Assembly (NCBI GenBank): GCA_033065855.1
Contig: JAVXUO010000334.1
Coordinates: 124,001-188,000 of the forward strand
Source: Escallonia rubra
Lineage: Eukaryota > Streptophyta > Magnoliopsida > Escalloniales > Escalloniaceae
DNA length: 64,000 nucleotides
Direction of reading: 5' to 3'
Positions 1 through 64,000 of this stretch are shown here, piece by piece. The notes below the pieces were generated by a model. The model did no database searches. It saw only the letters and a program-made list of their open reading frames with translations, and had not been told where the DNA came from. Every line of letters starts with the position of its first letter. Position 1 is the first letter of the stretch. The position numbers and the translations under genes were made by a program.

Positions 1-3000
1 TATTACGACACATCAGCTAATCACATCATATTGATAATACAAGTCATTCTAACTCACTTGGTAATTAAACCATACCATAAAACGTTAAAGAGTTTGCTTT
101 TACAAAAGACACCTATCCAGCTCTCTGTGAGATCTCAGAGTTGACATACTGTTCTATTCAAGTACAACATAATTCACAAATGAACAAGTGTTCCCTTGCC
201 CGTCTTCTCACCGTGCCTCACACCTTCTCCTTGTCTTTTGAGGGACCGACTCATTGATTTAAATTATTATTATGGGAAAACCCAGTCAGTCCACTGGCTC
301 AATAAGATAATCAAAGACATTTAATGTAACTTTCAACTCAAGATTATTAATAATGCATGTTATTGTAATTCAATCACATTAAGCATTTCTACATGTGCAC
401 ATTACACATATCAAATGTTCACACTTAGTTGAGCATTTCAAGAGTTTACTATTCCCGAATTTAGTCACATCAGTAGACCACCCTTATGTCACCACACTCA
501 AGATATAAGATCACAATGTTTGCCCCGGCCAAAGGCAAAGTAACCGAAAATAATTGAATACCGATAATGCCTCGGGTAGCAGTCAGAGATACAATTGTTC
601 GGCTCATACGGTGCACCGCTACTCAAACACAATCAAATCAATCCCCAATCATTTAGACGAGGTAACATAATAATCATCAACAATATATCAACTATCCCTT
701 ATAATGAAAGGATTTAACATGCTCTTGTGCAAGAAAACAGATCATTTCATACATGTAGTTATTGTAATCTTCATTTACTTGCACCATCAAACTTAGCTAT
801 CAAATATTTAGTCACTTTCATCATGTAACATCATCTTCATAACATCTTGAACATGTAATATAATCATTTATATTCAGCAAATGAGCTTCTATTATAGTAC
901 TTAACAGACATGTCCAAAACCATATTCTAACCATATCTAGTTTGACATAATTTCATAATTCACATGTACCATATCCTATTTCACGTCCTCCATAATCTCC
1001 AATATGTTAACCATGACAAGATTCACTTATTAACAAGTCTCTAACAATTATTCAAAAGTTTGACAAAGAATTCATACTAAAAGAATTACGCTAACATAGC
1101 ATATATCCATATTCATGTCTTAAAAGCCCATTAAAAAGTTTCAACTATCTTACTTTAAAGAAGAGATGAAAGAACCAAATTTTCAGATTTGAAACACTTT
1201 CAAAATACTCCTCAAAACACTGTTTAAAGCTCACATAAACTTTCCAAATCAGCTGCTTAAAGTTCCTTTTTAAAAAACAAGCCTTATTTCTAGATTTTGT
1301 AAGGTTTTTGGTTAATTTCTTGAAATTTTCTCTCAAAAAAGAGGTAAGAAAATTTAAGCATGTCAATTAGGTATTTTAACTCAAATTAGAAGCAAGTAGA
1401 AGGTGTCAAGTGGAGGTGAAGAGGTGGAGAAGTCAAGCACGGCGAGGCTTTAAGCACGAGGTGACAAGTTACGGTTGTGCCACCTAGCAAGCACGGCAAG
1501 CACGAGGTTGGCACATCACAAGCACGAGGTGGCACAATTCTGTGCAAAAAAAAAAACACACACACACATACACACAAACAATTCGCAGTCAGTCCGGTCA
1601 ATAACCTGTTAGTCCTAGTTAGAGTTTTTACCATTTTTTTTTGTTTCCAATTATTCTAAAAATATTTTTCATCATTCCAAGTGATCATTTAATTTTTTTA
1701 AACATCAAAGACTCTTCTCCGTTTCTTGCCCTTCTCTCACCTTCATAGACAATTTACTCAATTCAAGGTATTTAACATTTAAACATACATTCAGATATGT
1801 TATCATGCATAGTTCATCATAACCATCAGCATATGAAATGTTGGGTTCTCACATCCTTGTATCACCCCCGATACATACCATCCTTGTAACTCCTTAATAC
1901 ACTAACTCATGCCAATAAACAGAATGCAATAATCGATCACGCAACGAACCGATGCCTAACGAGAAATAAATCCCGAGCACCGATAAGGATTTCCAATAAA
2001 CGTGTAAGGTTCAAAACAAAGTATTAAAAGCAAATGATGCATTCTCAAAAAAATTATAACTGAGTCTAAAGAAAATTCGATAACAATTCAGAATTTTTTT
2101 TATTAGAACAATTAGATGAAATTGAGTTTTGAATAGAAATCTCTTACCTCAATCATCCAAGATATGCGCTCGCTGCTATTCAACCTCGTTCAAAACCTCA
2201 AATGAACCTAAATTGGCCATTTAATAATTAGAATACAATCGAGCCTCTTCACACTACAAATCTTATGCTAAAGACTCACTCCAACACTCTCAACCTAAAC
2301 CAAAACGAAACAGATCCCTCGGACGATGACCCCTCACTTTCTATAAGGCATTAAGACACCCCAAAAATTCATAATAAATATTTGTAAAGTACTTTATAGC
2401 TTAAATAGCATAACAAGTTACAATATGAATTTTTTGAATTCGCGAATATTTTTGAATTAAAATAATTTTCATAAATACTAGAAAAACCCAAAAATAGATA
2501 TTAATATTTTCAGCTGAAATCAAAGTCCCATAAATTTTATAATAGCTTTAAATTATATAAATATAATAACATAAATTAAAATCAAAAATTAAAAGCATCA
2601 AATCCATTTTAAAATTATCTGTTTAGCTAACTCAAATGCGAAATTGATTTAGTACCAAAACAACTCTAAAAATTATGAAACTGAAAATACCTGTTATTTA
2701 TACTAAAAAAACATTGCTGTAATTTTTTTGGAATTTAATAAGAATTTTAAAGTCTCAAAAATAATTTTAGAAAATTTGAACTTGCAGAAAATATTAAAAA
2801 TATCAAATGATATCAGAAAAATATGAAATTTAACAATAATTCTAATATTTTTATAAGAACTTTCCTCTAAAGTTTTAGCATTTTTCAATAATCGTACGAT
2901 GTCCCAGAATCATATGGTACAACTATGCAAGCATAATTTTCCACTCCACTGCTTAAACCCACTTATCCACTTTCATTTTCTTTATCTCTCTTCTCTGCAC

Positions 3001-3068
3001 AGACCTCTTTCCAAAATAAACTCACGCGCACACACTCACTTGTTCACTCACTCTCTAAACACACTACA

Positions 3069-3105
<37 letters not shown>

Positions 3106-3844
3106 CTCTCTACACACACTACACATTCACAGTCACGCACATCGAACTCACGCACACACACACACACAAGGACACACTTGCAAGCACACACCATTTTGCA
3201 CACACAGAGGTTCACACAAACACACACTTACACGCATTAAACTCACGCGCGCGCACACTCACCCTCTTGCAAACACACACTCTGCACTACCAACATGTTT
3301 ACACTAAAATCACACACAATACACACATTACTTCACACTCACATGGTGTATACAAACACACAAGTCCCACAAATACTCTCTCACGGCTGTTGTGCATCCT
3401 TTCCCTCTTTCTATTTCACCTACACTCACACATACAACACACCTCACTCATGGATACACACACAAGCACACACTCATGCACCCATTTCACCCATAATCAC
3501 ACAATACACAAACACATGCTGCCCTACTTACCACTATGTTCACGGCTGCACCTATATCCCACTTATTATACGCACTCAAACATACACAAACACACAACAC
3601 GCCACCCACAATTCATCCACTTGTACACATCATTTTTGCACACCCCCTATTTCAGTCCATCCACAAACACATATACACTATACACATATACATGCCCAAC
3701 CCACATACAACTACACCCACACATATTAACCTTCCCTAGATTTGACAAAAAAAATTGCCCACCAAATCGTCACTAAAGGTCAAATAAATAATTGATTGGA
3801 TTTTTTTTTACCATGAATTGAGACTTGGATTTTGGGGTGTTACA
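1..3844 (-). mobile_element. Tekay-like Ty3/gypsy LTR, minus strand, incomplete at the left edge
   Basis: Read on the minus strand, the sequence starting at 3,844 is TGTAACACCCC, the usual start of long LTRs in the plant Tekay/Del clade. The stretch has the same architecture as the better-defined LTRs at 15,993-19,750 and 42,392-46,019: a region whose plus strand is rich in C and A, with CA dinucleotide runs, near the start, followed by AT-rich low-complexity DNA. No coding sequence is supported. The other LTR end lies outside the window or is too worn to see, so no target duplication can be checked and the left limit is an inference. The 1,386-1,560 part contains short direct repeats of an AAGCACGAGGTGGCAC-like unit. 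Confidence 0.5.
3020..3720. repeat. CA-rich low-complexity tract with (AC)n microsatellite
   Basis: A pure (AC)n run sits at about 3,070-3,102. Around it lie several hundred bases of degenerate CACA/CATA/CTCA sequence. The translated frames here read as His/Thr-rich peptides only because of the repeat, so they are not genes. The tract belongs to the LTR whose minus-strand start is at 3,844. Confidence 0.8.
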
Positions 3845-3929
3845 CACTTGGATAGAGAACACTGAATGAAATGAACAAACAATGAATATACGTAATGGTG
3901 CATTAAAAAAAATTAAAAAATGAATGAAT

Positions 3930-5160
3930 CATTTATCGGGCACTGCGTCAACCGATTGAAGCTATCCTGGTAGGCCTCCACTATTGTCCCTGCCTACTCA
4001 TCCCTAAAATTCCACTGGTACATCGTCGGCTCACTCTCATCGGTGTCTCCCCTCACCCAATTGCGGTACTGGTGATCCCAGGACCTCGAAGGCCGAAACC
4101 TGTGAACCAAAATAACACGCGAGTAAGGTGTCTAAATTCATGTAATTAATCAGAAAAGAGCTAAGAGAGCATAAGCATACCTCCCATATGTTTTAACACC
4201 CCATAAAGCATTGAGTCTGCCCCCGTGACACTGCACCCCCAGGACACTGCACCAATAGAGTGGTACAAATATGCCAAAGTAGGAGTACCCCAGTCGTACT
4301 GCCCTATTTTTCCTACCTCATAAAAAGCCTATAGGCACTACAGCTGCATGAAGTCATACCCATTGCTGAACAATGTCTCCACCAAGACAAACAGAAACCT
4401 CTAGATGTACTTATAAATAGTCGGGCCATCGGCCCCCTCCAAAGTCATACCAGCGTTGTGCGCACAAAGGGAACCCAATTAAACTGCCCTTTTTGTAGGA
4501 CGGCTCACAACCATCATAGGACTAAGGAATAGGCCTCCCTCGGACGCTAATACTGGTGATATTCACAAAATTGTATGGGGTAAGTGTTGTGTATCCCCAA
4601 GTGGCATGTGGAAAGTATTGATGGAATCCCACTAATGCTCAGCCAAACTTGAAGATGCCTCTTACTATGGGCGAAACATGGAACCCGTCTAAAAAAAGCT
4701 CGAAATTGATACCAGCTATCCTAGCCCCTTCACATTGGGGTATCTTTGCCACCATTGCCAAAGTGATTTTGGCGATCCCCTACATAGCATGTTCGAGGGG
4801 AGTGGCTGCAAAACCAAGAAAAATAAGAAAAATCTCAAAGAGGGGTCTGATTTGTGCATGTGATGCATGAAAAATGGCATAGGTGGGCCCTACTTTACAT
4901 GGGGATGACTTGTGTGTGTAGAAGTGTGAATTAGTAAATTGGACAGGATTAGTTGGAAGATAGACCTCATCCGCAAAAAAATGTTTACTCAACTAAAGTC
5001 TTTGATCCAAAGCCAATAGTTAATGGTTGTCGGTCCCATTCGTCGGACATAAGTACGAAATTTGGCCAATTTGCGGCCCTCCTTCATGTCCCCTTCTATT
5101 TCGTCTCTTGTACTTTAGACCACACTATGACCGAACAAAAATGAGTTTCTCACTCTTTCT
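3930..5160 (-). pseudogene. Plant mobile domain (PMD) gene relic, copy A
   Basis: Minus-strand translation in broken frames gives PMD hallmarks in order: a WWDSINTFHMPLG-like start (about 4,640-4,590), CAHNAGMTLEGADGPT (about 4,470-4,430), WGTPTLAYLYHSIGA (about 4,295-4,250) and RPSRSWDHQYRNW (about 4,100-4,060). PMD proteins are plant nuclear proteins of the MAIN/MAIL family, and the domain is also carried by transposons. Stops and frameshifts are frequent, and an apparent intron separates the third and fourth blocks. The segment is a reverse-complement homologue of 46,021-47,090, so the same element is present twice in opposite orientation. The minus-strand LTR at 1-3,844 lies directly beyond its 3' side. 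Confidence 0.7.
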
Positions 5161-5171
5161 TAGTGACTTGG

Positions 5172-5664
5172 TGTAATACCCGCATTTTTCCAAGCGCGAA
5201 TCTTTCGAGCTCGTTAAAAATATATTTTCTAAGCTACAATAATGTATGGATGTCCAAGGAAAAAAAAAGGGTTAGGATGCGTTGGGGTTAAGTTATAATT
5301 TTTAAAAGTTTGGGGTTTTTTTTATAAATATATAAAGTGTGGGGGCATTTGTGTAATTTTATAAAAATAATTTAGAAACCATGTTTTTTTAGAGTTTTGA
5401 CACATCTTCCTTGGTTAATGACTAAGCTAAACAAATTGTTTAAATATTGGGTTGGATAATGACTTCGGGTGAAAGAAGAGAAAAAAAAAACAGGCAAGCA
5501 TACCACGTGTCATGCTATTTGTGGGGGAGTCATGCTATTTGTGGTAAAAATATTGAACCTAAGGGTCTTATATTCATTATGGCATTTTCATTTGATTAAT
5601 TGGATGCACCAAAGTGAAATTCTAGGCTGGTCAACATCGGTTAAAATATAGGGGTGTTTCGACA
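5172..5664 (+). mobile_element. Possible LTR fragment beginning TGTAATACCCG
   Basis: The sequence from 5,172 starts TGTAATACCCGC, and a candidate end is GGGGTGTTTCGACA at about 5,651-5,664. Both resemble Ty3/gypsy LTR termini seen elsewhere in the window. The flanking pentamers (CTTGG and TTCCA) do not match, so a clean solo LTR is not supported. The interior is AT-rich and non-coding. Confidence 0.3.
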
Positions 5665-5974
5665 TTCCAAATTACAAGATTTTATGCGCACTTAATAGGC
5701 CAATAGTAGTAGTTATACGTGATTTACCATTTTAACACTTATTTTGATTGAAATGCAAATTTGGCTAACCACACTTCAGTGCATATGAAAGTGATGACAA
5801 ATGACTACTGGTAAACTAGCCTCCGATCAAAAGCAAAAAAATAAAAATTGGCAAATATGATGAAGGTATAAAATTACAATGAACACAAGCCAGGGGAAAT
5901 GGGGCCAGTTGTAAAGCTCAATATGGGGTTTTTATTCGCAAAGTAGTCTTATTCTTAACTAGATAATACAACTC
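5665..5974. other. AT-rich spacer downstream of the SPH gene
   Basis: I see no coding potential or repeat here. It probably includes the 3' untranslated region of the minus-strand SPH gene that ends at 5,975. Confidence 0.5.
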
Positions 5975-6397
5975 TCACCAATCATTTTGTTTCTGATTAG
6001 CATATGGGCTAGTAGTAAAGTAGCTCGTCATATAAAAACCATCATCCTTCACAAGCCAATAGCAATAAACTTGAATGTGATTCTTGGGGTGTGAACATAA
6101 ACCGCTGAGTTTTAAATTGAAAACCTTGAAAGCTATGTCCTTTGAACCCCACCAGAAGTGACAAAAGAAAAGGGTATTGGGGGGAAAAATATGAGGACGG
6201 AAACTCCAATGAAAGTCATCACCAACATGGAGGGTGTGGTATCCAAGATCATTGTCTTTAGATTGACAACGAATTGTAAGGGGGTGGGAATTGTCGGGGA
6301 GTAAACTGACAACATGGACCTCAATCTTACCTAAATATCCATAACTTGTGCCGAACAGGCAAAATGCCAATGAAAGGAAGAGACGGAGGCTTCTCAT
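5975..6397 (-). CDS. S-protein homologue (plant self-incompatibility S1 family)
   Basis: This is a single-exon 140-residue ORF, ATG to TGA, the normal length for the S1/SPH family of small secreted plant proteins. Residues 1-20 form a hydrophobic signal peptide ending at a small-residue site. The mature part shows family features in order: the VHVVSLLPDN strand, TIRCQSKDNDLG with Cys44, HWSFRPHIF, FFCHFWW with Cys79, and two further cysteines at 101 and 112 (YCYWLVKDDGFY). The four cysteines would form two disulphides. The founding member, from poppy, triggers pollen self-incompatibility; the role of most SPH proteins is unknown. The ORF has no stop or frameshift and lies alone among transposon relics. 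I cannot tell whether it is expressed: no clear TATA box stands out upstream (6,400-6,500). Confidence 0.88.
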   Translation of the reverse strand: MRSLRLFLSLAFCLFGTSYGYLGKIEVHVVSLLPDNSHPLTIRCQSKDNDLGYHTLHVGDDFHWSFRPHIFPPNTLFFCHFWWGSKDIAFKVFNLKLSGLCSHPKNHIQVYCYWLVKDDGFYMTSYFTTSPYANQKQNDW

Positions 6398-6732
6398 GTA
6401 TGGAAGATGTTGTAAACTTCTTTACAACAGTATTGTAAACTATGATAATGATGAAGTCCCCGTGTCGAATTCATCAATTTATAAGAATTGCTCCTTGATT
6501 ATCTCGTTTAAGATTCTCATGATCTTACTTGAAGAAGATTCTTATAATATGCTTAATTCTCTTTCATTTGATTGCACAAAGTACCTTAGTTGACCCGTAA
6601 TAGAAGCCTTGGTATCACTTCACACTATGTAGAAGCCTTGATATTTCCCTAGTTCATGAATTAGAATATTATTAGCTAAGTTCACCAAGCTACATATCCT
6701 GTAGTCCACAAGGATTTGTGGAAACTGTAAGG
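6398..6732. other. Upstream region of the SPH gene
   Basis: AT-rich DNA without coding potential. It would hold the promoter of the minus-strand SPH gene, but I cannot point to a convincing TATA box or other motif. Confidence 0.4.
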
Positions 6733-7438
6733 TAGGGATGGCAATATGGAGCTCCCAGTCCTGCCCTGCCCCAAGCTAAGTCCCCCAAATCCCCTATCCT
6801 TGACTTAATGTGTCGAACTTTGCCCCATCTTATTTACATCCAACCACCCCATTAACCCGATTCAATACGAACCAGACTGTTTAGTTTTTAATTTTTTTTG
6901 TTTCAAACTAGTTTAACTTTTTAAAAGACTATTTTGTCTATTCCCGTTGGCAGTTTTGGTGGCTGCTAGAGTTGGTCGACAGTAGTGGTTGACCTAGTTC
7001 GCTAGCATTAACCTTCAATGGTTGTCCCGAATGGGACAGCAGTGGCCAGTGGCAGTCGGTTGGCAATTATTGTCACTAGCTGTTAGATGTTGCCTACAAC
7101 GTTTAATGCTCGGTGTCTAGAAATGATGGTTAGCAATAGTAGCTGCCAGAGTTGGCCTGCAGTTACTGCCGATGGCAAGTGGTGGCTGCCAACTGTTGGC
7201 TTGTGAAAAAGTGAGAGAGACGAAAAAGAAACCACATGTTTATTGGCTATGTTTTTTAAAATCTATTTGGGTTAAGTTAGGGCTAGAAAAAATTTAAATA
7301 GGCTGATATTAATTAGACAACCCCCCCCTGCAACAAACCTATTTGCTTCAATTCCATTCAGGACTGCCCCAAATAAGTAACATTAGGGCAGGTGGAGTGG
7401 GGCATCATTTAGGCCGTAAAATTTTCATCCTTGCTTAA
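6733..7438. mobile_element. hAT-like non-autonomous element (about 0.7 kb)
   Basis: The left end reads TAGGGATGGCAA, a typical plant hAT terminus. The right end, read in reverse, is CAAGGATGAAAATTTTACGG, fitting the usual GGATGAAAATTTTAC partner end with two changed bases. GGGGC-type subterminal sequence is present on both sides. The flanking octamers CTGTAAGG and CTTAAAGC agree at only five of eight positions, so this is an old insertion if real. There is no transposase. The middle (6,940-7,200) has imperfect repeats built on GTTGGC and GGCAGT. Confidence 0.5.
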
Positions 7439-8769
7439 AGCTCCCAAAGGTAAGCTTTGGCTTGTTAAAAATAAGAAGTACCCCAAGAATGGCTTATCGC
7501 TATCAGCCTCACACAACATTACAAGTGAACACGTGATACTCCCCATTGATAAATTCAATTTAAATACTCTTGGCTACAAATGCCTTACAACTTAAAAGTT
7601 GTGTCCAACTTAATAGTTGGTGTCAATAATGGGCTATATATTGTATTTTTTTGCACTAAATGAACTCTTAAAAGACACGTCTGATAGTTGTCCAATCAAT
7701 GCCCAAAAATAGAGGAAACAAACACCACTTCATGACTTCGACTCGCTAACGGACATGTGGAATGACACGGGTCAAGGGTGCAACTTGATTTTCTCGTCAA
7801 TCATGTATCTAGCATAGTCGATTACACTTTAAATTAAAAGAAAAACCAAGAGAACGAGTGTCTTGATGTAATGCAAATCATAAGCGACAATAATCGATAT
7901 CAATTATTTCTTGAATAAATTAGTCCACTACTAAAGTTAATTATGGTCATATCAATGACAATTATGTAAAATAAAGGAAAATGTATCTCTTTTTGGTGCA
8001 TCAGTATCCTAGTAGATACTGTAAGGTAAAAATATATCTAATTTTAACCACGATGCTGATTTTCTAGTCTTCTCTATCATCCTTCATTTTTTTAGGTATA
8101 GCAATCTAGTGAAAAATGTTTACGCATTCATTCTAAGATCGTCTCATACTTTGTGGGTGAGGCTAGGTTCACATCTTTTTAACAAATTCACACCCAAACT
8201 TTGGTTGAGTTGATAGGATACATGAAATCTTAATGGGATTGATGAAATTTATGACTTCAGATTTACCGAATATTGTAGTTATATATGAAGTGTTAAAGTA
8301 ATATTCTATTTCATGGAAGTATCATAGATGCATAACATAAATGTGTGTAGTATTTTCTAGCATTCACCCACCAACACCATGAAGGTGTTATTATGGACGT
8401 TCTTGTGGGTTCACACTCCATTAAGTAGTTGTTTTATCCGTTTTTGTTATCATGTTTTTTCAAAATAAGTTTATATGCATTAACTTATGTGTTTAATTAG
8501 CACTTTCTTAGCTAAGAATGCAATGACGCAAAACTAATACCATTTTGAAAAAATATGAAGACAAAATATGGATGTGAATCTACATGTATTTGCAAATTTT
8601 TATTACAAATATATTCCTACCAGCACCACATTTGCATTGTTCTAGTGTTATATAAGTTTTTAGACTAACTTATAATTGGCCATCTATTTGCGGTTTTCAC
8701 AGAAAAAATTGCTTCCATATTAGTTCTCATTGCCATTTATGGTCTTCGCTACAACTACCTAAATCAGTG
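7439..8769. other. AT-rich non-coding stretch
   Basis: No gene, RNA gene or recognisable transposon end is visible on either strand. All reading frames are short and without family resemblance. It may be old transposon DNA decayed beyond recognition. Confidence 0.5.
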
Positions 8770-9377
8770 TTTTTCCTTTTGTAGACACCAGGACTAGTAA
8801 CTCAGCCAGTGTCACATCAGCAACACCAGGGCCAACAACAGTGAGATGTTTAATTTTTCCACCAGACAAATGCCAGAGCCACCACGCGACTACATGCACA
8901 CCTCAGATCACGGTTATTCAGTTTGGCACAAAAATACTCTATGACGAGAGAAAGTATAATGCCATCACCTCGTATAAAAGACCTGGCACGCTCTTCGTTA
9001 ACTCTCAACAAAGCTTGAAGAATCTTAACATGACCATCTTGGATGATCAGAACAACAATGGGTAGATAAACAAGAATATCTACCAGAGCAGAGAATTTTT
9101 CGTGAGTCAGACAAAATTCGTCCAAATCGAAACAGAGGACATGAATGTCGTCATCCCAGAATTTGCACGCGACCCAGAGAACATCCTCGTGAACAACCAC
9201 TGTCTGAAAGCTCATGACAGTTCCTAGATTAAATTGCCCATCAAGGCAAATAAGTTCATTTTTTAACTGAATCGGCAAAACCTTGAATTGGAGCTTAAAG
9301 ATAGAGGGATTATCTACGGTTGCCATTGGGAGTTCTTCTAAGAGAATGAAAGACGAAATGACGAATGCCCAGCTCAA
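8770..9377 (-). pseudogene. Retroelement ORF fragment resembling the Tat/Ogre-type N-terminal domain
   Basis: A 175-codon minus-strand frame, 9,377 to 8,850, contains VVVHEDVLWVACKFW, then FDLDEFCLTHEKFSALVDI, then IEYFCAKLNN. The pattern 'filling/weight word, aromatic block, E-x-C-x-T-x-E-x-F-x-A-L-V' is what I know from the N-terminal ORF of plant Ty3/gypsy Tat/Ogre-like elements (DUF7745-like); the name is from memory and is moderate in confidence. A frameshift near 8,850 moves the continuing homology (VVGPGVADVTLAELL) to another frame. Homologous copies are at 48,780-49,310 on the plus strand and at 23,091-23,307 plus 35,890-36,360. Confidence 0.5.
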
Positions 9378-9379
9378 GG

Positions 9380-9940
9380 GATAAGTCCCAAATTTATGAT
9401 GAGAGAGCCCTAAGTTGTATAGAGGAAGGACTCAAAATTTAAAAGAATCAGAATATTTACCTAACAAACAGGACCGTTTTCAACAAACCGACTTGTTTTC
9501 CTCCTGCTTTGAACTTTTGGACAATCAATATTTTTGATCAACCACCCGAATTTACCATTAAATTGAATTTTGTCTCTGATCAACCATCCAGTTTTACCAT
9601 GAATGATTATGTTTCTGATCAACCGTCTGGTTTTACCATGAAATTTGATTTATTTACTGATCAACCGTCTGGTTTTAGCTAAGAATCAAATTTTCCTATT
9701 GACTTACAGGCCGGTTAGTCAGTGTTTGTAAAATCTGGACATAGTTTGCCAATTTCTAGGCCAAACCTTATGCATGTTCAATTGAACTCAATTCAATCTC
9801 AATTCCCAGTTTTTAATCCAGTTTTTAGCCTAATCTATTTTCTTTATGTGCAAGTGTTTGAGCATACATTCAAACTAATCATTAACATAGGAATCACTAA
9901 GCGAAATCTCCACTAAAAAATGAAAAAATAATAGTGTGCG
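9380..9940 (-). promoter_or_regulatory. Leader/LTR-like segment with tandem repeats and TATA-like box
   Basis: This non-coding stretch precedes the minus-strand ORF ending at 8,770. It is the reverse complement of 48,141-48,780 and related to 22,600-23,090. In all three copies a TATA-like AT box lies shortly before the ORF, and CCGGTTTGTC-type blocks follow a short tandem repeat. This suggests the LTR or promoter leader of one retroelement family. No TG...CA boundaries could be fixed. Confidence 0.5.
9520..9695. repeat. Short tandem repeat, about four copies of a 43-60 bp unit
   Basis: The block CTGATCAACCGTCTGGTTTT (with variants CCACCCGAATTT and CCATCCAGTTTT) recurs four times at 43-60 bp spacing. 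The same repeat appears inverted at about 48,440-48,570 in the sister copy of the element. Confidence 0.75.
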
Positions 9941-10130
9941 ATACATCAAAGTTTGAAAAACATTCCCTACAGGACTCTAAGTCCTATCATAATTAATCCA
10001 AGGTCCGGACATCAACTCCTTCGGGTCTTCTTCGAGCTAGCGTCTTCCTCGTCATATGTCTTTGACGATGATAGGTCCATTACCAAAGTCTCCTCGGATT
10101 GGGGCTTCAAAGTAGAAGGGCCGGTCAAGC
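9941..10130 (-). pseudogene. C-terminal tail of a PMD-like ORF, copy D
   Basis: Read on the minus strand, a GACGAGGAAGACGCT block followed by CGAAGAAGACCCGAAGGAG matches 48,050-48,100 closely. It encodes an acidic to basic tail (Glu/Asp then Lys/Arg). In the plus-strand copy this tail ends the PMD-like pseudogene. The homology stops at about 10,130, so only the tail is kept here. Confidence 0.45.
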
Positions 10131-10789
10131 ATGAGTTTGGAGTTGAGCACATCGATCATGAGGATCACAAACCTAATAAATGGAGCGAAAGTACTCCCAG
10201 ATGGCTAGTGAGAGGGATGATCTGATACATCATATGGTGTCCCTAGAGGTGGATATTAGTCGAGCAGTGGGGAAAAAGGAATTACTATAAGTACAATTGG
10301 AGAGTATGATGAACCACTATGGTTTCACTTGGGCGCAAAGGCTGAAAGACTACAATTGCTATTTTGGAATGAAGGCTATAGAGTTACGACATTGGTCAGG
10401 ATATTTAAATTCGATAACCACCTCTTGGGCTGAAGTATAAAAATGGATACAGGAATGAGAGGACTACATCGACCAGGGAGACGAACAAGTTAATAAAAGG
10501 AAGAGGAGGAGTTAGTTAGGGAAATTAGGCATAATATTTCTCTCTCTTCTTTTGAACCATTGTATAGGACAAGTGCCATTGAAAATAAAATAGTTGCCAT
10601 TGATCTAGTTATAGTTTCGATTTTTTATTACAAGTTGGGTTGTTATGGTACAACCTTTAGAATGAACGTGGATTATTGACTTACTTATACATTACTCGGT
10701 TAGGGGGAAAGAAATATGAGATGCTATTACTATGATCATTCATTACGCTTGGAAATCAAGCGTTCTTACACGAGTTTCCTTATAGGTTG
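10131..10789. other. Unassigned retroelement-like DNA
   Basis: The plus strand has open stretches in shifting frames, for example one reading MNHYGFTWAQRLKDYN at about 10,305-10,352. I do not recognise the family. Composition is similar to the neighbouring retroelement relics. Confidence 0.35.
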
Positions 10790-11910
10790 AAGAAATGGTT
10801 CGAGGGAGAGGTGCTCAAGGTAAGAATCGAGGGAATAGTGCTCAAGGTGAAAATGTGTTTCGAGTGGTGGAGAACCTTGCAAGCGTTATGGAACACCATG
10901 TGACTGCCATTTGAGGCTCGACTATTGAGAAGTTCAAGAGGATGGACCCAACACCTTTCTCCGGTACCACTAATCCCTTCAAGGTGGAGTCTTGGCTCTT
11001 AGATTTAAAGGACATATTCGAGGTTCTGAGGTGTATCAAGAGACATAAGGTAATTTTTTTCAGCATTCATGCTGATGGATAAAGCCAATCAGTAGTGGCA
11101 AATGAGTGAGGGCCGATGAGGTGGCCAATATGAATTGGGAAGGTTTTAGAAATTTGTTCCTCGAGAAATACTTTCCCCAGACAGTGAAGGAACAAATATA
11201 GATGGAATTCATATAGCTGATCGAGGAGAACCGCATTGCCAAGGAATACGAGGCTGTTTTCACTCAGTTGTCTCGACATGCTACTCACTTGGTTGACACT
11301 GAAGCCAAGCGAGTAAGAGAATTTGAGAATGTACTATAGCTCGGTGTCCGGTCTCACATCTTTATGTTGAGAACCCATGCAAAAATGGTGGATAGAGCTC
11401 TGATAGTGGAAAGAGACAACAGGGACGTGTTCAGGATGCGGGACCAACAGAAGAAACGAGCAAGCAACAAAAAATCTTGGTAACGTGTCTGATGACCCAT
11501 CCAAGTGCCAAGAGGTCCATAGAAGAGTGCAACCTTAAAGATGGAACAAACATGATAGAGTTTGGCAGTCGAGTGCCACCTCAACAGAGGAATGATCTGC
11601 TACCAAACTATTAGGAGCGTCCTCCGATTAGATCTGAAGGACATAATGGTCCACAGACTTGCAATAGGTGCAACCAGTTTTATCTTGGCCTACAACTTAC
11701 ATAAAGGACGAGGAAATACTTTTGATGTGGTCAGGAAATGCATCTTGTTAGCAATTTTCCCAGTGCAGTACCTCATAACCAGTTGAGGAATGATGCGGTG
11801 AGTCCTAATGGAACAACAAGAGTTTTTGCGATGACTCAATAGGATGCACAGGCTTCTGACTCGGTGGTGACGGGTACACTCCCTATCTCCTCAATCCTAG
11901 TTTTGATAGC
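10790..11910 (+). pseudogene. Ty3/gypsy gag relic with start of the protease region
   Basis: Broken plus-strand frames show a gag domain: FKRMDPTPFSGTTNPFKVES at about 10,935-10,994, then WLLDLKDIFEVL. A decayed zinc-knuckle region follows (CGQEMHLVSNFP-like, about 11,730-11,765). Further on, a VVTGTLPISS block (about 11,862-11,891) is the sequence that usually precedes the aspartic protease in Tekay-type polyproteins. More than ten stops and several frameshifts are present. No reverse transcriptase, RNase H or integrase follows: the gag region passes, through a nested hAT insertion, almost straight into a polypurine tract and LTR at 13,289. The element therefore suffered a large internal deletion. 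Confidence 0.75.
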
Positions 11911-12212
11911 CAATCCTTCATTATGAATTGCTTGAGGATGTTTTTTGATTTAGTACTATAGGTATATCATCTTGGTTCTAATGAACGAAAATGGCTGATT
12001 ATGTTTATTTAGTTGCTAGTGGTTTAAGCCAGACATAAGTTAAGAGTATTTATTTATTTATTTATTGTTGCTTTGGGAAACATTTGAGGACATTTGAAAG
12101 GTGAAGGGGTTTTTTGAAGTTGGAGACTGTAGTAGCATAAGCGGCGATCTAATAGGTTCGAGCTGAGAGTTACAACTTTATACAAAAATCTTGACGGTTG
12201 GATTCTCATAGG

Positions 12213-13170
12213 TAGGGCTGTAAATGAACAGAGTTGTTCACGAACAGCTCGTTGTTCGGTTCTTCAAAAGCTCGTTCGTGTTCGTTTGTATACTTAACGA
12301 ACCGAACATGAACACATTTTTAGAACTCGTTTATTAAACGAGCCGAGCTTGAACACATGCAATTGTTCATGAATTTGTTCGTGAACAACTCGTATATGTG
12401 TAATATATATTAATTTAATAAATAATGCATCTTATTTGTCTAAATATCAACTATTAATCTAAATAAACAGGCCAACAAGTCTGGACTCAAAGAATTGCCT
12501 TAAAGTCAAATAGCCCAAAGAGCCCAATACCTTTGTAAATTCCCAAGCCCAAGCCCAAACCTAAAATCTGTACAAAACCCTGAATTCATAACACAACACC
12601 ACACCACCATTCTGGCACTCCCCAGCAGCAACGGCGCCAAGCGCACAGCAGCGCCAAGGACACAGCGGCGCAAACTTTCTCAGTCCTATTTCTCTCCTTT
12701 TGCAGTCCTATTTCTCTCCTTTCACCTTCACGGATCAAAGACAAGCCTTCAGGGATCATGGAGAAGGAAGATAGATTGTGCGATCTGGACGTCGTGTTAC
12801 TTCATCGATGTTGTGATTTTTCCGATTTTTGGATTTAAGAGAATCTCTATTCAATTTTTTCTGAGGTCTATCTATCTTTTGTGATTGATTGCTTGTTAGC
12901 TTGTGGGTTTGACGGATCTAAAAAATCTAGGGTTTTCATTTGATTTTGTGCAAGAAAATGAGTCGAGCTTTGAAGCTTGAGTTCGGCTCGTTTAATTAAA
13001 CGAGTTAAATGAGCTGAGCCTGAATTTGAAGGACACGAACTCGAGCCGAGTTTGAACAATTTTTTTGGCTCCTTAACGAACTCGAGCCGAGTTCGAACAT
13101 ACGAAATCTTATACGAACCGAGCTCAAACACGCCCATGTTCGGCTCGAACTCGGTTCGTATACAACCCTA
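12213..13170. mobile_element. Nested non-autonomous hAT element, 958 bp
   Basis: The left end is TAGGGCTGTAAATGAACAGAG. The right end, reversed, is TAGGGTTGTATACGAACCGAG, giving an imperfect terminal inverted repeat of about 21 bp. It is flanked by a perfect 8-bp target duplication, CTCATAGG, at 12,205-12,212 and 13,171-13,178, which is diagnostic of the hAT superfamily. Subterminal GAACGAGC/CGAGCCGAA motifs occur at both ends. The interior (12,470-12,960) is non-repetitive and includes a GCAGCAACGGCGCC-rich stretch, but encodes no transposase. It sits inside the decayed gypsy internal region. Confidence 0.9.
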
Positions 13171-13269
13171 CTCATAGGCATGAATTATGGTGCGGAGTTA
13201 GACAGTTCTGGGTCATTTTATCGGTTACTATCAACGTAAAATGCTTAAGATCTGAGACAAGGCATAATT

Positions 13270-14410
13270 TTTTAAAAGGTGGGGAGATTGTAATGTCCAG
13301 AGTTTTATTTAGTCGACAAAAACTTTGTTATTTTTATCTAAAAATTTTGTGCTCTTTTAAAGAAGTGCAGGTGGAATGGTGAAAATGACCTGAGTGTGTG
13401 TGTGTGGGGAAGGGAGGGGGGTGGGCTTGAGGGCTTTTTAGCAAGTGTACCATTAGGGCAAACATTTAAGGGAGACAAAAAGGGGGCAGTAGTCCAAGAG
13501 AGTCTGCCAAGCCCTATTTACATGAAAATCAGATAGAAGAAACAAGGATAGGGCAAGGGAACTTCAAGGTAAAAAAATTCCTAGCCTTTCTCTTTAGTTT
13601 TAGCCATGATTTTAGATGTTCTAAATAGGTTTTTGTCTATGAAATTGATAGCTATTGGTGTGTGTTTTGTCGGTGTTACGGCTACGTAATGAGGCTGCTG
13701 CGGGGTGGTAACCATGGTCGGACGATTTAGTTCTTGTGTGTGACGGGAGAGAGAAGAAAGGGCTACAATGTGGGCAGCTATGTTGGTGTGGTGGTGTGGG
13801 CTGTGTGGTGGCATGTTAGGGGCTACTGAAGTAGGGGGAAATGGGAAATGATAGGCTGCCATGGGGTAGCCATGGTGTCGTTTATGTGTGAATGATGGTG
13901 TGCCGTGAAAGGGAAAAGAGGAGGCTGCCAAGGGCAGCCGTGATGGTTTATTTTGGGATGAGTATTGTGATTATGAAAAAGGGGAAAGAGAGGGTGAATG
14001 AATGATAAAAGGGAGCAGTCGTGTAGGTAACAGTATGGTGTGTGTGCAAATGAGGTAGAAAGGGGAAGAAAGGAAGGTTGTTGTGGTGAGGCAGCCATGG
14101 GTGTGTGCTGTGTGGTTTTATGATGGAGGATAGGGGACTAGAGAAGTGATGAAGAGGAAAGGGAGGGGCAGTAATAGAGGCAGCCGTGATATTTGTGTGT
14201 TGGTGCACATGTGACTATAGAAAGAAAGAGAGAAAGAAAATTAGGGTTTTGAGGGTAATTTGAAGTGGAGGAAAGAAGGAGAGAGAGAGGTTGTGGTAAC
14301 AATGGTAGCCATATGGTAGCCCTCGCATGCGATGTTGGCTGTGCTTCATGAGAAAAAGAGAAAGAGTAGAAATTAGGGTTAGGGTTTGGATTTCTTGAGG
14401 AAGAAGATGA
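13270..14410 (+). mobile_element. 3' LTR (partial) of the Ty3/gypsy relic, with polypurine tract
   Basis: A polypurine tract (AAAAGGTGGGGAGA, about 13,274-13,287) is followed at 13,289 by TGTAATGTCC, the LTR start. The LTR continues through TG-rich DNA (13,700-14,210). Its antisense frames read as His/Pro-rich peptides; they are by-products of composition, as in the LTRs at 37.8 and 45 kb. Near 14,410 the sequence changes into minus-strand pararetroviral reverse transcriptase, so the LTR is cut there or was the site of the viral integration. No matching 5' LTR is seen upstream. Confidence 0.65.
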
Positions 14411-14414
14411 TGGT

Positions 14415-14850
14415 TAAATCAAAACTCTGAGAAAAAGTTGGCTAGCTGGATTTTGTTTATCGGCATATCCTTGTTTGGATTTTATATATGTATTTGACCG
14501 TTGATGCATTTAAGCTCTATAGTGTATGACTATTGGCTTTTCCTCCAGCCAGGTCTGCGTGATTGGTTATCATGAAAGCTGAACTTGTATCAGGACTCTC
14601 ACGTGGTCTTTTTAACCCTTATTTTAGTATTTCAAGAATCCGTCTTTCAACTTCCTGGACGATCTCAAGACTATGCTGCTTTGGTTTTACATTAACCACA
14701 TAACCTTTATCCTTGAGGGTCAATGTTGCCTAAGGTTTATCCTTTTCCCATAATTTTAGCGGATCATCACTAAAATTATTTTTATCTTTTTTATGTCATC
14801 AAGACTAGGAATTTCTTTTCTATTTTTGCGTTGATAATGCTGGTTTATTT
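14415..14850 (-). pseudogene. Pararetroviral reverse transcriptase, N-terminal remnant
   Basis: Minus-strand frames between 14,815 and 14,415 contain the region that leads into caulimovirid reverse transcriptase: a SLDDIKKIK segment, a lysine-rich 'K..LW.KD' block, and a decayed start of the palm domain ending in a KIQLANFFSEF-like stretch at about 14,430. Several stops interrupt it. The catalytic FxDD-type motif is not present because the relic ends before it, at the junction with the LTR at about 14,410. Confidence 0.55.
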
Positions 14851-14857
14851 CTTTAAC

Positions 14858-15154
14858 TCAGTTGTCATCTTCTTTGCTTACTTCCACTTCAAGTAACTCT
14901 TGCTTGGTTACTTCTTCTTCAAGTAACATTTTACATGAGGCTGCTTTGTTCTCCTCACCACACTGAGCTGGGGAAAGAGACTCACTCTTGATATGTTTTT
15001 GGATTTCTCCTAGTTTTTCTGGACCAAATTTACATCTTTGAACAACATATTCTAACAACTGGATTTTTTTATGTTGTATTTCCATATGGAACTCTTTCTG
15101 GATAAATAGTTGATTTTCAGCTTGTTTAGAGCATTTTCTATTAGAAAGCGCCAT
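14858..15154 (-). pseudogene. Pararetroviral inter-domain region between protease and reverse transcriptase
   Basis: A 98-codon open frame on the minus strand, rich in Lys, Glu and Gln with some coiled-coil character, lies directly downstream of the protease block and upstream of the reverse-transcriptase remnant. I see no catalytic motif. It is kept open over nearly 300 bp, which is longer than other frames in the relic. Confidence 0.5.
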
Positions 15155-15181
15155 CTAAAGAGTCGAACTGGATTAATCACT

Positions 15182-15433
15182 CTAGAATGAATAGTTTTCC
15201 ATTAATTGTGACCGGAATATGATATGCTTCATATTCTGGTTTAAGTCATTGCCATTTTCCATTCGCATGCTTATGAGTTGATCGATTTTGATCTGTTTTT
15301 TAGAGAGTAAAATTCCTGGTCTTGCCAGGAAATAGGATGCTCCAGTATCTACTGAAGCATCAATTTTATAAGGGTGATATCCTTGGAAGTCAAAACTTAA
15401 TTCTATATAAGACTTGTTTGGACTTACTGCCAT
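15182..15433 (-). pseudogene. Pararetroviral aspartic protease block
   Basis: An 83-codon frame shows a β-rich lead (YIELSFDFQG) and then the Asp-Thr-Gly active-site triad at 15,341-15,349 in the context ASVDTGAS. This is the retropepsin-type signature used by caulimovirids to process their polyprotein. The frame is open through the triad but ends 50 residues later without joining the next block. Confidence 0.7.
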
Positions 15434-15451
15434 CCATTTATTATTTATTTT

Positions 15452-15990
15452 TTAGGAAATGATTTTTCCCTTAATCATATCCATAATGGCTCGTATTCCC
15501 TTTTTAAGCTCATCTTCTATGAAGCCCTTTTCTTTCATCTTTTTCTTGACAGTGTCATGCATGGATGTTGTGGTCATTACATGTATGGTTTCTACACGTA
15601 ATAACATACTTTGTTTGATTGGAAAGGTAACTGTTTTGTACCCCATGATGTCTTCCTCTGAACTTTCTTCTTCTTTGGTAGAGTCTTCTACCATTTTTTT
15701 TCTTACCTTTGCCTTTTGGATTTGTAGACGTGGAAGGTGTAGAGGAGACAGAAGTCTCATTGATTCTTCCACGATAACAACACATTTATTTTCCGTAGTC
15801 TGCATGTGTTCCAGTTGTTTACTAGCTAATCCATCTCCTATCACCCATTTTTAAGCCATGATAGTTGCTTTGGATTTATCGTCCGCACTTTTATTGCTTG
15901 AACATGACTGCTTGTTTGTTCAAATAGTTCAACTTCGCTATTTAGTATTTTACTTAGTGAATTTGTGGTATTTACCACTCTGTAGACTAA
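15452..15990 (-). pseudogene. Pararetroviral region upstream of the protease
   Basis: A 130-codon minus-strand frame (15,844-15,452), Lys/Glu-rich, precedes the protease block. It continues upstream in another frame to the solo LTR boundary at 15,993. Reading resumes on the far side of the LTR at 19,756, showing that this and the capsid-type block were once one stretch. Confidence 0.55.
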
Positions 15991-16733
15991 ACTGTGATAC
16001 CCCAAAAATACCGAAAATTAATTTAATCGTGAGTTTGATTAATTAATGGGAGATTATTTTACTAAGTAACATTATATTGGTGATAATTAAGTGTTAAGGA
16101 GCTAAATAAGGGGTTAGTATGGCCGTGGGGGTTGAAATGTAATTTTGGAAAATTAAGGGGCAAAAATGTAATTTTGGAAAATATGATGAACGGGATACAT
16201 ATCTTTATTAAGTAGCATCCTTTTGATGATAATGAAGTGTTAGGGGGCTACATGGAGGGTTAGAGTGATTTTGGGATCAAATTGTAATTTTCTAAAGTCG
16301 AAGGGTCAAAATGCAATTTTGGAAACTTGAGGGACTAAAGTGCAAATTTTGGAAAATTGGCAATAGGTGTCAGAAACCTTGGAGAAATCAGTCCAAGGGC
16401 TGCCACCTCTCGGGGATTTGGTGTTGACTAAGTGGTATCAATGATAAAATAATGTTGGGGATAGAATTCATGAAGTGAATATGAAAGGAAATTGATTAGG
16501 GTGAAAAATGGAATTGGAGGAAACTTAAGAACACAACCTGAAGAATAAGAACGGGAACAGTGAACACGGCAGAAAGAGGGAAAAAGGGAGGGAAAAAGAA
16601 AGGAAGAAATAAGAGAGGAAAAGCAGAAAGAAAGAATAGTGAATTCTTCTGGTATTGATTTTGAACCCTAAATCGTTAAAGTTTGGAAGTTTTGGATGAA
16701 AATTTGGTTGAAGAATATGTGATATATATGTGC

Positions 16734-16734
<1 letters not shown>

Positions 16735-16801
<67 letters not shown>
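16735..16801. repeat. (TA)n microsatellite inside the solo LTR
   Basis: A pure alternating TA run of about 67 bp. Confidence 0.95.
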
Positions 16802-16803
<2 letters not shown>

Positions 16804-18179
16804 GCTGTGTATATAGATTCGGGGTGGAAATTGAAATGGAATTTTGATTGATTGTGTAACATGAGAATCTAAACTATCGCCAAGAAGAGAAAGTGATTAG
16901 GGTTTCGAATTTGGCAAGGTTTCAGTCGTGGGTGTGTGTTTTAATGTGTGTTCTTCAATTTCGATATTGGGTATGGATTAATGTGATGTAATTATGTGAA
17001 TTGGATTGATTTAGGCCATTAAAGGGTATATGAAAATGCGATTAAGTGATTAAAACTGAGGAAAAATGAGAAATTCATGTCTGATTGAAGGAGAACTGTG
17101 CACAGGTGTATGTGATGGCTGAAGGAGGAAGAAGATGAGTGTGTGTGGTGAAGGTGAACTAGTGTGTGTGTGTGTTGATGTGAATAGTGACTATGTTTTG
17201 TCACTAAAAGTGAAAATTAAGTAAACACTTTAAAATTTGAATTTTTAAAAATTGTTAGAGACAGATTTAGCCAAAAGGCAAGAAAGAGACCCTAGTTATT
17301 TTTAGGAGACCCTACATCCTGGAAAATTTTCAGATTTTTCTGAGGTCAAGAATAGGGTTAACCAATGAGGGAATTTTGAAACTTTACAGTGGAATTTAAA
17401 ATATCAAACAAGCGCAGTTTCACGCAAAAATTTTATGGAGACCTCAGCATACTGAGAAGTTTCATTTCCCAAAATTTCAGGTTGTTCTGAAAGTAATAAC
17501 TATTTTTGGTCAGACAGGCTTTTAAGTGCTCGGTCCGGACACTAGTTCGAAAATTTCGGGCGAAAATTTCTTAAAATACTTTTTCGCTCGAAAATAACCT
17601 CAGGATGCCTAAAATAGCATTTTAAAGTGTTTTTGAGATTTTTTAGGTGCCAGAAACCCCCGGGGGCATTCTGGTAATTTGCTGCCCAGTGGGAGGGGTA
17701 TTTTGGTAAATTTTTTGATAAATTTTTCTGAAGGGCTTGTTAGTCCGAGAAGGGTTGAAAACACCTGAAATGTTATTTTGAAGCAGATGTGAGGTGTTGG
17801 GAGGTAGGAAACCCCCAGGAGGGGCATTTTGATAATTTGCCATGATGGCACAAAATTTTTGGGAAGGTGCGTTATTAAGCATCCGAAGTAGCGGGAAGCG
17901 AGGAATGGTGTGAATACATCTAAAATTAGGGGAGATTATTATCGTTAATGCGTCGATAAGGCTAGGTTAAGGATCCAATTATTGGATCGGGTTAACTAGC
18001 TGTCATAAAACGCTATGAGCAATTAAAGGGGAAGGGGTAGAATAAGGCGTGCGTATATGTTGAATGATGTCTAACGAGCAGGGTATAATTTGACTAGGTG
18101 ATGCAGCTCGTTGCGATCAGAGGTTGCGAGTTGCTTTTGCTATAAGCCAATCAGGTAAGGACAATGCACTTCTGATATG

Positions 18180-18810
18180 TTAATTCATTGTTTCGATTAG
18201 CATGCCATGTTGATGACGTGTTGTTGAATTCTCATCGTTATGATTTGACACCGGTAATTATTGTGACCGGTATTTGTTGATTTGTAATTATGTTGTTGAT
18301 GACTTAAGGTGAGTAATTTCCCTTAGTCTGCCCCGTTGATGAAGTTTAGTAAGAATAAGTCGTGTTCTAGTATGCTATAATTCGACTCGATTAGCGTACC
18401 TGACGTTGGGGGTGAAGTTGTGTAGGGGTTATTGTGTGATTGTTGTAAGATGTTGGCAGTTATTGATAGCCGATATCTCTTCTCTTTGAGAACACCATTG
18501 AGGACTTGTGGCAAACTTCTCCCGAGTACGCCCTGTCGTTGATGATGATGTTGTTTGTGGAATGTCAGCACTTATTGGTAATCGACATTCCTCTTATGTA
18601 AGAGCGTTGTTGAGGGCTTGCGGTAATCTTCCCCTAAGTCCGCCTTGTTGATGACGTTACGTTGAACTCTTGTTGTTAGGTCTGACTACCGGTTGATCTT
18701 TTGATCCGGTATTCCTTGTTGAGCTGTGTTGTTGAGGACATAAGGTGAAATAAAATTTCCCTTAGTCCGCCCCGTTGAAGAAGTCCTGCTACTTGGTTGT
18801 AAGGTGGTTA
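18180..18810. repeat. Degenerate tandem repeats of about 110-130 bp in the LTR
   Basis: Units contain GTTGATGA, a TGTTGAGGACTT-like block, CCCTTAGTCCGCC and a CCGGTATT or CGACATTCC variant. About five diverged copies can be followed. The reverse-complement version lies at about 43,340-43,990 in the LTR of the minus-strand element. They may be LTR enhancer repeats. Confidence 0.65.
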
Positions 18811-19755
18811 GGGAAAGCACTCTAGATGAGTTCTCTTCTTGTTGACAATGCCTCTTCTATTTATTTGAGACTGTGATGAACATCCCGTAAAATGGGACAT
18901 CAATATGAGGAGGACGGCCTATGAATTATGATCACTAGCCAAAGATGATGAATGTCGCTCGAGCAGAGTCTGTCGTGTCTAGTCGAGTCATGTCCGTCGT
19001 GTCCATGTGCATTGCATTTGATTTTCTTTTGATGTTGATGATTTTGAATGATTTGTATTTCAATGATGTTTATCTTTACGACCTTAGATTTCGGGTTCAC
19101 TTGCATAGTCGGTCAGTCAGTCAGTCCAGTCCATGAGGAGGTGGCAGTAATGCTGTTCTATTGGGCCTTAAAGCCACTCAGGCTAACGAAAGAAAAATTA
19201 TCGTTTGACAATTATGCTAGTGTCAAAAATTTATTGGAACTCTTGATTCATTTCTATCGTTGAGATGATTAGTTTTCCTCCGGATCTCTTGAATCATTTG
19301 TACACGATACTCCTCGTGTTGTCTTTACTGAGCGATTTGCGCTCATTCCTTATGTTGTATTGTGTAGGCTATAAGGTAGATCAAGGAGAACTTTCTAGGA
19401 AGGAAAAAGAAGCAAGCCAGAAAAGTTGAGCAAGTGGATCAGTTGTGTGAGGTAAGACTAGCTAGGAATGGTGGGATAAAGATTGAGTTGCGAGATAGGT
19501 TTGTTAAGAGTCCTACGACTACAGTCGTATATTAGGTTGTAAACATTCATGTTGTTTAAAGACCTGAATGTCTTCCGCTGCAGTATGATGTATGTTTGTA
19601 AGAAAAAAATTTGTAAGGACACATTTTGTAACGTCTATTAATGATGTATGAGTATGAGGATGTAGTTGTTCTATATTCAGCACAGGGTTTTGAATGTGAT
19701 TATGATCGATAACTCAGCCCGATGATGTCATCAGGGTTGAGGGTGTCACATAAAC

Positions 19756-22255
19756 GATATTGCACTACAATATTTTTGCATACTTCTCGTAATTTGGTCA
19801 TGTCTTGAGCCTGAATCCTCAGTCCTAATGCTTTATTAAGATAAGGATTTTTAAGAACATGAAGTAGTTTGGTGTAATTATAAACAAAACTCGTCCGATA
19901 TACAAGTTACTTCAGATCCCCCCTATTAGAGCTTTTTCAAAAAATTTCCACCAATTGCCTGTTAAATAACGAATTTCCGATGTATCTCTGCTATCTATGA
20001 ATAGTGGACAAAGACTATCTTATATCATGCCAATATGAACATAGTAATATCATTCTCTAAGGCACTATTTCGCCTTATCTGTTTTGAAGAGAGGAATGCC
20101 TAGTATTCTTTCCTCAGTCTGGCCTACAGATGTTTTCCCTTCAGAGATCTCTACATCTTACCTCTGAACCTATAAAGCTTTTCTATAGTCCTCGAACCTT
20201 GGTTTTAGGCATCTCCCAATGGTTTGTAGTAGAACCGGGAGTTTCCTCCTCAATTGTTTCACTCTGACTAATTATGTTATAAGGAAATCATATCTTCTTT
20301 ATGGCAGTAGGTTTCTGACATTATGAATAGTGTGCCTATGCTTTTTAAGGTTTTGTTTAAACTTTCGTGGTCGTGTAATTCGTTTCCCATGTTGGTTCGT
20401 ATCTTTCTTCAGCGAATAAGAAAGATCTTATTTTTTGTTTTCTTGTCTTACTTGGACATTTTTTAGCATAATGTCCTTTTTCGCTACATAACCAGCAATA
20501 ATCACACTATCCTGTTGATTTTCCTTTTGGACATGAATGTTTTCTATAAGGAATATTGGGTTTTTTTCCTAATATATATTCCTCATGATTTTTGTTTTTT
20601 TCTTGATGGATTAAATTTTCTTTTCTGAAATTTTTTCCATTTCTTTACATATCATTTTTTCTTTTCCTAACCTTTTCTTCTCAAATATTTTCTTCGTCAA
20701 ATTTGGCTTCTTTTCACATCCATAGTGGTTTACCATGTTATCAATTATAGAACAACAGTCGTAACTGATATGAGTTTTTTACATATCTTTTATTGCCTGT
20801 CATTCACTACAATATTTCTTTAGAACTTCTTCTACAACTGCTATTTTTCCTCCTGTGGAATCGCAAAGCGTTCTGTCACTACAATAATTCATATCTTTTA
20901 TGGTATGTCCTTTACTACAGTATTTCTTTATAACTACTTCTGGGCTGATATTTTTTTTCCCTAAGGAATCGCAAAGCATTCTATCATTTAGGAGTTTAAC
21001 AAATTCTTTTTCCTCTAACGCATCCCATTGTTTAGAGAGCTTGGCAATAAATTACTTCTGCCAATGAAGGCTATCTCTAAATTCTAATTTGTTAAAATAT
21101 TTTTAAATTCACAAGGGTAATTTTTAAAATTGCACATGTTACATATTTTAGTTTTGTCAAATTTGTGAAAGCAATTTTTTTTCTTGAATACCTATGCAAA
21201 TAACCTCATACGAGATAGCCTCTGCATAAATCATTATTCATTGTTTAGAAATGTTGAGCTCGATTTGGGCTTCAGTTATCATTTCGCTATCTGCTATCTT
21301 ATTTTAGAATCTAGCTGCGTTTTCTCGCAAGGTTGCTCGAATAAAATGTTTTATAGCATGTCTTTTGAATAGATTACCACCTATTATGGCAATTCTTAAA
21401 ACTTGTGCCCAATTATCGATTATTTCTGCAGTATTTGAAAGACAATCGATACCAAGATATAAGCTATAATGATTTACGAGCTCATTTCTTCCATTCTTTG
21501 AAAAAAAAATTCGTATTTTAAATTTTTCCTTATACGAGCGTCATTAAATTTAGAATTTCTTTTTACATTTAGTTATGAATTCCCCGCTTCTACATATTTT
21601 GGATCGGTTTCTCAATTTCATAAGTTCATATCAGCAAATGCTTTATTTACTTCTGATATGGCTCTTTAGATTGTTGTTCTCTTAGAACAGCTGGATCTAT
21701 TTCATCCATCATTGATTTTTCAATGATCTTTCTTTTTCTACTTTGTCTAAGTCGTCATTTTTTTTCTATTCTCCTACACCCATTCCCTGTACAGGATCCT
21801 TGATGTCCTTTGAGCCACTTAAATAGGGTTTTCTTTTACTTTCGCTACTAGTGTATGCTATAACTTCTTCAAATACATATGAAGTTTCGTTGCTATAGAA
21901 ATTCTTGGTAGTGTCAGAACTTCTAATGTTTGATAAGAAGTTATCTTAGTTAAGGACGTGGTCTTCACTTCCTGACCCTTTATCTGAATTGTGTAATTCA
22001 GTTAATACCTGAGATGTCATCTTCTTTAGATTTCTACATATATTTAGAGTTTCATGAGATGCATCAATTTTTTTTATTTAATAATAAAGTTATATCAGTT
22101 TTTCCAACTCCGTGGTGTAAGTGTATAATTCCTGTCATTTGATTTAATAAACAAAGAATTTTCATGATTTTTTCAGTTAGATCTCGCCTTTGATTAAGCT
22201 CTAATACCAGTTTTGTATGACAAAATTCTCCTTTTGTCAGGAATGACATATTCTA
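19756..22255 (-). pseudogene. Pararetroviral capsid-type region with zinc knuckle
   Basis: On the minus strand a canonical C-x2-C-x4-H-x4-C zinc knuckle is encoded at 20,456-20,497. It is preceded by a Lys/Arg-rich stretch, as in the nucleic-acid-binding end of caulimovirid capsid proteins. Downstream towards 19,756 a frame with LFNRQLVEIF and YNYTKLLHVLKNP can be read up to the LTR boundary. Upstream, 22,249-22,064 is a 61-codon open stretch that I cannot assign. Many stops are present. A 108-bp in-frame tandem duplication lies at about 20,775-20,990. Confidence 0.65.
20775..20990 (-). repeat. 108-bp tandem duplication within the capsid-type region
   Basis: The block ending GGAATCGCAAAGC occurs at 20,857-20,869 and again at 20,965-20,977, an offset of exactly 108 bp (36 codons). 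Similar flanking sequence (CATATCTTTTAT, CACTACAATATTTCTTTA and variants) is seen in both copies. Confidence 0.8.
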
Positions 22256-22384
22256 AACTTGAGATGGGTCAATTTTAGTTTTTTGAGAAGTATGAGGTGT
22301 TTCAGGAGAAATGTTGAGAAGTGAGGTGTTAAAAAGGAAATTAGCCAGAGAGTTGGCAACTTGCCAGCATTGGCATTTTATCTT

Positions 22385-22541
22385 CTCTATGTGTGTACGT
22401 GCGCGCGCGTGTATATATATATATATATATGCATATGTGTGTGTATATATATATATGTATATGTATACATATAGATATGTATATGTATACATATACATAC
22501 ACGCGCGTATGCGCGCGCGCGCCCACACACACACACACATA
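22385..22541. repeat. Long alternating purine-pyrimidine microsatellite tract
   Basis: Runs of (GC)n, (TA)n, (GT)n and (AC)n follow one another with almost no break in purine/pyrimidine alternation for about 150 bp. Exceptions include an AGA at about 22,472 and a CCC at about 22,522. The outer GCGCGCG blocks are complementary, so the tract is also a quasi-palindrome. Confidence 0.85.
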
Positions 22542-22559
22542 GGAGACCTTAGCCAAGGG

Positions 22560-23090
22560 TTAGGACTTGTTAGTTCATTAGCAATTCGTCGAATAAACTC
22601 TATTTTACCTGTTATGTAATAAAGATTTTTATTTTTTTGGTAAAATTTCTTATGTACAATGCATTACTTTTGATGTATATGCACACATACTTGCAAAGAA
22701 AGAAAGGAGTATGGGACAAAAAACGGAGTTGAATTGAGTTGAGAACATGTACAGGGTTTGGCCTCCAAATAAGCAAACCCAGCCAAAATCCCTCTAACAC
22801 TAACTAACAGGCCGACTAGTCAATGAAGAAACTTGAATTTTACGATTTTAGGCTTAACACTGGCCGGTTGGTTAGAAAGAAATTTTATAATTTCTTTTGT
22901 TAAATGTAGATGGTTGGTCAGAGAGATTGATCTTGACAAACAGAAATAACAGAGGGAAACTGGCCAGTTTGTCGAAAACTGTCCAGTTTGTCCAATAAGT
23001 TTTTAAAGTCTTTTAAATTTTCAATCATTTCTCGATTCAACTTGGGGCTTTCTCCATATATATATTTAAGATACACCTTTCAGAAAAGGC
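22560..23090 (+). promoter_or_regulatory. Leader/LTR-like segment, third copy
   Basis: It shares, in the same order, the CACACATACTTGCAAAGAAA block, the GAGTTGAATTGAGTTGA block, the GGCCGGTTGGTTAG and CCAGTTTGTCGAAAACTG blocks and a TATA-like CCATATATATATTTAAG at about 23,053 with 48,240-48,740. The shared ORF begins just downstream. Confidence 0.5.
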
Positions 23091-23307
23091 AAATGACTCT
23101 CGTTCTCCCAGACTAACCCCAATAGCCTCCGAAGACAACCCGTCAATTTTTGAGATTAAAGTTTGATCTTTTTCCCACTCTTTCAATAAGGTGAAACTCA
23201 TTCACTTGGATGGGCACTTTTGTCTGAAGATGGTCATGAGTTTGCGTATGGTTGTAGTTCATGAAGATATGCTTTGGGCTGCTTGCAAACTTTGGTATCC
23301 ACAATAT
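23091..23307 (+). pseudogene. First part of a Tat/Ogre-like retroelement ORF, cut by an insertion
   Basis: The frame reading MSLRMVVVHEDMLWAACKLW (23,232-23,291) is homologous to the ORFs at 8,770-9,377 and 48,780-49,310. It is cut at 23,307 by the left end of a hAT-like insertion. The continuation of the same ORF lies at 35,890. Confidence 0.6.
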
Positions 23308-23459
23308 TAGGGGTGGCAATTGTAACCCAAACCCATTTACCCGCCCAAATTTGCCCGTTAAAAAATGACCCAAAACCACCCATTTAGATAAATGGGTCAA
23401 ATACGTCAAGAATATTGCAACCCATTAACCCATTAATTTGTATGGGTTACAAATCGTTG

Positions 23460-24675
23460 CCCATTACCCATCAATAAATATGTCTCATTTTTCTCTCTTC
23501 CCTCTCGGAGATATGACAATTACTCTAGAAGATGTAGGGTACATCTTAAGGTTATCGGTGATGGGACGGCCGGTAATTGCTCCTCCGTCGGAAGCAATGA
23601 ATAAGAGAACCGCTAGGGACTTCTTCACTTTGATACCTGAGGAACAATTTAGGTCTGGAGGTATAAAGTTGAAGTGGTTGGTAGATACCTACAAGGTTTT
23701 TTCGGAAAACTATATGGACGAGATGCTTGTGTTGTACACACAAGCTTTCTTCTTGTGGGTGATGGGGGCAATTTTATTCCCAACGACGTCGAAGAACACG
23801 GTCAGCGTGAAATATTTACCGTTGTTGGGTAACCTGTAGGAGGTTAGGGATTACGCCTGGGGTGCAGCAACTCTTGCGTACCTGTACCGAGCATTGCACA
23901 AGGCAACGAGGCCCGACTCCAAAGCTATATGTGCATGTCTCTCGCTATTGCATGTATATCATATAAATCTTGATTACGTGTTCGATTTTTTTTTGTTGAA
24001 TTGACAATAAATTTTGACGATACTTTATATAATTTTTCTTTGCTCTCAGGTGTGGTCTTATCAATACCTTGCTACTGGCGCACCCAGGCGTAGGGACGGA
24101 ACCGATAATGTGTGGCCTCGGTTGTGCATCTGGGAGTACAGCCGGAAGGCCAGCCACTACCTGAGGAGAGACAATCCCCATCACAACATTACGTACTATC
24201 GGGGGGAGCTCGACTCGTTATCTCCGGGCCAGATGCGTTGGGCACCGTACAAACGTTTGGCGCGACGGGTGGGAGAGTCGTTCATCTTCACACTCTTCGG
24301 GTTGCAACGCACACCCTTGATCCACTTCGAGGTCGCAGAGTGGCAGCTGCCAAATCGCGTTATGCGCCATTTTGACTGCTTGCAGGGGTTCCTAGCCGAT
24401 GCCCCGAATATGATGGTTAACAGGAAGCCACCGGGTGTCGGACGGTTTGGCAAGGCGAATGCGCACGACTTGTGCGCACCAGAAATTAAGGTTTGGAATT
24501 CCTGGCTAGACACACTGATGTCCATTCTATCGGAGCCTGACCCCGTGATCAGCACCGAACAGTACAATGATGGTACTACCGCATCACCCGGAGGAGAGTT
24601 GCCCCAGTAAGGTTTGAATGCGGGGAGATGTACGCGCCTAGGGGTCAGATCGATGAGCGTATGGCATGCGATCTG
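23460..24675 (+). pseudogene. Plant mobile domain part of a PMD-Ulp1 gene, copy B
   Basis: The PMD starts abruptly at NMSHFSLFPLGDMTITLEDV (about 23,471) next to the hAT end, so its N-terminus is lost. It continues through YILRLSVMGRPV, GGIKLKWLVDTY, a WGAATLAYLYRALHKATRP block (about 23,860-23,916), a likely intron of about 110 bp ending at TTTGCTCTCAG (24,049), and the 198-codon open stretch 24,014-24,610. That stretch has WSYQYLATGAPRR, WEYSRKASHYL, YYRGELDSLSPGQMRWAPY and WQLPNRVMRHF. PMD proteins act in the nucleus in silencing and meristem maintenance, and many copies are transposon-borne. An in-frame stop after GELPQ (24,608-24,610) and a lost splice donor make this a relic. A canonical intron (GTAAG...TAG) follows at 24,676-24,764. 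Confidence 0.8.
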
Positions 24676-24764
24676 GTAAGTTGCCCAACAACTGCTTTAC
24701 ATTGAATTTGATGATTTTAAGTTGGTGTTTGAAGTCACTTATTTATTATCTCTTTGGGGATGTA

Positions 24765-25375
24765 GGTTAATGCCTCGCTCGCCTTCTTCTAGAAGTTGAG
24801 CAAGCGAAGGGATCTGGTGGATGCAATGGGCGAGGAGCTTCGCCAACAGGCGAATGCGTTGGCATTTTGCTGTGGGAGTTTTTTGCACCAAGCAACGGGA
24901 CAACCTTCGGGCGTCAGCCCGAGAATCGGTTATCCGGGGTGGCAGGCCCCTTACGTGAGCGAGGGATATGGTGATCCCTCGGGACAGACTTCGAGGGTGA
25001 GCCAGGGATACGGTGGTCCCTTTGTACCAGGAATGGGTGGTGAATGGGGACCGCCAAGCACCATGGGCCAGGTTCAAGCGCCGTGGGAAGAGTACAGTGC
25101 GCCCTCGTTCACTTTGCTTCCGGACTCGGAACCTCAACCCCTCTCTCAGAGTCAAGTCACGTAGGACTGGGGTTTTAGAAACATCAGTCTATCCGAGACA
25201 CTGCCCATTGTCCCGTGGGCGGGATCATTGGTAGCCGAAGGAGGGAAATATCCCCCGGTCGACCCCCTAGGGCAATATCGCAAAGGGCATCCATTGAAGC
25301 CCCTAAAGCCGCATAAACGCCAACTAATCCGAGAACGTTATTTAAGCGGGCCCCCCCCAAGACAAAGCGTCGTAT
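24765..25375 (+). pseudogene. Linker of the PMD-Ulp1 gene, Gly/Pro/Ser-rich
   Basis: After the intron the frame has KKLSKRRDLVDAMGEELRQQ-type helical sequence, with one stop in it. A Gly/Pro/Ser-rich low-complexity segment of about 100 residues follows, containing repeats of the GYGDPSGQTSRVSQGYGGP kind. It joins the PMD to the Ulp1-like protease, as in other transposon-derived PMD-protease genes. A TAG stop (25,162-25,164) interrupts it. Confidence 0.6.
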
Positions 25376-26230
25376 AGTGTGGATCAACCGAATGGGTTGG
25401 ATTACTGTTGCTCGTGGGAAAAAATGGCCTCACTGGCTCCGGTGGATTGGTTAGACAACGGTGTCATCTCTACCTACGTGGAGATTCTGAAGCAAAGAGG
25501 TCGGGAGCGGCTGAACGAGTATCCGGGCATTTTTTTGGTGGATGATTTTTTTCATAGCCTCATAGTATCTGAATGGTGTGAGTGGGGCTAGCTAAGGGGG
25601 CAGAAAAATTTGAGCGAGTGGAAACCGTCTGCTAACCTACGAGCGTATCTAACTAAGGATAATCTAGTGAGCGCAAGGGTTGCCCACGTGTTTCTAATCC
25701 CATTTTTAGGGGAAAGGCACTGGCACTTGGTTTGCTATGAACCAACACAGAAGATCGTATCAGTCAGCGACAGTCTCCACGACGATACCATCAAGATGCC
25801 TGTGTTGTGGATGTACAAAGGCCAATTGGATGCTATGGTAATGTTACGATTGTTGTTTTAATGCTTATTGTAAATTGCCAATTGTAAGTGTTAACTCGTG
25901 TCTTACGCCGTTTTCTATTTCTCGTAGAATCTATTTTGTGACATGCTCCACAGTATCCGTGATGTAGGACTACCGGCGCGGCCAAAGCTCCAATACCGAT
26001 TGAAGAAGAGGAGGCCCAAGCAACATAATACTTCGGACTGCGGTGTCTTCGTCTGCATGTACATGGACTACATTTGTCGGTTTGAGAGCCTCAAGGCGAC
26101 CGTCTGGAGTCAAGAATGTGTAGAAGGCTTTGTTCCCAACCTATCTTGGCTGCACCTACAGTCCCACTGGGGCTCCCAATTCTCATGGTCAAATTTTCAA
26201 CGGTCACAGGTCGGTCAAAGCGTCACATAA
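25376..26230 (+). pseudogene. Ulp1-like cysteine protease (C48) domain
   Basis: The domain shows LAPVDWLDNGVISTYVEIL (about 25,432-25,488), FLIPFLGERHWHLVCYEPTQ with the catalytic His, VSVSDSL with the catalytic Asp, and TSDCGVFVCMYMDYI with the catalytic Cys (about 26,030-26,076). The C48 triad is thus conserved. Ulp1 proteases remove SUMO from proteins; transposon versions are of unknown target. An intron with GT...AG borders lies at 25,838-25,927. A TAG at 25,589-25,591 breaks the frame between the first and second blocks, so the copy is not functional as it stands. Confidence 0.85.
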
Positions 26231-26279
26231 TCAAGTCACATGCATTTTTTCCTTTGTGAAGCAGCCTTGGTGTGCCTTC

Positions 26280-26826
26280 CCCCTTAAGGGGGTCGGCCAC
26301 CAACCCTGACGACCGACTACCGTCGTCCGTGACTCTCGTCGACCGCGTGCCCGCTTTGCAACTCTCATCACCCGCACGCTATCTTCGCGACCTTCGTCGC
26401 CCGCCTCCGTGCGCCAGCTCTGCGACTCTCGTCGCCCGGGCACCATCTCCGCGACCTTCGTCCCCGCGTCCGCGCGCCAGCTTCGTGACCTTCGTCGCCC
26501 GTGTCCGCGCGCCAGCTCTGCCCACCCCCGCGCGATAACTTTGTGACTCTCGTCACCCGCACGCCGTCTCCGTGACCTTCGTCGTCGATGCCCACCCACC
26601 GCACCCTCACACGCCGCCGCGCCCATGCAGTGCGTTGCTTATACAACCATCCCCTCTGGCTCTCTGTCTCGCTACGTGTCCCCGACATCATGTATCGTCC
26701 GGCGACACTCATCACCGCTCTCATGCACCATTCTCAAGATATGTGCCCCGACACTAGGTATTGTCTCGCGACGGTAGTCATCGCACCGATGCGCCACAAT
26801 CATGTTATGTGCTTCTCTGGGGAGGG
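26280..26826. repeat. GC-rich degenerate tandem repeats
   Basis: Units of roughly 60 bp contain GCGCCAGCTCTGCGACT and CTCGTCGCCCG, or CCTTCGTCGCCCG, variants. The composition is far more GC-rich than the surroundings. Arg-rich and Pro-rich frames on both strands are by-products. A weaker continuation (26,640-26,826) repeats TGTCCCGACA and ACTCATCACCG-like blocks. Confidence 0.7.
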
Positions 26827-27345
26827 GGGGCTCCGCTCGTAGTGCTCCGGCACGAGGATCCCTCGCAGCGGGATGGGCTCACAACCTTAAAGCCATCGCC
26901 GGCACAATCACGGGGGGCTCCGCTCGTAGTGCTCCGGCATGAAGACCCCTCGTAGCGGGATGGGCTCATAACCCTAAAGCCATTGCCGACACAATCACCG
27001 AGGGCTCCGGCCCTCGCAGCGGGATGGGCTCACAACCCTAAATCCATCACCGGCATAATCACCGGGGGCTCCGACCCTCGTAGCAAGATAGACTCACAAC
27101 CCTAAAGCCATCGCCGACACAATCACCGCGGGCTCCGGCCCTCGCAATGGGATGCGCTCACAACCCTAATGCCATTGTCGGCACAATCACCGGAAGCTCC
27201 GGCCCTCGCAGCGGGATGGGCTCACAACCCTAAAGCCATCCCCGACACAATCAGTGGGGACTCCGGCCCTCACAGCGGGATTGACTCATAACCCTAAAGT
27301 CGTCCCCGACACAATCACGGGGGGCTCCGGCACGAAGACCCCCCG
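26827..27345. repeat. Minisatellite, about eight copies, 63-84 bp unit
   Basis: Each unit has GGGGGCTCCG, then CCCTCGCAGCGGGATGGGCT, then CACAACCCTAAAGCCATC and GCCGGCACAATCAC. Starts are near 26,827, 26,911, 26,999, 27,064, 27,127, 27,190, 27,254 and 27,320. The first two units have an extra segment of about 20 bp (CGTAGTGCTCCGGCACGA). Confidence 0.88.
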
Positions 27346-28260
27346 CAACGGACTCTGAGCATTGAGCTGCGAGCATGCCCACTCATGTTACCTTTGATCG
27401 CCGACACCACCAGGGCAATGACCCACACCCGGGTCATTCCGGGACAGGAGCAGGTCCTTAGAGAGCATCACGCCTAATCCGCCTGACAGTTGGCTACAGG
27501 GACAACCTTCACCGCTGTCAGGTTCTCTGCGCGTCTCTTGACGCATCTTGTGGGATTCAGTAAAGGCTTGGACCGGTGGCTGGGGCAACGGGCTGCTCTA
27601 ACCATGCTACCGCGGCATGGTCAGTCTCCTCAGACAGGCAGAGAGATGCTGCAAGGGCAGGGCAGCACGAACTTGGGGACCGGCAGTCCAATGGAGAATC
27701 GGTACTTTGGACCCCCTGGCGACGTGTCACTCCCAGAGGACGACAGGTGTTGGCTGATGACACATTCACATTTTTTCCTATAAATAGTGGACTTTGGGGC
27801 TTATTCAAATAGCTCTCTCTTATTTGACATTTTCACTTTCTCTCTCTAAAAGACCCATTCTCTCTGGAATTCTAGTGGGAGAAACACATTTGGACTCCTG
27901 ACATCGGACCCTCGACGCTGGACCCTTGACTTGGACCTTGACTCGGGCTGTTGACTGCCGGCCCTGTTCATCGTCGCCTTGCCTGCGCGACGCTGCTAGC
28001 CCTCGCGACCTGTCTGGGGAGCCTTGCTCTCAGCCGTTACTCCATCCTTGTTGTCTCCCACTTTGCCAACTTGGAAGCTGATTCAGACAGCATCATTTGT
28101 GGCACCTCCGTGTAGCATCGAACCCCTTTCCTTGCCATCAGGCTTTAGATATAGGATAGCTTGGGAAATTATGAAAGGCCGGCCTAAAGCGGTTATGTTT
28201 ATTGAAAATCCATTTAAGGACGAGAATCCGGCTCAACATGAGGACCCCAGTTGACATTGT
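27346..28260 (+). mobile_element. LTR-like segment with TATA box
   Basis: A strong TATA box, CCTATAAATAGTGG (27,777-27,790), is followed by a CT-rich leader (CTCTCTCTTATTTGAC, TTTCTCTCTCTAAAAG) typical of an LTR R/U5 or of a plant promoter. Downstream, 28,024-28,254 has a 76-codon open frame that I do not recognise. No TG...CA ends could be fixed. Confidence 0.4.
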
Positions 28261-28489
28261 AACATTCGAATAAGTTTTTTTAATAAATCTTCATTATTTT
28301 TATGAAAGCTGTCATTAGTATGATTTGATTTGTGTTGAGATCAGTTGATTTGGGTTGAAGATGATTGATTTGACAGATTTGATTAGATTTACTTTGAGTT
28401 GACGTATATATTTGGGTTTTTTTTTCTCTCATTGAATGATTGAATGGTGGGAAACAAAATTGAGGGAAAGTCCTATAAATTGTTTCTGC

Positions 28490-30675
28490 TTCACCGTCCG
28501 CTACACAGTGTAGCGGACGTATAGAAAGCAAAAAAATTTCCAATAGTTGGAGTTTAGAGTTTCTGGTGCGCCATTCGCTACACAACGTAGCGGACGTACA
28601 GAGAACAAATTTTTTTCTAAGTGTTGGAGTCCAGAGTTTCTGCTGCGCTGTCCGCTACACAGTGTAGCATATGTATGGAGAACAAAAAACTTTCCAAGTG
28701 TTGGAGTCCTTAGTTTCTGCTGCGCCGTCCGCTACACAGTGTAGCGGAAGTATAGAAAGCAAAAAAAATTGAAGTGTTGGTGTTATATCCCGATCTTAGG
28801 TTTGAATTTTTAATTTTAACAAATTTTACTTAATTCTTTTAGCGGCAAATTTTACAAGTAACAATATTTGCGCCTTTTTAGCGACGAACTTTTTTAGCGT
28901 TAGCTTATTTCTCTTTAATGACCTTTAGTGAAAATTGTAGAATCATAACTTATAATTTACGTTAGTAATTATAAATGATATTGATTGTGGTCTTTAGTGA
29001 CGATTAGCGTTAATGACATTTTTTTTATATAGTTAACGTCGATACTTTATTAACAAGTTTTAGCAACGAGCAAGTGTAGCGGGGTTCGGTAATAAACCGT
29101 TAACTTATTTTAATATGTCATCTTTCATAAATAACTATATTAGGCATTTTGTAACAATAAAAATTCCGGGTAGAATTTAAATGGCTCATGAAATGGTAGG
29201 GGGATTTATTGTAATTATACAAATTAGGGTTATATATATATATATATATATATATAAGACATAGTCGTGGGCAGCCACCCTTAGCCGTCAGAAAACCTAA
29301 TGCCTGATAAGAAGGAGATATCAGGAGATAGAAGAGAGCTTGAAAAAGGGATTCTCCGGCAAGTTTCCGACGATCAATAGTAAATTCGGTAAGCCTTCTC
29401 TCAGCTTTTTCTCTATTAGCTTATAGAATTCAGTTTAAAATTCACTATTGTATTGCATATATGACTACGGGTCTATAAATCTGTTGGGTGTGAGAACCTG
29501 TGAAGAGGGGGGAAATTTGTTAAGTGTTTTAAAGGGGTTTAGTATTATGCCGTGAGAGTACCGGGTAGGGTGAGTGCAAGGTGGTCACGGGTGTACGGGT
29601 TGGACCCATGAACGACCATGGCTGTATAGGGGTTATGACTTACGGCACCGTCAAGGATCACATGAAGGTAGAAGCAAACCCAGTAGCTGCGGCCGAGATA
29701 GAGAACAGGTTGGACGTGGTGTGTGTGTATGTAAACTGGGTGGGCCCGTTAGTGTGTCTATGTGGTTAGAAGCAAACCCAATAGCCGCGGCCGAGATATG
29801 ATCATGTAATTAGAGTTGTAGAAGTTTTAATTTCCGCTGCAGCTTATATTGATTCTAGCGAGTAAGGCCTGGCAGAGCCCTTGGTTGGAGTGTATTGGGT
29901 CTGCGGTCGGTCACGTGCCTAGCTCGTGGGTCTGCCCGTGGGTTCGGGTCGTGACAGTTGGAGTCATAGTTTCTGCTGCGCCGTCTGCTACACAGTGTAG
30001 CGGGATATATAAAGTAAATTTTTTTCTAAATGTTGGAGTCCGAGTTTCTACTGCTCCATCCGCTACACAGTGTAGTAAATGTATAGAAAGCAAAAAACAT
30101 TTTAAGTGTTGGAGTCCAGAGTTTCTGCTGCACCGTCCGCTACACAGTGTAGCGGATGTATAGAAAGAAAAAAAAATTCTAAGTGTTGGAGTCCATAATT
30201 TATGTTGCGCCGTCCGTTACACAGTGTAGCGGTGAAGAACAAAAATATTTCTAAGTGTTGGAGTCCTTAGTTTCTGCTACACTGTCCGCTACACAGTGTA
30301 GCGGACGTATGGAGAACAAAAAAATTTCTAAGTGTTGGAGTCCAGAGTTTCTGCTGCGCCATCCTCTACGAACAAATTTTTTTCTAAGTGTTGGAATCCA
30401 GACTTTCTGTTGCGCCGTCAGCTACACAGTGTAGCAGACGTATAGAGAACAAATTTTTTTCTAATTGTTGGAATCCAGAGTTTCTGCTGTGCCGTTCGCT
30501 ACATATTGTAGCGGACGTGTAGAGAACAAAAACTTTTCAAAGTGTTGGATTTAGTTATTGCTGCGCCGTCCGCTACACAGTGTAGCAGACATACAGGAAA
30601 CAAATTTTTTTTTTGAAATGTTGGAGATCAGTCTTTCTGCTGTGCCGTCCGCTACACAGTGTAGCGGACGTTGCT
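28490..30675. repeat. Palindrome array, left block (about 14 units, 75-78 bp period)
   Basis: Each unit contains the near-perfect palindrome with core CCGCTACACAGTGTAGCGG (12-bp arms around a central A, 25 bp in all) set in AGTGTTGGAGTCCAGAGTTTC and ...GAGAACAAAAAATTTC. Cores lie near 28,498, 28,573, 28,650, 28,728, 29,984, 30,060, 30,137, 30,214, 30,287, 30,417, 30,495, 30,571 and 30,647, with a defective unit near 30,357. Units differ mainly at CG positions. A solo LTR (28,781-29,956) splits the array. Spacers are repeats of each other, so this is a tandem repeat. Confidence 0.93.
28781..29956 (+). mobile_element. Solo LTR, 1,176 bp, in the palindrome array
   Basis: It begins TGTTATATCCCG and ends GGGTCGTGACA, with a perfect 5-bp target duplication GTTGG at 28,776-28,780 and 29,957-29,961. 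Removing it rejoins the repeat unit AGTGTTGG/AGTC exactly. A TA-rich promoter-like block (29,231-29,257) precedes a probable transcript start region. The frames at 29,570-29,800 are short and unrecognised. Confidence 0.88.
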
Positions 30676-30889
30676 AATTCTGTTTTATGAAATTGGTGAC
30701 GGAATAAATGTTTTAGCGATGTAATCAACAATCTCAATATCTCAAATGCACGAGTAACAATAAAAAATCATCAATTAACAGCCTCAAATCATCAATTAAC
30801 AATCACAATTCTCAAATGCAGAATTAAGAACCTAAAATTATCAAACAAATGAACATTAACACAAAATTGTTCATAACTTGATTTAGGGT
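30676..30889. other. Spacer between palindrome array and B3 gene
   Basis: AT-rich DNA with imperfect CAATCTCAAATGCA / CATCAATTAACA short repeats. It probably holds the 3' untranslated region of the minus-strand B3 gene. Confidence 0.5.
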
Positions 30890-31332
30890 TCAACATTGGG
30901 GGAAAGGTTTTTCACAAGTGCTTTGATCAAACACCATCACTTGAAAACGCATATGCCCCATGTGTTTAAAGATTAGAAAGTCCCCTAGATAAAGGTCATG
31001 CTCCTGCACGAATTTGTTCCAACCCTCTTCGAAACAAATTTGCTCTTGGTCGCACTTTATCTTGATTTTAACAAGCCATGACCCCTTGCGGCTGGTTAAA
31101 GTTGCTTCGAAATAAAGTGTGGTAAGCAATCTGCAAAAGGCTACCGGTATGGCCTAATATATTCATAATACAGTAAGACAGGTAAGTTTTTAACCAAAGA
31201 TAAAACTTTTAACACACACAAAAACACAAAGAAAAAGGGATGGCCTACAAGTTCTGTATGAAAACCAGGCATCATGACCTTGAAGAAGTGTCTGCCGACT
31301 GAAACGTCCCTGTTCACCGAAGTAGAAGCCAT
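30890..31332 (-). CDS. REM-type B3 DNA-binding protein, two exons
   Basis: Exon 1 (31,332-31,249, 28 codons) starts at ATG and reads SVGRHFFKVMMPGFHTEL. A 95-bp intron (31,248-31,154) has GT...AG borders and keeps phase 0. Exon 2 (31,153-30,890) reads IPVAFCRLL, then GSWLVKIK, then GWNKFVQEHDLYLGDFLIFK, then FQVMVFDQSTCEK, and stops. The 115-residue product is a single complete B3 fold, as in REM proteins, which bind DNA in the major groove in the nucleus. The coding frame is intact although every neighbour is broken. It lies between two blocks of the palindrome array; the upstream block (31,605-31,830) is where its promoter should be. Whether it is a captured host gene or a regular component of the transposon cannot be told from one copy. 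Confidence 0.82.
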
Positions 31333-31604
31333 CAGGATGGATCTGTCGTCGGAGGTGGCACCGCGTCGGGGGGATCTTTAGGGATGTCGCTGGAGGCGTC
31401 GCGGCGTTGAGGGGAGAACGGGGTTATCGCCGGAGGTGGCGCGGCGTCGGGGGGTGGACGATGGTGTCGCCGGAGATGTGGGTTGTCGTAGAGGGGTCAC
31501 AGGTGGGTGAGATGTTCGAGACAGATAGAGAAACGGGAGAAAGAAGAATGGCCGATCTGTTAATATTTAACAGGAGTTTGGGCGACGTGTTGGAGTTTTA
31601 AACT

Positions 31605-31830
31605 GTGCAGACACGTCCGCTACATTGTGTAGCGGACACAAAGAACACCAAAAGTTGTTTTGTGCAGAGTCGTCCGTTACATTGTGTAGCGGACAAAAAG
31701 AACACAATTTTTTTTTTCTAAGTGATGGAGTTTTAGGATTCTGCAGAGCCGTCCGCTACATTGTTTAGCGGACATAAACAACCCTAAGATTCCAAATGCA
31801 CTGTCCTCTACACTATGTAGCGGACGGGAC
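31605..31830. repeat. Palindrome array, middle block (four copies)
   Basis: Four palindromes of the form CCGCTACATTGTGTAGCGG or close variants lie near 31,614, 31,671, 31,754 and 31,802. Here the centre is ATTGT rather than ACAGT. They sit 275-500 bp upstream of the B3 start codon and just behind the MULE transposase stop, between the two minus-strand genes. Confidence 0.9.
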
Positions 31831-31983
31831 AAATCAACAAAAAAAACTTAAACTTAGATTTGATGGCTTTCATAGGTCCATCAGAAATAAAATTCCAGTC
31901 TTTGGTCGAAATATTATTAGAAAACAATTACAAAAAATTATTACAAATGTCAAACAGACTTGATTGATGGCTTATACAAACAA

Positions 31984-34246
31984 TTAAAGGTCCACTGCAA
32001 CTTCTTCTTCCTCGTCTTGCAAACCCCCTGGACTTATCCCCAGTGATTTGTAATGGTTCCGCTTGTCATGGTCGGTCATTTTGTTGCACAATGCACATTT
32101 TCTCAGCTTTTTAGGTTGAGTTGCCTGTTCAATAGAGCTCTTCATCTGCGTAGATTTCTTACGCGGCCTTTCGTTTTCGATATAATTGGATCCAAAGGCC
32201 GGATATCATTGTCGTCTTCCTCTCTCGGCTCATCATCTTCTGATCCCGTTATAGTCTCGGTGTCAACCGCATTGCTGACTGAAGCTACTTCCAATTGGTT
32301 GACGATGGGCTCTTGCTACTGAGCTAACTCGAAGAGATGTTTATATTCGGCCATTGTAGAAACACCTTTTACGGACAAACGGGTGAACATTGTCACCAGA
32401 TGATTATACCGCAATGTCTCTGATTTCTCAAAGTCAGTATACGGGTGCTCCGGAAAGGCAATGGTACCGTGCAATCTGTTTGCACCTTTCATCCACCGTG
32501 GCAGGACATAATTATCGGGGATTGTCCTGATATTCTTCTGGGTGAAAAACTGCAGAATGTGTCTACACATGATGCCATGGAACTCAAACTTCTACACATG
32601 TCACCGAGTCCGTCAATGTGTCGTGGCTCACCATATAAATTCTGCGCAGCTTCTCAGAGACGAGGTCATTCACGAGCGACTAAACCTTGTACTCACGCGT
32701 AGACTTTTCTGCCACCTTGTTTATACTGTATCGTCCTAATTTTCGCAGCTCTACTTGGTAGAGCATGAAGATCTTCATCGTATAGACTTTGGCACCATTC
32801 AGCTCCAGCAGGGTCTCAAGCAACCTTCTCCTTTGTTTGTACATGGTTGCAAAGTCTGCTGCCCTTTCTTTCACGAATAACGACGCAACCGCTTTTTGTG
32901 CAGATGTGATGAAACTCTTCAAATTGGTAGATGTACCCACATAACTATCGAACGTGGCATTCATAGATTCACTCATGCCCGTCGTTTTCATGCCCACAGA
33001 AAAATGTCTCCTCATGTAAACGCCAATCCATTGCTCTTTGAGCTCGTACAAGTGCTGGAGCCACTCGTTGTCTTGCAATGAGTAATCCTCAACAAGCTTT
33101 TCCCACCTATCCTTAAATTCCTCAATCGTTAACGACTTAATAACGCACTTTTCAAAATCCTGTTTAAAGTATGGATACTTTGCATACACGTGATGCAGAT
33201 GTTCAGGATATTTGTTGCTTATGTGCCAAGTGCACAAGTTGTGTCGAGTCTCTGGGAAGACGGTAGCAATAGCCTTCTTCATTGCCAAATCTTGATCGGG
33301 GATGATAACTTTGGGTGCTTTGTTATTCATGGCCTCCAGCCACACCCTAAACAACCATACAAAATAACCCTCGCTCTCGTCCCTTAACAAGGCGAACCCG
33401 AATAGGATGAAGTGATAATGATGATTGACGCCCGTGAAAGGAGCGAACGGCATCGAGTACTTGTTGGTACGGTATGTGGTGTCGAAAGTCACGACATCGC
33501 CAAAATGCTTATAAGCTAGCCTCGAATGACCGTCGAACCAAAAAATTGTGCTAACTCGATGATCGTCGTCAAGTTTATAATCAAAGGTAAACTGCGAGTT
33601 CTCTATCTGAATCCGCTTCAATAGACTCATTGTGGATTGAGCATCATTGAGGTCATACGCGGCTCGTCTTTGGGTTCGGACTACGTTACGAACGTCGTGT
33701 TAAAGTTTAGATTATGAATTCCTCTAGCCTGTTCAGCAAGAACATTAATCATGTTGGTAGGTCCTAGCCGCGCATTGCTCATTGTCTGAATCAGGCTCAT
33801 TACGACCTTACCCATCTTCTTGTGTTGATGCATCTGACTCACCTTAGAAGGGGTTACTAACGGGTGATTGTGTGCCAGTTCCAAACTAGTAATAAGCCAA
33901 TGATCTTGTTTGGGTTTATAGCATACGAACATCTTGACCTGGCAATTCGTGCGCGCAAAGCAGTCCCGTCTTCTACGCGAATATCCTATTTCGTCATCAC
34001 TGTCATCGTTGCCTGCGCATGTCTCATTTTGCAGTGGGTTTCTGCCCCTATGACACTCGTATAAGCGAGAGCATTTTTTTTTGTTATGTTGCTTGTTCTT
34101 GTAGTCTTTATTCTATTGCCAAAACCAACCCTCAATGAAAACACTCGAAAACATTCTTCGGCTTCTTCCAATGTTTGAAATGTTCGTCCTAGATACAGAT
34201 CACTAGCATCGACGGGGGTGTTGGAGCTCGCCACGAAATCAGACAT
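31984..34246 (-). pseudogene. FAR1-type MULE transposase, broken
   Basis: The order on the minus strand is complete. An N-terminal FAR1 zinc-binding region (LGRTFQTLEEAEECFRVFSL, about 34,205; HNHPLVTP after a frameshift, about 33,866). The MULE catalytic domain (33,630-32,680): STIFWFDGHSR, GDVVTFDTTYRTNKYSMPFA with the first Asp, KVIIPDQDLAMKKA with the second Asp, and a CTWHI motif. A SWIM zinc finger, C-x-C...CRHILQFF, about 32,600-32,550. A C-terminal zinc knuckle (KCALCNKMTDHDKRNH, about 32,090-32,045). The protein would be about 740 residues, normal for the FHY3/FAR1-MULE family. Such transposases bind and cut the ends of their element. At least two frameshifts or stops (near 33,985, 33,650 and 32,680) inactivate this copy. 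The leader 34,247-34,800 is AT-rich. Confidence 0.88.
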
Positions 34247-34804
34247 TGTGAAACAAGACCTATGTAGACTTAGATTACGCTTAACTATCAAATGGCGTTT
34301 CTTGAACAGCCTTCATGAATAGACCAATTTAGGATGACAAATATACCAAACATAATCTCAAAAGTGTCTCCAATTTAACAATTATTAATTTATTGAACAT
34401 ATCAAATTAAAATTACTAATATAAATAGACAAATTCATCATGCCAAAACACAACAAACATAATCTCCAAAAATTCGAATTTAACTATAATAAACTTGTTG
34501 AAGTTAACGAATTTCAAAAAGTTCGAATTTAACTATAAAAAATTTGTTTCAAGTTAACAAATTAATTTCTTGAACATCACAAATTAAAACTTCTTTGATG
34601 AATATAGTGATAAATCCCAAAGAAATATATATATTCATCCAAAATACTTTATCAAGTGTTCACCATTCACAAACTTACCTTGGTTGAGAGAAGCTTGAAG
34701 CAAATGTTACTCGAAGCTTGAAGGGAGCTGAAAATGGAAGCAAGTGAATCTCCAGGAGATGAAAATGCTAAAAGAGCTGAGAATTAGGGAACTTTTGGGT
34801 ATAG
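34247..34804. other. AT-rich leader between MULE transposase and palindromes
   Basis: No coding potential. Two near-copies of a GAATTTAACTATAA / TTGTTGAAGTTAACGAATT-like segment (34,475-34,565) form a short direct repeat. The stretch is the likely 5' untranslated region and promoter of the minus-strand transposase. Confidence 0.5.
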
Positions 34805-35062
34805 CTGCAATACTGTCCGCGATACTGTATGGCGGACAGTATTGGGGGACAGCTCTGACGTGTGCAGAAATAAATGTACAGAAATTAAACGCCGTGTGTC
34901 AACCGTGTCAGTCAAAAAGTCATCCGATACACTGTGTAGCGGACGACTTTTTGACTGACACATGTCAGGACCAGAAATTCGTCCGCTACACAGTATAGCG
35001 GACGAGGGAGGAGGGGCAATCTGGTAAAAAATACCGTCCGCTACACTATGTAGCGGACGACT
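34805..35062. repeat. Palindrome array, right block (four copies)
   Basis: Copies lie near 34,817, 34,923, 34,982 and 35,037. The first is diverged (CCGCGATACTGTATGGCGG); the others keep CCGCTACAC...GTAGCGG. They lie 560-800 bp upstream of the transposase start codon, towards the outer edge of the MULE-like block. Confidence 0.88.
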
Positions 35063-35131
35063 GACAGCTTTTGAAAAAAAAAAGATCTGGGCAGTCCATC
35101 CTTTCAGGATGGACGGCTAAATCGCGCTAGC

Positions 35132-35170
35132 AAAATCTTTTATTTTGCTAGCGCTATCAACGGATCAGCT

Positions 35171-35220
<50 letters not shown>

Positions 35221-35259
35221 AGCTGATCCGTTGATAGCGCTAGCAAAATAAAAGATTTT
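35132..35259. repeat. Perfect 128-bp palindrome with (TA)n centre
   Basis: The left arm AAAATCTTTTATTTTGCTAG continues to GGATCAGCTCCTATATA, and the right arm is its exact reverse complement, meeting in a TA run. Each arm itself contains a smaller inverted repeat (CGCTAGCAAAAT...ATTTTGCTAGCG). The copy could fold into a cruciform or be a small fold-back (MITE-like) element. Confidence 0.9.
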
Positions 35260-35630
35260 GTGTTTGTGTGTGTGTAAGAAATGGGTTACAAAGCTAATTA
35301 CCTGAATCTGTAAGAAATGTAGAAGGAAAATGTTTGTAAGAAATGTATAATGTAATTGCAAAGTTTCAGCTTAAGTTTTGCCTGAACTTGGGCCACTAGA
35401 ACAGAATTTGAGACCCTAATACTAGCTTCATGCAAAGTTGACATGTTTATCTAGCCAATTACCCAAATTTATCTAACCAAGTTGATCATTATACCAGTGA
35501 TGGTAAGCATAAGCTCCATTAATTAATGGTTTGCCAATGTTGCCGATTACATTAACAAAAGGTTGTAGAAGTTCCCATGAAGAGAACTTCAACTTTGTTA
35601 CGTTGCTAAACTTCAGTCCTAATAAAAAAG
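35260..35630. other. Spacer inside the right end of the composite insertion
   Basis: AT-rich, non-coding. From about 35,630 the sequence becomes the AAATGGGTCA-rich subterminal region of the hAT-like right end. Confidence 0.5.
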
Positions 35631-35889
35631 TCAACGCCAAAAAAGTCAGCAGGTCGGGTCAAAATTGGGTCAGTCCATGTGCTGTGTCTGGTCAGAAACT
35701 GGGTCGACTGAGAAATTGTCAAATTGGTCTGGGTCTAGGTAAATGGGTCATGTTGGGATAATGGGTTAAACCAACCCATTTAATGATTGACCTAGTTAAC
35801 CCATAAATAAATGGGTCAGCCACCCATTTTACCAAAAACCATTTGACCCAAATCCAAACCCAACCCACCCACCCATTTTGCCAGGCCTA

Positions 35890-36360
35890 CACAAGATCAT
35901 AGCTTCTGATTCAGCCCTCACGAGTTTTGCACTATGTATGATGAAGTTGTGGCGTTGTTGGATAAACCGACAGGATTACCCATTGATGTTCTTGTCATCT
36001 AATATGGATAGATCAATTTCGTTCATGGTAACCACATTCGGCTCTCTCCCTTGATAGAATATTTTTCTGCTAAGCTGGAGAATCATGATAAGCATTATGC
36101 GAGCTGCCGAGTGGCTACCTTGGCACTATGTCTGGTTGCCAAGTATCTTACTATTATGGGTCCGAGAGTTGCCAATATGAGGTTAGCTAAGCTGATACCT
36201 CATATGTCCTTGTAAGGGAGAACTTAAAGTCTGGTAGTGGTAGCTCAAACCATTAATGCCATTACCGAGCTACATAGGGACCCTAATGCAGCATTCAGGG
36301 TAGCCCCTTGCTTTTTTACATTTGGCTATCGGATCACATGTGATTGATGGCCATACCTAC
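35890..36360 (+). pseudogene. Second part of the split Tat/Ogre-like ORF
   Basis: Starting directly after the insertion, the frame HEFCTMYDEVVALLDKPTGL continues the ORF cut at 23,307. It aligns in the right order with DEFCLTHEKFSALVDI of the copy at 8,770-9,377. Further on, a YISAKLENHDKHYASCRV-like block, LALCLVAKYLTIMGP and VANMRLAKLIPHMSL match the sister at 49,150-49,310. Stops occur in between. Confidence 0.55.
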
Positions 36361-37839
36361 TGAGGTAAGGTATTATCATTGTTCTTTCCTTTTTAGGCCT
36401 TTGTTGTTTGAAGGTCGTTCGGCATAGATGCTTGGACCTAATTTTTCTTTTTCAAAGAATCCAGGGATATTTATTGGTATTGCAACTGGTGGAGGACCCA
36501 CGGACCCATTCCGCGGACTCCCGAGTATCAGTGTGTTCGCCTCCCTAGGGCTGCGCACTTCGTCGTTTTACTTCACCTGTTGAATTTTGATGTTGTCTTG
36601 TTATAAGCAGATTGTTTCGGCATCTTACATTTCTTCTTTGTGAGAGAACTTACTCTTTCTCCGATTAAGACAACTTCTCAAGAATGGGAGACACATCCAT
36701 ATTAGCATCGGTCTGTAGAGGATGGGACGTTTGTTACTGGTACATACCATGTTGCTCCAATTTGTGTCAGATTCTTAATCTATTGGCTCGCGCCTCGCAT
36801 TCGGAAGACAATTTTGGCTACTGAGAATAGAGTGCGGGCTAAATAGACTGGAAGTTTTTCGAGTAGAAATGATATCAAATTCCTTGTGAGGGCTAAGGTG
36901 GAAGCTCATTCCCAATAAGGTTTAGGGCCTGACCCCCAAGACTCTCGTAAATCATCAGAGAGCATAGTTTAAGAGACCCAAGTCATATGGATCTAACAAT
37001 CTTGGATTGGATCTTAGTTGTTTGAAAAAAAGTTTGATGCAGACGGAAATTAGATGTGGGCCTTGCACTTTGATAAACCTAGGACCAGACGGTCTCTTCC
37101 AGCTAGAGGAAATAAACATAAAAAAAGATGGCTGAATATCGAGGCTACACCGGGCTTTGAAGATGAAGCTGATGCTTATGTCCAGGGTGAGCTTGATCGA
37201 AAGCGTGGAGATGGGGTGAACACTATAAAAACAGGGAGTGGTTTAAAATTCGACTCCGGGACTCAAGAAGAGTGGATTTCGGTAATGGAAAGACTACTCT
37301 TAGGTTGCTGATAGGACTTTGAACTTTTTTCTTTTGCCCTAATTTTGGTCTAGGCCGCCCTTTGCAAGAATTTTGTCCTAACGGGCATTTTGTCATTACC
37401 CTGTCGGTCTCTACTTCATTTTTACTGATTATTGGCCTTTTTAACGTAACACATAAACATGTAAATATGCATAAATCAAACCCCGAGTTTATTTCTATAT
37501 TATTGGCTTGAACTCGACATTGGGGGTCGAATTGCCTACGACTCCGATCAGAATAACTGGAATCGAAACCACTATATTTCGACTATGGTCTTATGGAAAG
37601 AAAATTAATGACTGAACTGGACCAAGTTAATTACTTAAGTCATATAACTAGGCCTAAGCTTAATAATAAACTTTAATTAATAATAAAGCCCAATATTTAT
37701 TTAATTAAAAAGAACCATAAAAATGGGGTGCCCACAGAGTCCCTCGGTTTGGGAGCTAGCGCGCGCATGAATATCACCAAAAACAACACATTTTTGTAGT
37801 AAAATACGAAAATAGATCATAAGACTCTAATCAGACTAG
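36361..37839 (+). other. Continuation of the retroelement relic, unassigned
   Basis: From 37,054 to 37,311 an 85-codon frame rich in Arg/Lys/Glu is open but unrecognised. It follows on from the split ORF without an obvious break and may be the rest of the same element. From 37,320 to 37,839 the DNA is AT-rich and non-coding; a GAACTCGACATTGGGGGTCG stretch looks LTR-like, but no ends were found. Confidence 0.35.
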
Positions 37840-38739
37840 TTGATATTACACTTATACCATTTCACACACTACACATCCTCGTCCCTTTCTCACCAACCCT
37901 TGCCCCATCACCCTTACCTACCCCTTTTCCGCCATCATTCCACCCTCCCAAACACAACAATGCTGCTGCCCGTTGCGGCATTGTGCTCACATGTGCTACG
38001 CACACTCACATACCATATTACAACACACCTACACATATACCTAAAGCCCCACCCACCTTTAGGAGCCTTCCCTTATTGCCATCCCCTCCCTTTCATCCTC
38101 CCACACCCAAAACACACATAGCATACCCCATAAACGCATAGTTACAGCTAGGTTCTCCACACAACTCAACCCGAATACAGAAACAAGAATTTATCCAAAT
38201 TAAAACCCTAATTGAATGTTGAGAGAGAGAGAAAGATTACCCTTTACGGATTCGATTTTGATGTTTTTTTTCTCTTCTTCTTCCTTTTTCTTTCCACGAG
38301 CTCTCTGCTCCTTCCATCCGTTGTTTCTCTGTTTTTGTTGCCAGGTTACTGTTCAATTTTCCCTCTTTTTTCTTAATTATATTTCCCTCCACCAAATTCT
38401 TTTTATCCAATCTTCTATTTGTTTCAACTTCTATTCAATCCCTTAGTTTATCATTAAATCTCCTTAGTCATCATACAACCATATAGGACATGGCATATTT
38501 AGAATTATTTTCTCCAAAGTTTTTACACATAATACCATATTCTCAAAATTTCAATCCCCCAAACTTTTCAAAATTGCATTTTGGCCCCAACACTTTAGTA
38601 AAATTACATTTTGACCCAAGGCCAAACTAACCCCTCATTTTCGTTTCTAATACTTGATTATCGATAAAAATAATGCTATCGATAAAATTAATGCCCTCGA
38701 TTAACCTAATTCTCGATTAGACTAAGTCATGGTATTATA
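37840..38739 (-). mobile_element. 3' LTR of the minus-strand element, truncated to about 0.9 kb
   Basis: The LTR starts (minus strand) TATAATACC at 38,739 directly after the polypurine tract. It matches the start of the 5' LTR at 46,019. The homology (for example CACAACAATGCTGCTGCCC against CACAGCAACGCTGCTGCCC) continues to about 37,840, where unrelated sequence begins, so about 2.7 kb of the LTR is missing. Confidence 0.75.
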
Positions 38740-39960
38740 TCCTCCACCCCTTAAATAAAATTTCGTCCTCGAAATAAGGACAAACCTCATCCTGCAAACA
38801 AACAAATGCGGATATCTTTACCGCATTAACGCCTGGGGTTCCCAAGTGCTATCTCCTGTCGCGTGATTTCTCCAGATGACTTTGACCACCTTTATCGATG
38901 CCTCCAGGTACGAGATATTATCTCGAATTTTAATATGTTCCAACTATATCGCATGCATAGAATCGGGTTCATACTTCCTTAACATTGATACGTGATAAAA
39001 GTTATGCAATTGACTCAATCTCGGACATAGATCAAGCCTATATGCTATCTTCTCGATCCTAGACATGATTTTACACGGTTCGATGAACCTCGGACTTAAT
39101 TTTTTCCACTTACTAAATCACTTGATTCCCTTCCATGGTGACACTTTCAAAGGTATTAGGTCACCTACCTCAAATTCTAATATTTTACGCCTCTTATCAA
39201 CATAGCTTTCTGCCAATTCTGCGCAATACGAATTCCTTCTTGAATAATCCTCACCTTATCTTCTATTCCTTGCATAATTTCGTGCAGAAACAGTCTTCAT
39301 TCATCAACTATGATCCAACAAATAGGCGTGCGACATCTTTAGCCATACAACACTTTTTAAAGATTCATTTTCTATGCTCGACTGATAACCATTGTTATAG
39401 GAGAATTCGACTAAGGGTAACTGTTCACCTTGTACTCTGCCCAAAATAAATAATGCAGGCCTTCAATACTCTTCCAATATTTATATCGTACGTCCAGACT
39501 GGTCATCCGTCTAAGGTAAAAGGCCGTCCTCATGATCAACTTCGTTGTCATTTCTTCTTGAAAACTTTTTCAAATTCTAAAGATGAACCTTGCGTCTCTG
39601 TCGAACACAGTAGTTGCTAGAACTCCATAACGACTAATCACTCGCTTAAAATAAGTTTAGGCAAGTCGTTTAGAAGAATATTCTTCCCAGATAAGAATAA
39701 ATCGGGACGTCTTAGTCAACTTATCCACTACAACCCAGATAGATCTATCTCTCTTAGTTGTTCGGGGTAACCTTAACACCAAAATTCATCGTAATGTTTC
39801 CCACTTCCACTCAGGTACAAAGAGTGACTGTATCTATCCAGCGATCTCCTTGTGATCCACTTTGACCTGTTGACATGTCAAACATTTGGATACAAACTTT
39901 GATATATCCCTCTTCATGCTAGGCAACCAAAAGTTTTGGCCGTAACTTAGGGTACATTTC
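38740..39960 (-). pseudogene. Ty3/gypsy integrase and chromodomain-side end, broken
   Basis: On the minus strand, frames show the H2C2-adjacent KVCIQMFDMS-like block (about 39,905-39,860), the integrase core VVVDKLTKTSRF (about 39,735-39,700), a second catalytic-region block (FDRDARFIF, about 39,600-39,575), and the C-terminal KLSPRFIEPCKIMSRIEKIAYRL and HNFYHVSMLRKYEPD (about 39,090-38,960). The integrase inserts element DNA into the host genome. At least five stops or frameshifts are visible. The sequence ends in a polypurine tract ATTTAAGGGGTGGAGGA next to the 3' LTR. Confidence 0.75.
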
Positions 39961-42376
39961 CTTCTCCCCTGAGTGAATCGGTATTTAAGACTAGGAGTAC
40001 CCTTCACAATTTCTTTTCTTAATTCATCATTAGGCGGAACATATATCCGACCTTCACATTCATACTTACCATCCTCATCACCATCAAAATCTTCCTCTCT
40101 TTTTTTTTTTTGGAATCTCAGCTGGATCTCAGCATTCTTTCACCTTGACCTTAAGCTTCCTTGTTTCAATTAAGAAGCACTGGTCACATTTTCATGTGAA
40201 ACAGACTGTTACCTCTTTTTTTCCTTACTCAAACTTTGATTTTGAGTTTGTTCACATTCTTAATAATAGCCTTAGACTTAGAGATCATCACAGTCAGTTT
40301 TTCCTCAATAGTGCGTCTTAGAGATATTCTCAATAACTCTTCGATAGCCTCTTACTGAGCTTAGGAAGCTACTAATCTCAACGTCGATGTTTGACAATCC
40401 CCATTTCTTATCTTTTCAATTTTTCCTTACTCCTCTAACATTCTTCCGCATGAACCCCGTACGTTAGTTCTGTGGCTTACTCCAATATGTAAGACACGTT
40501 TTAATTAACATAGTTCGTACCCTTGTGCCTCAGTCTGCACCATCGACACTTTCTAACTCTTCCCCCTTGTCCTAAACTTTGTTCCGACTGTCCTTCACCT
40601 ACTCTCTTCTCACATTTCTTTCCACTTTTCCAGTTTCGATCATGGATTCTACCTATTTTCCATTCATGCTCCCTTCTTTCCTCTCATACCTCACTATTTT
40701 CTGCCTCTATCACTCAATTTCTTTTTCTCTTACTTCCATAGCAATTCCCTATAGGAGCCTTCTTACTTGTTTTTTTAAGGAATATTTGAAACCCTTCTCC
40801 ATTTGTTTTGCCTTTCGATTTTTCTATCATCACTTGACGAGGGCAAACAAGGCCAACTCACCAAATTTCCTGATATACCTTTCCACCTTTCTATCCTTCC
40901 ACTTAGCACGAGAAACTTGTCTCCAACTTACTCTACAATTTAAGCAGAAAATATTTACCATCAACATATTAACTGAACCTATTCCAAGTAATTTACGCTC
41001 GATGGGTCCTCTTACTGCCTTCAACTTGTTTGTGCCCGTACTTCTAATCACGTGTAACCCCCTTTTTATGTATGGCTGGCAAAAATTATCTTCTAATGTT
41101 TCCCCATATCTTGTTACCTCAGCTACCTTCTCCATCTCTCAAATCCACGTAGTTGTCTACACTATATCATTTCTCGCCCATGAAATTCCACTCGGGCGGG
41201 CATCCTAAAAGTTTTGAGATCTACATTCTTTCTTCCTTTTACTGGGGCTACCATAATAGCAGCCATCGGTTGTACCATTGGAACTCCTACGATCTTTTTG
41301 TAGAAGTCGCACTAGCTCTTTCTCAAGGTCTTCTTGACCTAATGTAGCTCCCCACTTATTGCTTCTACTTACGTCCTCGACATTCACCATAATCACTTTT
41401 ATTGAGGGTCCCTCTCGATTGGGAACCCTCTCTCGTCTTTCCAGGAAAGAGTAGCATAAGTTTTGAAATTAGGCACCATAATTTTAACTTTCTCGCTCAA
41501 ATAGCTAATGGTTTTCATCAGTAGACAACATTTTGTTGCGATAGTATGTAAACGATACTTGTTCCATATTACCATTCTCCTCCTTTATAAAAAATTTTGG
41601 TTCGATTACAAAGGCAGACTCCACCCCTACTCATACACCCGTCAATCTTGGAGAAGCCATAACACTCGTTTAGCAATTCTACATTTCAATGACTCTCTTA
41701 GAATCATTCGTTGCATGTCTTCACGTGTAGCCCTATCAGAAGGGCACTCACAAACAACATGTCATACTTTTCGGACGACCCACGCACTGGTGTCCACCGT
41801 CTCCATTAATATCTAATTTGATACTCACTTCTTATCCTCTCATTCAACTTTATCTTTCCTTATCGCTTAGTTAATACCGCTAGTTAGGGACTTGATATGG
41901 CCTGTCTATTTGTCCCTTTTTCCTCGTCACTTAGAAGTACTTTCTCTTCCAAAAGTTCATCAAAACTCTACTCATTCTCACCCTCAGCACCTCATTTCTT
42001 CGTTCACGGTTTACACAATATAAGCGTTCAACCTCATTTATCCTCCCTGTAGGTCCTACAAATTCACTTCCTACCGGACCTTTATCTGGTTCTTTCAGCC
42101 CTAATTCTATCTCGTTTACATCTTCATTAGGATTCTTTTTTCGAGATCCGGCACCGCAAACTTGTCATCATCAAAGAACCCGTCAACCATTCTTCCATTT
42201 CCTGCATCAGTATCAGGAATGTTGAGGTCATAAATAAATATGCTTTAGCCAACCTCGGCCCACATATCTCAATTATCACCCTAATTCTGCCAAATTATCA
42301 AATTTCTCTACTCATCTCGTCGATAACTTAGGCATTCCACCAGACCATTCAAAAGTCTACAGGATCATATGCCTAG
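39961..42376 (-). pseudogene. Degraded gag-pol internal region
   Basis: Between the integrase and the primer-binding site the frames are short and full of stops. A 101-codon open stretch (41,135-40,830) is Lys/Arg-rich and I cannot assign it. A zinc-knuckle-like VGRPKSMTCCL region at about 41,780-41,745 may be the end of gag. No reverse transcriptase signature is legible. Confidence 0.4.
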
Positions 42377-42388
42377 GCTCTCATACCA
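42377..42388 (-). other. Primer-binding site (tRNA-Met type)
   Basis: The minus-strand sequence TGGTATGAGAGC differs at one base from TGGTATCAGAGC, the plant initiator tRNA-Met primer site. It lies 3 bp beyond the 5' LTR end. Confidence 0.8.
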
Positions 42389-42391
42389 ACT

Positions 42392-45300
42392 TGCGACACT
42401 CACCACCCTAGTGACATCGTCGGGCTGAATTATCAATTTTAATCACAATCAACCCTGTGCAGAATGCAGAGCAACTACACCTTCCAACATCATTAAACAC
42501 TCCAAAATGCGTCCTTACAAAAAGTTTCTTACAAATATATATCACACTGCAATGGAAGACTTTCAAGTCCTTAAGCAACATAAACACTGCAACATAATAC
42601 ACGATTGCAGTCGTCTAGCTCTTCTCGACAAACCCCGTAGCTCAACCTTTACCTTACCTTTTCTAACTTGTCTCACATCACTCAACTTATCACCTCGCTC
42701 AGCTTTTCTAGCTTTTGCTTCGTTTCCCTTCCTAGGGTTCTCCTTGGTCAATTTTATAACCTAAACAACACAACATAAAGAATGAGCGCAAATTGCTCAG
42801 TAAAGACAACACGACGAGTATCGTGTACAAGTGATTCAAGAGAATTAGAGGAATAATAATCATGTAACCATAACAATGAATCAATAGTTTGCAATAAATT
42901 TCAGCACCAACATAATTTGTAAAATGATATTTTTTGGACTGAACAGCTTCTGGGCCCAACAGAACAACATTATTACTACCTCATCATGGACAAGATTAAC
43001 TAACAGACTAGTTGACTGACTATGCAAGTGAACACTAACACAAGAATCGCCAAAGTAAACATCAATGAAATAGAAGTCATTATAATCATTAACATCAAAA
43101 TAAAATCAAATGCAATGCAGACTCAGGCACGAGGGACTGGACTTGACCAGACACGACAGACTCGACTCGAGCGCCATACATCTTTTTTGGCAAGTGATCA
43201 TATTTCACAGGCCATCCTCCTCATTTGATGTCCCATTATACGGGATGTTCATCTCAGCCTCAAATAATCAAAGAGATGTTGTCATCAAGAAGGGAACTCA
43301 CAAGAGTGTTTATCCATAATCTCGTTACAGCTAAAACAACTAGGCTTCATCAACAGGGAGGACTAAGGGAAAATTTAACCACAAGTACTCAAAAACACTT
43401 TCAAATACGAGAAATATCAGTCATCAATAGTTACCGATATCTCATAACCACCACACCACAATCTTTACATATCATCACCAAACAACGACTGGGCGGACTC
43501 GGGAGAAATTTGCCACTAGACCTTAACAACGTTCTTAAATAAGAGAAATGTCGATTACCAATAAGTGTCAACATTACACCACAAAAATGCATCTATCTAT
43601 ACGCAACATCATTAATCAACGACAGGACAGACTCAGGAGAAATTTAACCACAAGTCCTTAACAACGTTCTCAATTAAGAGAAATATTGGCTATCAATAAT
43701 TTCCGACATCTTACAACAACCACACAACAACCCCTACGTAATATCATCGTCAACATCAAGTATGCTAATCGAATCATAGCATACTAGGACACATTATTCT
43801 TTCCAAACTTCACCAACAGGCAGACTAAGGGAAATTATTCTACCTTAAGTCCTCAACAATATAATTCAAATAAATGAATAACGGTCACAATGACTACCGG
43901 TGTCAAATCGTAACAACAAGAGTCTGACAAAAACGTCATCAACATGGCATGGTAATCGAAACAATGAATTAACATATCAGAACCGCATTGATCTTACTTC
44001 ATTAGCTTATAGCCGAAGCAACTCACAACCTTTGATCGCAACGAGCGACATCACCTAGTCAAATAATACCCTGCTCATTAGATATCATTCAAACATATAA
44101 GCACTCTTTATTCTACCCCTTCCCATTTAACCATTCATAACGTCCTACGATCGCTAGATAATCCGATCCGATAACCGAATCCTCGCCCTAGCCTTATCGA
44201 CGGATTAACACCATTCATCACTTCCCACCATTCTAGAAGCTTAATAACGCCCGTTCCAAAAAATTTAGCACTAACTTGGCAATTTACCAAAATAACCCCA
44301 ATGGCCACTACACCACCAACACCCCAAAACTGCTTCCAAACTACTTTCTAGATGCATTACATTCATTTCAAGACCAAAAAGTCCCCAAAATTTTTTTATA
44401 GGGAAATTACCAAAATACCCCCCCCCCCCGACAAATTTACCAAAACGTGCCTTGGAATTCCCGGCACCAAAAAAATCTAAAAAATACTTTAAAATTCTCT
44501 TTCAAGCATGCCGAAGTCATTTTTGAGTTAAAAAGTATTTTAACAAATTTTTGCCCGAAAATCCCGAACCGGTGTCTGAACCGAGCGCTTAAAGCCAGCT
44601 CAGCTAAAAATAGCTATCGACTTTGGAACGACCCGCAATTTTGAGACATGGAACATCTCAGCATCTTAGGGTCCTCATAAAATTTTCACGTGAAACCGCA
44701 TTAGTTTCCTATTTTTAAATTCACTACAAAGTTTCACAATAACCGCGTCAGTTAACCCTCTTACTGACCTCGTAAAAATCTGGAAAATTTCCACATTATA
44801 TATCCCGCAAAAATAGCTAGAGTATTTTTTTTTTAACATTGCCCAAATCTGTCTTGAACTATTTTTAAAAATTCATTCAATGGACTGTATAAACATAGCT
44901 ATCTTTAGCGACGATTACAATCACTATTCATTTTATTTTGGATCAAACCCACACGGTAGCACATCCTCATCCACTCATAGCTCCTTCTTCCTCCACTGCT
45001 GAGCCACCCCCAACCCTCATACTCATGCATTTCACCTCTCATCCATCTAATTTCACACCCACACACACTCCAATCTATATTACACTCACATATGCCAACA
45101 AAACACACATATATTGTTCATAATCCCAGCAACACACCCCCACCCATCACAGTAGCAGCCTACTGCTGCTGCTCTTCCCGTTCCCCCAACCCCCATTCCC
45201 CAATTATTTTTTGTATCACACACAACACTTATAACATTTCACACACTACACATCCCCCTCCCTTTCTCACCAACCCTTGCCTTACCACCCAACACCCTTC

Positions 45301-46019
45301 CCTACCCCTTTTCCACCAACATTCCACCCTCCCAAACACAGCAACGCTGCTGCCCATTGCAGCAGTGTGCTCACATGTGCACCTCCAGCCCACACACACT
45401 CACATACCACACTACAACACACCTACACATACATCTCACAGCCCACCCTGGCCTCCTTTAGCAGCCCTCCCTTAGCTGCCCTCCCCTCCCTTTCATCCTC
45501 CCATACCAAAAACACACACAACATACCCCATAAACACACAATTATAACTGGGTTCTCCACACAGCTCACCCCGAATACACACATAAGAATTTATCCAAAT
45601 TAAAACCCTAATTAAATGGGGGAAGAGTTAGGGGGAGAGACAAAGATTACACTTTAGGGACTCGATTTTGATTTTTTTTCCCTCTTCTTCCTTTTCTTTT
45701 CTTCTTCTTTTTTCCTTCCCTGAGCTCTTTGCTCCTTCCATTCTCCTTTGCTTTGTTTTTGTTGCCAGGTTACTGTTCATTTTCCCCTCTTTTTTTCTTG
45801 ATTACATTTCCCTCCACTGAATTCTTTTTCTATAGCATTTTGGCCCCAACATAGCATTTTGGCTCCCAACACTTTAATAAAATTACATTTTGACATCAAG
45901 GCCAACCTAATTCCTCATTTTCCTTTCTAATACTTGATTACTGATAAAAACAATGACATCTATAAAATTAATGCCCTCAATTAACCGACTTCTGGGTTAG
46001 ATTAAGTCAGGGTATTATA
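42392..46019 (-). mobile_element. 5' LTR of the minus-strand element, 3,628 bp
   Basis: It starts TATAATACC (worn TGTAATACC) at 46,019 and ends AGTGTCGCA at 42,392, next to the primer-binding site. It is a close relative of the solo LTR at 15,993-19,750, including the tandem-repeat zone (43,340-43,990) and the end block with GACTTTCAAGTCCTTAAG. The CA-rich 44,940-45,560 part gives long His/Pro/Thr-rich frames on the plus strand that are not genes. Confidence 0.85.
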
Positions 46020-48140
46020 GTAAACTAACTAAATTTTGCGCTTCAAGCCAACGAATGGGACTGACGATCATTCCTTCTTGACTTCGGATTAGGGAGTTCA
46101 CTTGAGCAAACATTTTTTTGCGGATGACGTTTGTCTTTCAATGCATTCCACCCATGCCATTTTCCATGCCTTCCATGCACAAACAAGATGGCTCTTTGAG
46201 ATTTTTCCCTTTGTTCTTGGTTTTACAGCCCCGCCCCTCAAACATGCGATGTAGGGATCCCCAAAATTGGTTTGGGAATGGTGGCAAAGATACTCCAACG
46301 CGTAGGGGCTAGGATAGCCGGTAGCGGTACCAAGCTTTTTTTAGACAAGTTGCACGTTTCTGCTCGTAGTAAAATAACATCTTCAATGTTTTGTTGAGTG
46401 TTGCTGGGATTCTACCAACTCTTTCCATTTGCCGCCTGGGGAAGCGACACTTACCATGTACGATGTTGTGAACATCACCAGTATTTATGTCCGATGGAAG
46501 TTACTTGGTTTTGAGCCGTCCTACAAAAATGACGGTTCAATCTTGTTGGGTACTCTTTGTGCACACCACAAAGGTATGACTTTGGAGGGGGCTGATGGCC
46601 TGACTATTATCAGTTCGTCTGTGGGTTTCTGTATGTCATGATGAGACATTGTTCATCAATGAGGATGACTCTGTCCAGCTGTAGTGCTGACATGATTTTT
46701 AGGAGGAGGGAAAGATAGGGCAGTATGACTAGAGTACTTCTGCTTTGGCATATTAGTATCACTCGATCGGCACAGTGTCCAATGGGGCATTCTCTAAGCT
46801 TCATGGGGTATTGTGACATATGGGAGGTAAGTCTATTCTTTTAGCTCTTTTTTTAATAATTACATGTATTTAGATACCTTACGCACGCTATATTTTGATT
46901 TACATATTTGGGCCTTCAAGGCCTTGAGATTGCGGGCACCGCGATTAGGTGAGGGACACACCGATGAGACAGAGTTGGTGATGTACTGATGGAATTTTGA
47001 GGATGACCGGGCAGGGACAATGGTGGACGCCTACCAGGATAGTTTAATGGGCTGACGCAGTGCCTAGTAAGCGATTCATTCAATTTTTGACTTTTTGTTA
47101 ATGCACAATTTATGACTATTCACCATTTGTTCATTTCCTTCAAGGTTTTCTATCTAAGTGGGAGACGACTGAGGATATCTCGAGGAGTTGGTCCTCACCC
47201 GATACAAGGTGATGTTGGTGGGACCTTCGGAGGAGGAGTTCTATCTGGGAGAACGGGTGCTCTTCCAGTATCATTTGGACATCGAGGCCATTATTCCAGC
47301 TGCCCCTATCCTCGAGATGTACCAGGCAGGGACCGTAAAATGGGGACTGTTACAGGGTTTGGTCAGGGAGATCGAGGTTTCCTCCTTGAGGTGGCCAAAC
47401 GGTCCTCATACCTACGAGGCATTAGTGAGAGAGGACGTAGCCCCACCATTGACTGCCAAGTGGCTCAAGAGGGTATAGCTGGCTAGGGCGGCTCGAGACT
47501 AGAAGAGGAAGGGGAACAATGAGGCAGAGTCCGCTGATGATATCCCCTTCTCTTCTTTAATAGTATCAATCATTTTGAAGGGCAAGACCGACAAGCAGGA
47601 GCTGATCCCCAGGCCGAAGAAGGATTCAGACGTCGTCAGGCTCAAAGAGTTTGCGCATGTCCAAGCAGCAAACTCTAAACCTTAACTGAGCTTAAATCAT
47701 TTTTCAGTTGATTTTAATAATGTGCACTTCTTTGACCTAGGTCTTGTGCTCAGTGATGAAGGATGCCTAGCATATGATACACAATCGCAAGGACATATTA
47801 TCCACCTACCGGGACTTGCTAGACGACCTTTACCGAGACTACTAACTAGACTTTTATGAAGAAGGTTAGCCAACTGGGGTCGGAGACCCAACCCCTCCAC
47901 CGGAGCGGAGACACAAATCCTCTCGGATTGCCTCGATCTTTCGCAAGACCTTGAAGAAGCCTCAGTCTGAAAAGACTATGATGGTTGAGTCATCCCCTCA
48001 TCCCTAAGGCAAGGCAGAGTATGACGAAGATGATGAATCATCAGGGACCAGTGACGAGGAAGACGCTTGCCCGAAGAAGACCCGAAGAAGACCCGAAGGA
48101 GTTGATGTCTGGACCTTGGATTAACTAGGATAGGACTTAG
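46020..48140 (+). pseudogene. Plant mobile domain (PMD) gene relic, copy C
   Basis: Plus-strand frames show WDSTNSFHLPPGEATLTMYDV (about 46,410-46,470, quoted in part), CAHHKGMTLEGADG (46,558-46,600), an FKALRLRAPRLGEG block (about 46,915), a NFEDDRAGTMVDAYQDSL block (about 46,995-47,045) and a 96-codon open stretch with FQYHLDIEAIIPAAPILEMY (47,188-47,478). A tail follows: Lys/Arg-rich at 47,500-47,640, acidic Asp/Glu-rich at 48,010-48,070. Introns probably lie at 46,826-46,906 and 47,067-47,144. Stops are many. The first half is the reverse complement of copy A (3,930-5,160). Confidence 0.7.
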
Positions 48141-48780
48141 CGCCCCTTAGAGACTTATTTCAAACTTTGATGTCTCACACACTATTATTATTATTATTAT
48201 TATTATTTTGAGTCGAGATTTTGCTTAGTAATTCCTATGTTAATGATTAGTTTGAATGTAAGCTCACACACTTGCACAGAAAGAAAAGAGATTGGGCTAA
48301 AAAGTGGATTGAAAATTAAGATTGAATTGAGTTGAATCGAACAGGCATAAGGGTTGGGCTAGGAATAGGTAAACTCTATTAGAATTTTACAAACAATGAC
48401 TAACCAGTATCAAAATCCGATTTCAGGCATAAAAATCGGATGGTTGATCAGTAACATAATCAAAGTTCATGGTAAAACTGGATGGTTGATCAGGAACATA
48501 ATCAAATTTTATTGTAAAACTAGACGGTTGATCAGGAAAAAAAAATCAATTTAATGGTAAATTCGAATGGTTGTTCAGTAAGACTGATTGTCCAAATATT
48601 CAAAGCAAGAGGAAAACTTGTCGGTCTGTCGAAAATCGTCTGGTTTGTTCGATAAATTTTTTTATTCTTTCAAAATTTTTAGTTCTATCGCTATACAACC
48701 TAGGGCTCTCTCATTATAAATGTGGGACTCATCCCTTTATAGGGGCATTTGTTTTCATTCTCTGAGAAGAACTCCCAATG
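48141..48780 (+). promoter_or_regulatory. Leader/LTR-like segment with (ATT)n and tandem repeats, plus-strand copy
   Basis: An (ATT)n microsatellite at 48,182-48,208 is followed by the TTGCACAGAAAGAAAAGAG block, by about four copies of a GGTAAAACTGGATGGTTGATCAGG-like repeat (48,420-48,570, shown here only in part), by CTTGTCGGTCTGTCGAAAA and a TATA-like CATTATAAATGTGGG near 48,712. It is the inverse of 9,380-9,940. Confidence 0.5.
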
Positions 48781-49310
48781 GTCTCCGAAGTTATTCCTAC
48801 CATCTTTGAGCTCTAATTTTAAGTTTTGTCGATTCAGTCAACAAAGTCAAACTTATTCGTCTTGATGGGAGATTTAATATAAGGTCTGTCATGAGCTTGG
48901 GGATTGTGGTTGTTCACGAGGATATTCTCCAGGTCGCGTGCAAATTCAGGGACAACGATGATCATATCTTTCGTTTCGCTTTGGACAAACATTGTCCGAC
49001 TCATGAAGAATTCTTTGCTCTAGTAGATATTCCTGTTAATCTGCCCATTGTTGTACTGATCATCCGATATTATTTTAAGGCTCTTCAGGGTTTGTTGAGA
49101 CTTAACGAAGAGCATGACATGACGTTTATCTGAGGTGAGAGCATTCAGCTTTCTCACGTCATAGAGTATGTTTTTGCCAAACTGGATAACCATGATCTGA
49201 GGTAGGCATTTGGTCCGGTGGTGGCTCTGGCATTGTGTCTGATTGCCAAATAAGTCATTGTTGTTGGCCATGGTGTTGCTGATGTTAGAGTAGCTGAGTT
49301 GCTTTGTCAT
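48781..49310 (+). pseudogene. Tat/Ogre-like retroelement ORF fragment, plus-strand copy
   Basis: The frame at 48,891-49,133 contains GIVVVHEDILQVACKF, FALDKHCPTHEEFFALVDI and a Leu-rich stretch. After a stop it continues with VFAKLDNHDLR, ALALCLIAK and GVADVRVAELL up to 49,310. There the CACTA element begins in the opposite orientation. It is homologous to 8,770-9,377. Confidence 0.55.
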
Positions 49311-49938
49311 GCCCTAAACCAAGTGTCATACCAATTTTCTTTGCATCATAGTATGACCCCAGTAGTTTTTCGTTCTTTGGCAACAATTCCTTCATAAATG
49401 TCACCATAAGGTTAAATGCTCTTTCACTCATTCCACTCTCAGACTTCAAGTGTAGTAACCTAGTTACCGCTGACAACCTACTATGCTTCTTCGTGCCAAA
49501 CCATATTGGCTCATCTACTTCTCTGAGCAAATCATAGAATTTTTTAGCCATATCATTAGGCTCAGTCGAATGATGATCATCATGATCAAACTCAGCACGA
49601 CCAACATCAGTTAGCATGTCCCGATACGTATTGCCTTCATCCACTCCCTCATTTTGAATAGTGGTATAGGTCTGCTGCACCGGTGTTTCTTCTCCGTGTT
49701 GAAACCATAAGGTATAGCCATTCATAAAGCCTTTTTGGTAAATATCTAATCTAACATAAACAGCCTATTTCCATTTCAACAGATTGCAGCTTGCACACGA
49801 ACATCTAATCCTCCCGTCATCCACAAAATCAGGGTGGTTGTAGGCAAAATTAAGGAATTCAATCACACCCTGTCTAAAATCCTCACTTAGTAAACCCCTG
49901 TCAATTCTCCTTGACATCCAGCTTCTATCAACCGACAT
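49311..49938 (-). pseudogene. CACTA transposase, N-terminal (transposase-associated domain), broken
   Basis: From an ATG at 49,938 the minus strand reads MSVDRSWMSRRIDRG, GVIEFLNFAYNHPDFVDDG, CSCASCNLLKW (cysteine cluster), then an in-frame TAG, then LDIYQKGFMNGYTLWFQHGE, and later LPKNEKLLGSYYDAKK and GLG. This is the transposase-associated domain followed by the start of the TNP2-like transposase. The frame ends at the junction at about 49,311. One stop and the truncation disable it. Confidence 0.85.
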
Positions 49939-50742
49939 GATCACTTATATAGAGAATAACCTACAATCGACATAATAACTAGTAACGATATTCAATAACC
50001 TAATATTACTCAAACTACCCGCAATTTAATGGCATGACAACAACTAACTGTGTATACACTCGGCGAGCCAAATTAAGTAAGTCAGCGAGTCCCAAAGACT
50101 ACAAATAATCAAAAATGATAATCGGTATAATAACTCATCCTTTAACCATATAATAGCGAAGATAATAGTGAAGGTGGAAAGAGTAAAGCAATCTAATAAG
50201 ATATAAGATTAATCAATTAAAACCAAAACTGCGATATTTTCCCTATAAAGCTCTACAAATTAAATCAAAGTAGTGTGCAGTGGACTTACTTTTTGCTCAA
50301 CTCCGACATAATACAAAATTTTCTCTATATAAACAGAAGACACAAAATGAGATGTGACTGGATATGAATACATGAGTTTGACAGTCAGATTCAGATCTAG
50401 TTCCTCTACTAAATCAAAGGGATTAGTAATATGCTCTCAGGTTTGTCACCTTTTTCATTATAAGAGGACTACTTGTAGATTGGAGCAGCCGTATTTACAG
50501 TAAAAATTTGCATTATTGAGATGGACAAACCCAGTGAACCCCATAACTTTGAGCCCCAGGTATACAACATGGAGATGGCTCCATCAAATGGTGGTGGTAA
50601 GTAGCTAAACCATGTTATTAGTTTCTAAAATCTCCAGCTATTATCAACTAAACCATGCTATTATCAGTTAACTGCACCATAACAATAATGTCACGATCGT
50701 CTGTATATGATGACCATGCATCGGCTGTTAAAACAAATCTGA
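49939..50742 (-). other. CACTA leader or intron DNA
   Basis: AT-rich and non-coding. The region lies between the transposase start and the captured fragment and probably includes an intron or 5' untranslated region of the transposon transcript. Confidence 0.45.
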
Positions 50743-51009
50743 CTATGATACTTTTGTAAGGGCGCTATAAACACCAGTAGGTGCAATGTAATTAGGCACA
50801 TCAGTAGGATAAGAAATTGTCACATTCTTATCAGCTTCAGAGGTAACACCAAAGGCTGAACCAAATATATATGGTGACTCATCATACCACGTGCTACTTA
50901 GCCCGGAGTCATTATTAGCCGGAATATATTGCCCACCAACATTGAGCCTATACATTGTCTGCACTGTAGAGTTTTCTGCCTCAATGAACTGGTCTGAAAA
51001 CCCAACCAT
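50743..51009 (-). pseudogene. Captured malectin-like receptor-kinase fragment
   Basis: An open minus-strand frame of 88 codons reads [40 protein letters not shown] and [13 protein letters not shown], then [11 protein letters not shown] and a YIAPTGVYS block. This is the middle of the malectin-like domain of CrRLK1L receptor kinases (the FERONIA/THESEUS family, which sense cell-wall state). The rest of the receptor is missing on both sides. The fragment is therefore a transduplicated host piece inside the CACTA element. It ends in a stop at the left edge. Confidence 0.72.
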
Positions 51010-51639
51010 AGGCGTCGATTGGAAAATTTAGTCAAGTTTAAATTCTATAAGCTTTATAAACTAATCCATTCAGCATGATTAATCAACCTGCTAAGCTGAT
51101 ATGCATCTCTTACTACAGTTTCAAGGACAAACCAAGAATGGGAACCAAGCTCACCAGCCTCTCTTCATGTAGGTGGACCTCCTTAGACTCTGATAGCACA
51201 CTCCAAGTGTAGAAATGTGAAGGTATCATATAGCTGCTTGCTTGCACGAGCCTGAAATGGCCTCAGGAAACCCTTATCAGAAATCCCTTAACCTCTCCTT
51301 TTGTTTCCTCCTAGAAAATGCAATGCTGGGCTACCCAACGACTGTTTGGGGAAGTGAAGAGTGGTGGGGGGCAGACCAAAACGAAGGAGAACAATACTTG
51401 AAGTTAATCTTCTATGCACAGTGTAGAGGATCAATGGGTCGCATATATGTCTTTAAGTGTGAAATTAATAATGTGCTTATGCTCTTATAATCTACTTTAT
51501 ACCCGTAAATATGAACAAAGTAATTGGGTATGAAATAATATCTAGGAAAGCCCATAGCGCCACAGCAGAATATATGCAATTCAGAAAAGTAAAGCCAATA
51601 CAATTGATAGAAATGATGTACAACCGTCTATACTCACCT
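51010..51639. other. CACTA interior, unassigned
   Basis: Short frames only. A GC-moderate piece at 51,120-51,330 could be another captured fragment but matches no family I recognise. Confidence 0.35.
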
Positions 51640-51970
51640 CGATCGACCAAGAGTTGAGAAAACGGCAGAAATTAGGGGCGGCAGCCACGGGAACGGCAAC
51701 CATGGCAACAGCGGCAGAAATAGGAACGGCACCCACGGCAGCCACGGTAGCGGCCGGAGCAAAGGGGTCGGCAGCCACGGCAGCGGCTCACCAATGGGGA
51801 CGGCAGACACGGTCGGGACGACGGCACGGAGCTTTGCTAACAGGTGGAGGCGGCGCTGGGCGTTGGGTAGTTGGATGCCGGGGGAGGGGGACGACAGGGA
51901 GAGATCGACAGAGGAGAAGAAGTTTCGAAGCAGTTGGCGCCTTGGTTGCGGTGAGAGAGCACGAATGAGA
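51640..51970 (-). other. GC-rich first-exon-like segment of the CACTA element
   Basis: On the minus strand an Ala/Val/Pro-rich frame (51,778-51,640) ends at a good donor, GAGGTGAGTATAG. It is built on imperfect CGGCAGCCACGG/ACGGCAACCATGG repeats, which also explains the open frames on both strands. I would not call it a protein-coding gene. Confidence 0.4.
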
Positions 51971-52246
51971 CAAAAAGATTGAATATAAAATTAGGGTTAA
52001 TTGTTTATACAACTCTAAAACTCAATAAACAATTATGTTAAGTGTTTTTCTCTCTCTAAAACTCAATAAAAAAATTCTTAAAAACACAATTAAAAATTTT
52101 GACCAAAAAAATTCGTCACTAAAACTTCTAGGGACCGACAATTTGGTCGCTAATTCTAACTTAACTTTTATAGTATAACATTAACTTGTTTAGTGACGGA
52201 ATTTCTGTGACGGAGCCAAATTCCGTCACTAAAACCCTATTTTCTT

Positions 52247-52678
52247 GAGACATTTTCCTCTTAGTGTTGAAGATTGTTAACGTGTACCCCTGGTGCTTTG
52301 GAACTACATGAATTTGTTGCCATTGCTCAAGTGCTAAGATGAAAAAGTTCTTTTCTCACTAAAAAGTGGTCACTCTTAGGCTATTTGTACCACTTGAACT
52401 CAACTCTTCTTTCTAATTCCCAGCCAATGAACTCAACTTTTGGTTCTAATACCGAGCAAATGAAATACAAAGTGCCACCTCTACATAGTTTAATCTCCCA
52501 GTGTTAAAAAATGAAGTAAAGTTTATCAGCTTCTAGAAAAAATAAGGTATTGCCAACCCTCTTATCGCTTTGCGGAACTTTTTCATCTTAGCACTTGAGC
52601 AATGGCAACAAATTCATGTAGTTCCAAAGCACCAGGGGTACACGTTAACAATCTTCAACGCTAAGAGGAAAATGTCTC
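52247..52678. repeat. 104-bp inverted repeat, 224-bp loop
   Basis: Arms at 52,247-52,350 and 52,575-52,678 are reverse complements with one mismatch (T against C). The left arm starts GAGACATTTTCCTCTTAGTG; the right arm ends GAGGAAAATGTCTC. The right arm is also the start of the PR-10 duplication unit, and a diverged copy of it is at 54,990-55,102. Confidence 0.93.
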
Positions 52679-53415
52679 CTTTCTAAACAAGTTGTTTACG
52701 TCGATCTATTATTACCGTTGAGAGTTGAAACACAAACAATGCCAAAATTCCGTGGACCCTTAATTTTGTTCGTCTGATGTTATGATCATAATTTTTTGCA
52801 CCAAATGCTTGTGGTGGAAATTTGAACGAAGCATTGGATTGAGTATTTACGTGCAAGGATGTGAGTTTTATAAGGCAATGCTTTAATTGTTGTTGGGGGG
52901 GTTACTGACCTTTACATAAGAGAGGGCTTCCCCCATAATCAAGGTATTTTTGCATTGCAAAACATAGGATTCCTTTAACTACGATAAAGAACAAGAGAAG
53001 AACACGATCAACCGATTAACTTTCAAAATAACAATGCCTAACATGGTCTTTAAAGAAAGCAAGTAAAGAATAAGAGTTATTCTTGTTTAAAATCAACCGA
53101 TTGTCGAAGGCGGCACAAAATGGCAGTTCATTAACTTTCCCGTAACCCCATAATGAACTGAAATCTTCTCGAGTTCTCTTTTTTTTTTTTTTATTACTAA
53201 TGAGATGGTTGTCCACATCATTAGTAAATCAATGGTAAGGTTAAGTTTGGTATCAATCTGGATATAGTGGACTCTGGCAGACCCCATTTCAAGCTTCTAG
53301 TTGTCAAGGAAACCAGGCATTGGTCGACAAATCAACATTGATGTGTTCAAGTGACAACCGACTATAACTACCAATCATTGTTTATTGTATTTCAAGCCAT
53401 GTGCTCCATGGCTTC

Positions 53416-53430
53416 ACTCTATAAATAACA
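53416..53430 (+). promoter_or_regulatory. TATA box of PR-10 copy 1
   Basis: CTATAAATA lies at 53,419-53,427, about 105 bp before the ATG. The identical box is present in copy 2. Upstream, CATGTG (53,398-53,403) and TTGATG (53,338-53,343) replace the CACGTG and TTGACG found in copy 2. Confidence 0.85.
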
Positions 53431-53530
53431 ACTCTACTTCTCTCGCTTCCTCACAACTTGCAACCCTTTCGAGTCTTAAGTTCTTCTTCTAGCTTTGTAT
53501 TTGTGATCTGTATTAACTTCTGAAATCATC

Positions 53531-54155
53531 ATGGTTGCCATCACTTATGATATGGAGGTCACCTCCTCAGTCTCTGCCTCGAAAATGTTCAAGGCCTTTG
53601 TCCTTGATGGTGATAACCTCATCCCCAAGATCTTGCCCGCAGCTATCAAGTGTGTTGAAATCGTTCAAGGAGATGGAGGAGTTGGAAGTGTTAAACTTAT
53701 CACTTTCGGTGAAGGTTAGTTCTTTTACTAACGCCAACTTTTTGTACTTAATTATAAAGCAGAATGTTTATAATGTTGCTTGAGCAAGTGAAAAAAAATC
53801 CATAACTCCGGTGGATGGACTGACATTCCTTTCTCTTTCTTATCCCTTCTCAGGAACAAGTCAATTGAAGAGCATGAAACATCGGATTGATGGGCTTGAC
53901 AAAGAAAACTTCACATACAGTTACACGTTGATAGAAGGTGATGCATTGATGAACGAAATCGAATCAATCACTTACCACCTAAAAATTGTACCCTCTGCTG
54001 ATGGAGGATCTATTTGCAAGAATCGAAGTATATACCACACTAAAGGCGATGCTCAAGTCACAGAAGAACAGATTAAGGCTGGGAAAGAAAAGGCCATTGG
54101 AGTATTCAAGGTTGTTGAGTCTTACCTCCAAGCAAATCCTGAAACCTATAACTAA
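53531..54155 (+). CDS. PR-10 / Bet v 1 family protein, copy 1 (two exons)
   Basis: Exon 1 (53,531-53,714) and exon 2 (53,854-54,155) are joined by a 139-bp GT...AG intron splitting the Gly codon at residue 62, the conserved intron position in this family. The product is 161 residues, the normal length. It has [20 protein letters not shown], the Gly-rich loop GDGGVGSVK (about 47-55), the [11 protein letters not shown] strand, and the long C-terminal helix ([20 protein letters not shown]). PR-10 proteins are small cytosolic hydrophobic-ligand carriers, often induced by pathogens, and some are pollen allergens. The frame is intact with a strong TATA box upstream. The start is the ATG after a 5' leader; no upstream ATG is in frame. 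The neighbour is its tandem duplicate at 62,376. Confidence 0.95.
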
Positions 54156-54904
54156 TATGATGAACACATAATCATAATCGAAAGTTTAAGTGCGAGTTTG
54201 GATTTGTCGCTTTTCTTGTTCTCCTTCATCCCTTTTTTGCCGGGTTCGTCTCAATAAGTGGACTTAACACTTGTAATCTCTCTTAAAGTTTGATACAATT
54301 GCTTTCCTTTTCGTTCATTTTCTTGTAAAGCATCAACCTTTAAGATTCTCGTAGGTTTTTCTCTTCTCAAGTTACTTGTGGCGGCTACAATGTTGGATAA
54401 GTATATTTGTTCTATGTTGATACAAGAGAAAAACATGTGCGCGTAATCCGCATATGTTTGTTGATAAAGATGCCTTCCAGCAACTTACACGCTGGTTTTC
54501 TTAATATCGTAAAAAAAAAAATGAGAGCTCAGAATTGCAATATTCTTTTGGCCTAAAAAAGGACCCACATACTGTATGTGTTTATGTGAGGGGGAGAGAG
54601 AGAAAAAAGCCATTGATGTGTGTTAAGTATATGTAAGTTGGGTTAAGTTAGCTCTCATATTTGCAGTATATCTATTTAGGCGTTCCTAAATAAGTATCAC
54701 GTGAGGCGGGACGTGGTGGGGCTCCAATTAGGCTCCGAAATTGCTATCAATAGGAATTATGTTTCATGGTGTTGTGCGTTTACTTTACGGGAATACAAAC
54801 TATTTTGATTATACGAACTATTTGTCCCTGTGTTAAACACGTCTTTTTGATTGACCAAAAATAGTTTTATTGAGAATTTTTAGGGAAAGACGTCAGCAAC
54901 TGGA
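54156..54904. other. Downstream flank of PR-10 copy 1
   Basis: The 3' untranslated region probably ends near the AATAAG motif at about 54,254. The rest, to about 54,500, is shared with the flank of copy 2 (63,283-63,640). The segment 54,500-54,900 is AT-rich and non-coding. Confidence 0.55.
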
Positions 54905-55664
54905 CAACATATATTACCCAGTGATAAAAAATGAAGTAAAGTTTATCGGCTTCTAAAAAAGAGAAAAAGTATTGCCAATGTTCTTGTAAGTTTGTGGGGC
55001 TTTTGCATCTTAACACTTGAGAAATGGCAAAAAATTCATGGAGTTCCAAAACACATGGGATATAGACGTTGACACTCTCGAAGTTAAGAGGAAAATGTTT
55101 CCTTTTTTTTTTTGAGATGAGGTAAGAACCCTACCTGCTGTATAAGTCAACATCTAAGTACAAACATTTTACACATCCTAGCGATATAAACAGAAGACAC
55201 AGATACACAACCCAACAAGCACACATGAGATATTTACGAAGACCCAAAATGCCCAACCTGCCTATGGCGGTCGATGCACTGCCACTTCCTCATGGGGACG
55301 CAAAATAGCCTGCCACCTGGAGCCCGCCAGTTCATGGACACTAGGAGACACCATCTTCCAGCAACACAAGCTAATCTTCGAGCTTCAGCTAGACTGTGCT
55401 GACCCGCCACACTCAAGGAGCAGAACTGAGTGTCATCCAACCTATAATACAAATAAAAAAGGGCTAGGGAACTTTGTTGTGGTCAGATCATCCTTCCTTG
55501 ACAACTGTTGAAACAAAAAAGCATCATTAGTAAATAACTTAAGAATAAGGAGACCCGCGAGATGAGAGAATAATAGGGTTGCGTGACCCTAGATGCAATT
55601 GCCTTGTTTGTACAGTTGACCCTGCCCCCTTGCTTTGCTGCCTCCGGGTCTGTGAACACACAGA

Positions 55665-58600
55665 TCAGGTCGTAGAATTGGACTGCATCATGCGGTTAGT
55701 ATGAGCAATAACATTGTTCGGAATAAATCTGCATGCTTGGAACACCAATTGATTGCGTGCCAGCCAGATGTCCCAAAGAGTCCAAGCCAGGATCTCAAAG
55801 GCCTGCACAGGATATGTACGAGCATTGAAAGGGATAGAAAGCCATCGAACTAGCCACCTGATAAGGATACGTCTTGATTGTTCAAGCGGAGACCGAGGTA
55901 TTCGCAAAACCATACCGGCCTCACCACCCCGCAATAGAGAAATAGATGCGAGGTGGACTCCTCATAACGCAGACATAATGGACATTCGATGGTAGTCTCG
56001 ATATTCCTGTGTCGTAACTCAACCCACGTCGGAAGTCGGTCCCACAAACATAGCCATAAAAACATGAGAAGCTTGTGAGGGAGCCTAAGTTTCCACAGAC
56101 GCTGCCACACAGCCAATGGTACGGTAGGAAAGGTGATAGTCCTGCAGCCTTCTGCTGCCAAGAGCCAGTAAGTCGAGCCAACGGTAAATTCACCATGAGC
56201 GAAAGGTGCCCAATTCCATTGTTCTGGATTCCCGTATGACGACAAATATAAGCTTTGAATGGCCTGAACTATCGGCTCAGGAAGATGTGCCGTAGGTTTA
56301 TTGCGTATCCACCCATTTTGAGGATCCATTACATCTGCTACTGTCCATTGGAGTGTCTGAGCAGAACGTAACGGCTTAAGCGACTGTGTCGAATATCCGG
56401 GTACCCAATTGACCTCCCAAAAACTAAAAGAAGAAAACATGGCCGGCTGACGCCATAATCCTTTAAGGAGAAGATCCCGTGCAAAAAGCAACCCTTTCTA
56501 GCTATACGAGCTCCGCCGATGAACTTTGGAATCTAGAAAATTTTCTTGTTGACAATATTTGCCTAAGAGCACTTGGCTGAGTAAGCTTTGTGGGTTCCAA
56601 AGCATGCGTGCACCTACTTTAGCAAGAAGTGCTTGGTTCATCCACTGAATGTTATGCATGCCTAATCCGCCCTGACAATGGGGTTGACACAATTGTTTCC
56701 AACTAATCCAGTGTAGGTGCCCTCCTGAGGTTGTGCCAGACCAGAAGAAATTAGCAAGCGTGGAGTGGACTTCCTGGCAAAAGTGTCCCGGTAATCTAAT
56801 GACCAACATATAATGACTAAGCATAGGCCAGACTACAGCTTTAATCAATGTTAAGCGGCCTGCACGACTAAGGAATAAACTTGTCCACCCTTGGCATTTT
56901 TGCCTGATTCGATCCATTAACCCCGCCAAGATGTCTTTCTTGTGATCCGTCCAGTCTAAGTGGATCCCCAGATATTTGCCTAATCCCGAACTCAACGGGA
57001 CTTTGAGTATACGCCTTGCAAACTTGGCTAACCTCCAAGTACTATTCATGCTCACGTTAAGGTTGGATTTGCCATAATTAATCATTTGGCCAGATTGATG
57101 GCAATAACTTGCTAAGGTATGGTGTAGGTAGCGGAAAAAATCAGGGGTGAGGTGAAAAAAGAGGAAGCAATCATCTGCAAAAAAGAGATGCGTAATGGGG
57201 GGAGACTTTCTAGATATTGCAATGCCTCTCAGATCTTTCGACGACACGCCCTCGCATAAAGCTGCAGATAGAGCCTCTACACACATAACAAAGAGGAATG
57301 GGGACAGTGGGTAGCCCTGACGAAGTCCTGATTGGGGCTTTAATAAGGGACCTGGCCTACCGTTCACCAATACTGAATATGCAACCGTTGAAACACACTA
57401 CATTATCAACCTCACCCAATACAAGGAAAAGCCAATGTTAGTTAGCACCTGTTCTAAAAAATCCCATCGGATTCGATCATAGGCTTTACTCATATCTAAC
57501 TTTAATGTAGCTATCGGGTGCTTTCCAGTTGTTTGGTGGCGAATGAAGTGGACTAGCTCTTGAGCAAGGAGAATGTTATCATGTATATGTCGACCCGGAA
57601 CAAAACCATTTTGAAATGGAGAGATGATCTTAAAGATCAATTTATAAAGGACATTGCACAAACTGATTGGCCTAAAGTCTGTTACCGACTCTGGGTGCGA
57701 TTTTCTTGGAACAAGGACGATGAAGGTCTTATTAATTTCCTTCAGCATCTTCCCTGAGCGAAGAATCGACAGAACTGCCGACGTGACTGATGTGCCCACA
57801 ATATGCCAGTAGTGTTGAAAGAACAGCGCTGGCATACCATCCGGGCTAGGGGCCTTAGTTCCACCAATTTGCTTAATAGCGACATCCACCTCATAGCCAG
57901 AAAATGGGCGATCAAGGTATCTCACATGTGCCGGTGTGAGTCAACATTTCAGATGCCTCAAGATTGATTAGTTACCAATATTACGCCCGATGTCCTCTGA
58001 ATTTGAGCAAGAGGACAATACAGAGAAGTAATCCCGAAAGAGATCCCTAATGTGTTGTTCACTGTAAGTCCAGGTACCAGCGGGTGTAAGTAGGCATGCC
58101 ACATGATTTCGTTGCCTACGAATGTGGCAATTCGAGTGAAAGAATCGTGTATTGCGGTCCCTTAAGGGCAACCATCTCTCGCTACTCCTTTGAGCCCAAT
58201 ACAATTCTTCACAAGTTAAAAGATGATCATATTCTGCTCTCAAGTCCTGATCACGTCTTTGTTCTTCCTCCGTGTCCACATTTGTCTGTCCCTCAGAAAT
58301 AAGTAGCTGAAGAGAACTAATCCGCGAGGCCAAGTTCCCAATCGCTGACCGATTCCAGCGCTTGACGTCAGCCTTCAAGGATCTAAGATGTTGCACCACT
58401 CGGTAGATTGGTGATCCTGAGACCCAGCAGCCCCAGACCTCGCGCACAAATTGCTGACAACCTGGGTAGTGTACCCACATATCCTCAAAACGAAAAGGCC
58501 TACCCACCATACCCGTGTCAACTTGGTATTCAACAAAATAGGGGCATGGTCCGACATGAAGATGGACATATTCCTAGCCTCTGCGTCAGGAAATAAAGAC

Positions 58601-59209
58601 TGCCAAGATGCATTGGCAAAAACTCGATCTAACACCTCGTAAGTACACCCATCGTCTCGTCGATTATTAGTCCAGGTGTACTTAGGCCCATGAACATGGA
58701 TGGCTCAGAGAGTCAAGGAAAGTCTGTAAATCGTCACAGCCCGAAATAGAGTGGCGATGAATGCCACATTTATCCGAGGGCGAAAGAATTTGATTAAAGT
58801 CACCTACGAGCATAAGGCTTCCTCTGTAGGAAGATAAGATAGCTGCTAATTGCCGCCAGACTGCTCTACGCTGAGACATGACTGGATGGCCGTAAATAAA
58901 CCCCATGTGCCATGAATAGTTAAATTCATCCGTGACTTGCATCAAAATTAGGTTCGCATTTTTAAGAATTAGGTTCATTTGAAGCGAGTCATCCCACCCT
59001 AACCATAATCCTCCCGCCGTCCCAGAAGCATCAACGCCTAGCGATGATGGATACCCATGCCGCAATAACTTCCGAGATACAAATTGTACCTCAGATTTGG
59101 TCTCAATTAGGAACACTACATTAGGCATGGCCGTTCGGAGAGCCTTCCCGAGCCCCCGAACTGTGAGGGTGTTCCCAAGCCCCCGACAGTTTCAACTAAA
59201 AAGTTTCAT
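55665..59209 (-). pseudogene. LINE ORF2 (endonuclease, reverse transcriptase, zinc-binding tail)
   Basis: It starts at ATG 59,209, 17 bp after the ORF1 stop. The endonuclease has NCRGLG, FLIETK (Glu), HMGFIYGHP, LMLVGDFNQIL (Asp) and MSDHAPIL (Asp-His). The reverse transcriptase has AVLSILRSGKML, DFRPISLCNVLYK, GFVPGRHIHDN, LKLDMSKAYDRI (first Asp), GLRQGYPLSPFLF and FADDCFLFF (catalytic Asp pair). The zf-RVT region follows (WQRLWKLRLPHKLLMFLW, CPLCLRYEESTSHLFLYC). Breaks: a TGA replacing Trp at codon 6, a gap or frameshift near 57,380-57,398, a stop near 56,492, and more before 57,925. ORF2 nicks DNA and copies the LINE RNA at the nick. Confidence 0.9.
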
Positions 59210-59226
59210 TGATATGATTGGGGTTG

Positions 59227-61483
59227 TTACGGGACAACCACCGAAACCTCACAGTAGTCACTAATATCCATATCAATAGGCATATCAAGATATAACAACT
59301 GAGATAATGAAAACGCCATACCTGGCGGCAAAGGTTGCTGGCTAGTTGTACCCCGATGTTTCTTGTGAGGAGCCTCATCCACAGCTGACGAGCCAGCTAC
59401 ACGTTTCCGAGAGCTCTCTGAGGTTGCCTGGGAGGAATGAGAAGCCTCTGACATCCTGACTAACCCCTATGTCTGAACAGCGGACCCACAATCTGAAGAT
59501 ACTGAAATAATCAAGAGATAGGTCGTAGAGGCTTCCAGCTCCTCTGAGGGATCTGTCTTCGAGCCTGAATGGTGTGCTACAGGGGCCGAGCGGACCGAGC
59601 TACCTGGGAAACTAGGTGCAATCATACGGAAGCCTGGCATAATCATTCCCCGAGGTGTCTCTCCCAACATTAATGACTCCGAGAACCGTGCCTGGGCCAC
59701 TCCGCCACATGTGCGTGGAACAAGTGGTGTTGACTGACCCTCTGTATCCTCGTTAATTAAAATACGCGGGCTACTAGTGGTATTTTCGGTATGCAGGCCC
59801 CTCTCCAAGTCATTTTGCCCCATATAATTCAGCCCACTAATGATTGTGTTGTCCAGATTATGCGGGCCTTGAGAAATCAGCCCAGTGTGGCCTGCCGAGT
59901 CCCTGTCCAAACCAGCCGTGTCATGTGCCCCATGAAGATTAAAGGGCCTAGGCCCACTAGCTTAGTCCTCCACTATCTCACGGCCCATGTCCAATGCAGC
60001 TTGTCTACTTCTCTCCAGAAGTGACGACAGCAACAAGGTCAACACCTTGAAGCTGCCGTCGCTCGTCCTCCAAGGCCACCGCCGGAACCTTTTGACCATC
60101 GCCCCGCAGCTCCTCCTCCTCTACCGCCAGCTGTCCACCACGTGCAAGGCAGCCCGGCATGCCCACCGCCTGCTCTTGCCGCAGCCACGTGGCAACACGC
60201 AAGAGGGCCGAATCCACCTCGCCGGTAGGCAGCCCGCCGCTTCCACCGTCGGCCATTCCTATCGCCGGCGGTGACTGATTCATGGATCCACCATCCATCA
60301 CCGACGTTCCTGTCGCCATGGTGTGGCCGGTTGATTACTCGCTTCCCTCTCCGATGAACTTTCCGATGAGGGGTCGTCAGAGATAATCAGTGCTTGTAAG
60401 TCCTCTAACGATTGCTCTGATTCCATGGAGTGTTTACGATCATGATAAAGAAACCTTAAATTTGCTTGACCCTCCACTTCCACCAATTGCACATGGTAGT
60501 ACGATTAAAATTAGTGTTCGGCCATGCCAATAGTGATCGTCGAATAATGCACGATGGTCTTGCTGTAGTAACGCCAAATGCAGTGCCAGCGCAGATCGCG
60601 CAAAACCCTGGTCAACCCCATAACCTGCCTCTTCCACAGATTTGTTGCACATATATATAATTAGAATGCCCGATTATACCACAGCGGAAACAAACCCGAA
60701 AGATTTTTTCGTAGCTAAACGGAATCCACCATGGCCTCCGAATTACCCATCAATTCGACATATGTGCCTGCAATGACCGGCCTGAAAGGATTGATATATT
60801 CGAACCCGGACTCGAATGTAATCGTATTTTCGGTTGCCGTCCGGAGGCCAATCTACCGCTACCATAGGACCAGCCGCCCTAGCAATAAGCGTAGCATCCT
60901 CTTCGTTGAAGTATTCATACGGAAACCTATGTAGCTGTATCCATACCGCAATTTCGTCGAACCTATGCTCGTGGAGTGGGGTATTAGGAATTAGGGCCAT
61001 GAGGATGACCAACGCCCCACACAATTTCCACGGGCTGCCAGCCACAAACAGGTCCTTTGCATCCTCCCGTTCGAAATGAAATAGGTACAAACCTTTGGCT
61101 CTTTCGATTTGGATAAAACCCCCCGCTTGAACCTCACGTTGAAGAACCCGGCGCGTAGAGAATTTTTTAATGTCTACCAACTTGCCAACTAGCGTAGTAG
61201 CCCATCTTGCAAGCACGTCCAAAACGCGTGCCGAATCCGCAGGTATTAGCCATCCCCTCCTAGCAACCGAGTCACTTGCTTCGGTGTTAGTATTCCCATA
61301 GCTGGGACTGGACATCTTGTAGCTTGGAATAGTCAAAAGCGAGAAGAGAGAGTGTGACCATGAACTATTGACGCTGCGAGAGACCCCAGCAAAGAAAGAC
61401 TTAAGCTTTCCTGGAAACCTGAATCCCAGAGCTTTTCCCCAACATGCTGTTTTTGTCTCAGTCAGACAGATTTGATTATGCAT
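59227..61483 (-). pseudogene. LINE ORF1 (DUF4283 and CCHC zinc knuckle)
   Basis: A long open frame runs from 61,483 to 60,743. The likely functional start is the internal MSSPSYGNTN (about 61,313). The N-terminal nucleic-acid-binding DUF4283 domain includes GGFIQIERAKGLYLFHFERE and DDLFVAG-type helices. After a frameshift a CFRCGIIGHSNYIC zinc knuckle is encoded near 60,690-60,655. The Ser/Pro-rich tail ends with a basic HKKHRG stretch and a stop at 59,227-59,229. ORF1 coats the LINE RNA. Several frameshifts between 60,743 and 59,460 show it is dead. Confidence 0.8.
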
Positions 61484-62171
61484 ATTCCCCCTCCCAGATT
61501 TGGTTCCCCAACTTTAATGTCTCTTTTCTAAGCAAGTAGGAACAGCACTGTTGAAAGTTGAAACACAGCAATGCCTACATCTTTGTAGACCTTAATTCTG
61601 TTCGTTTGATGTTGTGATCATAATTTTTCTAACCAAATGCTTGAGCGTCGAATTGACTTTTTTTTGTTCAAGGATGTGAGACTTACAAGGCAATGGTTGT
61701 CTTGTTGAAATCAACCAAGCGTCCAATTGAGGGCTTCCCTCATAATCAAGGTATTTTTGCATTGCAAAACAGATGATTCCATTAACTACAATGAAGTACA
61801 AGAGAAGAGTATGATCGACTGATTAACTTTCAAACTTTCAAAATAACAATGGTCAGCATAGTCTTTAAAGAAAGCGAGTAAAAGAACAAAAATTGTTCTT
61901 ATCTGAGATCAACCTAAATTATGAGCGGAGAGAATGTAGCTAAATTTAAAAAATTTCGAATTAAATGGAAGAAGGCGGCACCAAATGGCAGTTTATTAAC
62001 TTCCCCGTAACCCCAGCGTCAAGTGAAATGTAGTCCAGTTTTCCTTTTTCTAGTACTAATGAGAAGGTTGTCCACGTCATTAGTAAATCAATTTGGATGA
62101 AGTGGACTGTGGCATACCCCATTTCAAGCTTCTAGTTATCAAGGATTCAGGCAACGGTCAACGAATCAACA

Positions 62172-62262
62172 TTGACGTGCTCAAGTGACAGCCGACTACA
62201 ACTACCAATCATTTGTTTATTCTATTTCAAGCCACGTGCACCATGTTTTCACTCTATAAATA
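62172..62262 (+). promoter_or_regulatory. Promoter of PR-10 copy 2: TGACG motif, G-box, TATA
   Basis: A W-box core on the minus strand (GGTCAAC, 62,156-62,162) precedes TTGACGT (62,172-62,178), a CACGTG G-box (62,233-62,238) and CTATAAATA (62,254-62,262). TGACG is the as-1-type TGA-factor site, and W-boxes bind WRKY proteins, both linked with defence genes. All three upstream motifs are altered in copy 1. Confidence 0.7.
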
Positions 62263-62375
62263 ACAACTCTACTTCTCTCACTTCCTCACACTGAAACAAA
62301 CTTGCAAATCCTTTCGAGTCTTAAGTCCTTCTTCTACCTTTGCATTTGTGATCAGTGTTAACTTCTGAAATCATC

Positions 62376-63282
62376 ATGGTTGCCATCACTTATGATATGG
62401 AGGTCACCTCCTCAATCTCTGCCGCGAAAATGTTTAAAGCCTTTGTCCTTGATGGTGATAACCTTATTCCCAAGATCTTGCCCGCAGCAATCAAGAGTGC
62501 TGAAATTGTTCAAGGAGATGGAGGAGTTGGAAGCGTTAAACTTATCAGTTTCGGTGAAGGTCAGTTTTTATTATTACTAATGCGAATTTTTTATACTTAA
62601 TAGTTGATGCCAAGGAAAGTGGGTTCGGGCGACGGGGGTCGCAAAGTTGTGTCCGGGCGACGGGCGAAGTGCGACGGTCGAAGTGTGATAAGGCTTTGTG
62701 CGAAAATGAACTTCTTAGTGACGAAGTAACGTGACGAAAGTGAGAAGTGCACGTGACTTGAGCGTTCATGCTTTGACCGGTTGTGAGCGTTGAAAATGAC
62801 TGTTGCTTGTGCGGACGTGTCATGCAAAATGGGACCACAGTGGGCCTTTAGGTACGACCAGAATAGGTTGTGAACAATAGTTAAAGAGCAGAATGTTGAT
62901 AATGGTGGTTGAGCGGATAAAAACAATCGATAAGCGGAGTAGATGGACTAACATTTTGTTCTCTTTTTTATCCTTCTTAGGAACAACTCAATTGAAGAGC
63001 ATGAAGCATCAGATTGATGGGCTTGACAAGAAAAAATTCACATAGAGTTACACATTGATCGAAGGTGATGCATTGATGAACGAAATCGAATCGATCACGT
63101 ACCACATAAAACTTGTACCCTCTGCTCACGGAGGATCTATTTGCAAGAACCGAAGTATATACCACACTAAAGGCGATGCTCAAGTCACAGAAGAACAAAT
63201 TAAGGCCGGGAAAGAAAAGGCCATGGGTGTATTTAAGGTTGTTGAGGCTTACCTCCAAGCAAATCCTGAAATCTATAACTAA
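62376..63282 (+). pseudogene. PR-10 / Bet v 1 family, copy 2, premature stop
   Basis: Exon 1 (62,376-62,559) and exon 2 (62,981-63,282) keep the same splice sites and phase as copy 1, with full homology to the same stop codon. The only break I find is TAG at 63,043-63,045 (codon 83), where copy 1 has TAC. This removes the second half, including the C-terminal helix. Other changes are conservative ([28 protein letters not shown]). An open frame begins upstream at 62,355, but the conserved start is 62,376. If the stop is a sequencing or allelic difference, the gene would be normal. The intron is 421 bp, enlarged by an insertion at 62,606-62,875. Confidence 0.9.
62606..62875. mobile_element. 270-bp insertion in the PR-10 copy 2 intron
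   Basis: The flanking heptamer AATAGTT occurs at 62,599-62,605 and 62,876-62,882, and copy 1 gives the empty site. The insert starts GATGCCAAGG and ends GTTGTGAAC, has no terminal inverted repeat or poly(A), and is GC-richer (GGGCGACGGG motifs). A SINE-like or other small element is possible; I cannot classify it. Confidence 0.7.
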
Positions 63283-64000
63283 TATGAGGAACACACAATC
63301 GTAATCGAAAGTTTAAGGGCGAGCTTAAGTTTGTTGCTTTCCCTTTTTTTCTTGGCTGGTTGGGCTCAATAAGTGGATTTCACTCTTGTAATATCGCTTG
63401 AGTTTTGATATAATTGCTTTACTATTTTTTATTTTTTTGGTTCTCATAAAGCATCAACCTTAAGATTCTTGTAGGTTTTTCTTATCTAGTTACTTGTGGT
63501 TACAATGTTGGGTAAGCATAGTTGATTTGTCGTTAATACAAAAGAAACACACGTGAACATATTGTCGCATACTTTTGCTGATAAAGATGCATTCCAACAA
63601 TTACACGCTGGTATTCTTAATTGTGTGACAAAGTTTAAAAGCTTAGAATCGCGACATTCAAAAAGACCTACGTAATATAGCCAATTTTATTTAAGAACAA
63701 AGTACTTCTAAACAAGAGAGAATCAAATGCAAAACAGAAGAAGACATGACAACTTTCCTCTCCATCGGAAGCCTCAGAGATCAAAATCCATAACAGTCAA
63801 AAGCACATAATGGGTAGTTTTTATGGCAACTTTTTGGAACAGCTGATATGGATATGGCAGAGTACGGATGATGTCATCGATGATGGTTTCGTTGCATTGT
63901 AGTTGTTCTGAGCAAGTTGTGTACGTTCGTTCTAAATTCTGGTCGGAGCAAAAATGACACGGTAAACATAGTCTGATGTCCAAAAAATGCTTAGTCTTTG
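63283..64000. other. Downstream flank of PR-10 copy 2
   Basis: From 63,283 to about 63,640 the sequence matches the flank of copy 1. Beyond about 63,660 it is unique. A 69-codon minus-strand frame (63,983-63,774) is open to near the window edge and could be the last exon of an unknown gene, but I recognise no family. Confidence 0.4.

Follow-up and report, generated by a model that had tools for sequence, protein, structure and literature searches.

Structure of the element copy in the window

The window, a stretch of 64,000 nucleotides of Escallonia rubra, contains between about 23.5 and 35.2 kb one old and decayed copy of a FAR1-type MULE, of which the block of palindromes around a B3 gene and a transposase forms a part (Table 1). 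A sequence-only reading had recognised this block as MULE-like, which holds, but had drawn it too small, as the PMD-Ulp1 gene (23494-26131) also belongs to the element. Homology to the family stops at 26131 and restarts at 28140, on which basis the 2,008-bp insertion was delimited; a left truncation of the element at 28140 was considered and rejected, since a PMD match at 23477 revealed the insert (26132-28139). The 5' end of the PMD-Ulp1 gene and the left terminal inverted repeat (TIR) were not found in the window copy, in which the right TIR alone remains and stops at a (TA)n run (35173-35218). The LTR nature of the insert in the tandem array is deduced from its TG..CA ends and the GTTGG duplication.

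As had been proposed, the B3 gene is intact, with two exons and a proper GT-AG intron, and its product matches Pfam PF02362 (E 1.7e-13, 50.8 bits versus a gathering cut-off of 30.1). The transposase is indeed broken, its coding sequence being spread over several frames, and MULE (3.1e-32) and FAR1 (5.5e-07) domains were detected in its pieces. With up to three mismatches allowed, CCGCTACACAGTGTAGCGG was found at 20 separate places (28498-35056; mean 0.02 matches in shuffles), and these, plus an extra exact-arm site (34815) and a deleted copy around 30364, bear out the earlier count of about 22 palindromes in three blocks: 13 and the deleted copy lie 3' of B3, four between B3 and the transposase and four before the transposase. 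Those 3' of B3 form a single 77-bp tandem array, divided by the solo-LTR-like insert.

Table 1. Features of the element copy and its insertions (window coordinates)
Feature	Position	Strand	Remarks
PMD-Ulp1 gene of the element	23494..26131	+	81-92% DNA identity to L023, L028, L021, L012
2,008-bp insertion in Ulp1 part	26132..28139	.	candidate 7-bp target duplication AGGCTTT
PMD-Ulp1 gene, short 3' tail past the insertion	28140-28254
77-bp tandem array, first part	28482..28780	.	4 palindromes
Solo-LTR-like insertion interrupting the 77-bp array	28781..29956	.	1,176 bp; 5-bp duplication GTTGG
77-bp tandem array, second part	29957..30671	.	9 palindromes and one deleted copy
B3 gene, 115 aa	30890..31332	-	exon 1 31332-31249, intron 31248-31154, exon 2 31153-30890
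Four palindromes, B3-transposase interval	31615..31825	.	exact arms in 2 of 4
Broken FAR1-MULE transposase	31990..34246	-	five tblastn pieces, 78-87% identity to L023 protein; FAR1 and MULE domains
Four palindromes 5' of transposase	34815..35058	.	3 of 4 inside right TIR
Right terminal inverted repeat	34914..35172	.	80% identity to L023 TIRs

The MULE family and its palindromes

The gene set of the family comprises PMD-Ulp1, often B3, and a FAR1/MULE/SWIM transposase. The copy L023 carries PMD and Peptidase_C48 domains as well as a transposase of 782 aa (MULE 1.6e-33, FAR1 3.8e-13, SWIM 5.4e-05); its TIRs of about 300 bp are 99% alike, and both TIRs are also present in L016, L017 and L026. Stop-free transposase frames were found in three related copies (L016, L023, L026), all of which possess B3. 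By its transposase domains and TIRs the family belongs to the MULE superfamily, FAR1/Jittery type, and by its (TA)n-flanked insertion to the TA-microsatellite MULEs (MuTAnT/SaTar): (TA)n runs border the ends of L016, L017, L023 and L026 and the right end of the window copy, and make any target duplication of 9-11 bp unreadable. The transposase is under constraint (omega 0.26-0.41 versus L023), and so is its FAR1 part (dN 0.05-0.10) in five of six comparisons, the exception being L022x (dN 0.235, dS 0.447).

The palindrome consists of two half-sites GTCCGCTANA in inverted arrangement and at fixed spacing. Exact arms with an 11-bp spacer (GTCCGC-N11-GCGGAC) number 19,579 across the genome, compared with 2 for the reversed control, and pooling all spacers from 0 to 30 brings the figure to 19,932 (control: 185); most of the 19,579 sites presumably belong to the MULE family. 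Among the first 21 sequences, 213 of the 217 arm pairs lying within 40 bp showed the 11-bp spacing. The TIR consensus (37 copies) holds three palindromes, and in the whole alignment of 37 TIR-like sequences mean column identity amounted to 0.963 in the arms, 0.853 in the middle and 0.789 in the rest (arms versus rest, Mann-Whitney p 1.5e-12). Likeness within one array is partly explained by tandem homogenisation alone. TRF, for which the palindrome was not used as input, returned an array unit of about 77 bp common to elements with and without B3, and none of the 46 palindromes of L023 and L016 is situated in coding DNA. A scan of bacterial genomes for the palindrome pattern gave one place in Hymenobacter, taken as chance.

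Distribution and constraint of the B3 gene

Genome-wide, 180 exon-level B3 matches were scored, so that B3 does not occur here only once, as the sequence-only reading had considered, and its status as a single-copy host gene was rejected. Flanked by palindromes, it is present in the window and, apart from the window, in 13 of the 27 loci that were retrieved by way of their palindromes, which supports its recurrence in the MULE. The exact 19-mer lay within 10 kb of only 3 of the 23 listed B3 matches (C233, C272, C358; contigs up to C476), which speaks against a tight link of B3 and palindrome, with the 19-mer a weak marker because several arrays lack an exact copy. Phmmer of B3 versus PDB gave no match, and the homologue search returned a single homologue, from Escallonia herrerae, for one query and none for the second.

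The suggested comparison of substitution patterns disclosed a constrained core, with omega 0.06-0.64 at B3 core positions and about 1.2-1.7 at other positions in three MULE pairs; over all codons of exon 2, pairwise omega was near 1 for many pairs, comparisons between lineages spanning 0.37-1.8 once near-identical pairs were excluded. The neutral probability that 121 codons stay free of stops is 0.26, 0.12 and 0.03 at 0.1, 0.18 and 0.36 substitutions per site, respectively, which is only moderate evidence, and with the omega of the core it does not favour a captured, dying fragment. As its core was kept amid fast-changing positions, B3 is probably a functional accessory.

Three elements (L022x, L024, L029x) possess PMD-Ulp1, array and transposase, with arms identical to those of B3-bearing elements, and gave no B3 match at E<1. 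They cluster with L013 and L019x (support 0.999, unrooted transposase tree); arrays without B3, which the sequence-only reading had set against its own proposal if common, thus exist in three elements of one clade, and the objection holds in part. Their transposases are broken (4, 4 and 11 stops), and hence reliance on B3 in trans is conceivable. Palindromes also accompany a TIR pair without any gene match in between (L014) and a TIR match without a gene match (L020). Close relatives of B3 were moreover detected in a CACTA-like repeat; two copies, read over 2.1 kb each, contained no palindrome there. The one end seen, in L043 and L044, displays CACTACAAGG, a candidate CACTA terminus, and TTTAGCGACGG repeats. 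That B3 might be an anti-silencing or regulatory module exchanged between unrelated superfamilies, the MULE and the CACTA-like element, reading the TAGCG core common to TAGCGGAC of the MULE palindrome and TTTAGCGACGG of the CACTA-like subterminal repeat, appears highly doubtful.

Candidate binders of the palindromes and known systems

Taken as a whole, the interpretation of a decayed FAR1-type MULE, in which the palindrome is a dimer site for a lineage-shared protein and B3 a lineage-limited accessory, is held with about as much confidence as doubt. The inverted GTCCGCTANA half-sites would form a putative dimer binding site in the TIRs, 5' of the transposase and in the intergenic arrays, and the likeliest binder would be a protein common to the lineages, in first place the transposase via its FAR1 domain and in second place PMD-Ulp1, which by presence is an equal candidate; it could also be a host factor. 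Binding at TIR sites would assist transposition, and binding at internal arrays may keep the promoters of the element open, an anti-silencing step proposed by analogy with Spm TnpA, MURA and VANC. B3, which is flanked by palindromes, would have kept its DNA-binding fold without defining the arrays, and is probably a swapped-in passenger and not the protein for which the sites arose. The lack of FAR1 constraint in L022x counts against the FAR1 domain as binder, and both the identity of the binder and the function of the sites are inferred.

The sequence-only reading had proposed that B3 may bind the half-site and that the arrays may be its own platform in a VANC-like anti-silencing system; under this model, B3-less copies would have lost B3 and would depend on it in trans. 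This we regard as unlikely, although palindromes flank B3 in 13 of the 27 fetched loci and in the window, the three stop-free transposases belong to B3-bearing elements, the core is constrained amid positions of elevated omega, and the segment corresponding to the TEM1 strand-loop in the alignment is variable, with length change, as changing DNA contacts would predict. Against it, arms and array unit are shared by the B3-less elements, gene-less TIR copies bear palindromes, the arms remained unchanged while dN of B3 exon 2 reached 0.38, and the CACTA-like repeat harbours B3 without a palindrome nearby. A capture of host-regulator sites by the family for its own expression, a distinctly improbable account, would fit the placement of palindromes in front of the transposase and on either side of B3, as well as their absence from coding DNA in two elements, but the TIR consensus and the gene-less TIR copies suit transposition better. 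Very unlikely is that the palindromes act through a cruciform or hairpin structure of DNA or RNA (e.g., as small-RNA sources) in place of protein sites. Perfect palindromes are common, and compensation prevails among two-sided changes in the middle (48 of 72 at position 8, 52 of 55 at position 10). Across the six positions of the arms, however, 312 changes affect one side only and 20 are compensated, a pattern that points to sequence reading and disfavours a hairpin function, and the middle is often unpaired while the spacer stays at 11 bp.

The family thus lends itself as a natural experiment on how transposons maintain the sites that control them, with one rigid inverted-pair site in TIRs and arrays, three candidate binders per element and relatives without one of them. 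If the transposase is the binder, the arrays would represent internal use of the transposition site; with B3 as the binder, a host-type DNA-binding fold would have turned into a mobile accessory common to two transposon kinds. In a literature search with most subscription papers outside its coverage, nothing was found on a B3 domain with a MULE transposase, Mutator-like matches being unrelated by title, as was the match for a B3 domain with captured CACTA.

Among plant B3 proteins, At1g16640 (1YEL) is the nearest solved one, the fold likeness resting on Pfam and a PDB profile; unlike such proteins, the Escallonia B3 lies in transposons. TnpA binds subterminal repeats. Spm/En TnpA and MuDR MURA act on their own elements and accompany methylation loss, according to the text available (PMC10398659); they differ from the Escallonia family, known from sequence alone, in motif and gene set. 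MuTAnT and SaTar are described, in the accessible parts of the sources, as TIR-bearing MULEs inserting into TA microsatellites, like the Escallonia family, with a Jittery-like transposase in MuTAnT; the same parts describe them without PMD-Ulp1, B3 and dispersed palindrome arrays, all three of which are present in Escallonia (PMC4486113, PMC5907723). The likeness to VANDAL and VANC, to the extent that the portions at hand cover them, comprises a MULE with additional genes, Ulp1, which some VANC genes bear (PMC13317346), and a short motif in non-coding tandem repeats, which are fast-changing in VANC targets (PMC5735166), so that the resemblance drawn by the sequence-only reading was apt. Pfam scans of the B3, transposase and PMD-Ulp1 segments gave no VANC-type domain, a class that Pfam may not cover. 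In the same portions, VANDALs are described without TIRs (PMC6446971) and VANC21 motifs as all in one orientation (PMC5735166, PMC10398659, PMC13317346), whereas the Escallonia family has TIRs and an inverted-pair site.

The three-gene MULE family and its copy in the window

Starting from palindrome clusters among the first 100 listed exact-palindrome places in the source genome, twenty surrounding stretches of up to 10 kb were fetched, three extensions (suffix x) were added, and seven further places were taken in list order (contig positions C9:114321, C48 and C85:113032 left out); all seven match the family by terminal inverted repeat (TIR), transposase, plant mobile domain (PMD), Ulp1 or B3. 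The complete elements (loci L023, L016) measure about 9.1-9.2 kb, end in (TA)n runs and display the order TIR, PMD-Ulp1 gene (+), array, B3 gene (-), palindromes, transposase (-), palindromes, TIR. Pfam domains of L023 are PMD, Peptidase_C48, FAR1, MULE and SWIM, and full-length, stop-free transposases were found in L016, L023 and L026. B3 is present in 13 of 27 loci (L010, L012, L015, L016, L018, L021, L023, L025-L028, L038, L039), the whole Ulp1-to-transposase interval is without a B3 match in three (L022x, L024, L029x) and deleted in two (L011, L017), and B3 status is unreadable in nine (L013, L014, L019, L020, L033-L037).

For the window, analysis confirmed the MULE identity, the broken transposase and the intact B3 gene reported by the sequence-only reading; this gene has 115 codons in two exons and a GT-AG intron. 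Its palindromes lie where they had been placed, at 20 places with up to three mismatches versus 0.02 expected from shuffles, accompanied by one further exact-arm site and one deleted copy. The large palindrome block is a 77-bp tandem array; a solo-LTR-like insert, which has a 5-bp duplication, splits it. The element proved larger than described, as it includes the PMD-Ulp1 gene; a left TIR was not found.

Features of the element copy in the window, with the L023 counterpart where available
Feature	Window (nt)	L023 (nt)	Remark
PMD + Ulp1 peptidase gene carried by the MULE	23494-26131	1588-4542	interrupted by insert in the window
Insert in Ulp1 gene	26132-28139		2 kb
Tandem repeats (35-87 bp), GC-rich	26343-27331		inside the insert
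Further exact-arm palindrome site	34815		
Inverted repeat GTCCATCC..GGATGGAC	35085-35115		well kept; also in the consensus of the 37 TIR-like sequences
Perfect 65-bp inverted repeat around (TA)n run	35131-35260		TIR end recurs in opposite orientation just past the run

The palindrome as a putative dimer site

The arms GTCCGC and GCGGAC are kept across elements, while the middle varies by element and block. Among 422 sites, collected with up to 8 mismatches, the half-site GTCCGCTANA mostly persists; positions 8 and 10 in the middle are the most variable, and 312 arm changes are one-sided versus 20 compensated. Among pairs no more than 40 bp apart in the first 21 sequences, 213 of 217 share one spacing. 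Exact arms with an 11-bp spacer occur 19,579 times genome-wide versus 2 for the reversed pattern, and with any spacer of 0-30 bp 19,932 times versus 185; from the 27 loci we infer that most of the 19,579 sites belong to this family. When 37 TIR-like sequences were aligned whole, to avoid choosing sites by the site itself, mean column identity was 0.963 in the arms, 0.853 in the middle and 0.789 elsewhere. In all, the palindrome resembles a protein dimer site that is read as sequence. New is a putative dimer site, very abundant and rigidly spaced, in a MULE family of three genes that resides in TA runs.

Arrays were also located by TRF alone. A CTAAGTGTTG ... TTTCTGCTG ... palindrome pattern is, by eye, common to array units of elements with and without B3, the 77-bp unit keeping both motifs outside the palindrome. 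A second inverted repeat, GTCCATCC..GGATGGAC, which is closer to the TIR tip than the palindromes, is a candidate terminal binding site.

Relatives, second carrier and selection of the B3 gene

That B3 occurs only once was refuted when the B3 of the window was searched against the genome: scoring 150 of the 2,361 first-look candidates gave at least 180 matches at exon level. Among 5.8 billion proteins one B3 query gave a sole homologue, from Escallonia herrerae (78% identity to the L023 B3); a second B3 query gave no homologue. Among the matches listed, 12 share E 9.2e-45 and 21 share 7.1e-44, and one match per shared-score group was examined (L040, L041; L043 and L044 are the stretches to their left). 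Both copies lie in a repeat starting CACTACAAGGAATAAGG with TTTAGCGACGG subterminal repeats (L043, L044), a combination which we take to be a CACTA-like end. The L040 B3 is intact (115 codons), and no GTCCGC palindrome was found in roughly 2.1 kb examined at each of the two copies. In the B3 tree both are nested next to L021 and L028 of the MULE (support 99), and ten MULE copies, that of the window included, have in the 3' flank of B3 two to four TTAGCGACGG-like stretches (at most two mismatches), which are absent there from L016, L023, L026 and L038. Accordingly, the B3 gene seems to have passed between the two transposon kinds; a B3 gene apparently common to MULE and CACTA-like elements is likewise new.

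Co-occurrence of palindrome and B3 was borne out in part: B3 accompanies the palindromes in 13 of 27 loci and resides as well in the CACTA-like repeat, which is free of them in the roughly 2.1 kb examined per copy. An exact 19-mer palindrome lies within 10 kb of 3 of 23 B3 matches (among matches listed, contigs up to C476). The match C9:97950 has a MULE TIR roughly 2 kb away, hence neighbourhood alone is no proof of membership.

With near-identical pairs excluded, omega (dN/dS) of B3 exon 2 is mostly near 1 between lineages (0.37-1.8; dN up to 0.38), and that of a transposase stretch of the same elements 0.24-0.61 (dN up to 0.08); with L023 as reference, the whole transposase gave 0.26-0.41 and the PMD part 0.33-0.59. 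Purifying selection on B3 was borne out for its core: omega is 0.06-0.64 at 20-21 positions common to the window B3 and host protein At1g16640 and 0.47-1.67 at the remaining 66 (lower values from pairs with the CACTA-like copy), both on small numbers and with a core picked from the window sequence, favouring window pairs. The pattern fits a kept fold with a changing surface. Several MULE loci hold broken B3 copies, e.g., L018, L021, L025, L027 and L028. Between window and L023 the synonymous distance is about 0.35 in B3 exon 2 and about 0.2 in the transposase, the larger value in B3 hinting that elements may have exchanged the gene.

Candidate binders and known relatives

The sequence-only reading proposed that the B3 protein may recognise the palindrome half-site, with the arrays as its possible platform, which we now keep as an improbable rival reading. 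In its favour, palindromes flank B3 in all 13 B3-bearing loci and the window, and the transposases of all three B3-less elements are broken; against it, these elements contain same-arm arrays, and palindromes also occur in L014, a TIR pair without a gene match in between, and in L020, with a TIR match and without a gene match, so that the system as stated is not supported. In an unrooted transposase tree the B3-less elements form one clade (support 0.999) with L013 and L019x, whose B3 status is unreadable. Full lineages have the transposase and PMD-Ulp1 in common. We rank the transposase first as candidate binder, since the consensus of the 37 TIR copies holds three palindrome sites; five out of six comparisons show its FAR1 part under constraint, the exception being L022x. 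PMD-Ulp1 stays a candidate because VANDALs are known to have a VANC gene bearing Ulp1 (PMC13317346); the protein might itself act as binder or as anti-silencer.

No paper linking B3 with MULEs or CACTA elements was found in the literature searched, mostly outside subscription journals. Models for element proteins undoing methylation on their own elements are Spm TnpA and MURA (PMC10398659, in part). As far as the portions of the sources extend, the family has TA targeting in common with the MuTAnT and SaTar MULEs (PMC4486113, PMC5907723) and motif arrays with VANDALs (PMC5735166), which lack TIRs (PMC6446971), whereas the present family possesses them; Ulp1, which it carries in its PMD-Ulp1 gene, is also carried by some VANDAL relatives.
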